From Polychytrium aggregatum (taxonomy: Eukaryota; Chytridiomycota; Chytridiomycetes; Polychytriales): a DNA stretch of 64,000 bases. Below are positions 1-64,000 of the stretch, in pieces (positions within the stretch are counted from its first letter, which is position 1; the number at the start of each line of letters is the position of its first letter). Made by a program: the position numbers and the translations under genes. Location of the stretch: positions 372,001 to 436,000 of the forward strand of contig NW_026516222.1 in the NCBI RefSeq assembly GCF_025602895.1, written 5' to 3'. The notes beneath the pieces are model-generated. The model did no database searches. It was not told the DNA's origin and saw nothing but the letters and a program-made list of their open reading frames with translations.

Positions 1-799
1 AGAACAGAGTGGTCGATTTGACGATGTGCGCACTGCTATCGACCAGCCTGCTGCCAGAGCTCAAGTGTCTGTTCATATCAAGCGCCTCCGCTTGCTCTGC
101 TGGCTCCTTCAATATCGACACCAACACTCGCTCGATCAACCCGACGCCATCTAGTCGTTCTGTAAGCGGATGTTGTGCAGACTACCCATATGCGCCCTGA
201 AGTGCAATGTTCCCATGCGAATCCAGGGTCGGCTGGAACAGAATCAAGCAAAGAAAAGTTTATGATGCCGGGACTGAGCCCAGAAACTCTGTCGCATGAC
301 CAAGGCAGCGCAATAGCTAGAGCAACAATGCCATTGTGTCTCCATCACCCGCTGGGTCTCATCAACGACGAAATCGACTTTTGCGCACGGATCCCTCGGC
401 GTTACAAACGTAATGATCCAAAGTGAGGTGCTCCCCGCAAACCCCTGTGACCAAGTGTTTGGAAGGAGATAGCAGAACCATGCAAACACTTTGATCCGCA
501 TTGTGAGAGCGTTCAAGCGGTAGGGCGGCCCAAAACTGCCTGATCGCAAACCGGATGCTACCGCAGCTCCAGCCTGAATACTATTCCTTTGATGATTCCT
601 CTGAAGCCTAGTAGAATATAGACTAGACATCAACGAGAACGCCGTTGAAACCCCAAACTTGAACGCCGACACGTTGCTGAGTGAGCCAAAGCAGGAGTTC
701 GCTCGCGCGATATCTACGACCTCGCTTCATTGTGGATGCTGTTGGGGATCTGGAGTCAGTGCGATCAACGAGTCCTGCGCTTCCTTCTGAGCCTGGCCG
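1..799. other. intergenic / unassigned 3' flank of TAF11
   Basis: I see no gene here. Several open frames cross it, including one of 142 codons on the minus strand at 244-672, but none resembles a known family, has splice-consistent extensions or shows coding-like composition. It may hold the TAF11 3' UTR, which would run leftwards from 800, and part of a neighbouring gene beyond the window. Confidence 0.4.
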
Positions 800-2114
800 T
801 TACAGCAGCAGCTTTTCCTGATACCCCACGGCCTTCATTCGATCGCCCTGCTGTCGGTATCGGCGAAATGCCTCTCGCAGCTGGGCAGGGGTGATGGCGC
901 CTTCTTCGCCCCACTCTTCCATGACGTCCTTTGCTGTGATTGAGAAACCAGCAATTGTGAATGTTGGCCAACAGAACAGGTCGATAGAGAACACCATGGA
1001 TCAAACGATTTGTCGTCGCCAGGGTGCCTCTTTGGAGTGAAGCGTTTTTTGTGCTGGCAGCGCTGGAAGCGCTGGAAGCAAAACAGCGACCGCCCTCGAC
1101 AAGCCAGAGCTGGACATGCAGCCTGAGCGACAGCGATCGCTGCACCATCGTTTCCACCGGTGTTGCCACAGATAAAGCCTTCTTACCTAGCTCGACCAGC
1201 TCGCCGACAAAGAGCTTTCCGGCTCCTTGCACAATTGTCAAGACGCTTTGTTGTGGGGGGTGGCCGATGATGTTCTGGATGAACTGTGAAGGGCAAAAGC
1301 AGAGCCCGTCAGGACGGGGATCGTTCTTTGGACCTATTGGGTGTGGCTACGTAGAAGGGTGATCTGGATAAATATGCCTACCTTTCTGCACGTTGATTTG
1401 TTGATGACCGATCGTCTATAGACCTCGTATCGGTCGAGCTCCTCGGGATTGAGAGCAAAGCTATCGAGGAGCGACCTGTGGTTCCCAGAAGTGAGCAGTG
1501 ATCCAATAAGCTTGCAGGAGCAGAGCAATTCGCAAAGAGATCACAGGAGGAGGACGATGATGATGGGGGCCATACTTCATCGCATCGGCGTTCTTGGCGA
1601 CAGATGGCAGAACCAAAATATCTTCATAGTCTTCCTCATCATCAATAACATCGTCCTTCTTCTCATCTTCCTGAGAAGCCCCAGGAGCGAGGGGCTGAGG
1701 GGTCGATCCGTCTGCGTTTGGTAGTGCAAGCCCCGATGTCGATGCGGCCGGCGGCTGTGAATCGAGATGAGAGGATGCTGGCGGAGGCTGGAGATCATCC
1801 GGGGGCTCGGACTTGTTGTCCTGCTCCTCCTGTGCCGACAAAACACTCGACTGGCGCTTGGGCTTGGTTGTCTTGGGCTTTTGGATACCCTTGGGTGTGA
1901 AGGGAGTCGAGGGCAGCGACGAGGCAGAGGCGGCCGATCCGCTGCCGGGGACGGCCAGCGACGGACCGGAGGTTGTCGACGAAGAAGCGGCCGCCAGATC
2001 AGATTTGCGGGGCCGACCCAGCTTTGTGGGTGGCTTCGGCGTGCCCGAAGGGTCCTTCGAGGATGTAGATTTCCGGGGCTTTTTGGTCGGAGGCGTCGAC
2101 ACCGGGAGATCCAT
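800..2114 (-). CDS. TAF11: TAF11, TFIID histone-fold subunit (4 exons)
   Basis: TAF11 is a histone-fold subunit of TFIID that pairs with TAF13 and helps load TBP at RNA polymerase II promoters. Proposed exons on the minus strand are 2114-1576, 1475-1382, 1283-1187 and 933-800. All three introns are GT-AG and restore phase: AA|G, phase 0 and G|CA. The first exon encodes a low-complexity Ser/Pro/Lys-rich N-terminus with basic, NLS-like stretches and an acidic patch (DDEEDYEDI). The conserved C-terminal domain follows: SLLDSFALNPEELDRYEVYR, then FIQNIIGHPP, then GKLFVGELVEL joined to AKDVMEEWGEEGAITP and QLREAFRRYRQQG. This is the TAFII28 fold in the expected order. The start chosen is the ATG of MDLPVSTPPTKKPRK; frame upstream stays open but has no better ATG. 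A Fanzor remnant lies about 250 bp upstream. Identification is firm; the N-terminal start is less so. Confidence 0.9.
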
Positions 2115-2360
2115 GGCGAGTGCGGCTGGATAGGAGGGGACGGCAGAGCCGAAGGTTGATGCTGACGGGAAACGCGAGCTTGAGCAAGTCAAGCGCCTGG
2201 ATCGCCCGCGCATCGAGGATCTGACCGGCGGCTGCTGGTTCTCACGGACTCGCTTGCAGCACTCCAGGCGGTCCACTTGAGGTGATGCGCCGTGCCAGCG
2301 ATTGTCCGTTTGTTTCTAGGCGCTGAATACACCCATCTATCGCTGCACTGCGGCACTTGA
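2115..2360. other. upstream region of TAF11
   Basis: This is the presumed promoter side of TAF11. Beyond open frames antisense to nothing recognisable I see no gene. The right side may hold more strongly decayed Fanzor sequence leading into the recognisable remnant at 2361. Confidence 0.3.
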
Positions 2361-2530
2361 GACCCAGCTGCTGGAGAGTGTGGAATCGCGATGCCAATGC
2401 GACGCACAACATGATCTCATCGCGCAGCCCGATTGTGGAGGCCAGAGAGCGACCTTTGCTCGCTCGGAAGCTGCCGAGGTGATCGTTTTTCGCTGCATAT
2501 GGCTTTGTTTGACGCATACTACGCTCTCAT
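2361..2530 (+). mobile_element. Fanzor element 3'-end remnant, copy 1
   Basis: This segment aligns by eye with the 3' end of the Fanzor gene at 5105-7477. In plus-strand translation it keeps WNRDANATHNMI, then a variable stretch, then VEARERPLLARKLPR and a TGA. The full copy has WNRDVNAARNMI, VEIGERPAVFTRRLPK and TGA. The RuvC-III Asp and the stop position are therefore conserved. Similarity continues past the stop, with GCTTTGTTTGACGCATACTAC corresponding to the downstream noncoding end of the full copy. The rest of the nuclease is absent or beyond recognition. Divergence is substantial, so this is an old insertion. It sits between TAF11 and the coiled-coil gene. Confidence 0.8.
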
Positions 2531-2577
2531 GAGGTATAGCGAAGACCTCCCGTTAGCTCATGTGTAGAGTGTCGAGC

Positions 2578-3645
2578 TCAGGGTTCTATCGGCACCTCGA
2601 GAATCACCAATCTCCCAGCCAGACTCTCATATTCGTAGGACAGATTCGAGAGGCGATAGCGCACGAGCCGAGCTCTGGCGCTTCTCTCTTGTGAGCTCAG
2701 AGCCGCCAGCTGGTTCTGCAGCCGGTCTACCCGACACCACAGTTGGGACTCAAGCCTGGCGAGGTTTTCGGCCATGTCTGCCAGTGCCACCTGCTGGGCC
2801 TCGAGTGCCTGAAGCTTGGACGCCTTGAAGCTGGAGAGATTCACGTCGAGGGGCCCAAAGAGGATGAGCTCCCCGGCCTCGACCCCAGCTTCTGCCGGAA
2901 GTGTCTCGGCAAGGCTCCCGAGAAGGGCGTTGGCGACATCGATGTGGTCCCGGCTCCGGTTGGAGAACTCGATCCTGTTAAGCACCAGGATCTGGTTTCG
3001 GAAGTAACGATCGATTTCTTCGGGGTGCAGAGCGACCTTGAGCGACCGCAGGGCTTGGCGCAAGTTACGAGTCGCTTCACTCATCATATGGGCAGAGTTG
3101 CGGATCTGTGGCAAGTGGTCCCGCGTCTTTGCCATCTCGGATTCAATCAGGTCCAGCTCTTGGAGAATGGCTTGGTTTTCGGGATGATCGGGCGTGGGCG
3201 GCGCAAAATGGCTGTCCAGCAGAGCCAGTAGATCCATAACGAGCGAATCGAAGCGAGCCCGTTCGGCATCAAGTTCGGCAGCCTCGACTGTCGCCGACTG
3301 GAGCATCGCCCGCAGAACCTCGAGCTGCTCTTGGCGTTGTTGGTATTGCTGCTCGAGCCTGAATTTCGACTTTTGCGACTCCTCGATGAGGCTGCCCCGA
3401 GTGCCGGCCAAAAGGGTCTGGAGTTTGGTGAAGGAAAGGCGCTGCAAGCGACGGAGGAGACGAGACTCATCCGAAACAGCCGAGTCGAGCCGAGAGAGGG
3501 CAACTTGACCCGACCGGACTTGGTCGCGGATGCCCTGGAGAATACCGCGCTGCTGTTCTTGGATGGCCGGGACGTTGCCAAGCGCATTTAGGGCAGAGAC
3601 GATGGCCATGTATGCTTGGAGGAAAGGGGGCACTGGCTGGGCCAT
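2578..3645 (-). CDS. coiled-coil protein of unknown function
   Basis: A single uninterrupted frame of 355 codons from the ATG of MAQPVPPFLQAYMAI. I do not recognise the family. The protein is rich in Leu, Gln, Glu, Ala and Arg, with long heptad-like stretches from about residue 40 to 340. Examples are QLEVLRAMLQSATVEAAELD and SKLQALEAQQVALADMAENL. It has no signal peptide or membrane segment. The frame stays open for about 19 codons upstream of the chosen ATG without another ATG, so a small upstream exon is possible. A structural role in a cytoskeletal or kinetochore-like assembly is conceivable but is only inference. Codon use matches the neighbouring host genes. It lies between Fanzor copy 1 and the composite element. 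Confidence 0.7.
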   Translation of the reverse strand: MAQPVPPFLQAYMAIVSALNALGNVPAIQEQQRGILQGIRDQVRSGQVALSRLDSAVSDESRLLRRLQRLSFTKLQTLLAGTRGSLIEESQKSKFRLEQQYQQRQEQLEVLRAMLQSATVEAAELDAERARFDSLVMDLLALLDSHFAPPTPDHPENQAILQELDLIESEMAKTRDHLPQIRNSAHMMSEATRNLRQALRSLKVALHPEEIDRYFRNQILVLNRIEFSNRSRDHIDVANALLGSLAETLPAEAGVEAGELILFGPLDVNLSSFKASKLQALEAQQVALADMAENLARLESQLWCRVDRLQNQLAALSSQERSARARLVRYRLSNLSYEYESLAGRLVILEVPIEP

Positions 3646-4121
3646 GACGGGATGGCGAGGCAAGGCTGCGTCAATAAGCGTTGCTTGATTCAGGTATGAC
3701 ACAATAGATGTACGAGTCGGATGATGCTGCCGATGCCGCTCGTTTGGCTGGAGTAGTCCAGGGGCCGGGGTTTGAATGTGGCCAGAGCAAAGTCATGAGG
3801 GCAGGAAGCATTCGCACAGCTAGTCGTCGCTGCGAATCGAGCTGGTGTGGGTGCGACGCCGAAAGTGAAAGCATCGACAGTCCAAGAACCCAGAGGTCGC
3901 CCAAGACGAATTCTGGCCAATCCTCGTTCCGCGCTGTCCGTGCGAACGGCTTGCGAGAACAAAACGGGACAGTAGTGTCCCTGGGTGCCCTTCGCATCAG
4001 CCACTGCCTTCAGCGCAGCGATCTGCAGGCCGCATGGTCAAAGCCATACGATCGTTTCCGGTCTCGGTTGGAGATCGAGTGGCTTTGTTTGTTCGGGGGC
4101 AGTCTTTACAGGCAATCCAAT
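3646..4121. other. intergenic, presumed host promoter DNA left of the mobile element
   Basis: I see no gene. Open frames on both strands do not resemble known proteins. The right border touches the candidate left terminal repeat of the composite element. Confidence 0.35.
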
Positions 4122-4134
4122 AAAAAACGGGACA
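4122..4134 (+). repeat. left terminal inverted-repeat core
   Basis: AAAAAACGGGACA, the inverted partner of 7550-7562. It lies about 60 bp before the first transposase-like frame. A TA directly precedes it. The sequence outside the 13-mer differs from that next to the right copy, so the repeat may be short or eroded. Confidence 0.6.
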
Positions 4135-4192
4135 CCCGGGTTTTTGACCATTCGTCGAATATTTTGTTACCCAATGTTATCGCGCGCTGGCC

Positions 4193-4825
4193 ATGACCAT
4201 TCGCCACACATCCGACTTTCGCACCGCCGCATTGCGATGCTACGCCCTCATCCATAGCCTGCGTAAGGTTGCCTCCATATTCAGTGTATCCAAGAGCACC
4301 ATCCATCGATGGCACCGAGGACACAAGCCAACCGAGTCACAGCTCGCAGATCCACTTTCTTCGAGCAGGCATGTCCAGTCATTCGCACCCTGATTGAACA
4401 GGACCCGTTCCAGACTGGTCCTGTGTTGCGATGCAAGCTCGAGTCCATCCTCCAGAGGAAAGTATCACTCTCACTCTGCCACACTGCCATCCACCGAGCA
4501 GGTCTCTCACACAAGAGGGCAACACACCTCTACAAGTCCAAGCGACTGGATGAGCGAGTGGCACAGTTCAGGGACCAGGCCCGCTCCATCGACCCACGAC
4601 GATTCGTTTTTGTCGACGAGACAGGGATCAGGAAATCCATTTTTCCTCTTTACGGATACTCACCGAAGGGTGCTCCGCTTCGCCAGCGCAATCACATGAA
4701 ACACAAGTCCGTCTCGGCTGCATTTGCCATCAACCACTCTGGTGTGCTGCATCGATCGCCGAGGATGGTCAGTGATCTTCACCCCACCTGCCTCGCCCGA
4801 CTTCAATCCCATCGAGAACTTCTTT
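4193..4825 (+). pseudogene. decayed Tc1/mariner-like (IS630-superfamily) transposase
   Basis: The remnant is spread over three frames. The first (from 4193) begins MTIRHTSDFRTAALRCYAL and contains an N-terminal helix-turn-helix: LRKVASIFSVSKSTIHRWHR. The second frame (4309-4770) carries further DNA-binding sequence, then RRFVFVDETGIRKSIFPLYG, whose Asp is the first DDE-type catalytic residue, followed by YSPKGAPLRQRNHMKHKSVS. The third frame, about 4750-4825, has VIFTPPASPDFNPIENFFG, the C-terminal catalytic block. The stretch that should lie between the first and last blocks, with the second catalytic Asp, is missing, so there is an internal deletion as well as frameshifts. Similarity stops at 4825, where the Fanzor left side begins. 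It cannot encode an active transposase. Confidence 0.85.
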
Positions 4826-4861
4826 GGGGTTGAGTCCCCACCGATTTGGGGTTTAGTCCCC
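4826..4861 (+). repeat. twin palindromic motif at left side of the Fanzor unit
   Basis: GGGGTTGAGTCCCC at 4826-4839 and GGGGTTTAGTCCCC at 4848-4861 are near-identical direct copies separated by 8 bp. Each is an imperfect palindrome with GGGG/CCCC arms, able to form a short hairpin. The pair starts exactly where transposase similarity ends, so it could be the left end of the inserted Fanzor unit or a promoter element. Function is inferred. Confidence 0.5.
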
Positions 4862-4969
4862 CAATCAAGCCGCCATTTTCGCGTTCACATCCCTGGCTTG
4901 AACCTCTCGGCGATTTTTGAACAGGGTCACTTCCCCAACCAGCCCGCAAGACGGGCTCCTGCTCTCGGG

Positions 4970-4976
4970 TATAAAT
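4970..4976 (+). promoter_or_regulatory. TATA box of the Fanzor gene
   Basis: TATAAAT lies about 129 bp upstream of the Fanzor ATG. A pyrimidine-rich stretch follows at about 4988-5020 and the ATG is in CCCCCATGCC context. Together these form a plausible dedicated RNA polymerase II promoter carried by the element. Confidence 0.5.
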
Positions 4977-5104
4977 GCCACACCTTCGTCCTGCTGCTTT
5001 CTTCCCTCATCTCGCCTTGATCTGATCATCGCGCTATTGTACGATAAAAAAAAGTCTCTGCTCTGACCAGTACCACTGGCAGGCATCCAGCATCCTCTGC
5101 CCCC

Positions 5105-7477
5105 ATGCCTCCGAAGCGTAAGGGTACCGGTGATGGCCAGCCTCGGCCACCCAGGCCCAAGAAAGCCAAGTCACAGTCGGAGCCTGTCTCTGGTTCGTAT
5201 TCTGATCCCACGCATGCTTGGTCGTCTGTTGCTCCGTCGCTCACCACCACTGCTTCTGCAGATCCAATGGATGTCGATCCCACCGAGCCTGGTCCATCTA
5301 CTTCCTCGAGTACCGGCAAGCGATGTCCCAAGTGCGATGGCACCGATCACGAACGCTGCAACACTAGCAAGTGTCCCAAATACCGGCCCCTCAAGAGTTC
5401 TGTCGTCCCACTCGTGGATGGAAGGTCATCCGCCCCTCAGTTCAGCTGCTTCAAGCAGACGATGGATGGCTGTTGTCTCAATCCCGCTCTCCGCGACAAG
5501 ATCCAGGCCACCGTCGAGGCCATGACCCAGATCCAGTTCGAGGCATCCAGGCTGCTCAACCTGCACATCCTCCGGTGCATCGAGCAGGATCTTCCCGTCC
5601 CCGTCATCTCCAAGTCCACCCCTGCTTTCATCCGCCAATGCTTCAAGATCGTCCAGGACGGTGCCCTCTCGCCGACCGGGGACAATGAGAAATACAACGA
5701 GCATCTGGTCGCTTCCTTTCGCGACTACCAGACCACTCGGCACGCAGACCTGCCTCCGGCCCCTCGTCTGCCTGATGGTGCTCACAGTCAGCTTCTCACC
5801 CTGGCTGTCAATGCCTATGCCACCAACTGCACCACCCACCTCGACCTGGCCTACTGGCGACTCCTTCGCCGCTTCTGCGCTGCCGTCTTCCCAGCCAACA
5901 AGCACAAGCACGACGCCATCGAGGCCTGTCTCGAGCTCTTCGAGAAACCAGGGCAGACTCCACCCAAGGCCGATCTCGAGTTCCTCTATCCAGACTTTGG
6001 CCACGTCCTGGACGAGTTTCGGTACAGCAACGACCAGGACCGCTTCCGGGCCCTCCATCGCCTCTCACACCATGTGGGAATCCTCGCCCGGGACAAGATG
6101 GTCGACAATGTCCACAAGTGGATCGACTGTGACATGCCCGCCCTCCGAGTCACCGAGCTGCAGCGCCAGGCCAAGCTGGACGAGCTCACTACCCAAGGCA
6201 TTCCCTCCGACAACAAGAGGTTCACCAAGGCCAAGTCGGAGCTCGGCACCACCAAGGCCAAGATCAACAAGCTGGCATCCAGACTCAAGTGGGCACTCAA
6301 GCAACTCGCCGTCGACACTCCTCCGGCCGTGTGCACGATGGTTCCTCTGTGCACCACCAAGGCCAAGTATGTCAAGATCGACACGGTCACTCTTTGGAAT
6401 CTCCTGGGTCCAAAGAAGCGCCTTGGCCTCACCAGGGACAAGCTCAAGGAAGAAGGTGAGGACGGTGTCAACAACTAGGATCGTCTCTGGCGCAGCTGCT
6501 TCAAGCTGCGTAGTTCCCTCTTCCAAGAGCGGGACGTGAACAAGAAGCTGTTCAACTACGAGATCAGCACCGATGGCATTGGATGCACCATCGGCCTCGT
6601 CAAGTTTGTGCCTCGAACCGATCGCACCGAGACCTCCGAGCCTCCTCCGACTGCCGAGCAGCGCATCCAGGCCCACATCGGCAGCTCAGACCCCGAACGC
6701 ACCACTTGGATTGGCATCGATCCTGGAGTCGGCTCCATCTTCACGGCGGTCATCCAAGCACCGGGCCACCAAGACGAGGTGGTCTCGTTCTCCAATGGTC
6801 ACTATCAGCACATGTGTGGCCATACGTCCAACACCAAGTGGCACAACACCATGAAGTATCGACTCAGCATCGAGACCTGGATGTCGACCACCCCCTCGCC
6901 CAAGGTGCAGTCCTCGAAGGCCTTCAAGGTCCATCTCGCCCATGTCCTGCGACCGGAGCTGCGAGTGCAGCTCGACTTCCACCTTGGCAAGAAGGCTCGT
7001 CACCATCGCTTCACGGGCCACAAGAGGCGCCAAGTGGCCGTCGACAGGATGTGCAAGGCCGTCCTGAAGCACGCCCCGAAACGGACCGATGTGGTGATCG
7101 CCTTTGGCAATGCGTCATGGCGTCAAGGCAAGGGCTATGCATCCAGCCCTCGGAGGCAGCGATTTGCTCAGTACTTTGAGCAGTTCGAGCACCACCGACG
7201 CCGTCCCAATCACCATCATGGAAGCGTCAAGGTAGTCTCGACGAACGAGTTCAACACCTCACAGGTGTGCTCCAAGTGCCTGGAGCCAGTTCGGCTGGGG
7301 GATCTGAAAGCGCCCAGTGTTGCGAATTCCCACTTTGTCAGGAGCTGCAAGAATCCCAGCTGCCGGACAGTGTGGAATCGCGACGTCAATGCGGCGCGCA
7401 ACATGATCACAGTATGCAGGTCGATTGTGGAGATCGGAGAGCGACCGGCGGTCTTCACTCGGAGGCTGCCAAAGTGA
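5105..7477 (+). pseudogene. Fanzor-family (eukaryotic TnpB-like) RNA-guided nuclease with one in-frame TAG
   Basis: Fanzors are eukaryotic relatives of transposon TnpB that cut DNA guided by a noncoding RNA from their own locus. One frame of about 790 codons runs from the ATG at 5105 to TGA at 7475-7477, broken only by TAG at 6476-6478 (codon 458). The N-terminus is basic and NLS-like (MPPKRKGTG, PPRPKKAK), followed by a Cys-rich cluster CPKCDGTDHERC from about residue 74. The C-terminal half has the RuvC motifs. RuvC-I is WIGIDPGVGS (Asp codon 6719-6721). The alternative Glu is in STNEFNTSQVCSKC (codon 7247-7249), next to a zinc finger (CSKC, CKNPSC). RuvC-III is WNRDVNAARNM (Asp codon 7382-7384). 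The canonical TnpB Glu region reads VVIAFGNAS, so only the alternative Glu is present. No intron fits over the TAG. Family call very firm; activity doubtful. Confidence 0.93.
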
Positions 7478-7562
7478 TCTGTTTTATTTCTTGTGGCTTT
7501 GCTTGACGCAAGCACAGCACATACTACATGTTCATGGAAACGGCTATATTGTCCCGTTTTTT
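7382..7562 (+). ncRNA. candidate Fanzor guide-RNA (omega-RNA) scaffold region
   Basis: In TnpB and Fanzor loci the guide RNA scaffold overlaps the 3' end of the gene and runs to the right end of the element. Here the last about 95 coding bases plus about 85 noncoding bases are the only part also retained in two diverged copies (2361-2530 and 10919-11057). The noncoding part contains a hairpin GCTTGACGCAAGC at 7501-7513 that is matched in the inverted remnant (GCTTG/CAAGC arms, loop changed). The guide would be read from host DNA just right of about 7563. This is inference; no transcript evidence is available. Confidence 0.35.
7550..7562 (-). repeat. right terminal inverted-repeat core
   Basis: TGTCCCGTTTTTT, the reverse complement of 4122-4134. 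The flank on its outer side (TTCTGAATA) is also found, inverted, outside the same motif in the remnant at 10919-11057, so this end is well supported. Confidence 0.65.
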
Positions 7563-7566
7563 TCTG

Positions 7567-7572
7567 AATAAA
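7567..7572 (+). terminator. possible polyadenylation signal after Fanzor
   Basis: AATAAA about 90 bp past the Fanzor stop and just outside the terminal repeat core. It could serve the Fanzor transcript or be chance. Confidence 0.3.
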
Positions 7573-8332
7573 GTGTAGTGCATCTGGTTGATCTCCTTGG
7601 ACACGCTGTTTGGACATGGTCGGAACAACGACACTCGCTTCGTTTTGGGTGCCCTGGAAACGGGCATTTCGCCCTGGTTGAGTACGCCGCCAACATGCCA
7701 GCCGTTGTCCACATTGGGCTGCTCGGTCGTCTCCACAATCAGCCTCCACCCGACGGTCATGGTTTGTATATCGCTGTTGCTGGGGCGGCATGTTGGATAT
7801 ATCGGATGCGCAGGCTCCAGAATTGGGGAAAGCATTCGATATGGCGCTTCGGGGAGCAGGGGCGATGTCCTTTGAGAAGCAAAGTTGCGATTTGAGGCGC
7901 TGAAGCGACGGAGAATAATAATAATAACAAATGATGCCGATCCAGCAGAAGCAATGCCGATCCACCCAAGGCAGCGGCGGTGAGGGACCGTGCCAGTTCA
8001 TGACACAAGGGTCTGAGTCACATGGGTGGCGGCTTGTGCAGTGATTGATTCTGGCGCGAATGCCCATCCGATCGATTTGTGCCTTCTGGATGGGGGTTCG
8101 GATTCGATCTCGACAGCCAGGTTGCTCCCCCCACCCAGTCCCAGTATCGTGCGGCAATGCCATCCACCACCCAGGTCATTTTCGCCACCACCCACACTTC
8201 CGAGGCAAGCCGAGAGCTGTCGCTGGGTATATCAACCGGCAGCACTTGCCTCTCTCCTCAATTACCATCTCAGCGAGCCAAGCCCGCAATTGAACCGAGT
8301 AGCCCTTCACCACCCTTCATCGACAACCAAGC
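7573..8332. other. intergenic between mobile element and glycosyltransferase
   Basis: I see no gene. Long minus-strand frames cross it and overlap the Fanzor 3' end, but they lack family resemblance. The first bases right of the element are where a Fanzor guide sequence would lie. The right part should hold the glycosyltransferase promoter; no clear TATA box was seen. Confidence 0.35.
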
Positions 8333-10722
8333 ATGCCCACTCCGCTCGTTGCCATCTATGCCTTTGGCTCGGCCGGCGATGTTATGCCGATGCTCGCTCT
8401 TGGCCGTGCGCTGCACACCCAGTGCGGTTACCGTGTGCGAATCGTTGCCCCCGCCAAGTGGGAGGAGAAGGTGTGCAAAGAAGGATTGGAGTACTTCGAC
8501 CTCAAGGTGAGTGCGATTGCCTGCTCGTCTCGTCTGATCGTTGTCAGGCCGAAGGAATCGCGGCAGTCGCAGTTGATTCGTTCCTGATGTCGTTGTTCGA
8601 CTTCCTCCTCTCCCAGAACGATCCCATATCGAAAAGCACCACCACGTTTGATCCAAAAGAAGTTGGCCGGTTCGTCACGCACCGTAAAACCATTCAGGGA
8701 ATCATGCCTCTCATGCGGGTAAGAGCCAATGCACTGGCACACGCATAATGGGACATGAGCCTGTGTCTTGCATTTTGCACCTTGCATCAAACTAATCAAC
8801 ACCGCACAATCCCGTCCTCAACGATGGCTGGTGCGACAGGCGCTGATCCCTGTTCTCAAATTCCTCTTCAAGACCGCCGACGAACATCTCAAAGGAGTCG
8901 ATCTGGCTATTTTGACAAACGCTGCTCTGCAGCTTCGAGAGGACGTGAGTTTCAGTTTGGCAGCGCCATCTGGCTGTGATCGTTGCTGCCAACACCATCA
9001 GAACAGCCACACGCTGCTCTCGTGATGCGAGCGATGGCAATGCACCGGAGTCGCTGCTCCAGCCCTGCCAGCCCTGCCAGCCCTGACCCTGTCCATTGAT
9101 GTCATATACAGTGCGAAAAGCGAGGTATCCCGACTGTGGCTTGCTATCTCCAGCCTAGCCAGGCCACGAAGGACTACCCACCCCCTGTTCTTGGATTGGA
9201 GTATCAGCCAGACAACGACAAGGCGAGACGCAGCAATCTCATGACCGTAAGTCGGTCTGACACCCGAGCCGCGGCATGCTTGTCATCTGCCAGGGACGCC
9301 TGTCACAGAGCCGACTGTCACAGAGCCGAATGATGACCCACAGAGTAACGCTTTGTATCTCTGGCTGCCCGCACCAGTGGTTGTCCCTTGGGATCCGCTC
9401 CCTCTGGATCTTCAATCCGATCCTTCAAGAGAGACGACGAGCACTGGGACTCCGCCGCGGATTCTTGCCTTCGTACATCACTGCCATCTATGATATCATT
9501 CAACTGATGATCAGGGAGGCTCGTGCGCGGGCTGCCATGCCGTTTATTTGCACTTTCAGCCCAGCACTGGTTCCCATCGCCTCCGATTTGTGAGTACCGG
9601 GACAGCAGCACGATGTCGATAGTGGTTGTGGTTGTGGTTGTGGTAGTGGTTGTGGTTGTGGTTGTGGTTGTGGTTGTGGTTGTGGTTGTGGTTGTGGTTG
9701 TGGTTGTGGTTGTGGTTGTGGTTGTGGTAGTGGTTGTGGTTGTGGTTGTGGTTGTGGTTGTGACGGCACGCCAACGATGATACTCACCCTCGCTGCTGTG
9801 TGTTTCGATCAATAGCAAGCCCACCATGGATTTCGTCCAGTCTGGTCCTCTCCAGCTGGAAGCAGATCAGTACGCCGAACCATTCTCCGCTCCCGTTGAG
9901 CTGGTAAGCAGTCGCCTCGATCAATCCGTCCTCGGTGTCGCTTGGTGGCTTCGTCCGTCTCGAGCACATTGAGCCTGTCCGTCTTGAGCACACGCGGCCA
10001 CACATGCCAAGTCGTCTGCCACCACAGCCGGTCACTGATCCAACACACCCCTCGATCTCCAGGACGAGTTCCTTGCCTCCGGAAAGATCGTCTATTTTGG
10101 ATACGGCTCGCTCCAGAAGCTCGGCCCAACCTCCACCAAGGAGATCGACCACATGACCATCTGGCTCACGGCCATCCAAGAGCTGGAGTCGCAGGGTGTG
10201 AAGTTGAGAGCCGTCTTTGCATTCTCGTGGGGCCCCGACGATGTATCCGCCGACCCGACCAACACAAAGTACCATGCACTCCGAGAGCAACTGGATGCCA
10301 TGATCCAACAGAAGAAGGTCTACCGCCTCGTCGGATCGTTCCCGCACACCTACCTGTTCCCAAGGTGCCATGTGGCAGTCCACCACGGCGGCGCCGGAAC
10401 AACTCAGACGGCAGCAAAGTACCGGCTCCCGGCTATCATCGTGCCGCATGTCGTTGACCAACCCTTCATGGCCTCGGTCGCCAAGTACCGAGGCATCGCC
10501 AATGTGATCGATCTGGACGACTTTTCGACCTCAACGCTGGTCGGAGCGCTGAAGGACATCCTGGTGGACCGGGCCGAGTATTTCAAGAAGAACTGCGACC
10601 GCATCGGCGACGAGATGGCCAAGGAGAATCCCATCGGCGATGCTGTTGCACTGGTCCAGAGAACGCTCCAGAAGGCTCGCTCTGCCACGTCCGACGCAAG
10701 TTCTGAGAACACCGCCGTTTGA
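8333..10722 (+). CDS. GT1-family glycosyltransferase, sterol glucosyltransferase-like (7 exons)
   Basis: This enzyme should transfer a sugar from a UDP-sugar to a lipophilic acceptor such as a sterol. Proposed exons are 8333-8506, 8548-8718, 8840-8944, 9112-9246, 9378-9589, 9816-9903 and 10063-10722. All introns are GT-AG and phases agree, giving 514 residues. The N-terminus PLVAIYAFGSAGDVMPMLAL is the glycine-rich loop of the GT-B fold. Mid-protein LGLRRGFLPSYI and CTFSPALVPIASDF match the acceptor-side region of sterol glucosyltransferases. The C-terminal donor site is VAVHHGGAGTTQTAAKYRLP from about residue 400, followed by VDQPFMA. The first intron is only 41 bp, and the intron at 9590-9815 contains a long GTGGTT array. 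There is no PH or GRAM domain, so it is the short form of the family. The acceptor is unknown; glycolipid substrates other than sterols are possible. Confidence 0.85.
9621..9762 (+). repeat. (GTGGTT)n hexamer array in an intron
   Basis: About 23 tandem hexamers with two GTAGTG-type variants, lying inside the fifth intron of the glycosyltransferase gene. All six frames are open through it, which creates spurious poly-Thr, Gln-Pro, His-Asn and Val frames that are not genes. Confidence 0.95.
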
Positions 10723-10918
10723 CCAGGATCATCGACTCGGGCCGTTTTTTTTCTCCAGCCCCCACAAATTTTCGACCAGGGGATATCACCCCAAGTTCCT
10801 AGCCAGCGACATCGTGGCAGAATCGAATCTACTCTACTCCGTTCTCAGAAACGAAGAGAACATTGCCTCATTTCAATTGAACATGTAGTTTTGATGCCTG
10901 TGCCTACACTGTATTCAG
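10723..10918. other. 3' flank of glycosyltransferase
   Basis: Presumed 3' UTR and short spacer. No gene or clear AATAAA seen. It ends at the terminal motif of the inverted Fanzor remnant. Confidence 0.35.
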
Positions 10919-11057
10919 AAAAACGGGACACCACATCCGCTTCCATGAGCGTGTAGTATGTGATAAGCTTGCGTCAAGCTCAGCCATAAGATATAAACAG
11001 ATCACTTTGGCTGCTTCCAAGTAGAGGCCACGGGTCGCTCTCCGATCTCCACATTCT
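10919..11057 (-). mobile_element. Fanzor element 3'-end remnant, copy 2 (inverted)
   Basis: Read on the minus strand, this segment has VEIGERPVASTWKQPK then TGA, matching VEIGERPAVFTRRLPK and TGA of the full Fanzor. It is followed by the same downstream noncoding sequence: the GCTTG/CAAGC hairpin, a CATACTAC block, and the terminal AAAAACGGGACA with a TATTCAG flank on the outside. Only about 140 bp remain; similarity stops near 11057, just before the RuvC-III region. It is closer to the full copy than copy 1 is. The longer minus-strand open frame beyond 11057 has no Fanzor resemblance. Confidence 0.85.
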
Positions 11058-11592
11058 CCTTTCGTGATGATGGCCATTTCACATCATTTGTTCCACCTCC
11101 AGACAGCTCCAAACACAGGGCGCCCCGTTTCGTTTGCTGACCCGTGACGATGCCAGGCCTCCCGCGCCACAAGCTCCCAGAGCCGAGGCGCGCACAGGCC
11201 CTGCCAAAACAGGCAGGCGGGTGCCACAGGAGCAAGGAGAGGGCTGGTGTGTCTGTGCTCAAGCCGCCGGTCCACAGAGACGCTTCCACACCAGCAGGCC
11301 CGGCTGCGAATCCAGTTGCGAATCCTGCTTTGCAGCCATTGGCCAGCGCCTGCCTGTGTTGGTGCCGCCCAGCTGTCCTCGCCCACTGTTCCTGTGGGTG
11401 CGGCTCAAAGGCCCGTGTAACCGCCACAACCCCGGGCAGCCACGTCGGATCCAGCCACACCCTGGCTGCCGCACCCCTGTTTTTCTGCTCGGCGGTCGGC
11501 GTCCGTTCTTTGCCCGCGATCTCCTCTGCCATCGTGCCAACGGGCTGATCGCACCTCCCCCCTCCCCTTCCGTCTGCCACCCGCCACATGCC
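11058..11592. other. intergenic upstream of TMEM214-like gene
   Basis: GC-rich DNA with open frames on both strands but nothing recognisable. It should contain the promoter of the gene starting at 11593. A CCTCCCCCCTCCCC pyrimidine tract lies shortly before the ATG. Confidence 0.35.
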
Positions 11593-14500
11593 ATGTCTGA
11601 AAAGTGGGAAACCGTCACAAAATCTCCGAAAAAGTCGCAGTCCAAGCGCTCTCCCCAGAAGCCCGCCCACGATTCGGACTCGTCTGGTGGGTTTCATGTG
11701 CAGCTGTACTCTATTGTCAGCGCCCCGCCCTGGCGATCGACCTGCCCGGCGTCATTGTCCAAAGGATTTGTTCAGCCAGCCTACCGTCGATGACGGTCCT
11801 CTATACTCCATATTTTCTGTACTCTCTCTCGCTTGCTGGCTCTGGCCACTCAGTGCACTTGGACTCCTCTCCGACTCCAGGACTTACCGGCCTTTCTCCG
11901 GCCTTTTCTTCTCACTCCCTTGCGACTCGATGCAGCGGTGTCGTCTCTAAAGACCACATCGATGTTCGACGCCCTCGAGAATGATGCGCCGTTCCCCAAG
12001 GACCCGAAGGAGCCCAAGCCAGCCCAGTCGGTGCTGGCGTCGTCCAACACAAACAAACCTGCTGTCCAAAAGCAAACCAAGTCGCCATCCAAGCAAAAGA
12101 CGGAAGCACCACCAAAGCCAAAGTCCAAGCCATCTGCCGAGCCTCCTGCCAAACAGTCGTCCACCGGCTCCGATCAGGAAGACCCACAGCCCCTCGTTGG
12201 CCCCGCTGTAGCCCCTGGCCCTGCGCCTGGCCCTGCTCCTGGCCCTACTCCCGCTCCCGGTCCGGCTGCTGCTGGTGTCAAAAAGAAGTTTAACAAGCTT
12301 ACCGACATTGTATATGTATGTGGAGGGCATTCTCGATCTTTTGGTCATGGCCACACCGCTGTGAGACGCTGCGATTGATGCCCCCCCCCACAACAATCGA
12401 ACCGCATGTGTGTGTTGTGTATCCAGACTAATATCTCCCATCGTGACCCGGCTCAGATCGATGTGCCCAGGACTACTGAAAAGCTCTGCGCCGTGACCGC
12501 AGAGATTCGCAGCAAAAAGAAACCCGAGCTGTTGCTTGAGTACTGCAAGTTCCTCGATGCCCAGATTGCCGACAAGAACATCAAGGTCGGCATCATGGGC
12601 CACAAGTCCTTCAGCCTGATCAACAGCGAAAAAACAGGCTTCTGGCAGTATCCATACAACTTCTATCCGTTCTCGCTCAAGAAGATCACTGATGAGGAGC
12701 TTCTCAAGTGCTTCCCCACGGAGAACGATCCTGGACTTGTCAAAACAGTCTATCTGATCGCTAAGCAGATTGTCGAGTTCCAGATCCAAGGTGAGCAACT
12801 GGGACTTTGCAGTTGCCCGATAATGTGGCCATCGTTGGTGGGGCTTTACGGGTACCAACCCACCTTTGGCTCGGCCTTCGCCTCGCCTTCTGTTCTCCGC
12901 CAGCATCGCCACTTTCTTGTTTGCGACACTGAGCAATCCATATGCCCTATCCCTCTGTCCGGACAGCTGCTCGTGTATCGGCCTTGAACAGCGCCGGTCT
13001 TGGCTACCAAATCGTCATGCAGAACTTGATCCTACTCCATCACAACGTCATGTTTGCTCCCTTTGCGGACGGACGAAGCGTCGTGGAGACTCTGTTCCAC
13101 GACTACCGAAACAAGTTCGCGTCCTACCCGCCTATTGGCAACACGCTCTTGTGGATCTTGGCGGCCCAGAATGTCTGGGTTCAGAACAAGCGTGCCCTCA
13201 ATCCCAGATCGATCGAATGTGAGTCTGCCGTGTTGATGCACTGCCTTTGCAGCTGTCGGTGACTGTGTGCGATCCACATATTCGCATGCAGCGTTCCCGA
13301 CTACTTCTGCGACTGATCAGCTTCCTCCCCTTCTTGCCCCTTCCCAGGCTTCTTCAAGTATATCTATCCCCAGCTCACGGGCGAAAGCGTCTACCCCGAG
13401 GACAAGGACTATTGTGTGTCCGTTGCCGAGACAAACAGCCTTGCCAAGACTGTGCTCGAGGGCTCCATCGACTTTCTCAGCCTCGTTTATCAGAAAGGGT
13501 GTGTTGTCGGCCTCGATGCCATGATCTGCGCCTTATCTAGCGGCACCTCGCAAAGCCGATGTGCACCTGGCGGTTGTGATTTTGCTGATTAACCAGTGCT
13601 CCCAACCCCCGCTCCAGCATCGACATCTTGGACGATTGGGGAATACCTCTCCCTGGAGGACCGCTTGTGCTTCCGCGTGAGGTCTTTGAGTCTCTGGGTT
13701 TGATCGAGATCACCAAAAGTGTTCCGGCCTATGGCTCATTGCCTGAGGAACGTGCCGAGTTCCTGGTCAACGCTCTTGGTAAATTCTCTGCCTATATCCA
13801 GGTATGATTTCAATCCGCCAGAATGACGCTTCTGCAGACACAAGCTGCGTAAACGTGCCGCGACAAAAGTCGAGCTGATAACGGCGTCAGATGATGCGCG
13901 GTGATTGCCAGAGTGCTGATTATTGTAATCCATCGCATGTTTGCAGATGGCCTTGTTTGTGACGAATCCTCGACTCAAGGAGCCCAACATCCGGGTCGAC
14001 GTCTCGCCGTCCGTGTGGTTCACAGAGACCTTGGTCAAGTTGGACTCGTCCGTTGATCAAGATGCGCAAAATTATGTGAGTCAGCCACTCATGTCACTGC
14101 GTCAGAGTGCCTTTCCTTCCCTTTCCTTCCACGCTGCCGACATACCTTGTATCGTCTCAACTCGCTGACACTGCCAAGCTGCGATACTAATTCAGCCACT
14201 CGTCGTCATATCAGTTCGCACGAACCTTGACCCTCATGCTCGTTAAAGCCAACAACGACTTTGTTCGGGGTGGTCGCAAGAGCGATGGCTTCCCCAAGGT
14301 ATTCCAAGTCTTTGAGGAGCTGGTGGCCAAGCATCCTATTGCGTCAACTCGTCTACTCAACTTTATCTATGAGCAAAAGGGTGGATGGTCTCCACTCTCC
14401 AAGAAGCCGCTCTGGAGCCTCATAAAGAAGACCGACACAAAGTCCTTCCTGGGAAAGCTGATCCGTGCAGCCCAGGCTTCCCCTTCGAAAGACTCGAGCG

Positions 14501-15459
14501 AGCTCATTCGTTCAGCCAAGGTGGGTTGTCGCAGCGGTGCTGTTTTCGGCTTGCCTGTCCTGGAATCTCCATCCACCGATCCCTATCCATCCTTGAGTTC
14601 AATTGCTAACATCTGGACTTTGATTACTCTTGTTGCCGACATTTAGAGACTTCGATCTGCGCTTCCGAGCCCTCCTCAGCCATGGACGCTCTCTAGAATC
14701 ATTCACAAGCTTTTCAGCTGGCTTTTTATCCTTTACTCCATATCCGTTGTTTACGCTGCCTTGAACGGTTGCCCCTACCAACGTGGCGCCGATCCCACGC
14801 TCTCCGAAACCCTGTACTGTCCCTACGTGGTCGTCACCAAAGAGCCCGAGGTCTCCAAAGCCCTCCAGGACTTCCATGTCCATGTTTGGGAGCCTTATTG
14901 CGAAGAAGCCTACGAAATGTACCTCGAGCCCGTCGTCAACGCCGCTTCCGGGCTTGGCCTTTCCAGCCGCGCGTTGCAACCGCTCCAGACACAGGTTGAT
15001 AAGCTTTCGAAGCCCTACCTCCGAAGTCTCCGCAAGAATTACCGCCGTAATCTCGCCCCACATGTGCGCAAGTGGATGCAGAGTCAATTCGTTCGAAGCC
15101 AGATTCGACGCGGCAGGAACATCATCACCGATGTCGGCACGGGTATCGAAAACACCGTCTTTCTGGCTGTTCAAGGCTATAAATACAGCCGCGGAACCCT
15201 GGACAAACAGGAGCAGGCTTACTGGCAGAGCGTCTACGACCGCGCCGAAGATTTCGTGAAGGAGTGGTTCAAGGAGAACTCCAGATTCGGCAAGCTCATG
15301 AAGGAGCGCGAGGCGCAATACAAGAAGTTCCTTGACCAAGAGAAGCTGAAGGAAGAAAAGATTGCTGCCAAGGCTGCCGAGATTGCCGACAGCGAGGATG
15401 GTGACGCCGACGGCGACGACGGCGATGATGATGGTGATAACGATGACAGCGACAACTAA
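11593..15459 (+). CDS. TMEM214-like ER membrane protein (9 exons)
   Basis: Proposed exons are 11593-11686, 11936-12315, 12427-12790, 12967-13218, 13348-13498, 13618-13801, 13947-14075, 14215-14520 and 14647-15459. Every junction is GT-AG and keeps phase, giving 890 residues. The N-terminus MSEKWETVTKSPKKSQSK and a Pro/Ala/Gly linker (APGPAPGPAP) lead into a large helical, HEAT-like region. Examples are RTTEKLCAVTAEIRSKKKPE and NTLLWILAAQNVWVQNK. One strong membrane segment, LFSWLFILYSISVVYAAL, lies near residues 640-658. A helical, basic luminal or cytosolic tail follows and ends in an Asp-rich stretch. Overall plan and the N-terminal W-x-x-V start recall metazoan TMEM214, an ER protein linked to stress-induced apoptosis. 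The match is architectural and from memory, so the name is tentative. The gene is followed by AATAAA at 15828-15833. Confidence 0.6.
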
Positions 15460-16187
15460 GCCACGGAGACGCTTTCTCCTGGCAGCCCCGGGTCTTCAGA
15501 TCTCGAAGCCGTTGCTTTAGCCGGCCGAGAGGCCGGAGCGTCTCTGACCAGGAGCTTTCGCAGCACACTTGTTCTGGGGGACGTGTGGCATTCACGCCCA
15601 CGCCCGCGGGCTGCCATCCATCTGCTACGTATACTTTCCCAGCCACCGCCTTGGGCTTTCCATCGCATCCCTCTTTCTCGGTTGTTATTTCTTCGGGTTT
15701 ACGGTCGAGTACAAGAGCGGGGGACTGCCACTTGCTTGCCTTGTTTGTTTTGCGATCTATTGCGTGCAAAAAAGAGTGAAGGGGACTCTCAATTGAAGCC
15801 AGTGACAACCAATCGCCCTGGTCGTTGAATAAACCTATTCGTCCCGTCTGTGATGCCTGGGTCGCTGTTCCGGGTTGGTGTCGCGTCCCTTCCGGGTGCG
15901 CAAGTTCAATGTCACTATCAGCACAAACGCCCATGGAATGGGGTGCTCCCCATCGCTCGCTTATGCCGAGGCAGCAATTGATTTGATATTATCGATGTTC
16001 CTGGATGGGCCGTGTCCGCTGGCACTTTAGTCGGAGCCGTTTCCCTATCAACATTTGTGAGCGGACGCAGTCCCAACACGCTCTCTGCAGAACAAACGGC
16101 CGTTGAGCAGCCATCAAACGGTCAGCAGTTGGCTGCTAACCCTTGCCGTGCCACTTGGAGAGGCCCATCTCTCTGGCTGATATCGTA
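15460..16187. other. intergenic between convergent genes
   Basis: 3' ends of the TMEM214-like (plus) and CSN1 (minus) genes face each other here. AATAAA at 15828-15833 (in GTTGAATAAACC) is a good polyadenylation signal for the plus-strand gene, about 370 bp past its stop. No gene seen. Confidence 0.45.
15828..15833 (+). terminator. polyadenylation signal AATAAA
   Basis: Canonical hexamer downstream of the TMEM214-like stop at 15459, in a region with no other gene. Confidence 0.45.
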
Positions 16188-18962
16188 TCAAATCGGAATT
16201 TCTTCCTCGGGCCTCACTGAGACCGGTGTCGCAAATTCATCGATGACAGGGTGCAAGTTGCGAGCCATAGAGGAAAGTACATGATCGTGGTTAGCGAACC
16301 GCCCACCGCCACCGATGACGGATCCTCCTCTATCGAGCACTGCCAGGATCGATGCATTCTTGTGGGTCATAGCACGCAGTCGCTCTGGTGTGTCGTAACA
16401 GATGCTCACCAATCATATCGGCACGAATGAGCTTCAGTCGCGCGATTGCAAGTGAAACCTCGCGCTTGTAGCTCTCGCCCATTTTGAGTGATTTGGAAAA
16501 AATGGCCGAGCGCTGGTTGTTCGACTTGAGTCGGAGGACCTATTACCCCGCCCCCGTTAGATGTGCCCTGCATCGATTAGAACTATGTGCTCCCATCCTG
16601 ATTGTTCTTAGGTCTGCGTCGCGAAAGTAGCTGCTTCCCAGCCACACGACAAAACCGAGCGCTGACCTTGTTGTGGCTGTCGACTCTGGCCTGGATTTGC
16701 TTCTCGGTGATAAGCCCAACAATCTCGCGCTCGAGTTCGGCCACAGAAGTGTTGAACGCTGTCGCCATCTTTTTCATGTCCACGGACGAGAAGGGGGTGA
16801 AGTACTGGGCAAGGGCCTTCTTGCGGATGTTGCTGTAGAGGGTGTCTACATGAATCGACAGGTTGATGTCGAGGAGAAAATCGTTCTGCATGGGTTGGGA
16901 GTCGTCGTTGACACACGAATATCAGTAACCCTGGATAGCTATGACCTGTGCCAGATCAAATGCCGTGCCAAGGAATTGGCCCAGACACTGGATATTTGCC
17001 GCAGGCGAATGGAGGCGAGATCCACCGATTTGGGATCCATCGATTTGGGGGCGGCGTGGGTGGCTCTGCAGCTACTTTGCACCGCTACTGCAGCCGGCCG
17101 GGTCGCCAGACCCACAAGCTCATTGCTCACCTTCATCTTTCCAAGCAGCTCCAGGCAGGAGGTGTACTTGGAATTGAAGAAGCTCGTCAGCAGTTCCTGC
17201 ACTTGAGGCTCGAGCTCCAGGAAATGCTTGAAGCTTGTGTTTTCGAACACATGCACCCGGAGCTCGGTTCGATCAAACGAAGCCAGCGCGCAGAGACCGC
17301 CATAAATTGCAACGTCGTTGGGCGAAAGTAGCTGGAGGTAATGGACTGGATCAGAGCTCATAGGGGAACTGCCGGGACGCTAGCTATACGACGTACCAGC
17401 CACGGGGCATGGATGCTGGGGAGAGGCGACATACTGTGGTATAGCTTCCGCTGGGATCAAAGGTGATCTCGAGGAAGCTCTTGGCCGCGCGCTTGAAGTT
17501 TCCAAGATCGAGGCTAACTAGTCCAGAGGCGCACTTGAACAGACCGGCAGCAGCTGTTTTCTCGGGAATGTCCGGCACAGCCTCTGCCTTGGCAATATAC
17601 GACGGGATGTGGCTATAGCTTCCTAATTCAATGCACACCTAGGTCAAGTCAAGCCGGATTAGAGTCGGGGGGGGGGGCTGCTGGTCGTCTGGAAGCTTGG
17701 GGATGACAGAATCTTTGGCTCCAGCATCCAACTGTTTGGCAACCACAGCTCATGGCGCGAAACACGATAGCGCTGCATGCATGAGCGGCTGATACTCAGC
17801 AGCGATCTCCCACCTTGATGACGTTCATGCACATCTCGATGATGTGCTTGGCCGTGGTGCAGTAGTCTCGGGTCTTGTTGTAGTTGCGTAGAGCCCCGAC
17901 AAGGTCGCCACATTCATACAGATGGCTTCCAAGGTCGCTGTAGCCCATCTGGGACGGATCGACAACGAGGATGGTTAATTTCGATGATCGCCGCACCGTG
18001 GGAAGGCTACCATAACATCGGATACCCAACATTGCGAAGTCACGACCATAAAAACGACGCATCGGCATGCGGATCGTGCGGCCTGCTCGGTCCACAAATG
18101 CTCTGCTCAAGCCTACCCGGCGCCGCATCGCCGGTGGGGGTTTGATTCAGGGCAGCCAACGAATTCATTAGCCGACCAGACAACATGCTTACCCTAATGC
18201 TCTCTTTGATCAAGTTGATCTTGTATCCACGCAGCTCCGCATCGAGTCGCTCGGTCTTTTCCTTGACCGCTTGGGCAGTTGCGGCGATCCAGTCAGAGTC
18301 GATGGCTGCGATAGCCTCGCCGCGGAGGACCAGCGCTTCGTTCAGGCTCAGACAGACGTTGTAATATCGGGCGGTATTCAATGATGTCTTCAGTTCATCC
18401 AGCGCATATCGGTATGCGTCCAGTTGGAGAGAAGGGCATCGCTCGGCGATATACAGAAGCCGGTTGATCTTGGCATGTCCTGCAGGCAAGCGCGGAGGGC
18501 CAGGGGTCGAGCAGTCAGGAACGTGCCGGCGATCGTGGCCGCGGGGAGGCCTACCAGCTTGTCGAGCGATATAGAAAATCGACAGCTCGAGGCGTCGATT
18601 GGGCCCCTCTCTCACTCTCGCTTGGCACAGAATCCACTTTCGCCCCAAGCACGACTGGAGGCCCAGAGTATGTCCATCGAGCTCAAGCGCCAGAGTGTGC
18701 CCAGTGTACCCAGTCGGACATGTACGGGACCCAGCGTCACCAAAAGCAGAGTGAAGACGGTGAAAACAGAGACAGAGGCAGAAGCAGAAGCAAATCCCAG
18801 ATGCCCCTTACCGGCGTAGTTGGAGATGTAGGTCTCCAGGTCCAACGATGGGTTGTCGACCATGACCTTGTGGATCTTTTTTTTCTTGTTTGCATCGTTG
18901 GAAGATTGCGAGGGGCCGCCAAGGATGACGAGCTCGCTTTCAGGGTTGACGTCAATGTCCAT
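16188..18962 (-). CDS. CSN1: COP9 signalosome subunit 1 (8 exons)
   Basis: CSN1/GPS1 is a PCI-domain scaffold of the COP9 signalosome, which removes NEDD8 from cullins. Proposed exons on the minus strand are 18962-18812, 18479-18193, 17948-17814, 17638-17435, 17331-17131, 16885-16667, 16539-16410 and 16339-16188. All have GT-AG borders and correct phase, giving 492 residues, close to the usual about 490. In order one reads [20 protein letters not shown], the family hallmark [74 protein letters not shown], and the PCI winged-helix end [18 protein letters not shown] with ARVDSHNK. The last exon (tail VRPEEEIPI) is the least certain: reading through instead would give a different short tail. The start chosen is the ATG of [11 protein letters not shown]. 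The intron at 17639-17813 contains a poly-G run. Confidence 0.9.
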
Positions 18963-19423
18963 CGGTGCTGGAGCGGAGATGCAGGTGGCCTCGGCTGTGT
19001 GGCTGCTGTGGGCGAGGAGCACAGGAGACGGGGTGCGCTCTCTGGCGGAAAGATGGCCTGGTTGTCCAGCGGCGCAGAGCCTGCAATGTCCAGGGTCTCA
19101 ACGAAGCCAGCGACGCAGCGAGCAAGCGAGACCGGGAGAGAACGCTCTCGCAGAGAGGATGGCACGTGACGACAACTGCCTGTCCCGTGACTCGCTCGAC
19201 CAATTTGGGTGGGCACATGAACACCACAGCGCCGAACATGGACCGCCATGACGAAAGCACACAAGTCGACCGCCACCGACAGAGATCGACGGCCTGTATT
19301 TGGAACTGCTTTCCCGGCCGACTGGCCATTGAAGGCTACGGTAGCAACTGTGGAATCGGCGTACGAAGCCAAGCATCGTGGGGCACGCGATTGACGCTGG
19401 CTTGCAGTGGCTCGGCAACAGAG
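18963..19423. other. intergenic between CSN1 and VPS16
   Basis: CSN1 starts at 18962 and VPS16 ends at 19424, both on the minus strand. The interval should contain the VPS16 3' UTR and the CSN1 promoter. Open frames present here are not recognisable. A CSN1 upstream exon cannot be excluded. Confidence 0.4.
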
Positions 19424-22400
19424 CTATGCAAACATTCTTGCATCTTTCTCGGAAATGCTTCCGCTGGCTACGAGATTCGCCACGAGCCTCTGCAGGGTGG
19501 GCAGCAAAATGAAGTCAGTACCCCAACATGCAGCCACTCGAGATTTCAAAGAGAAGACCGAGCTCGCGCTGAGTCAAATGCGGCGCAGAGTGCTCTGGCG
19601 AATGACGATTACTTGCCTGGGCGGGCTCACGGAAGCCGTTGTTTAGTGCGTAGGTGATTGCCGACATGGCCACGTTCTTCGGGCATGTCATGAGATACTG
19701 TTGCGAGTAGGGTCAGACACCATGGGCATTGTGTGTTAGTGGAGCCTTCCAGGTCGGCGGAAAGATCTATCCGAGCTCAAGCTCAGACCCAGACTCGGGG
19801 TAGTTTCTGGTTCTTGCCAGTTGGCACACATGTCTACCTTTCCTAGCTGATCCCAGCGCTGAGTCTGGATCAGTGCCTTGATACTGAGCCACTGGAATCT
19901 GGAATCATGGCATCGTGGGGGGGGGAATCGGTGATAGTGGTAGCGGTAGAGGTGGTAGGTCAATATCGCGGCTGTTCAACTCTGGTAGTTCAGCTTTCGT
20001 GCCCAGGTTCATAACCCCCCGTACAGGTTGGTGGCAATCATGGATCAAGAACCCACCGTTTCTCCGGGACCTTGAGCTCAGACTTGATCGAGGTTGCAGC
20101 GGAGCCCAGCTCGAGAAGGAGACACTTGAAAATCGTTTCACTGACGGTGAGATTCAAAAAGTTCTGGCGCGTCTCGGCTTCGAGCTTCTTTTGCAGATTG
20201 GCGAGGGTGATTTCATCGTGGATGGACTGTCAAACGCAACATAAATCTCAAAAGTCAGTACCCGGCTCGCTGTAAGGGCTGATGAAACCTTGGTCCCTTC
20301 CGGGACTTCCGACAATCGATGCACTCAATCTCGAGCACTCCGGACCTGGTTGGCGAAATGGAGGCTCTTGTTTCCATTGCTAATTTCAGCAGCAGAGCTT
20401 AGAACCGCCAGACGTTGGGTAGAGTCCTGGTGTGCCAGTGCACCAGAGCAGCATTAGCCTTCCCGTCTTGGTGTGTGTCGTCACGGGTGTCATAGCAATA
20501 CCCGAGAGCATATCGCATGCATCGAGCACGAGGAACCCGCCTTCAATGCAGGATGTGCGATGGACTGCGAGCGCCAGCCTCACCAGTGCCTGGGACTCGG
20601 CGATCATCAAGTTGACACTTCCGCCGAGATTGTCGGCCTGGTAGTAATAGTCCTTCAGAAGCTCGGGACTAGTGACTTTGGCATACTTTTCAAATAGATT
20701 CGCACTGAGTGGATGCGTTCCAATCAGGCGGAAAAACTCGGCTGTCGGCAGCGTCCGTTTTAGGTGGAGCATGACATTGTACACTGCCAGCATGAGGATA
20801 GGGTAAACCCATGAGTAAAGCTGACATCGCAAGTGGCACCACTGCCCAACGGGGCTTGCCAGCTACTGTACATTGCCGACCTTTGCGATGCACGGCCCTC
20901 GTCCACACTGATCTACCTACCGAGGTTGCTATCCCCGCTTGCGACAGCTTTGTCGAGTGCTACGTCGTCGACGTTCATGCTTATCAGCAATGGGATCTGG
21001 GAGCTGGCATGTGGCTCATGTTCCAGGAGCTTTCCAATTCATAGGATCGATAATGCATACAGGTGACCCGTAGCGACGCAGCGTCAGCTCCATTTCAAGA
21101 CCAGTGTCATCTTTGCATCCCGGGCTGCAAATCGAGCGAGTGAGTGGGGGAGCTCTGCAGTCTTGTAGAGAAACTCACGCGAGTGGCAAGCGAGGATCGG
21201 CCGGCGTCAAACGCTGTCTGCGCAATCTCAGTGAACGAGATGTTCGGGCTCTGAATCGACAGCTTTTCGACAATCACTCGGGCCAGGTAGTCATCGCCCT
21301 CGTTTGAGTCTTTGATCTGCATATCATGGTGCGATGTAACGATAGCGATAAGTTTGGGACGATCGCCCTTCGCCCAGCGTGGCGCGCGTGCTTCATGGCC
21401 TCGATGGAGTAAATATAGGGCTTTACCTTGGCACAGGCCCAGTGGATCAGAACGCGATCGGCGCTGATCTCAAAGATCTCACTGATCTTGATAGCCAGCA
21501 AGTAAAGCCTGCGATTGACGAGGCGATCCAGAATACCGTCCAGGCCAATCGCAGAGAGCCTAACAGGTCGAATCGATGTGCCAAGCGGCAGGTAAGTCAG
21601 ATAATGACCTTGGCTGCTGCAGTCCCAGGCGAAACTTACTGGGCAAAGGTGATGGGAATACCCTTGTCCGGATGACGAAGTTCGTTGAGAAGCCGGAGGG
21701 TTTTGGCCATTGTCACAAACGGCTCAGGGTCATACGTATCGAGGAAGGCCTTGCCGAAGGACGCGGCCTGTGAATACCATTGAAGCCGATGTTCGTAAGC
21801 GCGGCGAGGCAATGTCGACCAAACGAGCGCATCTCAATAGAAATATGGCCGCAGCAACGCCAGTTCTTGCCCTCGAATATGGTGGCATGGCGACACGCAT
21901 CAACCGTGCATTGTCTCAAAAACAGGGGCACTTTGGACCTTCATCAGCTGCTTCTGTCGCTCTGTGTTCCATTCGTGACCGGCAGCCTTGATGCAACCGG
22001 TGACGGCCTCGTCCAGTTCACCCTTGATATTCCGAATGTTTTCATCTGCCTTGGAGCTTTTGCGCTACACGCAAGCATGCGGGGAAATGCCGGGACAGTC
22101 AGATTAGGACCAGGGCAAAGTCTCTCAGGCCGAGCCAGATGCACAACACCAACAAAGTAACGGATCCAGCACACCGATGCAAAGTGAAGGCTCGAGTGGT
22201 GAATCGGACTCGCCGATGGTATGCTTCGATAGATGAGGGTGCTTGCATGCGTGCGGACTCACCTGGAAGTGGTCATAGGCATCGTAGAGAATCGCGCTCG
22301 GCGCCACCGAGCCGATTTTGAAGACATTCTCCAAATCGACTAGAGACCCAAGGGCGGTGGAGTCAATGAATTGAATACTCCGCGTCGTAGAGCAGAATAG

Positions 22401-24487
22401 ACCGGATCGACTAACGCCGATGCTACTGGCCGCAGCGCAGGAGTATCCCAACTTACCGGGAACTTTCATCAGCATTTCACACTTGTCATGGCTCAGGATT
22501 CGAACTCCGTCAATTTCCGTGACAACGTGGATCACTCCCTCGTAGTTGTATCTGTGAGTATCAGAGCATCCGATGGACTAGTTGAGGGGCTAGCGGCAGA
22601 ACAGCCAGAGCGCAAGCCGACGCAGGTACTGAGCACTTACTTGATCCAGTCTGCGAATGGACCCAACATCAGCAGGGTGTCTTTCCAATGTACAACGACC
22701 GTATCTGTGCCACACCTGATATGCCAGAGAAGATTACACAGATCAGCTCTGGGGGGGGGGATTGCTCGGCAGATAGTTCGTGTCTTGGTTCACTGTCAGG
22801 GTGCGAATCTTCGTTCTTACCAGGCCATTTGGAGCGGAGCGTCTTCGGTTCCAGTGGAGAACTCGGCCAGCTTCTTTTCAAAGTCGGATGTAAGCACCAA
22901 CAGCGATCCGGTGCTTGAAAAGAGAGCAAGGAATTTGCCGTTTGGTGCCGCTGCGATTCTGTTGAATGGGCCCTGCTGGAGGAGCTGAGCAAGTCGACCG
23001 GCCGAGTCAGAGAGGTGTCATGATATAGATCGGCAGAGTCATGGTCCCACCTGTTGCTGCGACTTGATTCCGTCGAGCGTCACGATGCTGGAGCCAACGG
23101 CCATGATGACTTCGGGGTGCCCGCTGAGGGTCAACTTGGGGTCGAGCACAATCCAAGCGTGCGGTACCTGGGTCAGGCCTGGGGCAAACCGGCAGGAGGC
23201 GTCATTGGGTGCAGTCGTCAAGAGAGCGAGAAGAGTCAGACCAAAAACCGACCAGAGACAGAGCCGGTGCTGCTCGGCACATGCACCAACCTGCATCCGC
23301 TAGTTCCTTTGGATGGGAGTCTGCCAGATCCGCGATAAAGACAAACTTGAGGTTTCCGGTCAGCGCCATCAAGCCACTGTCCCAGACCTGGCATTCCAGT
23401 ACCCCGTATTCCTTGGAGTCCTGTGGTCAAAGATAGGTCGTTAGCAATGGGATCCATGGTCGTGCCTTCTCTACAGCCACGTCTTCGACTATACGACTCT
23501 GCGGGTGCAGCTCCGTACCTGTCCCAGCGAGAGCTGAGTGACTTCGCCAAAGAGATCGTAGATCCGGACGAATCCGTTCTCCAGGACGCATACGAGGCGC
23601 TCCTGTGCTGTCCATCCCATGCCCACAATCCGGTTCCTGTTTTCCCACTAGAGATGATGATGGTGCGGGTGGATGAGTTGGAGACACAGAAGCCAGGAGT
23701 CTCACCGGCATTGAACGGGTTGCTGACGAGCTTGATATGCGAGAGCTCAGCGTCCAGCATGCGACATCCAGCATGCGGCATCCAGTAGAGGTGGGTTCAA
23801 ATCTGCTACCGCAAGGGCGGTAACCAAGGCGCCTCAGCGAGACGGGGCAGGACGGTTTCCGGCGATGTGCCTGCTCAATGCTCGATTGCTGCTGACCTCA
23901 ATGCGGGACAAGAGCTCTCCCGAGGAGGTGTAAATCGACAGAGTTGGCTTGGTTGATTTCGTCCTGAGCTCATGCAACTTGGTATCGTTTCGTATCACAG
24001 CTGCGGGAAGGGACGATCAGAAAGGGATGGAAACATTCAGCCTCTTGTATCGACGCTGTTCTGTGCTCAATTCAATGGATAGATCGATTCTGCATGCTCG
24101 TTCTTGGCCGGCAAGCAACGAGGGATTGGACGAGCCCCAAGGAGCCCGTCGCAAAGGACATGGGTCGGCTCGGGCAGCAAAATCCGTACCGAGGGGGCCT
24201 CCGAACGGAGCGGCGGCGATGATGCTGTTTTCGATATCGACTTCGCTCCAGAATAGTGTGTATATTTCCTGCTTCCTGGAGAGTTGGACATGCCGATGGA
24301 GGCGGCGAGTGTAAATATTGCGTGCGAGCCATCCGGGATGAGCAGGCTGATCCAAGCCACCGTCAATGGCGGTGGCGGCGGCGGCGACAAGCGAGGGGAT
24401 TACTGTGAGGTCGAGCATGAATATGGACGCTCCGTACAGGTAAAAGCAGCCGTGCAGCAGCGTCCAGTCTGTGGTTGGAGTTGCCAT
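19424..24487 (-). CDS. VPS16: VPS16, core subunit of HOPS/CORVET tethering complexes (20 exons)
   Basis: VPS16 binds the SM protein VPS33 and is a core subunit of CORVET and HOPS, which tether endosomes and vacuoles. Exons (minus): 24487-24438, 24275-24190, 24000-23897, 23647-23519, 23420-23291, 23178-23051, 22984-22821, 22715-22641, 22551-22263, 22064-21939, 21767-21640, 21559-21427, 21316-21179, 21029-20921, 20783-20584, 20426-20346, 20226-20057, 19898-19838, 19697-19617 and 19489-19424. Phases agree, giving 815 residues, near the usual 800-840. Landmarks are IIAAAPFGGPLAVIRN, KPTLSIYTSSGELLSRIE, GMGWTAQERLVCVLENG, TEIDGVRILS, VFKIGSVAPSAILYDAY, CIKAAGHEWNTERQKQLMK, AASFGKAFLDTYDPEPFV, GILDRLVNRRLYLLAIKI and LLEHEPHASSQIPLLISMN. 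A propeller half is followed by an alpha-solenoid. Intron 19 is GC-AG. The C-terminus, after about 19700, is short and only weakly like the family. Confidence 0.92.
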
Positions 24488-24902
24488 CGTGCCGGTGTGC
24501 TCGTTTATCGGATGACCAGGGCCGAGGAGGGAGAGCCTGGTGCTGCTGGTGTTGGCGCTGGTCGGCAAAGGTGTCGGCCCTGCGGTCACGCGCCCTCCCT
24601 GTCCGATCACGTGGACAATGTAGGAACATCGACTGTCGATTTCCCATCCGCACCGCCCATAAGCGGATTCCTGCGACATGGCTGTCTGCGACGTCCACGA
24701 TTTCTGGATCGCAGATGGCCAGGTGCTGCTGGAAAATAAAGAGCGATGACAGAAATGGTGGTGCACCGAATGATACGAAGGCAAGTGCCCGCCGGCATTG
24801 AGTGCTTATCAAATCGCATGTTCATGTTTCTTCAAAGAATTGTGCTGCCACCAGACAGTCGAAGCACTCTCTAGCCGTCCTGACACACCAACCAAAGACC
24901 AG
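24488..24902. other. short spacer between VPS16 and the dynein gene
   Basis: VPS16 starts at 24487 and the dynein stop lies at 24903-24905, both minus strand, so about 415 bp serve as dynein 3' end and VPS16 promoter. Open frames through it are shadows. Confidence 0.45.
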
Positions 24903-27900
24903 CTAATCTGTATTCAGCACCAGGCACACTCCCTGCAGCACCCAGTGGCTAATGTGCTCGTTGGTGCTCAAATCGGCGTCGAAAACCCAGCCGATGCCGC
25001 TGGCATTGCGTCGCTGCTGAGTGGTGTAAACGGGCGTCCGGAAGGTGTTGACAAGCTTGAGTCGATGCATCTCGATTGGGATAATCCGCAGAATCGGAAG
25101 TTCCTGGAGCAAGCGGCCGCCAGATTCGAGCCGAACGAGCGAGCCGGACTTGAGGTCCCATCCGGCGCCTTCGAGGTACAGTCCGGTCACATAGCAACCC
25201 GATGATGGCCGCTCATTCACCTCCGAAGGATTCACAAACGCTGTCACCTGTGTGTAGAGCGTCGAACGATCCAGTGGCCAGCCGTTCTTGCGACAGGTTG
25301 CCTGAACGAGGGCCGTGATGAACGCCTCAGGGACATGGAGCCCCGAAAGCCATACAACGGCAGGCTCGCCGTTCTTGATCCACGACGAGTATTGCTGAAA
25401 GCGCCTCTCGAAGAATTGCATCCATCCGCCCAGACCTTTCTCGGTCTGGGGAGCCAGTTTGCGCCAGGCGCTCGGCAGGGCACCGTTGTAGAGGGCATTG
25501 GCCAGATCATCCAGCTTGGCGCTCATTCCAATCTCGCCTTTCAGCGCTCGTCTCAGGTCCTTTAGCGTGCTTGCCATGCATTCGACGAGGATGTTCCAGC
25601 GCTCCAATTCCTGCAGCAGCACAATCTGCGTCGGTGAAGGGACGCCGATGGACTTGTAAATTCTCGGGACGTCGTATGTCGTGGGCAGCCTACTCTGGAT
25701 ATCCGAGGCAATGTTTGATATGAACTCTTCGCGACTGATGCCCCCGACTCCGTCCGAGGACCGGGGCTGCAGCGAGATGAGCTGGCTCCACATGTCCTTC
25801 ACGGCCGTCGTCAAGTAGCCGATCTCAGCGTCGGGGTGGAGCCCGAACACATCTGGGGCATTGTTGAGGGGCAAGCTCTCGATGTATGCAATGTACTGTT
25901 CGCGCGTGCCGATCTCGGGGATTTTGTACTCGACGCTCGGGCTCTTGAAAAAGTAGAACGGCTGGAACGAGTCGAACAAAAAATCGCCCATGTACTCGTC
26001 CAGATAGGTCATCAACACGCGGCGGTCGTAGTCGTCCGTGACTCGCCCACCGTAGATGGTCTCGCCAATCAAATACCGCAGTGTTGTCCAAGGGATTTTG
26101 CCGTCCTTTTGTCCCGCAGTTTTGTCAAGGTAGGTCCGGAGGATCGTCAGGCTGACACGGAAATCGGATTCGTTAAAGTCGTACTTGACGTTCCAGCCAA
26201 TCTTTCCGTATTTGCCTCGCTCCTGCACGACGGCATGGAAGAATGCCTGCACGTAGATCAGCGGCTTGAACATTTCGTGCGAGCAGTCCTCCATCACCTC
26301 GTCGGTCAGCTTGAAGTAGTTGCTGCGGATGTTGAGTTTGAGGCCGTTTGGTGGCTCCGTCACGACCTTGAGCGACTTTTGGAGGATGCCGATCGGGAAC
26401 TGCGGGGTGGGCTCGGTGGTGAGCCACAGCCGGAAATCCTTGTGTGGCTTTTCGATCTTCTCGAGAACTTTCTCCAGATGGCGAAGCCAACCAACGAGCA
26501 GGTGGCAGTTCTGCAGCATCAGCCACTGTCCTCTGGCGACGGCAGTCTCCAGCAGCTGCAGCGCTATCGGGGCTTGTCCCTGTCCAAGCGACAAGAACTT
26601 GAGCCTGTTGCCGCCAAATCCGAGATTCTCTGCCAGTTTCTGAAGGTCACTCTGCGGGTCGGCGCCCGGACTGAGGATGAACACCACGGGGCTGGTGGGC
26701 GATGACTGGTCAAAGATGTTCTGGAAGTTGACCACGGGCGGCATCACGTACTTTTCGCCAATGTTTTTGATCACAAAGCTGGTGACGGCATTGTAGACCC
26801 GGTCAATCCGGAAGCAGCGCAGGAGACAGAGCTGCTGGAACGAGGTCAGGCGCTCCGAGTATCCCATCGGGAACGACGCAACTTCGGGCGCCTCGAGCTT
26901 GGCCCAAGTGTGCCACTCCGCTTCGTTGCCCTGCACATGCGTCACGAGGGAGCCAAAGTTTGGATGGATGACCGAGAGCTTTAGCAGGTCCTTCCAGCCC
27001 TGGTCGGTGATCCAGATGAAAGGCTTGGGAATCGACGGCTGCTCAAGGGATATATCTCCCTTGAGGAAGAAGTTGAGCTCCGTAAGATCGACCTGGCCCT
27101 CGTGCTCCATGAGCTTGATGGTCATCTGAAAGGAAAACATGAGCTTGTGCTTTTCAAACAAACCCGTGCATGCGTAGTTGTATACCGCGTACTTGAGCGT
27201 GTCCATGATCTTGTTGAGTCGCTTAGAGAGCAGTGCGTCGGGCTTGCTCTTGTGAAGCGAGCCCACAAAGACCTCGAGGAACGCTGAGAGCGAGTACTGG
27301 TACATGGGATTGATGGTCGACAGCTCTGCAAGAACAAAGAAGAGCACCGCACCGCACTTTGCGGCTGGTCGATAGGCATCGCGGGAAGCTTCGACCTCTG
27401 CAGAGGTCTGGTTGGCAAGCACAAGCTTCTGTCCGATTTCGGTTGCCTTGGACTTGGTCTCTTCCAAGGTGCGGATCAATTCGACATTGTCAAGCATGAG
27501 GCCAGTCGACGAAGCGAGCTCTCGAAGCAACGTGTCCTCGAGGTCCTTCAGCAGACTCTTGTTCTGACTCATCTCGATAATGAGGCGCTCACGCTGCTCT
27601 TCGAGCTCCTTGCGTTCATGACCAACGACGACGTTGAGCAACTGGTCGCTCAGGCCCTTGAAAGTGACGCTGTAGTTGATCACAATCGCCGACCCAAAGA
27701 CCTTGGGCGTGTACGTGGGATTGGCAAGGCGCGAGGTGAGATAGAGCCTGAATCCTGGGTCAAAGTCGACTTCCTTGTCGCCCAGGACAATGAAGCGCCG
27801 CGAGCCCGCCACCTTGATGTTTTTCTCGAGAATGTTGTCGATAACGGGATCGATGTATTCGTCCACGTCTTCAAACAAGAACGGGAAGCCGTAGGTTATG

Positions 27901-30900
27901 GCCATCTCCAGGTGCTTCAAAAAGTCCGGGTCGTTGAAGGATGACACCTTGAGATTGTTGGTGGCCTCTCGTTTCTTGATCCAAGTCACGGCTTGCTGCT
28001 GGGGGTCAATGCAGAGGGGGAAGCGCGACGCCTTGGTTGTCAAGATGCCATTCTGGATCGACAGCTCGTCCGCCGGCAGGCCCTCCGATGCCCATTTCGA
28101 CATTTCCACCTCCGTGACCAGAAGCCGCTCCACTCGAAAGGTCGCACTGAGCGGCACAGCTCGGTTGGTGAGGTCGCTGACCCATCGTTTGTAAACGAGC
28201 TCGTTGCGAAGCTCCCAATTGAAGGCTCCTGTGTAGCTGACAAACCCCGAGATCAGCAGACAGTCGCCCAGCAGCTGGATCCGCTGGTCTTTGAGAACGG
28301 CCAGGTCGTTGCCCCAGCGCACTCGCTCCGAGCCCAGGCCGGATATGAGTTTGTCAGCTGCGAGCAGGCGTCGCTCCATGACCTCCGCCATCTCCTTCAG
28401 TTCCAGCTGCTCCGACTTTGCCTTGTGGAACTGCTGCTGCAGAGTCGACAGCTCGTCGTTGAGCCGCTTGAGTTCCTTTGTGATCTTGTCGAACTCATTC
28501 TTGGAGAGCTGTAGGTTGCGCTCCAGCGTCGCTACCGCCGCGCGCTTGGGCTGGATTTGCTTGGCGACGTTGCAGTATCCGACCACGGCGAGCACAAATG
28601 TCAGGAGACCCGCACCGGCGGAAGAAATCTCCTGCATGCGAGTTATGGTCACATCCAGCTCGCGCAAGATGCTTTTGACGGCCTTGATCTGCCCGCTGGA
28701 GATGTTATCTACGTCGAGCGAGCTGAGCGACGATTTGAAGTCGGTTTGCGACATCATTGTCTTGGCACTCTTCCACGAGACATCCTTGATTCCCTTGATG
28801 ACGCAAATGCACTCGCACACCTTCTGCACCTCTTTGGGTGGCTTGGCAAACGACCGAATCTCTGTGATTTCCGACGACGACAGGTTGGCCAAGGCCAATC
28901 GAGCCTGCTCAAGCGCCGGCAGCGCCTCGGAAAGCGCCGCCTCGGCTTCTTCCTTGTCCTTGGCAATCTGGATGTTCTGGGCATCGAGCTCGCTCTCCTT
29001 CTTCTGGGCAAGCCCCTTCTTCTCCTCAGCCTGGCGCGTGTTGGTTGTGATGACTTCGAGTAGCTGGTTGCATGCCTCAGTCTTGTTCTTGACGGCAATG
29101 TTCTGTTCAGCCAGCTGCTCGTTCAGGACATCGAGCTGCCGCGAGGATTCCTCCAGCTTGCCCAGTCCAGACTCCAGGCGGGCGCACAGCTTGCCGTTGA
29201 GCTCACGGTTTTCTTCCAGCAAACGGTTGTAAGTGCTGATGTAGTCAAGATAGTTCTTTGGTGTGACATAGTTGGCCCGCCTGTACTTTTGAAGAAACTC
29301 GATGCTAATGTCGCCCACGGAGAGATGGACGCCAACCATGTGGGCAACGATTTGCGGGCGCTGCTCGCTGGGGATCAGACCTTCCTTCAGGAAGGCGTCG
29401 GCTACAGAGAACAGCGCTTGCTCGGGCCATGGAGGAAACCAATCGATGACGGTGTTGTTGACGAGACCCGGGAACGAGCGACATCGCTCGCGCAGCTTGT
29501 CGCCTTGCGGCGACATGCACAAAACCACATGTAGGTTGTCCCAGCACTTTCCGACAAAGTACTGCCACATGTTTTCGCGGTTCTGCACCATCCCAAGGCG
29601 AGCAACCTCATCACGGATTCCGCCCAGAATAGCGTCTTTCTCCTCGTCTTCATAGAGGGCCGGCACCATTCCACTGGTGAGCATGTTGTTGATGAGTTCC
29701 AGAAAGCCCTCTTGGACGACGTGGGCATCGGTAAACATGAACACGGTCTTTTTTCCCGAGCCAAGCATCGAATAGAGGATTTTGAGGCTCTCCCGGAACT
29801 CGACTTCGCTGTACCCCCGAGTCAGGGTGATCTCGTAGACGCCATATCCAGCTGCAAAGGCGGCCAGGCGGGTCAGCGATTGCTTACCCGAACCGCCTAC
29901 GCCAACGAGTAGACAGTGACCGCGCTTCATGCGAATCACACGGTGGATTCGCGTCAAATGATCGAGCGCATCGTCGAAGAGCACCAGGTTCATCTTGTTG
30001 AACTTGTCGTTGTACTCCTCCAGGATCTCCTGGAAGATCGATCGGATGGCGGCAAAGTCGAGGAGATCTTCGTACAGCCGGACGGACTCTTCCTGCAGCG
30101 CATAGCGAAAGTCTCCAAAGAGAGACGGATTGCGGGTGACGTATTCCTCGTCTGCTTCAAAGTTGTCGAGGATCTGGCGATTGAGCAGCTTGTTGACGTA
30201 GTCCTTGTCTGCATCGGTTACGAGGCGGTCGTGGAAGACTCTAAGGGACTCGTTGCGCCAAAGGCGGACAAATTGCTTGGAGGTTTGAAAGTGGTCCGGA
30301 GTCGACTGACACAGCCCTTCGTACACACGCGAGATGTCGCGCAGGTTGAAGATATAGTGGAACTTTGATGGCGTTGGCATCAGTGTCTTGGATATCTCGG
30401 CAAAGATCTTCAGGGTGAGTGCCGTCAGCTTGTCCGCAGCGCGACGCACGTCGTCCGAGAACGGCGCTGTATGCCCCTGGATGATGCCCGAGTAGATGCG
30501 GATGAGCGATGCGTCCTTGGGGAATGTGATGTTGAAGACCGAGAACAGCGAGGCAAAGCGGGGGTCGATGTCGTTGCGGCCGCCACCTGGGGTGCCCATG
30601 GATCCGAGACACTGCACGTCTTTGAGATACTTCCAGTTCAGCTCCTTTCCGCGGTCATAGAGTCCGCCGCGCTCGATCAGCAGCTTGAGCAGCGCAATGG
30701 GCTGCTGTGTGCCGTAGGTGTCCTTGGCGGGCATGTTGAGATCGTCTATGAACACAATCAGTCTCTTGCCCGCCGCTGGGCCGTACGTGTCCTTGGTGCG
30801 CTTCTCGACATTGACCTCCAAGTTACGCTGCACATCAAGCGAGGTTGTGCGCGACGAGAAGCTTATGTTGAGAATCAGGTTCTTGTCCGAGGGCAGAACT

Positions 30901-33900
30901 CGCAGATAGTTCTGGACCGTCACTGTCTTGGAGGTGCCCACCTCACCAACAAGCAATACTGGCTTCTTGATGCCAATGAGCTTCTCCAGCAGCCAGGTGT
31001 GGCGCACGGTGTCGAGCGTGGGCACCAGAATCTCGTGGAATGAGCATGATCGGCTGTGCTCGTATGCAGGCACGTAGTTGTTCCAGGGCACCCACTGCAG
31101 CTCAGAGGCATCAAAGTGGTAGTCGTACAAAGATTTGTCGTTACCGGGCAGCTGTCCGAGTACCACCGCCGCGGCCGTGTGCACCAGCGGGAGCTCCGAG
31201 AGCTTCTTGACGGCATCCGAGAACTTGATGCGGTCGTCTTCGAGCAAGCTGGCGCCAACCGACCATATGAGGGACTGGATAAAGACACCCTCGACAATGG
31301 CTTCCTGAGCGAGCTGCTTTGGGTCTGTCAGCTGCATCTCGAGGATGGAGCACAGCTGCATCACGGTGTTGAGGCCGGTGACGGGTATCACGCGCTTGAG
31401 AGGATCGCCCATGAAGCCCTGGAAGGTGCCCTCCAGCACATACTCAACCAGCGATGGCACATACTTATTGAAGAACTTCATGAGGCATTCGACCTTGGTT
31501 GGACGGCTGGCCAGCCACTTTTGGTAATACGGTCGGTAGCCCAGGTTCTTTGGGTCCATGTAAACCATGCCGCATCTCGAGACCGTGGCCGGGCTGGCGT
31601 ATTGAAGGTCACCAACCTCAAAAAGCAGTGCTACATGCTTCTGCAAGCGGATGCGCTCGCCGTTGGGCAGTGTCAGCAGCTTGTTGTCGTCCATGACCGA
31701 GTTCATGTTTTCGACCCAGACGGCATCAACGTCGCCATCAAAGACAATGTACTTGCGTTCCTTGCGATCGGTGGGTTTGTTGGTCTCTCTGAAGATGTTG
31801 GAGAGCAGACCGTCGGTCCAGTCGCGCGTGGTCTGGTCCAACACACCGTACAGCTCTGCGACGGTAACGGCTTTGGGGTTGAGGATGTACAGCTTGGTGG
31901 GGAGTCCCAGCTTGGTCTGGGCCTTGGCAAGTGTGTCGATCACCACGGTCTTTCCGCCGCCGGCCGGGCCGACCACCATCGAGGTGTGGCGGGTGAGCAT
32001 GGTTTCGTACAGCTGCACGACCTTGTCGACCTGCTCAGGGACCAGGATGTATCCAGAGTCGCGAAGGATTTCCTCGACGGCATCGTTGAAGCTCGGATAG
32101 CGGACACGTGGGCAATCGAGACCTGGAAACAGGTCAGTGATGAGACCGAGGAAGAGTGGCACGTCTTCAAAGACAAACTTTGGGAGATTCATATCGCGCA
32201 GGGCCCGCATGAGCACAACGTCTTCATTGAGGTCCGGGGACCCGCGCTTGAGCGAGCCCGCCATGACAAGCACGGACTTGAGCGCTCGTAGTCCAAAGTC
32301 GTAGTGGTGCTGCTTGGAAAGCTGCCCCTTTGCAAGCTTGTACAGAACCACCATTTTCTTGGCCAGACTCTTGGCCAAGGTGAAGCCTTCCGAAAAGAGC
32401 ATGATCTCACAGATGAGCTCGAGATCTGGAACGGCCATGACAACGGGCCTGAAGAGCGCTTTGAGGTTGTCGGGAAGCTCGGTGCGGCCGGCATAGCCAG
32501 GATTCATGGTGATGAAGATGCCTGTTTTTTTGTCGAGCGAGATCTCGTTGCCCTCGAACTGAAAACGCTTCAGGCCAGCGACGAGGGCGTTCTGGATGGT
32601 CTTGATCTGTGCCGAGATCACAGAGAGCACAGCCAGCTCGATTCGGTTGAACTCGTCAAAACATCCCCAGGCGCCTGTTTGCACGAGCCCAGCAAAATTC
32701 TGCCCCATGGCGCGGTAGTCCATGCCGTCACCGCAGTTGGTGACCATGCACAGCAGCCCCATTGCCTTGGCCAGATCCTTGACGGTCTCTGTCTTGCCGG
32801 TTCCAGCCGGGCCAGCTGGGGCCCCTCCGAGCTTCATCGAAAGTGCTTGTGTGAGCGTTAGATAGCATCGGTCTGTCAACGGAGTGATCACCAGTCGGCC
32901 GTTGAGCCCCATGTACTCGTATCCATAGTCAAAGACGCCGTTACACTGGCGCACGATCAATTCGTCTGTCTGTCTGTCCCAATAGAACCGCAGCTGCGAC
33001 TCCCACTCGAACTCTCCCTCGTCTGTGATCGAGTCGCGCACAAAGCGGTCGACAATGTCGCGAGCGTGAACATCGATAATGATCTGGGAGTTGAGTTTCT
33101 TTCGATCGTTCGAGCTCAGGTCGGAACGCACTTTGACAACAAGTTCCTCCATTTGCTCAGCGAGTGACTTTGAATACTTCTTCATCGCCAGCTTGTTGCC
33201 GAGTCGGATCTTGCGGAAGACATCCTCGACTTCCCATGTCCACCACACTTGCGAGCCAGCAAGGGCCACCATGCCCTGGTAAGCCAGGATCCAGGGAAGG
33301 CGCTCCATGTCGACGTAGTGGAAGATGGCTTCCTTGTGCAGCGTGCGATTGGTTTTTTTCATCTCAGACTCGACGGCAAGCATCCACTCCTCGACGCGGC
33401 CCTCGATGGGCACGACGCGCCTGAACTCGAGGCACTCGCCCTCGGACGACGACATGCCGATGACTGCCTTTTCGTTCTTGCCCGTTCCAAAGGTCAGGCG
33501 CAGGATGTTGTCGAACATCTTGATGATGTGCTCCTGCACGTTTTTGGGGTCGTGACTTCCCAGGATCGACAGCAGCTCTTCGTCCGAGATGAAGAAGAAC
33601 CGCGGGAAGGCGTTTCGCTTTGACTCGAGATAGTCCGAGAGAGACTTTTGGCACGATTCGAGCTCGTTCGACAGGTTTTGCAGGAGCTGAAGGCGACCCT
33701 CGGCGTTACATGCCTCCATGACGGAGGTGTGCTTGGCCGTGTCGCTCATGAGCTTCTTAAAGGTCTTGTCGATGCGGTCGAACCTGGCTGCCTCCTCCGG
33801 AAGCTGCTGGCGAATATCGCCCGAGCCTATAAAGATCGACTCGAGATACATCCATTTGCGCTGGACAATCATCCAGACGTCGATGACTTCGCCAATGTGC

Positions 33901-36900
33901 GACAGGATCTTCTCCCACTGCTGCACCGAAGGCAAGAAGGCCGTTACGAAGCGAGAGGCTCCCATCGACTGGAGCGACATGGCGTTGTCGTCCAGGGCAG
34001 TCGTGATTTCATCGACGGCGCCAAGGATGAAGCCGCGATCCTCGGTGCCCTTGGTGTACTTGACGACAACAAATTTTGTGTTGCGCCAGGTGTTTTCAAT
34101 GTCACGGATGCCGTTTTCGATACTGAGCTCCTTCATAGCCCCGGACACAATCTCGCCGATGGCCTCGGAGTGTTCGTGCAAGTTCATTGAGAAGAGCTTC
34201 TCGAGGGTAAAGATCTCGGGGTTCATGTCAAAGCTTTTGCCGGTGATCTCCATCAAACGCTTCCAGTGGCGGTCGCGAAGGGCCTCGTTTTTGAGGTCGG
34301 CAAAGAGTGGGATCGAGTCCTTGAAGGTGACGATCTTTTCGGCAACGACGTTGTAAGGCGGTAGTTGCTTGAGCTCCTTGGGCATCTTCTTGAGCCTCGA
34401 CGAGAACGTCTCGACACCCTTGTTGAGGACGTTGATGTCGAGGTTCGACCACAGCGTCGTCGACCATCCGTTGATGGCGTCCTTGACCTCGGTGTAGAGC
34501 TCGTAGATCTTGTCGAGCTCCTTGATTTCGCTCTCGATCTCAAACAGCTCTGGGTACGAGGTGATGATCAGGTTGAACAGCTTCTCGGCCTTGACCAGGT
34601 GCTCGCGCTTGGCTAGAAAGCCAGCGACCATTTCCTTGGACTGCTTCAGCAACTCGAGACCGTGATCCATGTCGAGGTCCATGGCGCCGGGGCCGTTGAC
34701 GGTGAACTCCTCGCGCGCACGCTTGAGCTCGGCCTTGAACTCTTTGACCTGGTTCTGGGTCGTGTCGGTGAACTTTGCCTTGACCGGGATCAGCGAGTCG
34801 TCAACGCGGCGCGCGGTCTCAAGCATCTCGGCCCACTTGACCGGCAGCTCGTTGGCCATCGCAATCTCGTCCTCCGAAATCTCAATGTTGTACATTCGGA
34901 AGATCCGATAGCCTTCAATGACGTCCTGGTATTTGACTTCGACTTCCTCTGTTGCGCCGCGGATCTCGGCGATCACGTTGAGGACAAAGGTCAGGTCGTC
35001 GAGGGTGGTGGGTGTTCGCTGGAGATCTTCGTGGTACTTTTGCATCCTCTCGGTGAGCTCGGTGAGTCCTTCCTTTGTTTTGATATTGAGATGCTTGCCT
35101 TTGGGCAATGTCGCCACCGCACACCAACGCTGTCAGTCTGATGATCAGCGTGCTGGAGTGCCCGGGCAAATGCGCGGCAGCAACCGAGACACACTCACCT
35201 ATAGATACTACCCAGCTGGTGGCCTCGCTATGAATCGCCGCTTGAAGTGGCAGTGAAATGACCCGAATAAATCCAATGTCTTTGACGGTGACCTGATTCT
35301 CGACATCGACAGCGAGTTTGGAGTAGAACGCCAACTTTTCGTCATAGTTGATGATTGTGGGCTTTTTCTGGGCAAACTTTTCCAGCGTGATAACCTAGGA
35401 GGTTCCGAAGCCAAGTGGTGAGCCCATATTCACCCAAGACAACCGGTCCCTTCCCTTGACCAGAGGCTACAATGGTCCGCTCAGACCTCCGCTCACAAAA
35501 CGCACGTGGAGCCGCGAGCACAGGATCACAGAGCTCCGCCGGCGCCGACGATACAACAGGGACGATCTTGATCGGGTATCAGGGCCCCCAAACAAGTCGT
35601 CGAACTGCCAATGCCTCTGCTACATCGGCACGCACCTTGTCCACTTTCCACAGCGGGCGGTACTTGCGCCATGTGTCGAGGTAGCCGGAAAGCTCTCCAA
35701 AGGTCCTTGTGACGGTGGTGTTGAGCTGCGAGACCAAGGCTATGATTTTTTGGTTGCAAACCACGTCGGAATGGAAGCTAAAGACCATCGGCTCTTCGTC
35801 TTCGCTGATTTTCTGAGGCGGCGTGATGTGGCAGGTGCCGTTCTGCCAGCGATGAAACTGCTTGGTCGAGTCGATTACTGATCGCGCAAACTTTATAATC
35901 ATCTTGTAAATCTCAGCAGCGAGCGGTGCGATCACAATCTCGGGAGCCGAGAGCGATGCAAAGACCTTGAAGAGCGGAGCGGACCGCTGTGGCGGGATTC
36001 GGAACGGCGTCGGACCAGGCTTGGTCTTTCGGCTGGTCACTTGGCCCATGAGGCTTTCCAGATACTGTAGATTGTTCACGACCATCTGAGGACCAATCGG
36101 AGAAGTTAGTGATGCTATCGTTGCTATTGTTGCCATCAACGTCAAAGACACAGCCCGGCCCAGCCACGATGACGAGACGGATTCCAGCGCTCAAGTCGGG
36201 ATGTGCCATCAACTTCCTGATGTGGCGGCCAGTGAGTATAGTACAATACGGGCTCAGCGACTTACAAAGTTGAGCGCGGAGAACACCCGCTTTTCCCAAT
36301 AGTAGTAGTAGTCCTTGAGCACCTTGCTCTTGCCTGTGTTGGTGCCAGCGACGAGCGACTCCATCTTGATGAGAAGCGGACCGATGCTGCGATATTTCAT
36401 GGTCATGCCCTCCAGAGTGTTCACTCGATGCTTGTTGATGTAGTCAAAGAACTCCTGATAGAGTGGCCATTCGCGGCGATGTCAGAACGGTCAAGTGTGC
36501 CAGCGCACATCGGTGGCCTCGTGTCTTGGATAAAGCAGCGCAAGCAAAACCAACTCGCTCAAGCGGCGTGATCCGAGAATGTCAACTAACATGGGCATCA
36601 ACAATGTCGCTCGATGTGGGCAATTCGACCAACATTGACTGTGCGATCTGGTCGACCGAGCGTGCGATATTGGCCGAGTTTTTGCGGATCTGGTTCACCA
36701 TGGATGAGAACTTGTTGATTTCCTGGGAATTCAGGATGGGTGTAGCCACCAGATGTTAGTGCCTGAGTGTATGGGATGACCGTTGAGCCAGACAATGGCA
36801 CCAGCCGTGCTACACAGCCACGCAGATTCAGCCCACCTGGTTACACCTCTGGATAAAATCTGGGATTCCGAGGGAGTTCCAGTTGAGGCGTGTAAAGCCC

Positions 36901-39900
36901 GGTTTCATGACGCGCTTCAACTCGACCATCTGCACCTGCAGCAGCTTTCTCTCGGCTTCGTCCAGTAGAACGACGACGCCGTTGTAGCTATTGAGCATGG
37001 CGTTGAGGTTTTCGACATAGGTGTAGTACTTTTCCTCTTGCAGCGCCACGTTCAGTGCGGACTCGGGGATGGAGAACCCCATCAGTTCAAGATACTTGGT
37101 TTCCTTGATGATCTCCTTTAGTTCCGGCCGGAAGTTTACGAGGACTTTCTCGAATGGCTTGTCGGCTGAGGCGTCCGGTGTTCCGGGAGTAGTCGTGGTG
37201 ACGACAACAGTGGCTGGCTGCGCTGCTCCGTCCTTGGTCAGGATATGCGACTTGAGGTACATGATGGAGCTAGCATCGACGGAGGAGCACCACTGGTAGT
37301 AGAGCTGTGATGTAAAAGCGTCGATGAGCTCAAACAGTATCTGGCGTTGTACCCCGCAAAGATCCGCTCGACCCTGATGCTGCATACAGGATTGCTGTCA
37401 CTGCCTAACGTCCATTGCATATGCAGCACATCGCAGACCAAGGACGTGAGAAAACTCGCTGTCATACCGTTTGCTCGTACTCGCGCATGGCTTTTGCAGC
37501 CGTGAGATACTTTCGGGTGACTGCTCGTCCCTGCTCGCTCGCCAGCATCTCCTGTAGCGATTGGAATCGCACGATAGTCTTTTTGATCCTGTAGAATAGC
37601 GAGCGCGACCACGCGATGGCACCTGCAATTTTTGGTTGGTTCTTTGTACACGGTGGATTGTTTCTTTGTGGGTTGATTCGCCGTGGAGATATTCAGTGTG
37701 CAGATGTGATTAGTGACAGATTTGGCTGTCCTGCTCTCCTTCCATACAACTCAAGAGCACGTTCCGGCAACACTCTTCTGCATCACCAACAGACCACAGA
37801 TACTTGTATCTTTGCGTCGTTTGATTCTGTGAAATTCGGCGTGCACATGCTCAAGGTACTCACTTGTTGTTTGTAAAGATCTCCTCGATGATATCGACCT
37901 CGCGGGCGTACTGGTCCAGAATCTCATACCACTTGCCCATAAGCTGGTTATTGATAGACTCGCGGGATTTGATGTTCTTGATGTTTTGCAGCAAATCAAA
38001 CGCACCCTCCGCAGAGCGAAGCTTCTTGAATGAGGCGTCGATAAACTGCTTGGCCATGTCCTCGATCTGCACAATCTGTTCACGGAATCGCGACATGAGA
38101 GAGTCCCAGGAGCTTTGATATCTGGGTGGGCCCAGACACAGCGAGTGGATGAGTAATAGGACACTGGCCATGGAAAATAAGGCAGAATGTGGCTGCCGCA
38201 ACGAGCTACTGCGGTTTTATACAGTCTAGGCTGATTCGTGGTGCTGATGCGATCGCCAGCCCGTGGTCCTTGCCCCCTTACTTTTTGGAAAACTGATCAA
38301 ACGGAATCTGCTCAAAGGGCACGATCAAGGCTTCGACGCGCTTGATCACTTCGTCGATCTGTTGGGGATCGCCCGTGACGGCCTTCAGTTCAGGCCCAAA
38401 GATGCTGTAAAACTGCTCCATGACCTCGGCAATCTCGAACAGATCCGAGCACTTGAGGGCAATATAGTTGGTCTGCTCAAAGAGCTTCTTGCGGTCAAAC
38501 TCCCAGCGTTGATCACGGCCGGACTGCTCGATTCGCTCGCGGACTTGGAAGTAGGTCTGGGCGCAGCGAAGCAGAGTGTTGCGTGTACGTGACCAAAGAG
38601 ACGATCAATCTCACGCTCAGATTCGAAGGAGCGACAAGACTGGGGCCTCCCTCGTCGCTCCCCCCCTTCCACCCCCAAGCATCATATTGGAGATTACCTT
38701 GCTCCAGCTCTCGAGAAGGTTCTTTGCGTCCATGATCTTCTTCTTTGCGCTGACAGGAGGTTCACGGAGGATAGTTTTGATGTTGACAATGTTCTCGACC
38801 TTGTTGGCGAGCTCCCACGCAATGCGGCTCATGAGCGGAACCATGCGTTCGTCCCTGTTGTAGTGCCGAGAGATGATCCAAACCATCCGAATGGCGTTCA
38901 TGAGCGATGGGAGCGAGTCCTGTGGATCGTAAACGGAGGATAGCGCTTGTTGTTACTGAAAATACTCGCAAGCGAGTGAGGGAACCAAACGCCGCACTTG
39001 CGCCGACCGACACCAAACATCTTACCTGAACGCTGATGAGACTGCCTGTGATGATGTTCTTGAAATGCCGCTCCAGGGTGCTGAGGAACTTGACATTGTC
39101 CTTGGCCTCAGTATAGAACTTGTTCAACTCCCCGAGTTGAAACTCGAGCGACGAGCAGCATGGAACCTGTGCTTTGTGCAGGATCTTGACCATCGAGTGG
39201 ACGATTGGCAGATTGAGCTGTTCGTAGAGGGTCGACAGAGATGCATTGCGGTCGCGCCAAAACTCAATCTCGGACAATGGACCCTGGCGTAGGATAGAGA
39301 GTCAGATTGAGCTGGACATCAACACTTTTGTCAACAAACACCACGTCGCTCGTAGAATCGGTTGGATATGGCAATGCACAAGGATCCAGAAGTGTCATCT
39401 GCAATGAATTTTCGGATCTGCAAGTGACGAGGACCCAAGCCAGACACATAGCTGTCGATGTACAGGCATATCGCAGCACCCACATTTCCGTTCGGGACTT
39501 TCTTAGTTTCCTTGGCAAGCGCGCCGATGATGGTCTCAATCCACTCTTCGGCCAGCATCTCGAGCTTCCGCACGACCAGCACGTCTTTGGCTGAAGTGTC
39601 GATGTCGGCGATGGCAACCAAATTCAGGTCGTCTGGAATGTTAAGGCGGGTCTCACCGGCGACCTGCTGGGCGGTGTGGGTGATTTGGCTGGTGAACTTC
39701 TGCATGGCCACGACAAACTCGGAGGTCATGTTGGTTGGAGCCTTGGCAGTAGAGAAAGCGCCTTCGGTCGTCTCCGTGACGGCTGCTTGGCTATCGTAAA
39801 TTTCGTCATCAAAGTCGGGGACACTCAGGATCGGCAAGTAAACCTCTGAGAGTAGCTGCTCGAGCATGATGAGGGTATGGCCAGAGAAGTAACCGACGTC

Positions 39901-41024
39901 TAGCCACTGAGGCAGATGGATCGCGGCATCTGGAAAGCGGTGGAGTGTGTGAATGCACGTCAAGGTACCGCTCTGCTCCACAAGATGTGGTTCCGCAAAG
40001 CGGGAAGCGCTGGCCAGGCTTCGGCAACCTACCTTCGGCGCTTTTGGGCATGGGGATCGGCCCGGCTTTGTTGCGGAGAAAGAAGATCAGGTTGACCTCA
40101 GAGACTTTTTCTGGGACGCTCTGCACATACATGTGAAGTTTGTGGACGTCCTTCATCACGAAGCAGGGCTGAGGTGGGGCGGCTGGGGCAGCGGCGGCTG
40201 GTGGAGCCTCTGGCCCGGGCTGGGCCGTACCGCCTTCTGCTTCGGCTCCTTCAGCGTTTGCTGGACCAGAAGCCTCCTCGGGCTGGGCCTCCTACACCGA
40301 GCGACGTGTCAGCAGCGGGAAATGCGCGACGTACAGAATGCAAGGTCATCTGTAGCTTTGATGATCAACGTACAGCGACAGAAAGTTGTGGAGCGTCTGG
40401 AGCCAGAGCCTCGGCTGCAGCTTCCTTTGGTGTCTGGTCGGTAGCTGCGAAGCGGGGCGAAACAAGCTGAGTGGGCGAGAACGTTTCGGGCAGCTTTGGA
40501 ATATAAGTTCAAGCCCCGTGTGATGAAACACCGTGGCACCTACCTGGGCCATCGCCGGCGGTCTTCTCCTCGGCAGGCTTCGGGCTCTCGCCTGGCTGAT
40601 CACCTGCTGGCGCGCTGGCTGCAGACAACTCGGTGACTTCGGCGGGAGTGGGCTCGGTGGTCAAGTCGACCACCTCGTCGGCATTTGTGGTACTCTCGAC
40701 GGGCAACTCGACAGGCTTGACTTCGATCCGGATTTGTGAGACTTCGTTCCAGAACACGAGCGCGGACTGGTTCGTGTGGGACTCGAGATAGTCCATGAGT
40801 GCTTGGAGGTGAACGCGGTTGTCGCGCTCCAGGCAATCGAGGAACCATTCGGACGGAGACTGCAAGCCGGCGGATGTCGACTCGGCCATGAGGCCGGATT
40901 CGACCTGCTTCCTGATCCACACGATTCGATCATCGTGCAGCGGATCTGCTGGCATGGGTGCCGGGACATAGGCGGGCTCAGCAGGAGCGCCTGTCGCGGC
41001 GCCAGCGGTTCGGGGACGCGACAT
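24903..41024 (-). CDS. DNAH10: axonemal dynein heavy chain, DNAH10-type (inner arm I1/f beta)
   Basis: This is the motor heavy chain of an axonemal inner arm dynein that drives flagellar beating. The 3' exon, 35129-24903, is one open frame of about 3,400 codons holding the linker, six AAA modules, stalk and C-terminal domain. Walker A motifs: AAA1 [19 protein letters not shown] (about 32790-32813), AAA2 [14 protein letters not shown] (about 31950), AAA3 [12 protein letters not shown] (about 30930), AAA4 [13 protein letters not shown] (about 29890). The antiparallel stalk with its microtubule-binding tip lies near 28400-29250. About a dozen upstream exons encode the N-terminal tail, for example 35398-35199 and blocks near 36100-35600, 37385-36828, 38120-37860, 39980-39400. 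The first, 41024-40544, begins [16 protein letters not shown] and has a Pro/Glu-rich linker. The AAA1-AAA2 sequence ([40 protein letters not shown]) resembles DNAH10 more than outer-arm chains. Subtype from memory; upstream exon borders approximate. Confidence 0.88.
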
Positions 41025-42158
41025 GCACGGCAGACGCGAGGGGCTGGGCTGGCCAGGAACAAGGCGTGTTCAATGTGCACGAAGAGGCACAAATGGTCCT
41101 GGAGGGGGGCTCTCTGGCTCGGAGATGCACTCGGCAATTGGAAGAGCTTTGAGAGAGATGGGAGAATGTGCGCGTGCGTATGACGACGCGTGAATATATG
41201 TGATACGCAGGTGTGGACTCTGCTCAGATCCAGCAGTCGCAGGTTGCTGCCCTGGAGCAGAACGAGGCTGGATTGCTGCGTGGAGTGGTCGCCGGGCTGA
41301 AAGCTGAAGCAGCACGAAGGGGCACGAAGCGAATACTGCGGCGCGGTAGTTGCTGAGGGGTCACAAGAACGGGTGTGGCAGCTGGTGCTCTACGGGCAGC
41401 TTCAACGGGAGCAGATGGGAGAGCGCCCTGATGGCAAGCGGACGGGAATGCCCGCGCGAGTGTGGGAAACGGCTGCATTCCCACGGCCGCATGTCCAGCA
41501 GCGCCACGCCGAGACCACGTGGACACATCATGCTGATTGGCCGCGGTCGGTGGCGGCTTGAGCATGTCCGGAGAGCGGCGCACGGGGCGGAAGGCAGCAT
41601 ATGGGAGGCCGGAGGACAGCATCTGCGATGCATATGCGTCGCAAATGCGGACCCAGAGAGGATGCGAGATAGAAACGGAAGTGGGTGTGGATTGCGACAG
41701 GAGGGTGGGTGCATCAGATTGCCAGTGTGATGGGGAATGGCGATCCACGAAACATGAAACATGAAATATGAAACATGAAACATAAAACATGAAACATGAA
41801 ACATGACAGGGCATCCATCGCAACCACAATCAAAACAACTACAATCAGAACAACTGAAATCGCAATATCAACACTCGCAGCTATCGCGGCTGCCGCATTG
41901 GCCACAGCAACTACCACCGGCCGGACACCGTCGGAGTGGCGTCCCATCTGAACCAGCCTCGTCCGCCTGTCCGAGACCGCTCCCACACTCCAAGCAGCGT
42001 CCAGGACTCCCCCCCCCGCTCATGGACAGACCAAAAAGCTGCCCGCTGGCTCTTGGGCTCCCTCCCTCCTTCGCAGCCCGTCTGACCTTTGCCAAGTTAA
42101 TCCAAGCCCAGCACCGATCTACGATCTCCCTCGATCTCATAGACCCGCCGTTCTAGAC
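41025..42158. promoter_or_regulatory. divergent promoter region, dynein / CH-kinase
   Basis: The dynein gene starts leftwards at 41024 and the CH-kinase gene rightwards at 42159, so this 1.1-kb interval should contain both promoters. It includes a 7-bp minisatellite (41750-41806) and, shortly before the kinase ATG, a C-run (CCCCCCCC near 42010). Open frames here, including one on the minus strand rich in Phe/Cys/His from the minisatellite, are not genes. Confidence 0.45.
41750..41806 (+). repeat. 7-bp minisatellite (AAACATG)n
   Basis: About eight tandem copies of AAACATG with two variants (AAATATG, AAACATA), in the intergenic region between two divergent genes. Confidence 0.9.
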
Positions 42159-45100
42159 ATGTCCTCCGCACCCCACAGCTCCGCATTTGCCCTCAGCGAT
42201 CCCATGGGCGCCGATCAGGTGCGGACTGCATTGTATTCGTCTCCTCCGCATCTCCGCAGGGCTCCTGGCCGATCTCCGCAGGATCTGTCTCCTGGCTCGG
42301 CTATCATCCCAGCGTCGAATCCATGATCCTGTCTGCTGTGATCATCCGCCACTTACTGCTATTTCCTTGCTTATCATCGCCACCACTGTCGCTATGACTG
42401 CTGCTGCTGCTGTTTCGCCACCCGACTCATTCGGTCACAAATCAGATCGATAGCGACCTGGATGCTGCCACAACCTTCCTGGAGATGGCCCTGAATGATC
42501 GCCAGACTCTGCCGCGAGATCCCTACGAGCTTCGCCAGCTGCTTCAGGATGGCTCTATTCTGTGTCGGTGCGTAAAGTCTTTTGTTCCTGCGCCAACCGC
42601 AAACATCGATCGGAGACTCCGGGCTCACCCGCATTGACGACATCGACCGCCGCTGTCGCTGCTCGCAATACATCCCTCGCTCGCTGTGACATCGCCGCCG
42701 CCGTCGTCCTCGGCAGCTCCGGCCTTCGCAATATCGCCACTGCATTCCTGCTATCCTTTCTGCAACTTACACCACCCGCTGATCCTGTCTGCAACCCACA
42801 TCACTCGTTGTCGTTGATCGGCGGATGTAATCGCCAGGCTGCTTAGCATTCTCTCGCCTGGGATATTCTCGCTCATTGCCAGCAATGTGTCCCAAGCCGG
42901 TCCATCGCAGCCCAAGGCAAGTGCCGCTTCCGAATCAGCTTGTCGCTTCCTTCGCATCCATCTAACCCGGCGTCTCCCAATCTTCCCGAGCAGACCGACA
43001 ACGTTGCACTGTTCCTGCAGGGCGCCAGGGCTCTCGGTGTTCCGGACTCGGAGCTGTTTGATCCCAGAGACCTACACAGCAGCAGAACTATCCACAATGT
43101 ACATTATCGCTCCGGCATCACAGGCCAGCTTTGTCGCTTTCCTTCATGACGTGCATATCCTGCCATCTCATGATGCGCTGTTGAGGATTCGGCGGCAGGC
43201 GATGCGTGCCCCATCATTTCGGACATGCTCCTGACGAGTCCGGCTCCCTGTTCTGTCTCCCCTAGGTCGTCCTGACCTTGCTTGCCCTCCAGCGCTGCAC
43301 CTCAACCAAAGGCAAGGGCGCTCTACCTCCTATCCGCTCAAAGCCGGCACGCAAGCTGCCTCCGCTTCTAATGAAGGCCGAGGCCGTTGCTAAAGACGCG
43401 CCTGCTATGCGGAAACCAGCCATCACCTCATTCGATGCCATCGGCGTCGATCCACCACTTTCCTCCGCAAGCGCACGCATCGTCGATCAAAGCGCCCTGT
43501 TTAGCATCTCCCAAGTGAGTTCCCGCCGTGCTGAAGACGCTCTTCCTGTCCGCAGGGACGAACAAGCGGCCCCAGAACCTATCCCAGTCTCCCAACCGCC
43601 ATCAAGAGTCAACCCTGTCCGTTCTAATTTCTTCTCTGACATCCAGCTCGAAGGCATTAAGCCCCCGCGCACCCGATACGTCGAGTCTGACTACATCTCA
43701 TCCACCAGCCTTGAGCTCTCTCACCAGTCGGACATGCCCCTCAGCGGCCGAGATGCCGCTGACGACACCGACGAGGAAGTTGTCGTACCGCCCTCCTTCC
43801 GCAATCTCTACGCCGAGGATGCTCGCCCGGCCGAGCCACTACTGGATAGTGATAGGCCCTCCACTCGCGACCCTGGCCCGATGGGTCTGCTCGATCCCCA
43901 AAAGACCTGTAGTGTCGAGGGGGTGCCCTCACCCGAGGCGGAGCACCTCGAGCCTCGCCTTCCCGATGCCGAGGATCTTATGGCCATGATCAAGAGCTAT
44001 GAGGCCGAGAAACGCAAGGGCTCGCAGCAAAGTCACCTCGATGCCGTCCGTCCTGAACAGACTCGGCCCGAAGCCAACAGCAGGGTCTCTGGTTCTGGCT
44101 CCGGCTCTGGCTCTGGCTCCGGCTCCGGCTCCGGCTCTGCCAGAGACCCCGACCGTCCAAACGGACCTGCTTCATCATCCAAGCTAAAGACCAAGAGTCG
44201 TGGACTGGAGCGGCTCAAGAAACGAGTCGCCATGAGCAACATTCGAGCGACAGACTACCCCATGGCGATCGAGTCCGACGACCAGCCTGCCAAAGTCGAT
44301 TCGCTCCACGATCCGGAACCATCATCAGCTCGCAGCGGAGCCTCCAGCAAGGGAAAGGAGCCCTCCAGCGGCTCTGCCTCATTGCCCGCCGAGTCCAGAG
44401 CATCCGGCTCCATCCACCAAGGCGCCGAGCTGCTCCTTGACGAGCCCTCGGTATCAAACACAGTCCTCGATACCAAGATTGGCGCAATTGTAGGACTCGA
44501 CTGCTGCTGCTCTGTTTGTCCAGTACCGCATCACATCATGGTCCACGCTGTAGCTGAATGCTCACTGTGTCGTTCATCTACAGAGCCTTGGAGAGCGTAT
44601 CGGAAAGGGTCGGTTTGGTGAAGTTTACAGGTGGGTTCCGCATGCGCGGTGATCCCGAGATAGCTTTCGCTGCACTTGATTCAGCTTTAAAGGAGTTGTT
44701 AGACTCCCGGTTGGAGTTTGTTGGTGCCAGTTGTCCGTGCAGTGCTGATTCTCACGGCCGTCGATCTCGATGGTGCTGCCGACCATACACAGGGCTCTGA
44801 ATACGACCGACGGTAAGGACATGGGCCGTCATCTTCGGTGCAACGACGCGAGCCGTGCTTGTGTATGTTCGTCTAATCACTTGCCGTCTGTTGAACATCG
44901 TTTCCAGGCTGCGCCGTGGCCATCAAGCGCATTTCGATGCGAAACCTGCCCCAGGATCGCATTACGATGCTGATGGTAGGCCCACCAGACCACCCGAGAG
45001 GGCCGTACACTGGCACCTTGTGTCCGGCCCTGCCTGAGGCACTCGGGGATATCCCGTGGCCGTGTCAGCGACGATTGATTCAGAGATATCCTACAGATTG

Positions 45101-47132
45101 GAGCAACTCGGCGCTCGTGCATTCTCATGTGTCTGATTCTGTCTGCCTTCCGCCACGCAGGAGGAAGTCACGCTTCTGAGCCACTTGATGCACACCAACA
45201 TCGTCACATACTATGGCTATCTCAATACCGAAGACCACATCAACATTGCTCTCGAGCTCGTTGATAATGGCTCGCTCTTGAAGCTGCTCAAGACACACGG
45301 CAAGTTCAAGGAGAATCTCGTCTGCATCTATACCATGCAGATCCTGCAGGGACTCATCTACCTCCATGAAAAGAACGTCGTCCACTGCGATCTGAAGGTT
45401 GGTATCTCCACTGGGTCGGGCAGGGCAGTGAGAAAGTGCTTCCGCCTCCCCCGTCGGCGTTGTGCTTGTTTCGCATCTTTCCCAGCGATCTTTGCCTTGT
45501 GTCTACCATGCGCGCTCAGTCCGAACCGTGTGCTTCATTATCACCGATACTGACTTGCGGACTGGGTTCACAGGCTGCCAACATCCTCATCACCAAGGAC
45601 GGTGTCGTCAAGCTTACAGACTTTGGCGTCTCCAAGCAACTTGCGCCGATCCCGGAAGCCATCAGCACGGATGCATCGGTGCCCAAGAACGAAATCGGTA
45701 TGTGGATTCCCATCCGTACGCAATGTCCCTCTTTGATTTACATCCCCGGCATGTAGCTGCACTAGATTCAGCATGTTGACATTGCTTTCTGTGCTGCCAT
45801 ATAGTTGGAACCCCTCATTGGATGGCACCCGAGGTATGTATTCGACGTTGTTCTCTCACCAACCAAGCTTGCTCGCTGTGCATCTGTCGTTGACCCACGC
45901 GACTGCCGCCCTGCCGCTTCATACCCAGGTCATCCTGCAACAAGGCGTGACCAAGTCGTCGGACATCTGGTACTGGTTCAAAGACGCTGCTGAATGCCAC
46001 TGCTGTTGCGCACTTGCAGTTGCACTGATCTTGTGGCGCTTTTGGCGCTGAGAGTCGAGGCGCGCGTTCTTGCTCTGACATTGGAACTCCGTGGTGCTCT
46101 GTAGGAGTCTTGGATGCACAATCATCGAGCTGCTGACCGGCAAGCCGCCCAACCACGAGATGCCGATCTGTTCCGTCTTGTATCGCGCCATGACCAACGA
46201 CCTCAGCATTCCAATCCCAGAGGATATCTCAGGGGTAAATGGCCAATTCGACGTTTGTCATATCGACCGCCCACAGACACTTGTCGCTATCGCCACTTCA
46301 GCAGCTGGTGGCTCTGCTCCTGCTGTTTCTGCTGTTGTTGCTATTTTGATATGCTTGCTTTAAATGTGGCTCTGACTCATCCGCTTCGGCCTTACTCTCG
46401 CACAATCTGCAGGATCTCTCCAACTTTCTCTCGCTCTGTTTGCAGTACAACCCACAACGGCGCCCAACCGCAGCCATGTTGATCAACCATGCCTGGATCG
46501 TGAGCCGAAAGCCCCTCAGTCGCCGCAGCTCAGCCGCCTCTCACCGGAGCGAAGAGCCCCTCTCGCCCTTCTACCGCGCCAACTCGATGATCAACTTTCC
46601 CAGGCCAGTGTCCAGCTTCTCGTCCGGAGTGGACAACAGGCTGTCCTTTGCTGCCTCCATCCAGTCGTTCCCCAAATATGTACCGTCGCCCCGGCCCGAT
46701 GTTCAAAAGAGTGCTGCCACGCGCCGCTATGAAGAGCTTCTGCGGCAGTCCAAGCCGAGGTCGCCCTTGAGCCCGCCTCCGGAGCAGCCTTTGGATATGA
46801 TGACCGGCATCCAGCGTGATCCTTCGAGCGGGCAGAGCATGTCCCCAAGCCCATATCGAGAAGCCCTCGAGGACGAAATCGAGCGCGAGCTGAGGGAGCT
46901 CGTTCGGATGAAGCAACAGGTCCATGTCCAGTATGCAGGGCTGTCGTCGCCGATCGAACGCCCTTCGATGGGACAGACTGACTCCCCGCTTATGACACCC
47001 GTCAGTTCGGGAAGGCTCGGATCCGGCTCAAACTACCGAAACGAGACGCTCAGCAGCCCGTCCTCGATCATCGTCAATATGGGCGGACGAAACTGGAGTG
47101 GCTATTTGAACAATCCACCTCCAAACCTGTGA
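42159..47132 (+). CDS. calponin-homology domain + STE11/MAP3K-like protein kinase (15 exons)
   Basis: Exons: 42159-42218, 42446-42567, 42838-42916, 42994-43098, 43266-43514, 43647-44489, 44584-44630, 44793-44812, 44908-44975, 45161-45397, 45574-45697, 45805-45833, 45929-45969, 46105-46234 and 46413-47132. All phases agree (957 residues). Residues about 21-135 form a calponin-homology domain: LQDGSILCRLLSILSPGIFS, NVALFLQGARALGVPDSELF, TIHNVVLTLLALQR. A long Ser/Pro/Glu-rich linker includes a Ser-Gly repeat. The kinase begins near residue 487: GERIGKGRFGEVYR, VAIKRISM, HLMHTNIVTYYGYL, HEKNVVHCDLKAANILI, LTDFGVS, GTPHWMAPEV, SSDIWSLGCTIIELLTGKPP, QYNPQRRPTAAMLINHAWI. This resembles the STE11/MAP3K-epsilon/SepH group. 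HRD reads HCD, a non-RD kinase. Intron 3 is GC-AG; one exon is 20 nt. The 43515-43646 intron is in frame and stop-free, so retention would add 44 residues. Substrates unknown; a link to actin or septation is inference. Confidence 0.85.
44089..44139 (+). repeat. coding (GGCTCT/GGCTCC)n, Ser-Gly repeat
   Basis: In-frame hexamer array within the CH-kinase linker encoding roughly nine Gly-Ser pairs. It is probably a flexible spacer and likely length-variable. Confidence 0.85.
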
Positions 47133-48014
47133 GGCGATGGTGAGCGGTGCAAAGCTGTGGAGGCGCACTCCTCCTCCCGCTCCAACCACACCATACCTCG
47201 CCTCGCCCAGGCTCTTTGACACGCTCTTGAGACAGAGTCTACCTGGCAAAGCTTCTCTCGTTTGCTCTGTCGTCTCGGTCGATGCGGCTTATCATCTTCG
47301 TTGCACATTGTCGTTTTGACCACCCATCGCTCATGTTCGGATGCCACTGGGCCCCTTCCAGTCTCCGATCGCCCGAGTCTCTCGCCATCCATTAATTCGA
47401 TGCTCTATCAAATGTTCTCACTTTCTGCTATGAAATTTGCCTCGCTGTCGTTGGGTCGGAGCAGAGTCGTGTCGCAATATGCTCCTCCCTTTCCTCTTAT
47501 TCACGGTTTGATTGTTGTCTCCTCGTCCAGTTTTTGTCATTTTGCTTGGTTTTATCATTCGCCCTCAACTTTGGTCATGCCCATGAACGAAAAGAACACG
47601 CAAAGAAACACACACATGGGCCGTTTATTATTGTCTTCAACAGCAGCCCGAGGACATACACGAGGCGGCAGGGCTATCCACTCGGACATTCATGAGTCGG
47701 GTTGATTCATGGCCCAACAGTGCTTCAGGAACCGATGGAGTGCGCCACAAGCCAGATCCTACAGGACACGATTTGTGCTGTCCACCAGCCTGCCGTATCC
47801 AGAGCTTTCCTGAGGTTAAAGGGCTAGGAAACAAGCTCACCGAGCAACAGACTGATGAACGGGCATATCCATTCCAACGAGGGGGGGGGGAGGAGCGACT
47901 ACAAAACTGCTCCTTGGGCATCCAGGTCGTCATACATTCACGAATAGGCCGGCAGTGATGGCAATTTCGGGAGGCGCAGATATCGACGGTACCAGCATCC
48001 ACCCACCCCGGGCC
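47133..48014. other. intergenic between convergent genes
   Basis: The CH-kinase (plus) ends at 47132 and the BRWD-like gene (minus) ends at 48015. The interval should hold both 3' UTRs. It contains a poly-G run near 47881-47890. No gene seen. Confidence 0.45.
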
Positions 48015-51000
48015 TCAGTAAAGCTCCTCATCGGTGATGCCCTCCGCATCCAAGTCGCTGCCATCATCTATCCCATTATCGCCATCGTCATCGTCGTAGT
48101 TGTCGTTGCCTGCCCCATCTTCGTCTCCGTCGGAACTCTCCGAGCCTGGGTTTTCGTATTCGTCGTCGTCAAAAGTCTTGCTGCGAGTGGACTGTCGCAA
48201 TGACGTCTTCGACAAGGAGCGTGGAGGCACTGACATCGAGCCAGAGCTCGAGGAACCACTTGTGCGCGCCGGTGGCTTGTGCACGATCTTCAAATGCCTT
48301 CCGTCGTCAACTGTCGAATCCGGCGACAGCTGAGCGAGCCCTTGGCCGCCATCGGTGGCGACGTCTGTGCATGGAAGAGGGGAGGTAAATCCAGAGAAGG
48401 GAATGATGTGTCCGCGGCAGCCTACCGCAGGGAGCAGTATCGAGATGTGGACCGCCAAGGCCAACTCCACAGTGCTGGAAGCAAACGACATTGGCAGATC
48501 TAGGCCCTTCCTCCACCGTTCCAGGCGGAGGTTGATCCCAAGCAAGGCAAGCATTACCATAAACTTCTCGCAGCTTATCAATCATAAAGGGAATAAGCTC
48601 CTTGGCGTCATTGTAGATGTCGCTCCCAGGCAAGTTGAAATGGAGCGCGTTGGCAAGCATCACATTCAAATCCCACTCCAAAGCCTGGAGCAGTGAAGGC
48701 GAAAGCCATGTCAGGCTCGGTCAGGCGGGTCGTTTCCATGCAGGATCCCTAAAGCACGCAATTATCGGCCATGGTATCGACTAGGTTCGAGTGCTATCGC
48801 CCCTTCTGGATCGAAGCATGGCATCTCGGGACTGGCAAATGGCTTGCCCTTCCTTCTGCCACCTCTTGTTCTCGCTCTGCTTCAGCCAGGACTCAAACAA
48901 ACGCACCTCTATCCGACGATAGTAGTTATTGCAGAGCCGCTCGTGCACCATTTCGAGATAGACGGGATAGGGAATCTCCTGCAGGTAGTTGGGATAGGCG
49001 TCATAGTCAACTCGCTGCGCAAAGGGCTCGATTCGGTCTTCCTGCATGAACTCGTCCACAGCTTGAGCCAGTTGCGAGACGCCTGGGGAGGCACAGGGTA
49101 TGTCGGTCAGTTGCGGCTATGGGATCACAATCCAAATGCGATATCTGACAAATCGATATCAAGCAGCCCAACAGCAACAGTTCTGTTTTGGATCGCTCGC
49201 TGTGACAGACCGAGATGCTGCACCTCCCCTCACCCCACTCGCGCATCCAGACGCTTGGCTATGCCTGACATTAATCGGGCAGGCAAGAAGCTCCATAGTA
49301 CCAAGGTCTCCTCAAACAGCCGACGGGAGCCATTCGGTTGGACATCTTGCCCGTGATTCCGGATGCTACTTACATTGGACCGGAAGACACTCCTGAATCT
49401 CGTAGCGGCTTTCGCCCGGCCGTCTTAGCTCCCACGGGCTCAGCTCCTCGACGTTTCCGGCGGCGGAGGAGGCCGCAGCTGAGTCCGAGTCGCTGTACTT
49501 GACGCTGTACTTTTGCCAGGGGCTTGGTCGAGATGCAATCTTGGTGACAGTGCCCTCGTAGTCGCGGTCGGGATAGGTAGCATAGACGGTGGTCCGGACC
49601 GTGAACGGCGGCCGGCTCATGGCAAAGGCGAACTCTTCGTAGAGAATCAGAAAACTTGGCGTATCGTACTCGAAATATTTGATCTTGAAGGGCTTTGCGG
49701 ATGCAGGCACGAGCCTGGGAGCACCGCGGTGTGGTCCGGAAGGACCTGCATCAGAGCCGGTCTCCAGGCGATGGACCTGGAGGTTCAAATCGCATGAGGT
49801 GATCTGGCCGTCCTTGACGAAGCGCAAAGCACAGATGCGGCCGAATATGACATCGTCGCCATCCTTTCGATAGCATGATCGGTATCGCTTGATATGCGAT
49901 TCGGGATAGCTCTCCTGAAGCGAGTCCAGGAAGGCCTTGTGCCCCTCCTTGAAATAAACGACCAGATCACCCATCTGCGGAAGATACGTGAACGTGCGCT
50001 CGGTCGTTGAGACCCATGGCGACGGGCTGTTTGACGAGCTCTTGGCGACGATCACCTTTGATTCTTCCGTCAAATCGGCTTGAGATTCAATCGCTGCTCC
50101 TGCTGACGACGCTGCGGCTGACGACAACGGCCATGATGGCGCCACAGTGGAAGGGAGCTTTGATGGGCCCGCTCCGGGGTCGTCGTCCGATGATTCAAAC
50201 AGGTCGTCGCTTAGATCCTCGTTGTAACTGGCGCTGTGATCCTTGCGCCGCTTGCGCGGCCGACGCTTCAGTCGGCCCTTGGGTTTGGCTGGAGCATCGT
50301 TTGCATCGGTAAAGGTACCATCCCATTCGCCAGGATCAGGCTTGGTCTCTACCTCGTCGGCCGATTGCAGACTTGACTGCAAATCTTCTTCCTCCTCCTC
50401 ATCCTCCTCCGAGGTATCGTCGCGAATGACCTTCTTTTCACGTCGCTTGACCGCCTGACGCTTCTTGCGATGTCTTCCACTGTCTTGGGACGAACCCCCG
50501 ACGTGCCGATCCTCGGTCATGCTGAAATCGCTCTCCCCGGATGCGCTTGACTTTGCTCTTTGGCGGTACTTACGCTTGCGCTGTCGCTTGGTGGTGACTG
50601 GCCTTGGAGGTGGCGCCTCGCCCTCCACATCGTCATCGCTGACGACAAATGACTGCATGTCATCCGATGACACTTGGGCGCGCTCCTCAACGGCGATCTC
50701 GTCATCGTCGCTTTCTTCCTCGACCTCGTCCTCCTGCATGCTGTACTCGTCACCGCTCGAGTGCGCCCGACCCCAGGGCGTGATGACTTCGTTGAGAACA
50801 TCAACGTCGTCGTCCGAGTCGAATATCTTTCTGTGCTTGTATCGCTTCTTTTTGTTGACAACCGTTGGGCTGGAGAGAATGAGAGAATCGTGTCCCGGAG
50901 GGAGGGAAAACAATGAAAAGGCACAGGTGTTAATGTTAACACAGATCAAAGTGCAATAACACCGCTAATCCAAAAGATCAATTCTGGAGGCAATGCGAGA

Positions 51001-52221
51001 GCAATATTGCTAGACTCTTGGGCAACGAGTTCATATGCGCAAGAGGGAGAGAGATAGAGATAGACGGCAGATCCATGAACGCCGTTGTCTGAGACTTGCT
51101 GGAACTTACATGGGCGACGCAGCCACGTCTGCTTGGACCCACAGGGCCTGCTCCTGCTGTAGTAGCAGCAAGAGCTCCTGTCGGTGCGACTCCATCAGCT
51201 CGTCGTCGGCATAGCGGGACCGCTGTTGCAGTAGCATGCGATACCGCTCGTACTGAGGATAGGGGACCATCATGTCACTGCTGACCACCACATTTTCATC
51301 GAAATGGTGTGCGGGGCGAAGGTTTTCGACATCCATGATGGTGCCGCTCTCGTCGATCGTGACGCCGTTCGATTCATTCGAGAAAAACTGGTAGAACGGG
51401 GCATTGGACATGGCCTTGGAGTCGGTGCTGGCCCCATAGATATATACCACGCCGTTGTCGTCGCTGGCTATGATCTTGGTTCCATCGGGTGAGAACTGCG
51501 CCGCCAGGATCTTGTGCTTCTCTTCAAACACTGAATTATATCACAGACCATCGATGAAGGCCGTTGGTCATTTACAGAGGAACACGGCCGTGAATCGTGC
51601 TCTAAACTATGCGCTGCGCCGATGAAAATGGAGGCAGGAGCACGAACGGGATGGGCCGACTCACCACTGATTGCGCTGCCGGTTCGGATATCCCAAAGAA
51701 TGACGCGACCGTCGTATCCTCCGCTCAGAAGCAAGTCAGGGTGCCGCGGATGGGCTTCGAGGGCATACACCTGGTCCGAGTGGCCATAGAGGCACCGAAT
51801 TTGCCGGGCCGTAACGGAGTCCCATATCTAAACAAGAAGCAGTTTGGATGAGTGCAGAGGTCAGCTCGGCAGAGAGGCTGGAGGGATGAATGTATTTGCA
51901 TGCGGTTTGCTGGCCCGGATGATTAGCACTAGATACCATGCGTCGCTCTCTGAACGAACTTACCAGGATAACACCCTTGGTGACCGAAGCGGCGATGAGT
52001 CTGTTATCGGCCGTCCAAACACATGTGTCGATGGTTGGCGAATGCATAGGCTCTGGATCGTCGTCGGCGGACGAAGGGGTCCGGAAGTTTGGGTTGTGGC
52101 CCGGCAATCGGCTCAGATCGATCCGAAAGTCCTTTACGCTGACTAAATACAGGCAAGGGATCAGATGAGCAAATGAGACAAAGGAAATGGAGCCACAGTC
52201 GAATGGAGATGAGGATGAGGA

Positions 52222-52253
<32 letters not shown>

Positions 52254-54599
52254 AGGATGAGGATGAGGATGAGGATGAGGATGAGGATGAGGGTAGACCT
52301 ACAGCAGAGATTCTTCCATGTCTTGCGCGAGGGGTCAAAGCTCCACTTGCGCAACGTCCCGTCTCGGCTTGTCGACAGAAAATATCTGCCGTCTGGACTG
52401 GACCGCAGGTCGGTGATTTTTCCTTGGTGATCATCCAGCTGGCTGATAAGCTTGGGCGTCATTTCAGTCCGGGCATCTGACAAAGCTGAATGCCACTCGG
52501 GTGGGGTGAGCGCAAACGAGTAGATGAAACCGTCATCCCCGCCAGTCACGAAGAGCGTTCCAGTGGCGTTGAAGGCCGATGCTTTGACGACATCTCGAAG
52601 AGTCGAGCCGCAGTCAAGGACCTCGGGCTTGGTCGACGAGGCGAACCAACAAGACAATGAAGCGCACACGACGAAAGTCAGGATCGTGACATGATGGATG
52701 ACGGTGGGGCCATGGGATACTTCACAGAACTGCAAAAACTGCTGTTGGGCAAAAGCGCATTACTTGATGGCGGACATACCTTTGTGACGAATGACTTGCG
52801 TGCGGCATCCCAGCGCCAGACCCGCGACTTGCCGTCCTCACAAGTGGCGGCGATGCAATAGTTGGACCGAACTGGGCTTGGTGATATTGCTATGGTTGTG
52901 ATGCCCTTTTCAACCTGGCAAGAACAGTCAATCCTCCGTTGTTAGCCACGATCAGCGGCACGATGATTTGGCTAAAATCAGAGCCATTGCAGGCTCCATG
53001 TCCGCAAACGCCAGATCCGTCCGAGCAGCTGGTGCTAACGCACCTTGAAGCAGCCCATGGGCTGGAAAGTGTAGAAATCCCAGATGCGAATGTACTTATC
53101 GGATCCAGCCGATAATAGTAGCTTGTTGTCGTTGCTGATGGCTACGTCGATGATGACACCGATCTCGACCTGTGGTGAAGCGAGCGGCGCGCGAGGCGAG
53201 ATGCGCATTAGTGACAACTCTGCTCTGTTCTGCTCTGTTCTGCTCTGTTCTGCTCTGTTCTGCTCTGTTCTGCTCTGTTCTGCTCTGTTCTGCTCGGACT
53301 TGGTGAGACTCGCTCTTTGGCCCAGAAAGGCGTGCGACTCAGATACCCAGCAGCACCACACTGACACTAGGTTCGTTGGGATTAGTTGCTGTGATGGTAA
53401 AGCCGATGGGAAGATGGCCCCGGAGCGAGCGGATCAGCCAGCCTGATTTGGAGCACCAGATCTTGACCAAGTTATCATCGCCGCCCTGTGAATCGCCGAA
53501 GGATGGACAAATATCGACAGGGTTGTTACGAACAGCGCGATTGCTTAAGATGCTTGATACACCGAGAGCAACCGATGGCGGACGGAAGCCATCCGCGATC
53601 GAGAACTGCCTACCGTCACGAACCGGGTTCCAGTTTGGTCAAAGGCGAGGCAGAATATAGCCCCCGTGTGGCCGCAAATCGAACGGAGCTGTTCGGATCG
53701 GCAAAACAGAGCCCAAGCAGCAGCCAGACGAAAGCAGCACAGTGGCCCAGTGAATTGATGAGGAGCGGCGATCCAGGTTCATGTCGAGATCCAGAGGCGA
53801 CCGGACGACGAATGTAGAGTCAGCGGCTGATCTGGATTTGCTCGAGCAGGAGCGAGCCATTCCACCCGGCATCAGTCATGCAGTAGACCTTGCATACCCG
53901 ATGCAGACGATGGACATGGATCGGACACGAGCCCGTGCTGATCGACGGACGGTGTTGGCGACAGTTGACCCAGCGCAGCACTGCCAGCCAGCGCAAATTG
54001 AACAAGAGAACCGAAATCAGCGCCAGTTGCCATCTGCGAAGACCACCGAGCAGAACTGGATGTGGAGTCCGACGAGGGGTAATCCGGGCTGGGCTCCACT
54101 AAGCCGATTCCATACCGTTGGAGGATCGTGTCAGGGCACCATCCCTCGACGCAACGCTCGGTTTCGAGCTGGCAAAAACATGCGATCCAACGCCGAGCAG
54201 CGAGCGAGACGGGATTGCCGCATTGTTATCGAGGAACTTGGCGAGCAGGGCCTCGAGATGGATGCTGCCGAGATGTGCATATTTCTCGCGCTGGATCGGA
54301 CGGAGCGAATGGTCAGCGCCGGATGGAGCACGCAGCCCAGGAACAGCCGGATGGTTGTTCGGCGGCCAAGCCAGACCGGGCGCACCGAATAAGCAGGCAT
54401 ACCAACTCGTCAAAGGTCTGCAGATGGTGCTCGCCGGTCCAGTCTGTCCGGGTCGGGAGCAGAGGAGAGTCCGGGGTCTGCAGCCGGTCAACCTCGTCGA
54501 CAAAGGACCGAAAGGTCGCCTGGAGCGGCCCCGAGCTGAGATATGTGCCTATCAGAAAGAGAATCTCGGCTCGGAGCTCTGTGCGGCGGACAGACGAGT
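48015..54599 (-). CDS. BRWD/PHIP-like WD40-repeat and bromodomain protein (multi-exon)
   Basis: A chromatin-associated protein of the BRWD1/BRWD3/PHIP family. The N-terminus (about 54590-54413) is ELRAEILFLIGTYLSSGPLQ then TRTDWTGEHHLQTFDELV, followed by an exon with EKYAHLGSIHLEALLAKFLD. The WD40 repeats come next: GHTGAIFCLAFDQTGTRFVT near 53650-53600, GGDDNLVKIWCSKSGWLIRS near 53490-53440, LLLSAGSDKYIRIWDFYTFQ near 53100, then exons near 52900-52800, 52620-52310, 52130-51980, 51830-51680 and 51530-51120. The large exon about 50875-49380 starts KRYKHRKIFDSDDDVDVLNE, is very acidic, and then has the family's Tudor-like block (QMGDLVVYFKEGHKAFLDSL, SPWQKYSVKYSD). A bromodomain is split over exons near 49070-48850 (PVYLEMVHERLCNNYYRRIE) and 48690-48540 (DLNVMLANALHFNLPGSDIY). 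The tail is acidic, ending ITDEELY. Only one bromodomain is seen; animal members have two. The start codon is not settled. Confidence 0.85.
52206..52294 (+). repeat. GATGAG/GGTGAG hexamer array in an intron
   Basis: About fifteen hexamers, shifting from GATGAG to GGTGAG and back, inside an intron of the BRWD-like gene. Confidence 0.9.
53221..53290 (+). repeat. (TGCTCTGTTC)7 exact 10-bp array in an intron
   Basis: Seven perfect tandem copies of a 10-bp unit, between WD-repeat exons of the BRWD-like gene. Perfect copies suggest recent expansion. Confidence 0.95.
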
Positions 54600-56087
54600 C
54601 GGCGTGGGCGTGGGCATCGGAATCGGCATCGGAATCCCGGCAACGTTGGTGTCGATGCGGTGTGGTGGTGGTGGATGTGGAATGCGAGCGAGCACACAAG
54701 TGTTAAGAGAGACCCTGGACGCCGGGCCTGCCACCGACAGAGGGACAGTCGGAACCGGCCCAGGGTGAAGCACTGCCGACTGCACTCTCCAAGCAGCCCG
54801 GTGGCCGATTTACCTAAAGCGGCACCGTCCATCGGGGAAAGCGCTGGGGGCGAGCAGGCGCTATCGAGGGCCAAGGTGAAGCCAGGGCCGCGGCGAGAGC
54901 AAGCAGGATCGATCGGCAGTGATCGGCAGAGGGCAGGTGGCCACGAAGCGCTGCTGCGAGATGGGCCTGGGCACTGCGTCGGTGGTGGTGTTGTGTAGTG
55001 TTGCCGGCTCTGGGGACGGACGCAGACGCAGACGCAAATGCAGACGCAAATGCAGATGCAGATGCAGATGCCGAAGCGGTGCAGCACAACAGCGACAGCG
55101 TGCGGGAGGCAGAGCCCGACAGCCCAAAACGGAGCGGCATTGTGGCCCCGCCGGTCTCGTTGGTGATCGGCCCACCACCGCCCAGGTGTTCGCAGGCCGC
55201 GACGGCTTCCAGGCAACCTGCACACCCTCCTGCTGCTACCGATGTTCCCGCTCAGGTCGCCAGCCCGTCGAAGGTTGCAGCACCTCCCCCTTCGTCGTTG
55301 GCACAGCGGCGCCGTCGGGTTTGCGTCGAGCCGTGCCCAGCCTGCCCACAGGCTGTAGCTGCACAGACGACACCGACACTCGCCGTGTGGTGCCCCAGAC
55401 GCAAGACACGCCGAGCACCCCCTCACCGAAATCTGTCTCTGGCAACGTCGCCCCCTGGATGAGGGGTAATCCGCCGGCGCCGCGAGCAGGCTGGAACTGA
55501 GGTCTCGTATCGCCAGGGCAGGACCGGCAGGTCTGCGCTTGAGGCTGTCCGGGCAGCACTCCCGACGCCGATGGCTATTCGGCTGCCACTGCCGAGCGGC
55601 TGCTCCAGACATGCCGGGCAGGTCGGTGGAAGAGAGCCAGCACCGGCCGGTGTGCTGGGGCGAGCACCGAGTCTTGGGAAGGACGCATCTCAGGGCTGTG
55701 GCTGGCACGGGCGTGGCTGGCACGAGTGCGGCTGGCATGGCGCGGCTTGCGGATCGAGCGGATCGAGCGGATCGAGCCGGATCGAGGGCATCCGCCCCGG
55801 TACTGCGCAGCCACGATAAGCACACGTGACGCCTCGCCACACAAACAGTCCCGCTCGCGCCATCGGCCGCGAGAAAGGGCGTCTCCCAAGCGCTTCCCCG
55901 TCGCCGACAACACTGACGACACCCGCGACATCCAAGGAAGACATCCGCGGCGTCGGCGCAGACAACACCATCGACTACATCGGCCCCATCGGCGACACCC
56001 AGCACACCCAGCATCGTCCCGAGCCATCGTCTGTCCACTCACCGTCCATATATTCCTCGCCGGCTCCCCTTCTCCCGCTCCACCGCC
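54600..56087. promoter_or_regulatory. divergent upstream region, BRWD-like / SLC26-like
   Basis: The BRWD-like gene reads left from about 54600 and the SLC26 gene right from 56088. This GC-rich 1.5-kb interval should contain both promoters and perhaps a first BRWD exon carrying its ATG. It has hexamer arrays GGCATCGGAATC near 54601-54640 and GCAGACGCAAAT-type at 55019-55072, and a GATCGAGCG repeat near 55754-55785. Very long open frames on both strands reflect the GC content and look like shadows. Confidence 0.4.
55019..55072 (+). repeat. degenerate hexamer array (GCAGAC/GCAAAT/GCAGAT)
   Basis: About nine hexamers in the intergenic region upstream of the BRWD-like gene. No coding role seen. 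Confidence 0.85.
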
Positions 56088-59000
56088 ATGGATGACGGCC
56101 CCGCCCCAACAACCTCCATCGAAATCGACGATGCCACCTCCAGCTCGCCGGCAAAGTCCCTGAAGCGTGTGACCTCCGTTCATCGACCAAAGTCACGGTC
56201 ACACTACTCCTCGCTCTCCATAACAGAGAACGTGCTGCGTACGTATTGGTCTGCGGTCTCGTTGCTGGGTGGGTGGTTGTCCGGGGGAGCTCCGGCTGTC
56301 CAAGCCAACGGCTCATTTTTTGTGCTCTGTCCCATCTACCGCCGTCTCACCATGCCCTCGTCGCATCGGCGGACTTCACAGCCGCTGAGTTCCAGCACAC
56401 CGAGTCGTTTGTTACGGCCTCGGCCAAGGAAGTGCGAGAGGTAAGTCGTGCCAGCAACGCATACCAGGGGGAGGGGAGCAGCCTTGCCCCACACATTTCT
56501 TGTTGCTTGGCCGCTGGAAGCGACCCCGGCCTTGGCTTGGCATGTGCGCTCGTCCAGCTTTACTGTGACGCTCCCATGTTCGCCCTCGACACCAGCCTCA
56601 CGCTCCTGTGACGCATTGCATCTCCCGCATCTCGCGCCGGACAGCAAACCGTCGGATGGACCCTGAGGGAGTTGAGCATGGTGCTCCCCGAAGACAACGA
56701 GCCCAGCGAGCCCGCTGTCGCCACGACTTCCGACCGTCCCTCGTCGGCAATATACAGCCCCCTCCGTCTCAGCAAGCAGTCGTTTGAGGGCGAGAGCCAG
56801 CGTCCCTCGCAGCTCTCGGCCATGGCAAGGACGGTGCTGTTCAAGGACGAGATCGATGAAAGCGTCCGCCATCGGCCGGACTTGACCATCGAGACCTCGA
56901 GCTCGTCGCTTGGCGTCAAATCCAGAAGCAGCCCGTGCCAGGAGCTGGAAGACGACGACGACTCCATCATCCAGAGCGAGGACCACTCGTTCGAGTTTGA
57001 GCGCCGCCCGCTGCTGACCCCAAGCCACCAGAGCGGCGACTTTAGACGACGACGATCCTTTGACGAGGACTACGGCGAGCCCTCGCGCTGGCCCCTCGTC
57101 GAGTATTGGAAACACCTGAAACGAAACCCACCGCGTCGTGAGGACTTTTGGATGCTGGTCTCCAGCATTGGCCAGGCCCTCCCTGCTGTTGTCCTTGGTG
57201 TCATTCTCAACCTTCTGGATGCAGTAAGTTGTGTCCCTCGGTCGCCAGCCCTGCCACCTTCCCAGCCCCTCTTGCTTTTGGCTATTCCTCTGGGCTTTGT
57301 CCGTTTCGGCGCCGAGCAACTGCCTCCCAGACCACAGGTGGGGTGGGCGAGGACGAGCTCCGCCCCACACTGTCTTTACGCACCGGCGATTCTAAAGTCA
57401 TACCCCCCCTATTGGCTGCGCTGCTTCCCAGATGTCCTACGGCATTATCATCTTCCCATCAGGCGATAAGCACATCCCCGAGTCGGCCCCTCAAAGCGGT
57501 ATATCCATGTATTTCGCCAGGTAAGCTCGGGCCGCACCGGTGGCGTGCCCTGTCGGGACCTGACCGAACAAGCGATGGCTGCACATGTTCGGTCGTCAGT
57601 GTCGACACCGGGGTCACAGCGTGAGATCATGGCAGGAATCTACGATCCACGAAGGATCCACCGAAGCAATTGTCAGCGACTGCTCGTGCAAAATGTCGCG
57701 CAGACCTGGCAGCGCCCCTCGACTGCCCGCATTGCCGTCTGCCGCGACTACAACTGCATGGCTGACAGCCCGCCGGTCGGCCCATCACTCTCGCTTCGTC
57801 TCTCTTGCCGACAACCCGGCGCATCAACCTCAGCACTGTGATTGCCCAGCTGGTCTACACCTTTGGTGGCTCGGCATTCAAGGGCGTCAACGGCAGCATG
57901 ATGATCGAAGTCATGCCCTTCCTCCACATCATATGCAAGATCATCGAAGGAGAGATGAGGGGCATGGATGACCACTCGATCCTGGCAACCATCATGATCA
58001 CCTACTCGATCAGCACGCTGCTGACCGGGCTGATCTTCTTGTTGATCGGTGTCCTCAAGCTGGGAAACATCATCCAGTTCTTCCCGCGACACATTCTGGT
58101 CGGATGCATTGGTAGGTGCCAAGCGCAAGCCTCGCTCGCTGGTGCACGTCCTCGTGTATGAGATATCATGTTATTTTCGTGGAGGCACATCGCCGTTTGA
58201 TCCATCGGGCCCCCAGTTGATGGACAATGTCCTCCGGTCGATGGATGATGCCTATTGTTTGATCCACTACGCCTATTGTCCGATGAGTGAGGCTGGCTGC
58301 TCCACGGATTGCAATTGACATTTGCCGGATGTGAACCACGCGATTATTGAATCGGGTAACTCTTCCCAGGCGGAATCGGCTTTTTCTTGATCAAGACCGG
58401 AATTGAAGTCACCACTGGCGTGACATCGGAGCACGTCTTGGAGTACCTCCATGCGATCTTTCAGCCCCACCTCCTGGTGCTGTGGGCCTCGAGCTTGGGC
58501 CTGGCGCTCTTCCTCAAGTTCCTGCAGCGCTTCATCCACCACCCGCTCTTTGTCCCTACGTTCTATGTGGTCGTTCCGATTGTGTTTTACATCTTTGTGT
58601 GGATTTTTGGCCTCAAGCTCGACGATCTGCGCAAGGCGCGATGGCTCTTTGATCTACCAGAGGGCAAGCAGGTTCCTTTCTACACCTTTTGGACCTACTT
58701 TGACCTGGGTGCTGTGCATTGGAGTGCCATTCCAGGTAAGGGATAAACCGAAAGGTGCAGGACATGCCAGCTCTGAGATGTAGGCGGGCCTGTGTTGACC
58801 GTGGTCGTCTCCCTCCTCACAGGAACCTTCCCGACCATGCTCGCGCTCACGTTCTTTGGCATCCTCCACGTGCCGATCAATGGTATGGACTGTGTGTGCG
58901 TTGGATAACGCGATCGCTTGCTTGTGTCCGCTGCTTACACACCCGAAACGACCTCGAGCCTATTTAACTCCTTACCACGCATCTCTGCTACTCGGGCAAC

Positions 59001-61691
59001 ACATCGATATCAGTTCCGGCCCTGGTGAGTCCATGGCTTGCTGCGCACAGTTGCATGGTGCATTGTCGGTGATTGAAACGAAAGCAATCTGTTGTTCTCT
59101 GTCGGATCGCTTACGTCTCCCCCTCGCTGCGCGTTCAGGCCGTCTCGACTCACCAAGAATTCGATATCAATCATGAGATTGTCGGGCATGGTATCAGCAA
59201 CATTGTGTCGAGTTTCTTTGGAACCATTCAAAACTATCTCGTGTAGGTGTCGTTGTCCACAGCGTTCGCTGCACTGGCCCTGCCTTGCCTTGCCTCGCTA
59301 ACGACCCGCAATTCCCTTGTTCCGAAACAACAACAGCTACTCCAACTCGGTCCTCTATATCCGCTCCGGTGGCGGTTCCGTCATTGGCGGATTCTTGCTC
59401 GCAGTTGGCACGTCCATTGTGTGGTTTGCAGGCAGTGCCGTCATCAGCATAGTCCCCACCTTGGTCGTTGGAGCGTAAGTGAATCTCGAGCAGCTTTGCT
59501 CATGCACCATCCTCGAGCTTGGGCATTGTGACTGCGATTTTGCACAAACACCGCACTGCATCACATATTGATCCGTTTTGCTCTGGCATCGCGACGTCGT
59601 CTTGTCAGTCTCATCTTCCATCTGGGAATCGATCTGATGAAAGAGAGCATCATCGACACCTGGAACGTCGGTATCCATCCGCTCGAATACTTCACAATTA
59701 TCACCATCGTCGTGACCATGGGTGAGCGACCGTGCAAATCCATCGGCCATGCGTCTGCGTGCACAACAGTCAAAGCCGCGATGACGGAGAGAGGGGGGGG
59801 TGCCATCATCCTGCGTCGAGGTACCCACGTCCTCGACCGACATTGAAACAACACACTAATTCCGTTCGGGACACCAGGTGTCTTTGGCTTCACCGAGGGT
59901 ATCATTGTCGGCATCATTCTTGCCTGTGTCTTCTTTGTGGTCATGTACAGCAGAAAGGTAAGGCGCGACCGCGAACTCATTCACAGCCTTTCGCCAGTGC
60001 TCTTCGAACTCCCATCGCAATTGTATATCGTGAATCGTGTGTCGTGCATTGTATCGTGCGGTACCCAAGGACGGACTGCCCGACCATCTTCAAGCTCTGC
60101 GATAGCTGCGCTCCGTTCTCGTTCCCGCCGATACAATACTGACCTCGGCTGCCCTCGTTGTGTCAGTCGGTCATCCGAGCAAACTACACCGGCATGGAAC
60201 TACGTTCGACCGTTCACAGACTCTATCGGCAGCGCCAGTTCCTGGACAATGTTGGCGATCAGATCCACATCATCAAGCTGCAAGGGTATGTTCAAATCCA
60301 TTTGTTGCGCCAGCCGAACAGTGTTCTATTTGCTTGTGATCAGATGCAGTGATATGACAGTATCGAGCGTGTGGCTGTTTTGTTTGCCCCAAACCCAGCG
60401 GTCGTCTAAGCAACTGACATCGACATATCACCATACATCGACCACATCTAGATTCATGTTTTTCGGCACGGTCAACCAGCGTAAGTGCAAGAAAGCCAGA
60501 GCCACATGTCACCACGCAGCATCTGCCCGCGCTACCGCCGTCCGTTGATGGATGTCAAACTAACGATAGCACAACCAACTCAATCTGTTTACCTCAACAG
60601 TGGATGCCTACATCTGCGAGCTGATCCACGAGATCACGCGCATCCGCTTTGTCATCTTGGACTTTTCCCTGATCAACGGCATGGACTACAGCGCCATGGA
60701 GTCGTTCCTGCGGATCCGCAGGATCTTCCGCGAGTACCACACGCATCTGGTCTTTGCCAGCCTCGGCGCCGAAAGTACGCGCGAGGTCTCCAAGAGCGGG
60801 CTGTTCGACACGGACGAGAACGGCGAGTCGTTTGTGCATAACTTTGAGACCCTCAACGAGTCGCTCGAGTGGTGCGAAAACCAGCTTCTGCAAACCTTTT
60901 ACCGCAAGAGCCACGCGCGCACCTCCTCCAAGGTGGACATTCCCGAGAAGAAGAAGGAGCGCGACCAGACGCTGTCGCCTGTGCTTTCAGTGCGCGGACG
61001 ACAGGCCCAGCTGGCCGCCTCTCTCGCCCTTGAGAACCAGGTGCAGCAGCACCGGTACGCTGGCGGCAAGACCTCGCCCATCTCGATCCTGATGCAAGCG
61101 TTCTCGGAAGTTTTTGAGGAAGCCGATGTGGACGAGCTGATCTCGCTCACCGAGTATTTCGAGCAGATCCAGATTCCCAAGGGCCACGTCCTCTGGCATC
61201 CAAACCAAGATGCGCGCGAGCTGTATGTCATCGAGTCTGGTACGCTCCTGATGGTCATTGGCTCGGAGGAAGCTGAGCACTCCAAGGTTGTCGAGACGCT
61301 CCTGGCCGGCTCGATGGTTGGCGAGCTCGAGATGTTCTCGGGCCAGCGCCGTATGTACAGACTGGTTGCCGACGATGACTCGGTCATTTGGAAGGTGAGT
61401 CGAGCGGGCTCGGCGACACTTGGAATTGGAGGGATCTGGCGATTCCTTCCGTGCATGTACACGTACGCAAGGGATGCTGCAATGTCACGATGTTGGCGAG
61501 CCCCCGAATCAGCGGGATCCGCACTGACCAGGCAATCCCTCTGCCCGCACTCCATGCAGCTCGACAAGGACACCTTCGACAAGCTCTGTGACCAGCACCC
61601 CCGCAAGATGCTGATCTTCATCACTCGTATTGCCCTGGCCTTTGACTCGGTCCGTCTGCACAACACCCTGGCCCACTTTGCACGGGACTAG
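56088..61691 (+). CDS. SLC26/SulP transporter with STAS and cyclic-nucleotide-binding-like domains (16 exons)
   Basis: Exons: 56088-56238, 56382-56440, 56645-57223, 57432-57520, 57834-58111, 58370-58735, 58823-58882, 59014-59024, 59139-59242, 59337-59474, 59609-59721, 59878-59957, 60167-60285, 60452-60480, 60601-61394 and 61560-61691. Phases agree throughout: 1,033 residues. The disordered N-tail includes LSITENVLR and LVEYWKHLKRNPP. The membrane domain has MSYGIIIFPSG, STVIAQLVYTFGGSAFKGVN, FFPRHILVGCIGGIGFFLIK, TMLALTFFGILHVPINVPAL, GTIQNYLVYSNSVLYIRSGG and FGFTEGIIVGIILACVFFVV. A STAS domain follows (LQGFMFFGTVNQLDAYICEL, VILDFSLINGMDYSAMESFL), then a CAP-ED fold (HVLWHPNQDARELYVIESGT, MVGELEMFSGQRR). 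Length and order fit the fungal YGR125W/Vsb1 branch, a vacuolar basic amino acid transporter in yeast, rather than plasma-membrane sulfate permeases. The cargo here is inferred. AATAAA follows at 61812. Confidence 0.9.
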
Positions 61692-62254
61692 AGCTGGAGA
61701 GACAGAGGAGAGAGGGAAGGCTGGACATTTGCTTGGCCATCTAGAGTTGCTGAGGAAGAAACGTGACGTTGCGGTTCCCCGCTCCTCCTTCAGAGCCCAG
61801 CATGCTCAAGAAATAAAATCGATCGGATCCATTGGCTTTTTGCAAGACCATCCAGCCACAGTTGGATGGCTAACTGGACTGGCACAACTGCCGTTTCCAA
61901 GCGAGCATTGTGGCAGCAACTCCCGGTGACGTCGATGTCACTTTGGCCATCACAGGGCGCTCCGCTTCACGTTGTATGGACAGTACTTGTTGCACTCAGC
62001 AGTGACCACGGGCTTCGTACCATGTTGCGCGGGGGTTCTCGGGCCGACTGCCGTCGGTGGTGATTTAACCGATGCCGAGCAATCCTCGGGTCATCAAGTC
62101 TGCAAGCCGTATATCGCGCTGACATTTGGGGGTCGCCTGTAGTGTCCGGCTCACCTCTCCAAACTCTCCGGGAGAATTCCCAAATCTCCAAAGATACCCC
62201 ATTGGGTTCATCTCCGTGCTATACTTTCTCCTTCTCCGCGTTGGTGTTGGCCCC
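61692..62254. other. intergenic
   Basis: Contains the 3' end of the SLC26-like gene with AATAAA at 61812-61817, and the presumed promoter of the next plus-strand gene. No other gene seen. Confidence 0.45.
61812..61817 (+). terminator. polyadenylation signal AATAAA
   Basis: Canonical hexamer 121 bp past the SLC26-like stop codon, in AAGAAATAAAATCG. Confidence 0.5.
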
Positions 62255-64000
62255 ATGTCGAACTGGTTCATCTCATACAATTCGACGCTCAATTCGACGC
62301 TTCCCGTGTGCCAGAGCTCTGGCGGTTTGCCTTCGACCCTGGTCGCCCAGCTTGGCGACTTGGTCCAGCCTCTTGAGCGATGCGGCTCGGTCGATGGGGA
62401 TCGAACATTCCACTACTATTCCCTCGATTCCTCCCAGTCCATCGTAACCAACCGGGCATGTTCCGATCCTGCCTGTACCATCGCCTGCCGGAACTCAACA
62501 TCCACGTTGTCACCCACAGCATCGAAATGCTCCAGTGGTCAGTTGACTCTCGCTCCTTCCGGATTCAACTACCAGGCGCCGGGGTAAGCTGATCATTTGG
62601 TATGCAAAACGGGGACGTCGCTGCAAGTGATGCGATGGTGACAGAGCCCTTCGGCCTCGAATCTCACCAACTCGATGCGATGCTTGTTTTCCGTCTTTTT
62701 TTCCCCTCTTTCGTCGTTCGTCCACCATCCCATACCACCAACCCATGCCACCATCCCATGCCACCGCAACAAATCGGACTGGCCGTTGTTTTCTCTCTCA
62801 GCACCATGGATCCGTCCTTCAACACCGACAGCCTCATGTACCAGCCTAACTACCTCGACGCCACCTGCACCACCGTCAGCTCGGTGTGTCGCAGTCCCGT
62901 CTTCACCACCTGCACTATGATCGGCCCCGGCTTCTATGCGTACTCGATCCTTCTCCGGAACGGTAATAGCACCTTCATTCAGCCCTTTGGCTGTCTCGAT
63001 GCCAACTGCAACCAGTGCGAGCTCGATGCCAGCATTCTGCCCAATGCCTTGGCCAAGAGTCCGACCGACTGCTTTGCCGATACCGGCTCGACCTCCTACC
63101 AGCTCTATTTTCTGGCCAACAAGACCTCCGTCCCAACTGTCTTCCCGAACGGCAGTCTCCCCTTCGGCCCAAATCAGGTCGTTACTCCCAGTTCCGCTGC
63201 CTTGCCACCACTGCCGTCAGAAGCTCCCAGTAATTCCGGGTTTCCCCTTAATATCACGCTTATAATTGTTTCTGCCGTTGGCGCAGGTAGGTCATCAGTC
63301 CATCGTATTGCTCTTTCATGATCATTGCGTTGCATTGCCTTGCGCCGGTCAGAGTGATTGACCCATGTCTTTTCTCCTTGATTATATTCCTTCAGTGTGT
63401 TTTGCTTTGTGTGTGGTTGGCACTATGGCCTACCACAAGCGCAGGAAGCAACGCTCCGATACTCGTGTAATCGTGGATCGAGAGTCTCCACCTCTTGATC
63501 AATATCTTCCGCCACCCAGGACCCGTCTGTCCTCCTCGACTCTTGCTCAAATCCCGGAAGAGCGGGTGGAAGCTCCCTCCGCGAGCTCTCCAAAGACGTC
63601 CGCGACAAGACCCATATCGGTCAATATCCATACGTCGCCTGTTGTGCCCGCGGCCATGGCCTCGCCTTCATATGCGCTGTATCCCGATGGTGGGTCGATT
63701 ATCCCTGCTGCGATGCTGTCATCGTACTATTCGAAGAACATATCCGATTCCCCGCAAGTACCGTATGTTCTCCCGGATGGCACAGGCGCTTCCCAACAAA
63801 TCAAGCCCTCGTATAGCGGTGATCCTCACGCCAGCTATATAAGCTACCAAGGTCATCAAAGCCACAGCAGTAGCAGCAGTAGCGGCAAGGGCTACAGCGC
63901 CCAGAATAGTTCAATCTCATCCCGCGTAGGTCATGTTGCCGGAAGACCAGTGACTCCAACCACAGGACCGACAACTCAGTTCATCGCGATCCAGAACCAC
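62255..64000 (+). CDS. single-pass membrane protein with Cys-rich ectodomain (3' truncated by window)
   Basis: Proposed exons are 62255-62583, 62802-63286 and 63396 onward, with GT-AG borders and consistent phase. The frame is still open at 64000, so the C-terminus is missing. The N-terminal part is rich in Cys, Ser, Thr and Asn, with several N-x-S/T sites (YNSTLNSTLPVC, GNSTFIQPFGCLDANCNQC), as expected for a glycosylated extracellular region. A membrane span follows (ITLIIVSAVGAVCFALCVVG), then a basic stop-transfer AYHKRRKQR, then a Ser/Pro/Tyr-rich cytoplasmic tail. I do not recognise a family. The layout recalls fungal cell-surface sensors, but that is only an analogy. No clear signal peptide follows the chosen ATG; hydrophobic sequence just upstream (VLYFLLLRVGVG) is in frame but lacks an ATG, so a further 5' exon is possible. 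Confidence 0.65.

Follow-up and report, generated by a model that had tools for sequence, protein, structure and literature searches.

The reading frame at 5105..7477 of the window, by which is meant the whole 64-kb stretch of DNA analysed, belongs to a selfish family of mariner-hosted elements in which a Fanzor1 nuclease probably cuts empty sites, with repair restoring the element, and of which the window copy is a damaged member. The gene family, its motifs, the element, an asymmetric T at its left flank, a sister module and selection on the frame can be read from the sequence, and from these we infer the RNA, the cutting and the repair. The biological role of Fanzors is called unknown in PMC10432273. 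Hundreds of element ends, two Fanzor modules that ride on almost the same transposase, and same-site pairs in which both copies are filled make the idea of cutting and restoration testable by counting, for it holds that the flanking motif should be predicted by the module and not by the transposase.

The element and its transposase

The element, of the IS630/Tc1-mariner type, occupies 4109..7575 on the + strand (3467 bases), comprises a transposase remnant and the Fanzor frame, and recurs elsewhere at 94-97% identity. Repeat and end searches placed its terminal inverted repeats at 4109..4134 and 7550..7575 (both +), and these are bounded by TA target-site duplications at 4107..4108, where a preceding T gives TTA, and at 7576..7577, where the preceding base is G and TTA is hence absent. 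The sequence-only reading had claimed a Fanzor gene with its whole locus; the gene stands, but the locus is larger than was supposed (4107-7577) and includes a transposase remnant that had been overlooked. The Fanzor of the window is thus carried by a eukaryotic transposon that is not of the IS607 type but an IS630/mariner element with TA duplications. The element has inserted, in antisense orientation, into the degenerate right end of a second Fanzor element (3956..4106, approximate, - strand), which was recognised by flank homology and has an inverted-repeat-like end at 3956-3974. The window also holds two old remnants of related Fanzor right ends, at 10904-11056 (-) and 2333-2516 (+), which match the end of the window family (family A) at 76-81% identity.

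An IS630-family DD34E transposase pseudogene was identified at 4193..4948 (+) from Pfam DDE_3 pieces, tblastn with a sister transposase and comparison with copies L025 and L110. Relative to L025, a copy at the same site, it has suffered two internal deletions of 134 and 126 bases near 4747 and 4835, and it is without the second catalytic Asp and the C-terminus. The transposase is intact in L110 (contig C44), where it is 310 aa long, has DD34E spacing as counted by eye and matches the NCBIfam IS630 model with an E of 3.2e-36, above the model cut-off. By our own count, a stop-free transposase frame of 325 aa was present in 46 of 138 match rows, which include family-B copies (see below) and came from 129 scored out of 727 candidates.

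Elsewhere in the window a single open frame of 3409 aa (24906-35132, - strand, 10.2 kb) matches dynein heavy chain over the 2000 aa scanned and also has an axonemal 2/5/8 coiled-coil match, and a long simple repeat at about 9594-9780, adjoining the next gene, gives rise to artificial Val-rich and Thr-rich frames on the two strands. There were no Rfam matches at gathering scores within the 64-kb window, and ARAGORN (bacterial code) found none.

The Fanzor frame

The Fanzor1 frame (5105..7477, +), delineated by Pfam, motifs and profile alignment, runs from an ATG at 5105 to a TGA at 7475-7477 and is interrupted only by one in-frame TAG at codon 458 (6476..6478), which splits it into stop-to-stop stretches of 476 and 332 aa in the same frame and which also occurs in L016 and L046, two copies at one other site. 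The window copy could yield at most a 457-aa fragment that ends ahead of the RuvC domain; the earlier term "near-complete" is apt for it, a single TAG before the RuvC domain being the only interruption. The motifs named in the sequence-only reading (an N-terminal Cys cluster, GIDPG, NEFNTSQVC, a zinc finger and WNRDVNAARN) were all found, as were the basic stretches near the N-terminus, MPPKRKG and RPKKAK, a putative nuclear localisation signal. The Cys cluster is a zinc-knuckle-like CX2CX4HX7C at codons 74-90 (5324..5374), a motif that is present once in the family-A protein and twice in that of family B; in the literature searched, no paper contained both "Fanzor" and "zinc knuckle". The TDG motif of the Fanzor1 WED domain, as described in PMC10711439, lies at codons 489-491 (6569..6577), the RuvC-I Asp of DPG at codon 539 (6719..6721), the alternative RuvC-II Glu at codon 715 (7247..7249), the C4 zinc finger at codons 722, 725, 748 and 753 (7268..7363) and the RuvC-III Asp of NRD at codon 760 (7382..7384; RD at 759-760). 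When three copies from family A were aligned with two relatives from family B (alignment A1), the DPG, the NEFNTSQVC with its Glu, the four zinc-finger Cys, the NRD and the TDG proved invariant. PMC10711439 lists DPG and TDG among the features of Fanzors, together with a rearranged Glu that stands six residues ahead of the zinc finger; Glu 715 lies at this distance from the first zinc-finger Cys.

The second half of the window frame matches Pfam Cas12f1-like_TNB with an E of 5e-10. When a profile of A1 was compared with the PDB, the top match was SpuFz1 (8gkh; E 4.5e-4 over 338 profile positions), and GtFz1 was matched at E 0.039 with only the C-terminal zinc-finger part aligned. In the printed profile alignment the three acidic residues of the window family (codons 539, 715 and 760) align with SpuFz1 D383, E541 and D606, all of them among the metal-binding residues named in PMC10432273; this numbering assumes that one constant offset, 394, applies along the fused chain of the PDB entry, and all three residues agree with it. 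Support for SpuFz1 fell to E 0.058 with a nine-row profile (A2) containing more family-B rows, and phmmer with a single sequence gave no PDB match at E 0.01. Judged on sequence, it is near certain that the window frame is a Fanzor1, because it combines DPG, the rearranged Glu, TDG, the zinc finger and RD with SpuFz1 as the best PDB match, and the Fanzor identity proposed earlier is upheld by these hallmarks and by the A1 profile. A best match to a non-RuvC transposase family, which the sequence-only reading had named as the outcome that would overturn it, did not occur for the window frame. That the gene is instead a Fanzor2, a bacterial TnpB or a contaminant is scarcely credible: weak NCBIfam TnpB matches, the best at 24.4 bits against a cut-off of 100, lean that way, but TDG, the rearranged Glu, the size, the mariner host and the two best A1 matches speak for Fanzor1, and the dynein heavy chain makes the contig eukaryotic and counts against contamination. 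A bacterial origin was ruled out by the motifs and the contig content.

Copy number and maintenance of the family

A search of the genome (64.7 Mb in 418 contigs) that allowed up to three mismatches recovered 276 right and 396 left ends, counts that include ghosts, same-site duplicates and, amongst the left ends, family B, which differs by one base; reversed-pattern controls gave no matches. The frame that had earlier been described as a new member of the Fanzors belongs to this high-copy family. Forty long copies were compared, these being best matches or exact-end copies and hence a non-random sample, and a stop-free Fanzor frame of 790 aa was found in 23 of them, with all three motifs letter-perfect in 20 of the 23; a whole transposase was found in none of the 40. 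Across all pairs of the long copies dN/dS was 0.34 (gap and stop codons excluded), which indicates that the Fanzor frame is under purifying selection. The Pfam match, the frames kept in the family and this ratio put the existence of a real frame on the Fanzor plan, as first reported, beyond chance. Each of the stops at codons 400, 458 and 519 is shared by two distinct sites, so broken copies either move themselves or have their sequence copied into others.

Several Fanzor families are present in the genome, including some of about 880-977 aa and shorter TnpB/Fanzor2-like frames of 447-477 aa, and Pfam PF07282 gave at least 150 matches over the cut-off (all of the 150 scored, from 663 first-look candidates). 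At L074 (290-1699, -) the N-terminal third of an IS607 TnpA (positions 5-73 of the 187 in the NCBIfam profile) is continuous in one open frame with a TnpB/Fanzor2, as either a fusion or a deletion product; a 477-aa open frame occurs at four places. A search of IMG/VR for relatives returned 41 pattern matches, none of which was confirmed.

An asymmetric T at the left flank

Fifty loci with flanks reduced to 42 distinct sites once eight same-site pairs had been merged. A T precedes the left TA at 41 of the 42, whereas the mirror base at the right end is found at only 5, and the addition of 31 left ends (5 duplicates dropped) brought the figure for the left to 67 of 68 distinct sites, against a background in the window of 401 T in 2814 TA. 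There is also an A or T two bases ahead of the left TA at 55 of the 68 sites (p 7e-7). Genome-wide, counting perfect-end copies only and with same-site duplicates included, 172 exact left ends have the T and 6 lack it, and the mirror A accompanies 40 of 210 exact right ends and is missing from 170 (p 0.06 against background).

A second family, B, provides a control. Its first 1004 bases, comprising the left end and the transposase, are 94.7% identical to those of family A (one copy compared whole), with the transposases about 95-97% identical, and at the transposase stop codon it switches to another Fanzor (40-43% identical) and another right end. Left ends of the family-B type (TACAGCC) have the T in 7 of 13 places and at 5 of 10 distinct ones; neighbouring sequence confirmed 8 of the 10 as family B and another one gave no match. 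The T is present at 4 of the 8 verified sites, compared with 67 of the 68 family-A sites (Fisher p 2.6e-4, with a small family-B sample). All four bases occur before the left TA in family B, and an A or T stands two bases before it at 7 of the 8. Because of this difference the left-flank T appears to track the Fanzor module rather than the left end, and a predicted Fanzor target motif of (W)TTA fits these sequences better than a preference of the transposase. Three family-B2 copies (L073, L080, L081) have related right flanks, perhaps from a repeated target such as a subtelomere.

Diverged relatives of the insertion sites bear on the origin of the T. Three stretches related to the window site (L001), 72-75% identical and free of the insertion, already read CTT at the junction, and an empty homologue of L004 has the T as well, less cleanly, there being alignment gaps at the junction.

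Same-site copies and empty sites

Eight pairs of loci share both flanks. Over 11,857 bases of flank the pairs differ by 16 substitutions (0.13%, leaving aside three gaps of 9, 25 and 26 bases), and between the same pairs the element itself shows 301 differences in about 23,060 aligned bases (1.3%). Pieces of the window element are 95-98% identical to those of its partner on contig C383, and over 9.9 kb further on there are 13 differences in 9,903 bases. Even the length may differ, as in the pair L007/L040, where a 3480-base element in one copy corresponds to a 1114-base ghost in the other. In six pairs the proportion of differing columns at which both letters were present in at least two other copies was 80/103, 49/60, 23/30, 12/16, 29/38 and 22/29. 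Copying between copies, for example by template switching during repair, fits these differences; assembly error may also be their cause, and the fact that in some pairs they come within about 30 bases of unique flank argues against short-read polishing error.

The eight pairs were found because both copies were filled and are therefore uninformative on empty sites. In a joined-flank test of 14 of the 34 sites seen once (40 scored out of 467 first-look candidates), a partner contig was available at 8 of the 14 and all 8 partners were filled, 7 of the 8 with an element of another length, one a ghost of 311 bases; no clean empty allele was met with at the 14 joined sites among the 40 candidates scored. 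Eight filled partners out of eight are too few for a claim of drive. The junction of L017 was matched across at 83% in contig C10 and was set aside, as it lies in a tandem repeat.

A candidate guide RNA at the right end

In SpuFz1 a 75-nt scaffold is followed by a guide of 14-15 nt and the target motif CATA is composed of CA and TA (PMC10432273), and the target-site duplication is described as part of the Fanzor1 scaffold in PMC10711439. By analogy, the 3' end of the element plausibly gives a guide-RNA scaffold (7478..7577, +; stop codon to right TA), followed by a guide of flanking DNA (7578..7592, +), although the support is weak. In the best fold these 100 bases form two hairpins closed by pairing of UACAU with the final GUGUA, TA included, and some family-B cuts show UACGG/CUGUA at the equivalent place and others do not. 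The fold has a z of -1.98 against shuffles, 7 of 200 of which were as good, and the last 75 bases alone have a z of -0.42 (56 of 200 as good); the corresponding family-B stretch gave -1.64 and a left-end control +0.60. RNAalifold with 31 distinct right ends (from 52 sequences) revealed a single pair altered on both sides, in one sequence, together with several pair-breaking letters, and mean diversity in the 3' non-coding stretch (0.025) is hardly below that of the transposase region (0.030).

Both ends are retained in ghosts whose length is 283 to 385 or 1114 bases. In all 11 ghosts read, 99-100 bases separate the stop codon from the right end, but the 11 represent no more than four length classes. 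Thirteen of the 40 long copies, the window copy among them, agree exactly over the final 100 bases of the window element, and its final 250 bases are those of L025, which has a full frame. The right end of the window copy does not differ from that of full-frame copies and could load a Fanzor made elsewhere.

A proposed mechanism and its alternatives

Under the reading that we regard as probable, intact sister copies would supply both a Fanzor1 nuclease and a cut-and-paste transposase of the DD34E type. Transcription of the right end would yield a guide RNA, with a scaffold that extends as far as the right TA and, beyond it, the first bases of flanking DNA as the guide. The loaded nuclease would seek (W)TTA and then the guide sequence. 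At a filled site the left side would read TTA and then transposon, the right side GTA and then the guide sequence, and the site would be spared because its right end reads GTA and not TTA; an empty sister or homologue would present TTA followed by the guide and be cut, and repair off the filled copy would restore the element. A bolder version can be put forward only tentatively, in which the element is an RNA-guided homing transposon. Its Fanzor module, made up of the nuclease, the guide RNA and the right end, would drive the mariner to both alleles, could pass from one element to another with the transposase stop codon as the point of exchange, and would determine which insertions persist; were it true, same-site copies of differing content would be footprints of template-switching repair.

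The TTA asymmetry might alternatively reflect a target preference of the transposase complex, with the Fanzor cutting elsewhere or not at all, which we think rather unlikely. The two element ends differ, so that the transpososome could be asymmetric, the transposases of the two families fall short of 100% identity, both share the weaker A/T bias two bases before the TA, and at exact right ends the mirror base slightly exceeds its background frequency. The TA itself is palindromic, and transposases of the Tc1-mariner superfamily act as symmetric dimers; both facts speak against an asymmetry of this origin, as do the mirror base, which is far from fixed at the right end, and family B, in which a near-identical left 1 kb has the T at only half of its sites. 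Very improbable is the notion that the T belongs to the left end of the element and has been misread as flank: it is as conserved as true end bases are, and a clean empty allele was missing from the joined sites, but the near-identical end of family B has all four bases in that position, and the diverged empty homologues of L001 and, less cleanly, L004 already carry the T. The family could also be a dead relic in which the Fanzor is passive cargo with no present role and every copy is decaying. Both genes are broken in the window copy, the full frame is missing from 17 of the 40 long copies and the whole transposase from every one, and the same stops recur at two sites each; against this stand the dN/dS of 0.34, the 23 full frames and the third of the transposase match rows that are open over 325 aa in the candidates scored, and we hold such a relic to be unlikely. 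The preferred reading, that of an element whose Fanzor1 cuts empty sites, allows sister copies to predict a target motif for an uncharacterised nuclease ahead of any bench screen.

Comparison with known systems

The combination of Fanzor1 with mariner elements and the existence of chimeric sets (PMC3627910), like ghosts and flank-plus-TA motifs (PMC10432273), have already been published. In the literature searched on Fanzor, mariner, chytrid TnpB and homing, as far as those sources were available, no report was found of elements with a transposase in common in which the target motif goes with the Fanzor module. The closest characterised relative is SpuFz1 from the Spu-1 elements of Spizellomyces punctatus, likewise a Fanzor1 with an alignable D-E-D and TA duplications (PMC10432273). 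Spu-1 resembles the window family in having ghosts that keep the right end and a motif made up of flank plus TA; no transposase was found in Spu-1 elements, whereas the window family has a DD34E transposase. The similarity is remote (E 4.5e-4), the protein SPu-1-1p has 633 aa (PMC3627910) against 790 aa here, and the SpuFz1 motif is CATA (PMC10432273) as opposed to the predicted (W)TTA. GtFz1 of Guillardia theta (PDB 9cer; PMC10432273, PMC11423790) is also a Fanzor1 and its motif, TTAA(N), opens with the same TTA, but its locus seems to be without inverted repeats and transposase (PMC10432273), unlike the window family.

The elements PGv-1 and PUl-1 (PMC3627910) unite a mariner-type transposase and a Fanzor1 in one element with TA duplications, as here, and the chimeric sets in the same paper have a common 5' transposase half and differing 3' halves in the manner of families A and B. 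PGv-1 is viral and single-copy, whereas the hundreds of ends in the present genome make insertion-site statistics possible. A functional parallel is the plasmid gene drive of IS200/IS605 TnpB (PMC11870625), in which the guide records the insertion site and empty copies are cut; that system is bacterial and has another transposase, and such cutting by the window family is a prediction.
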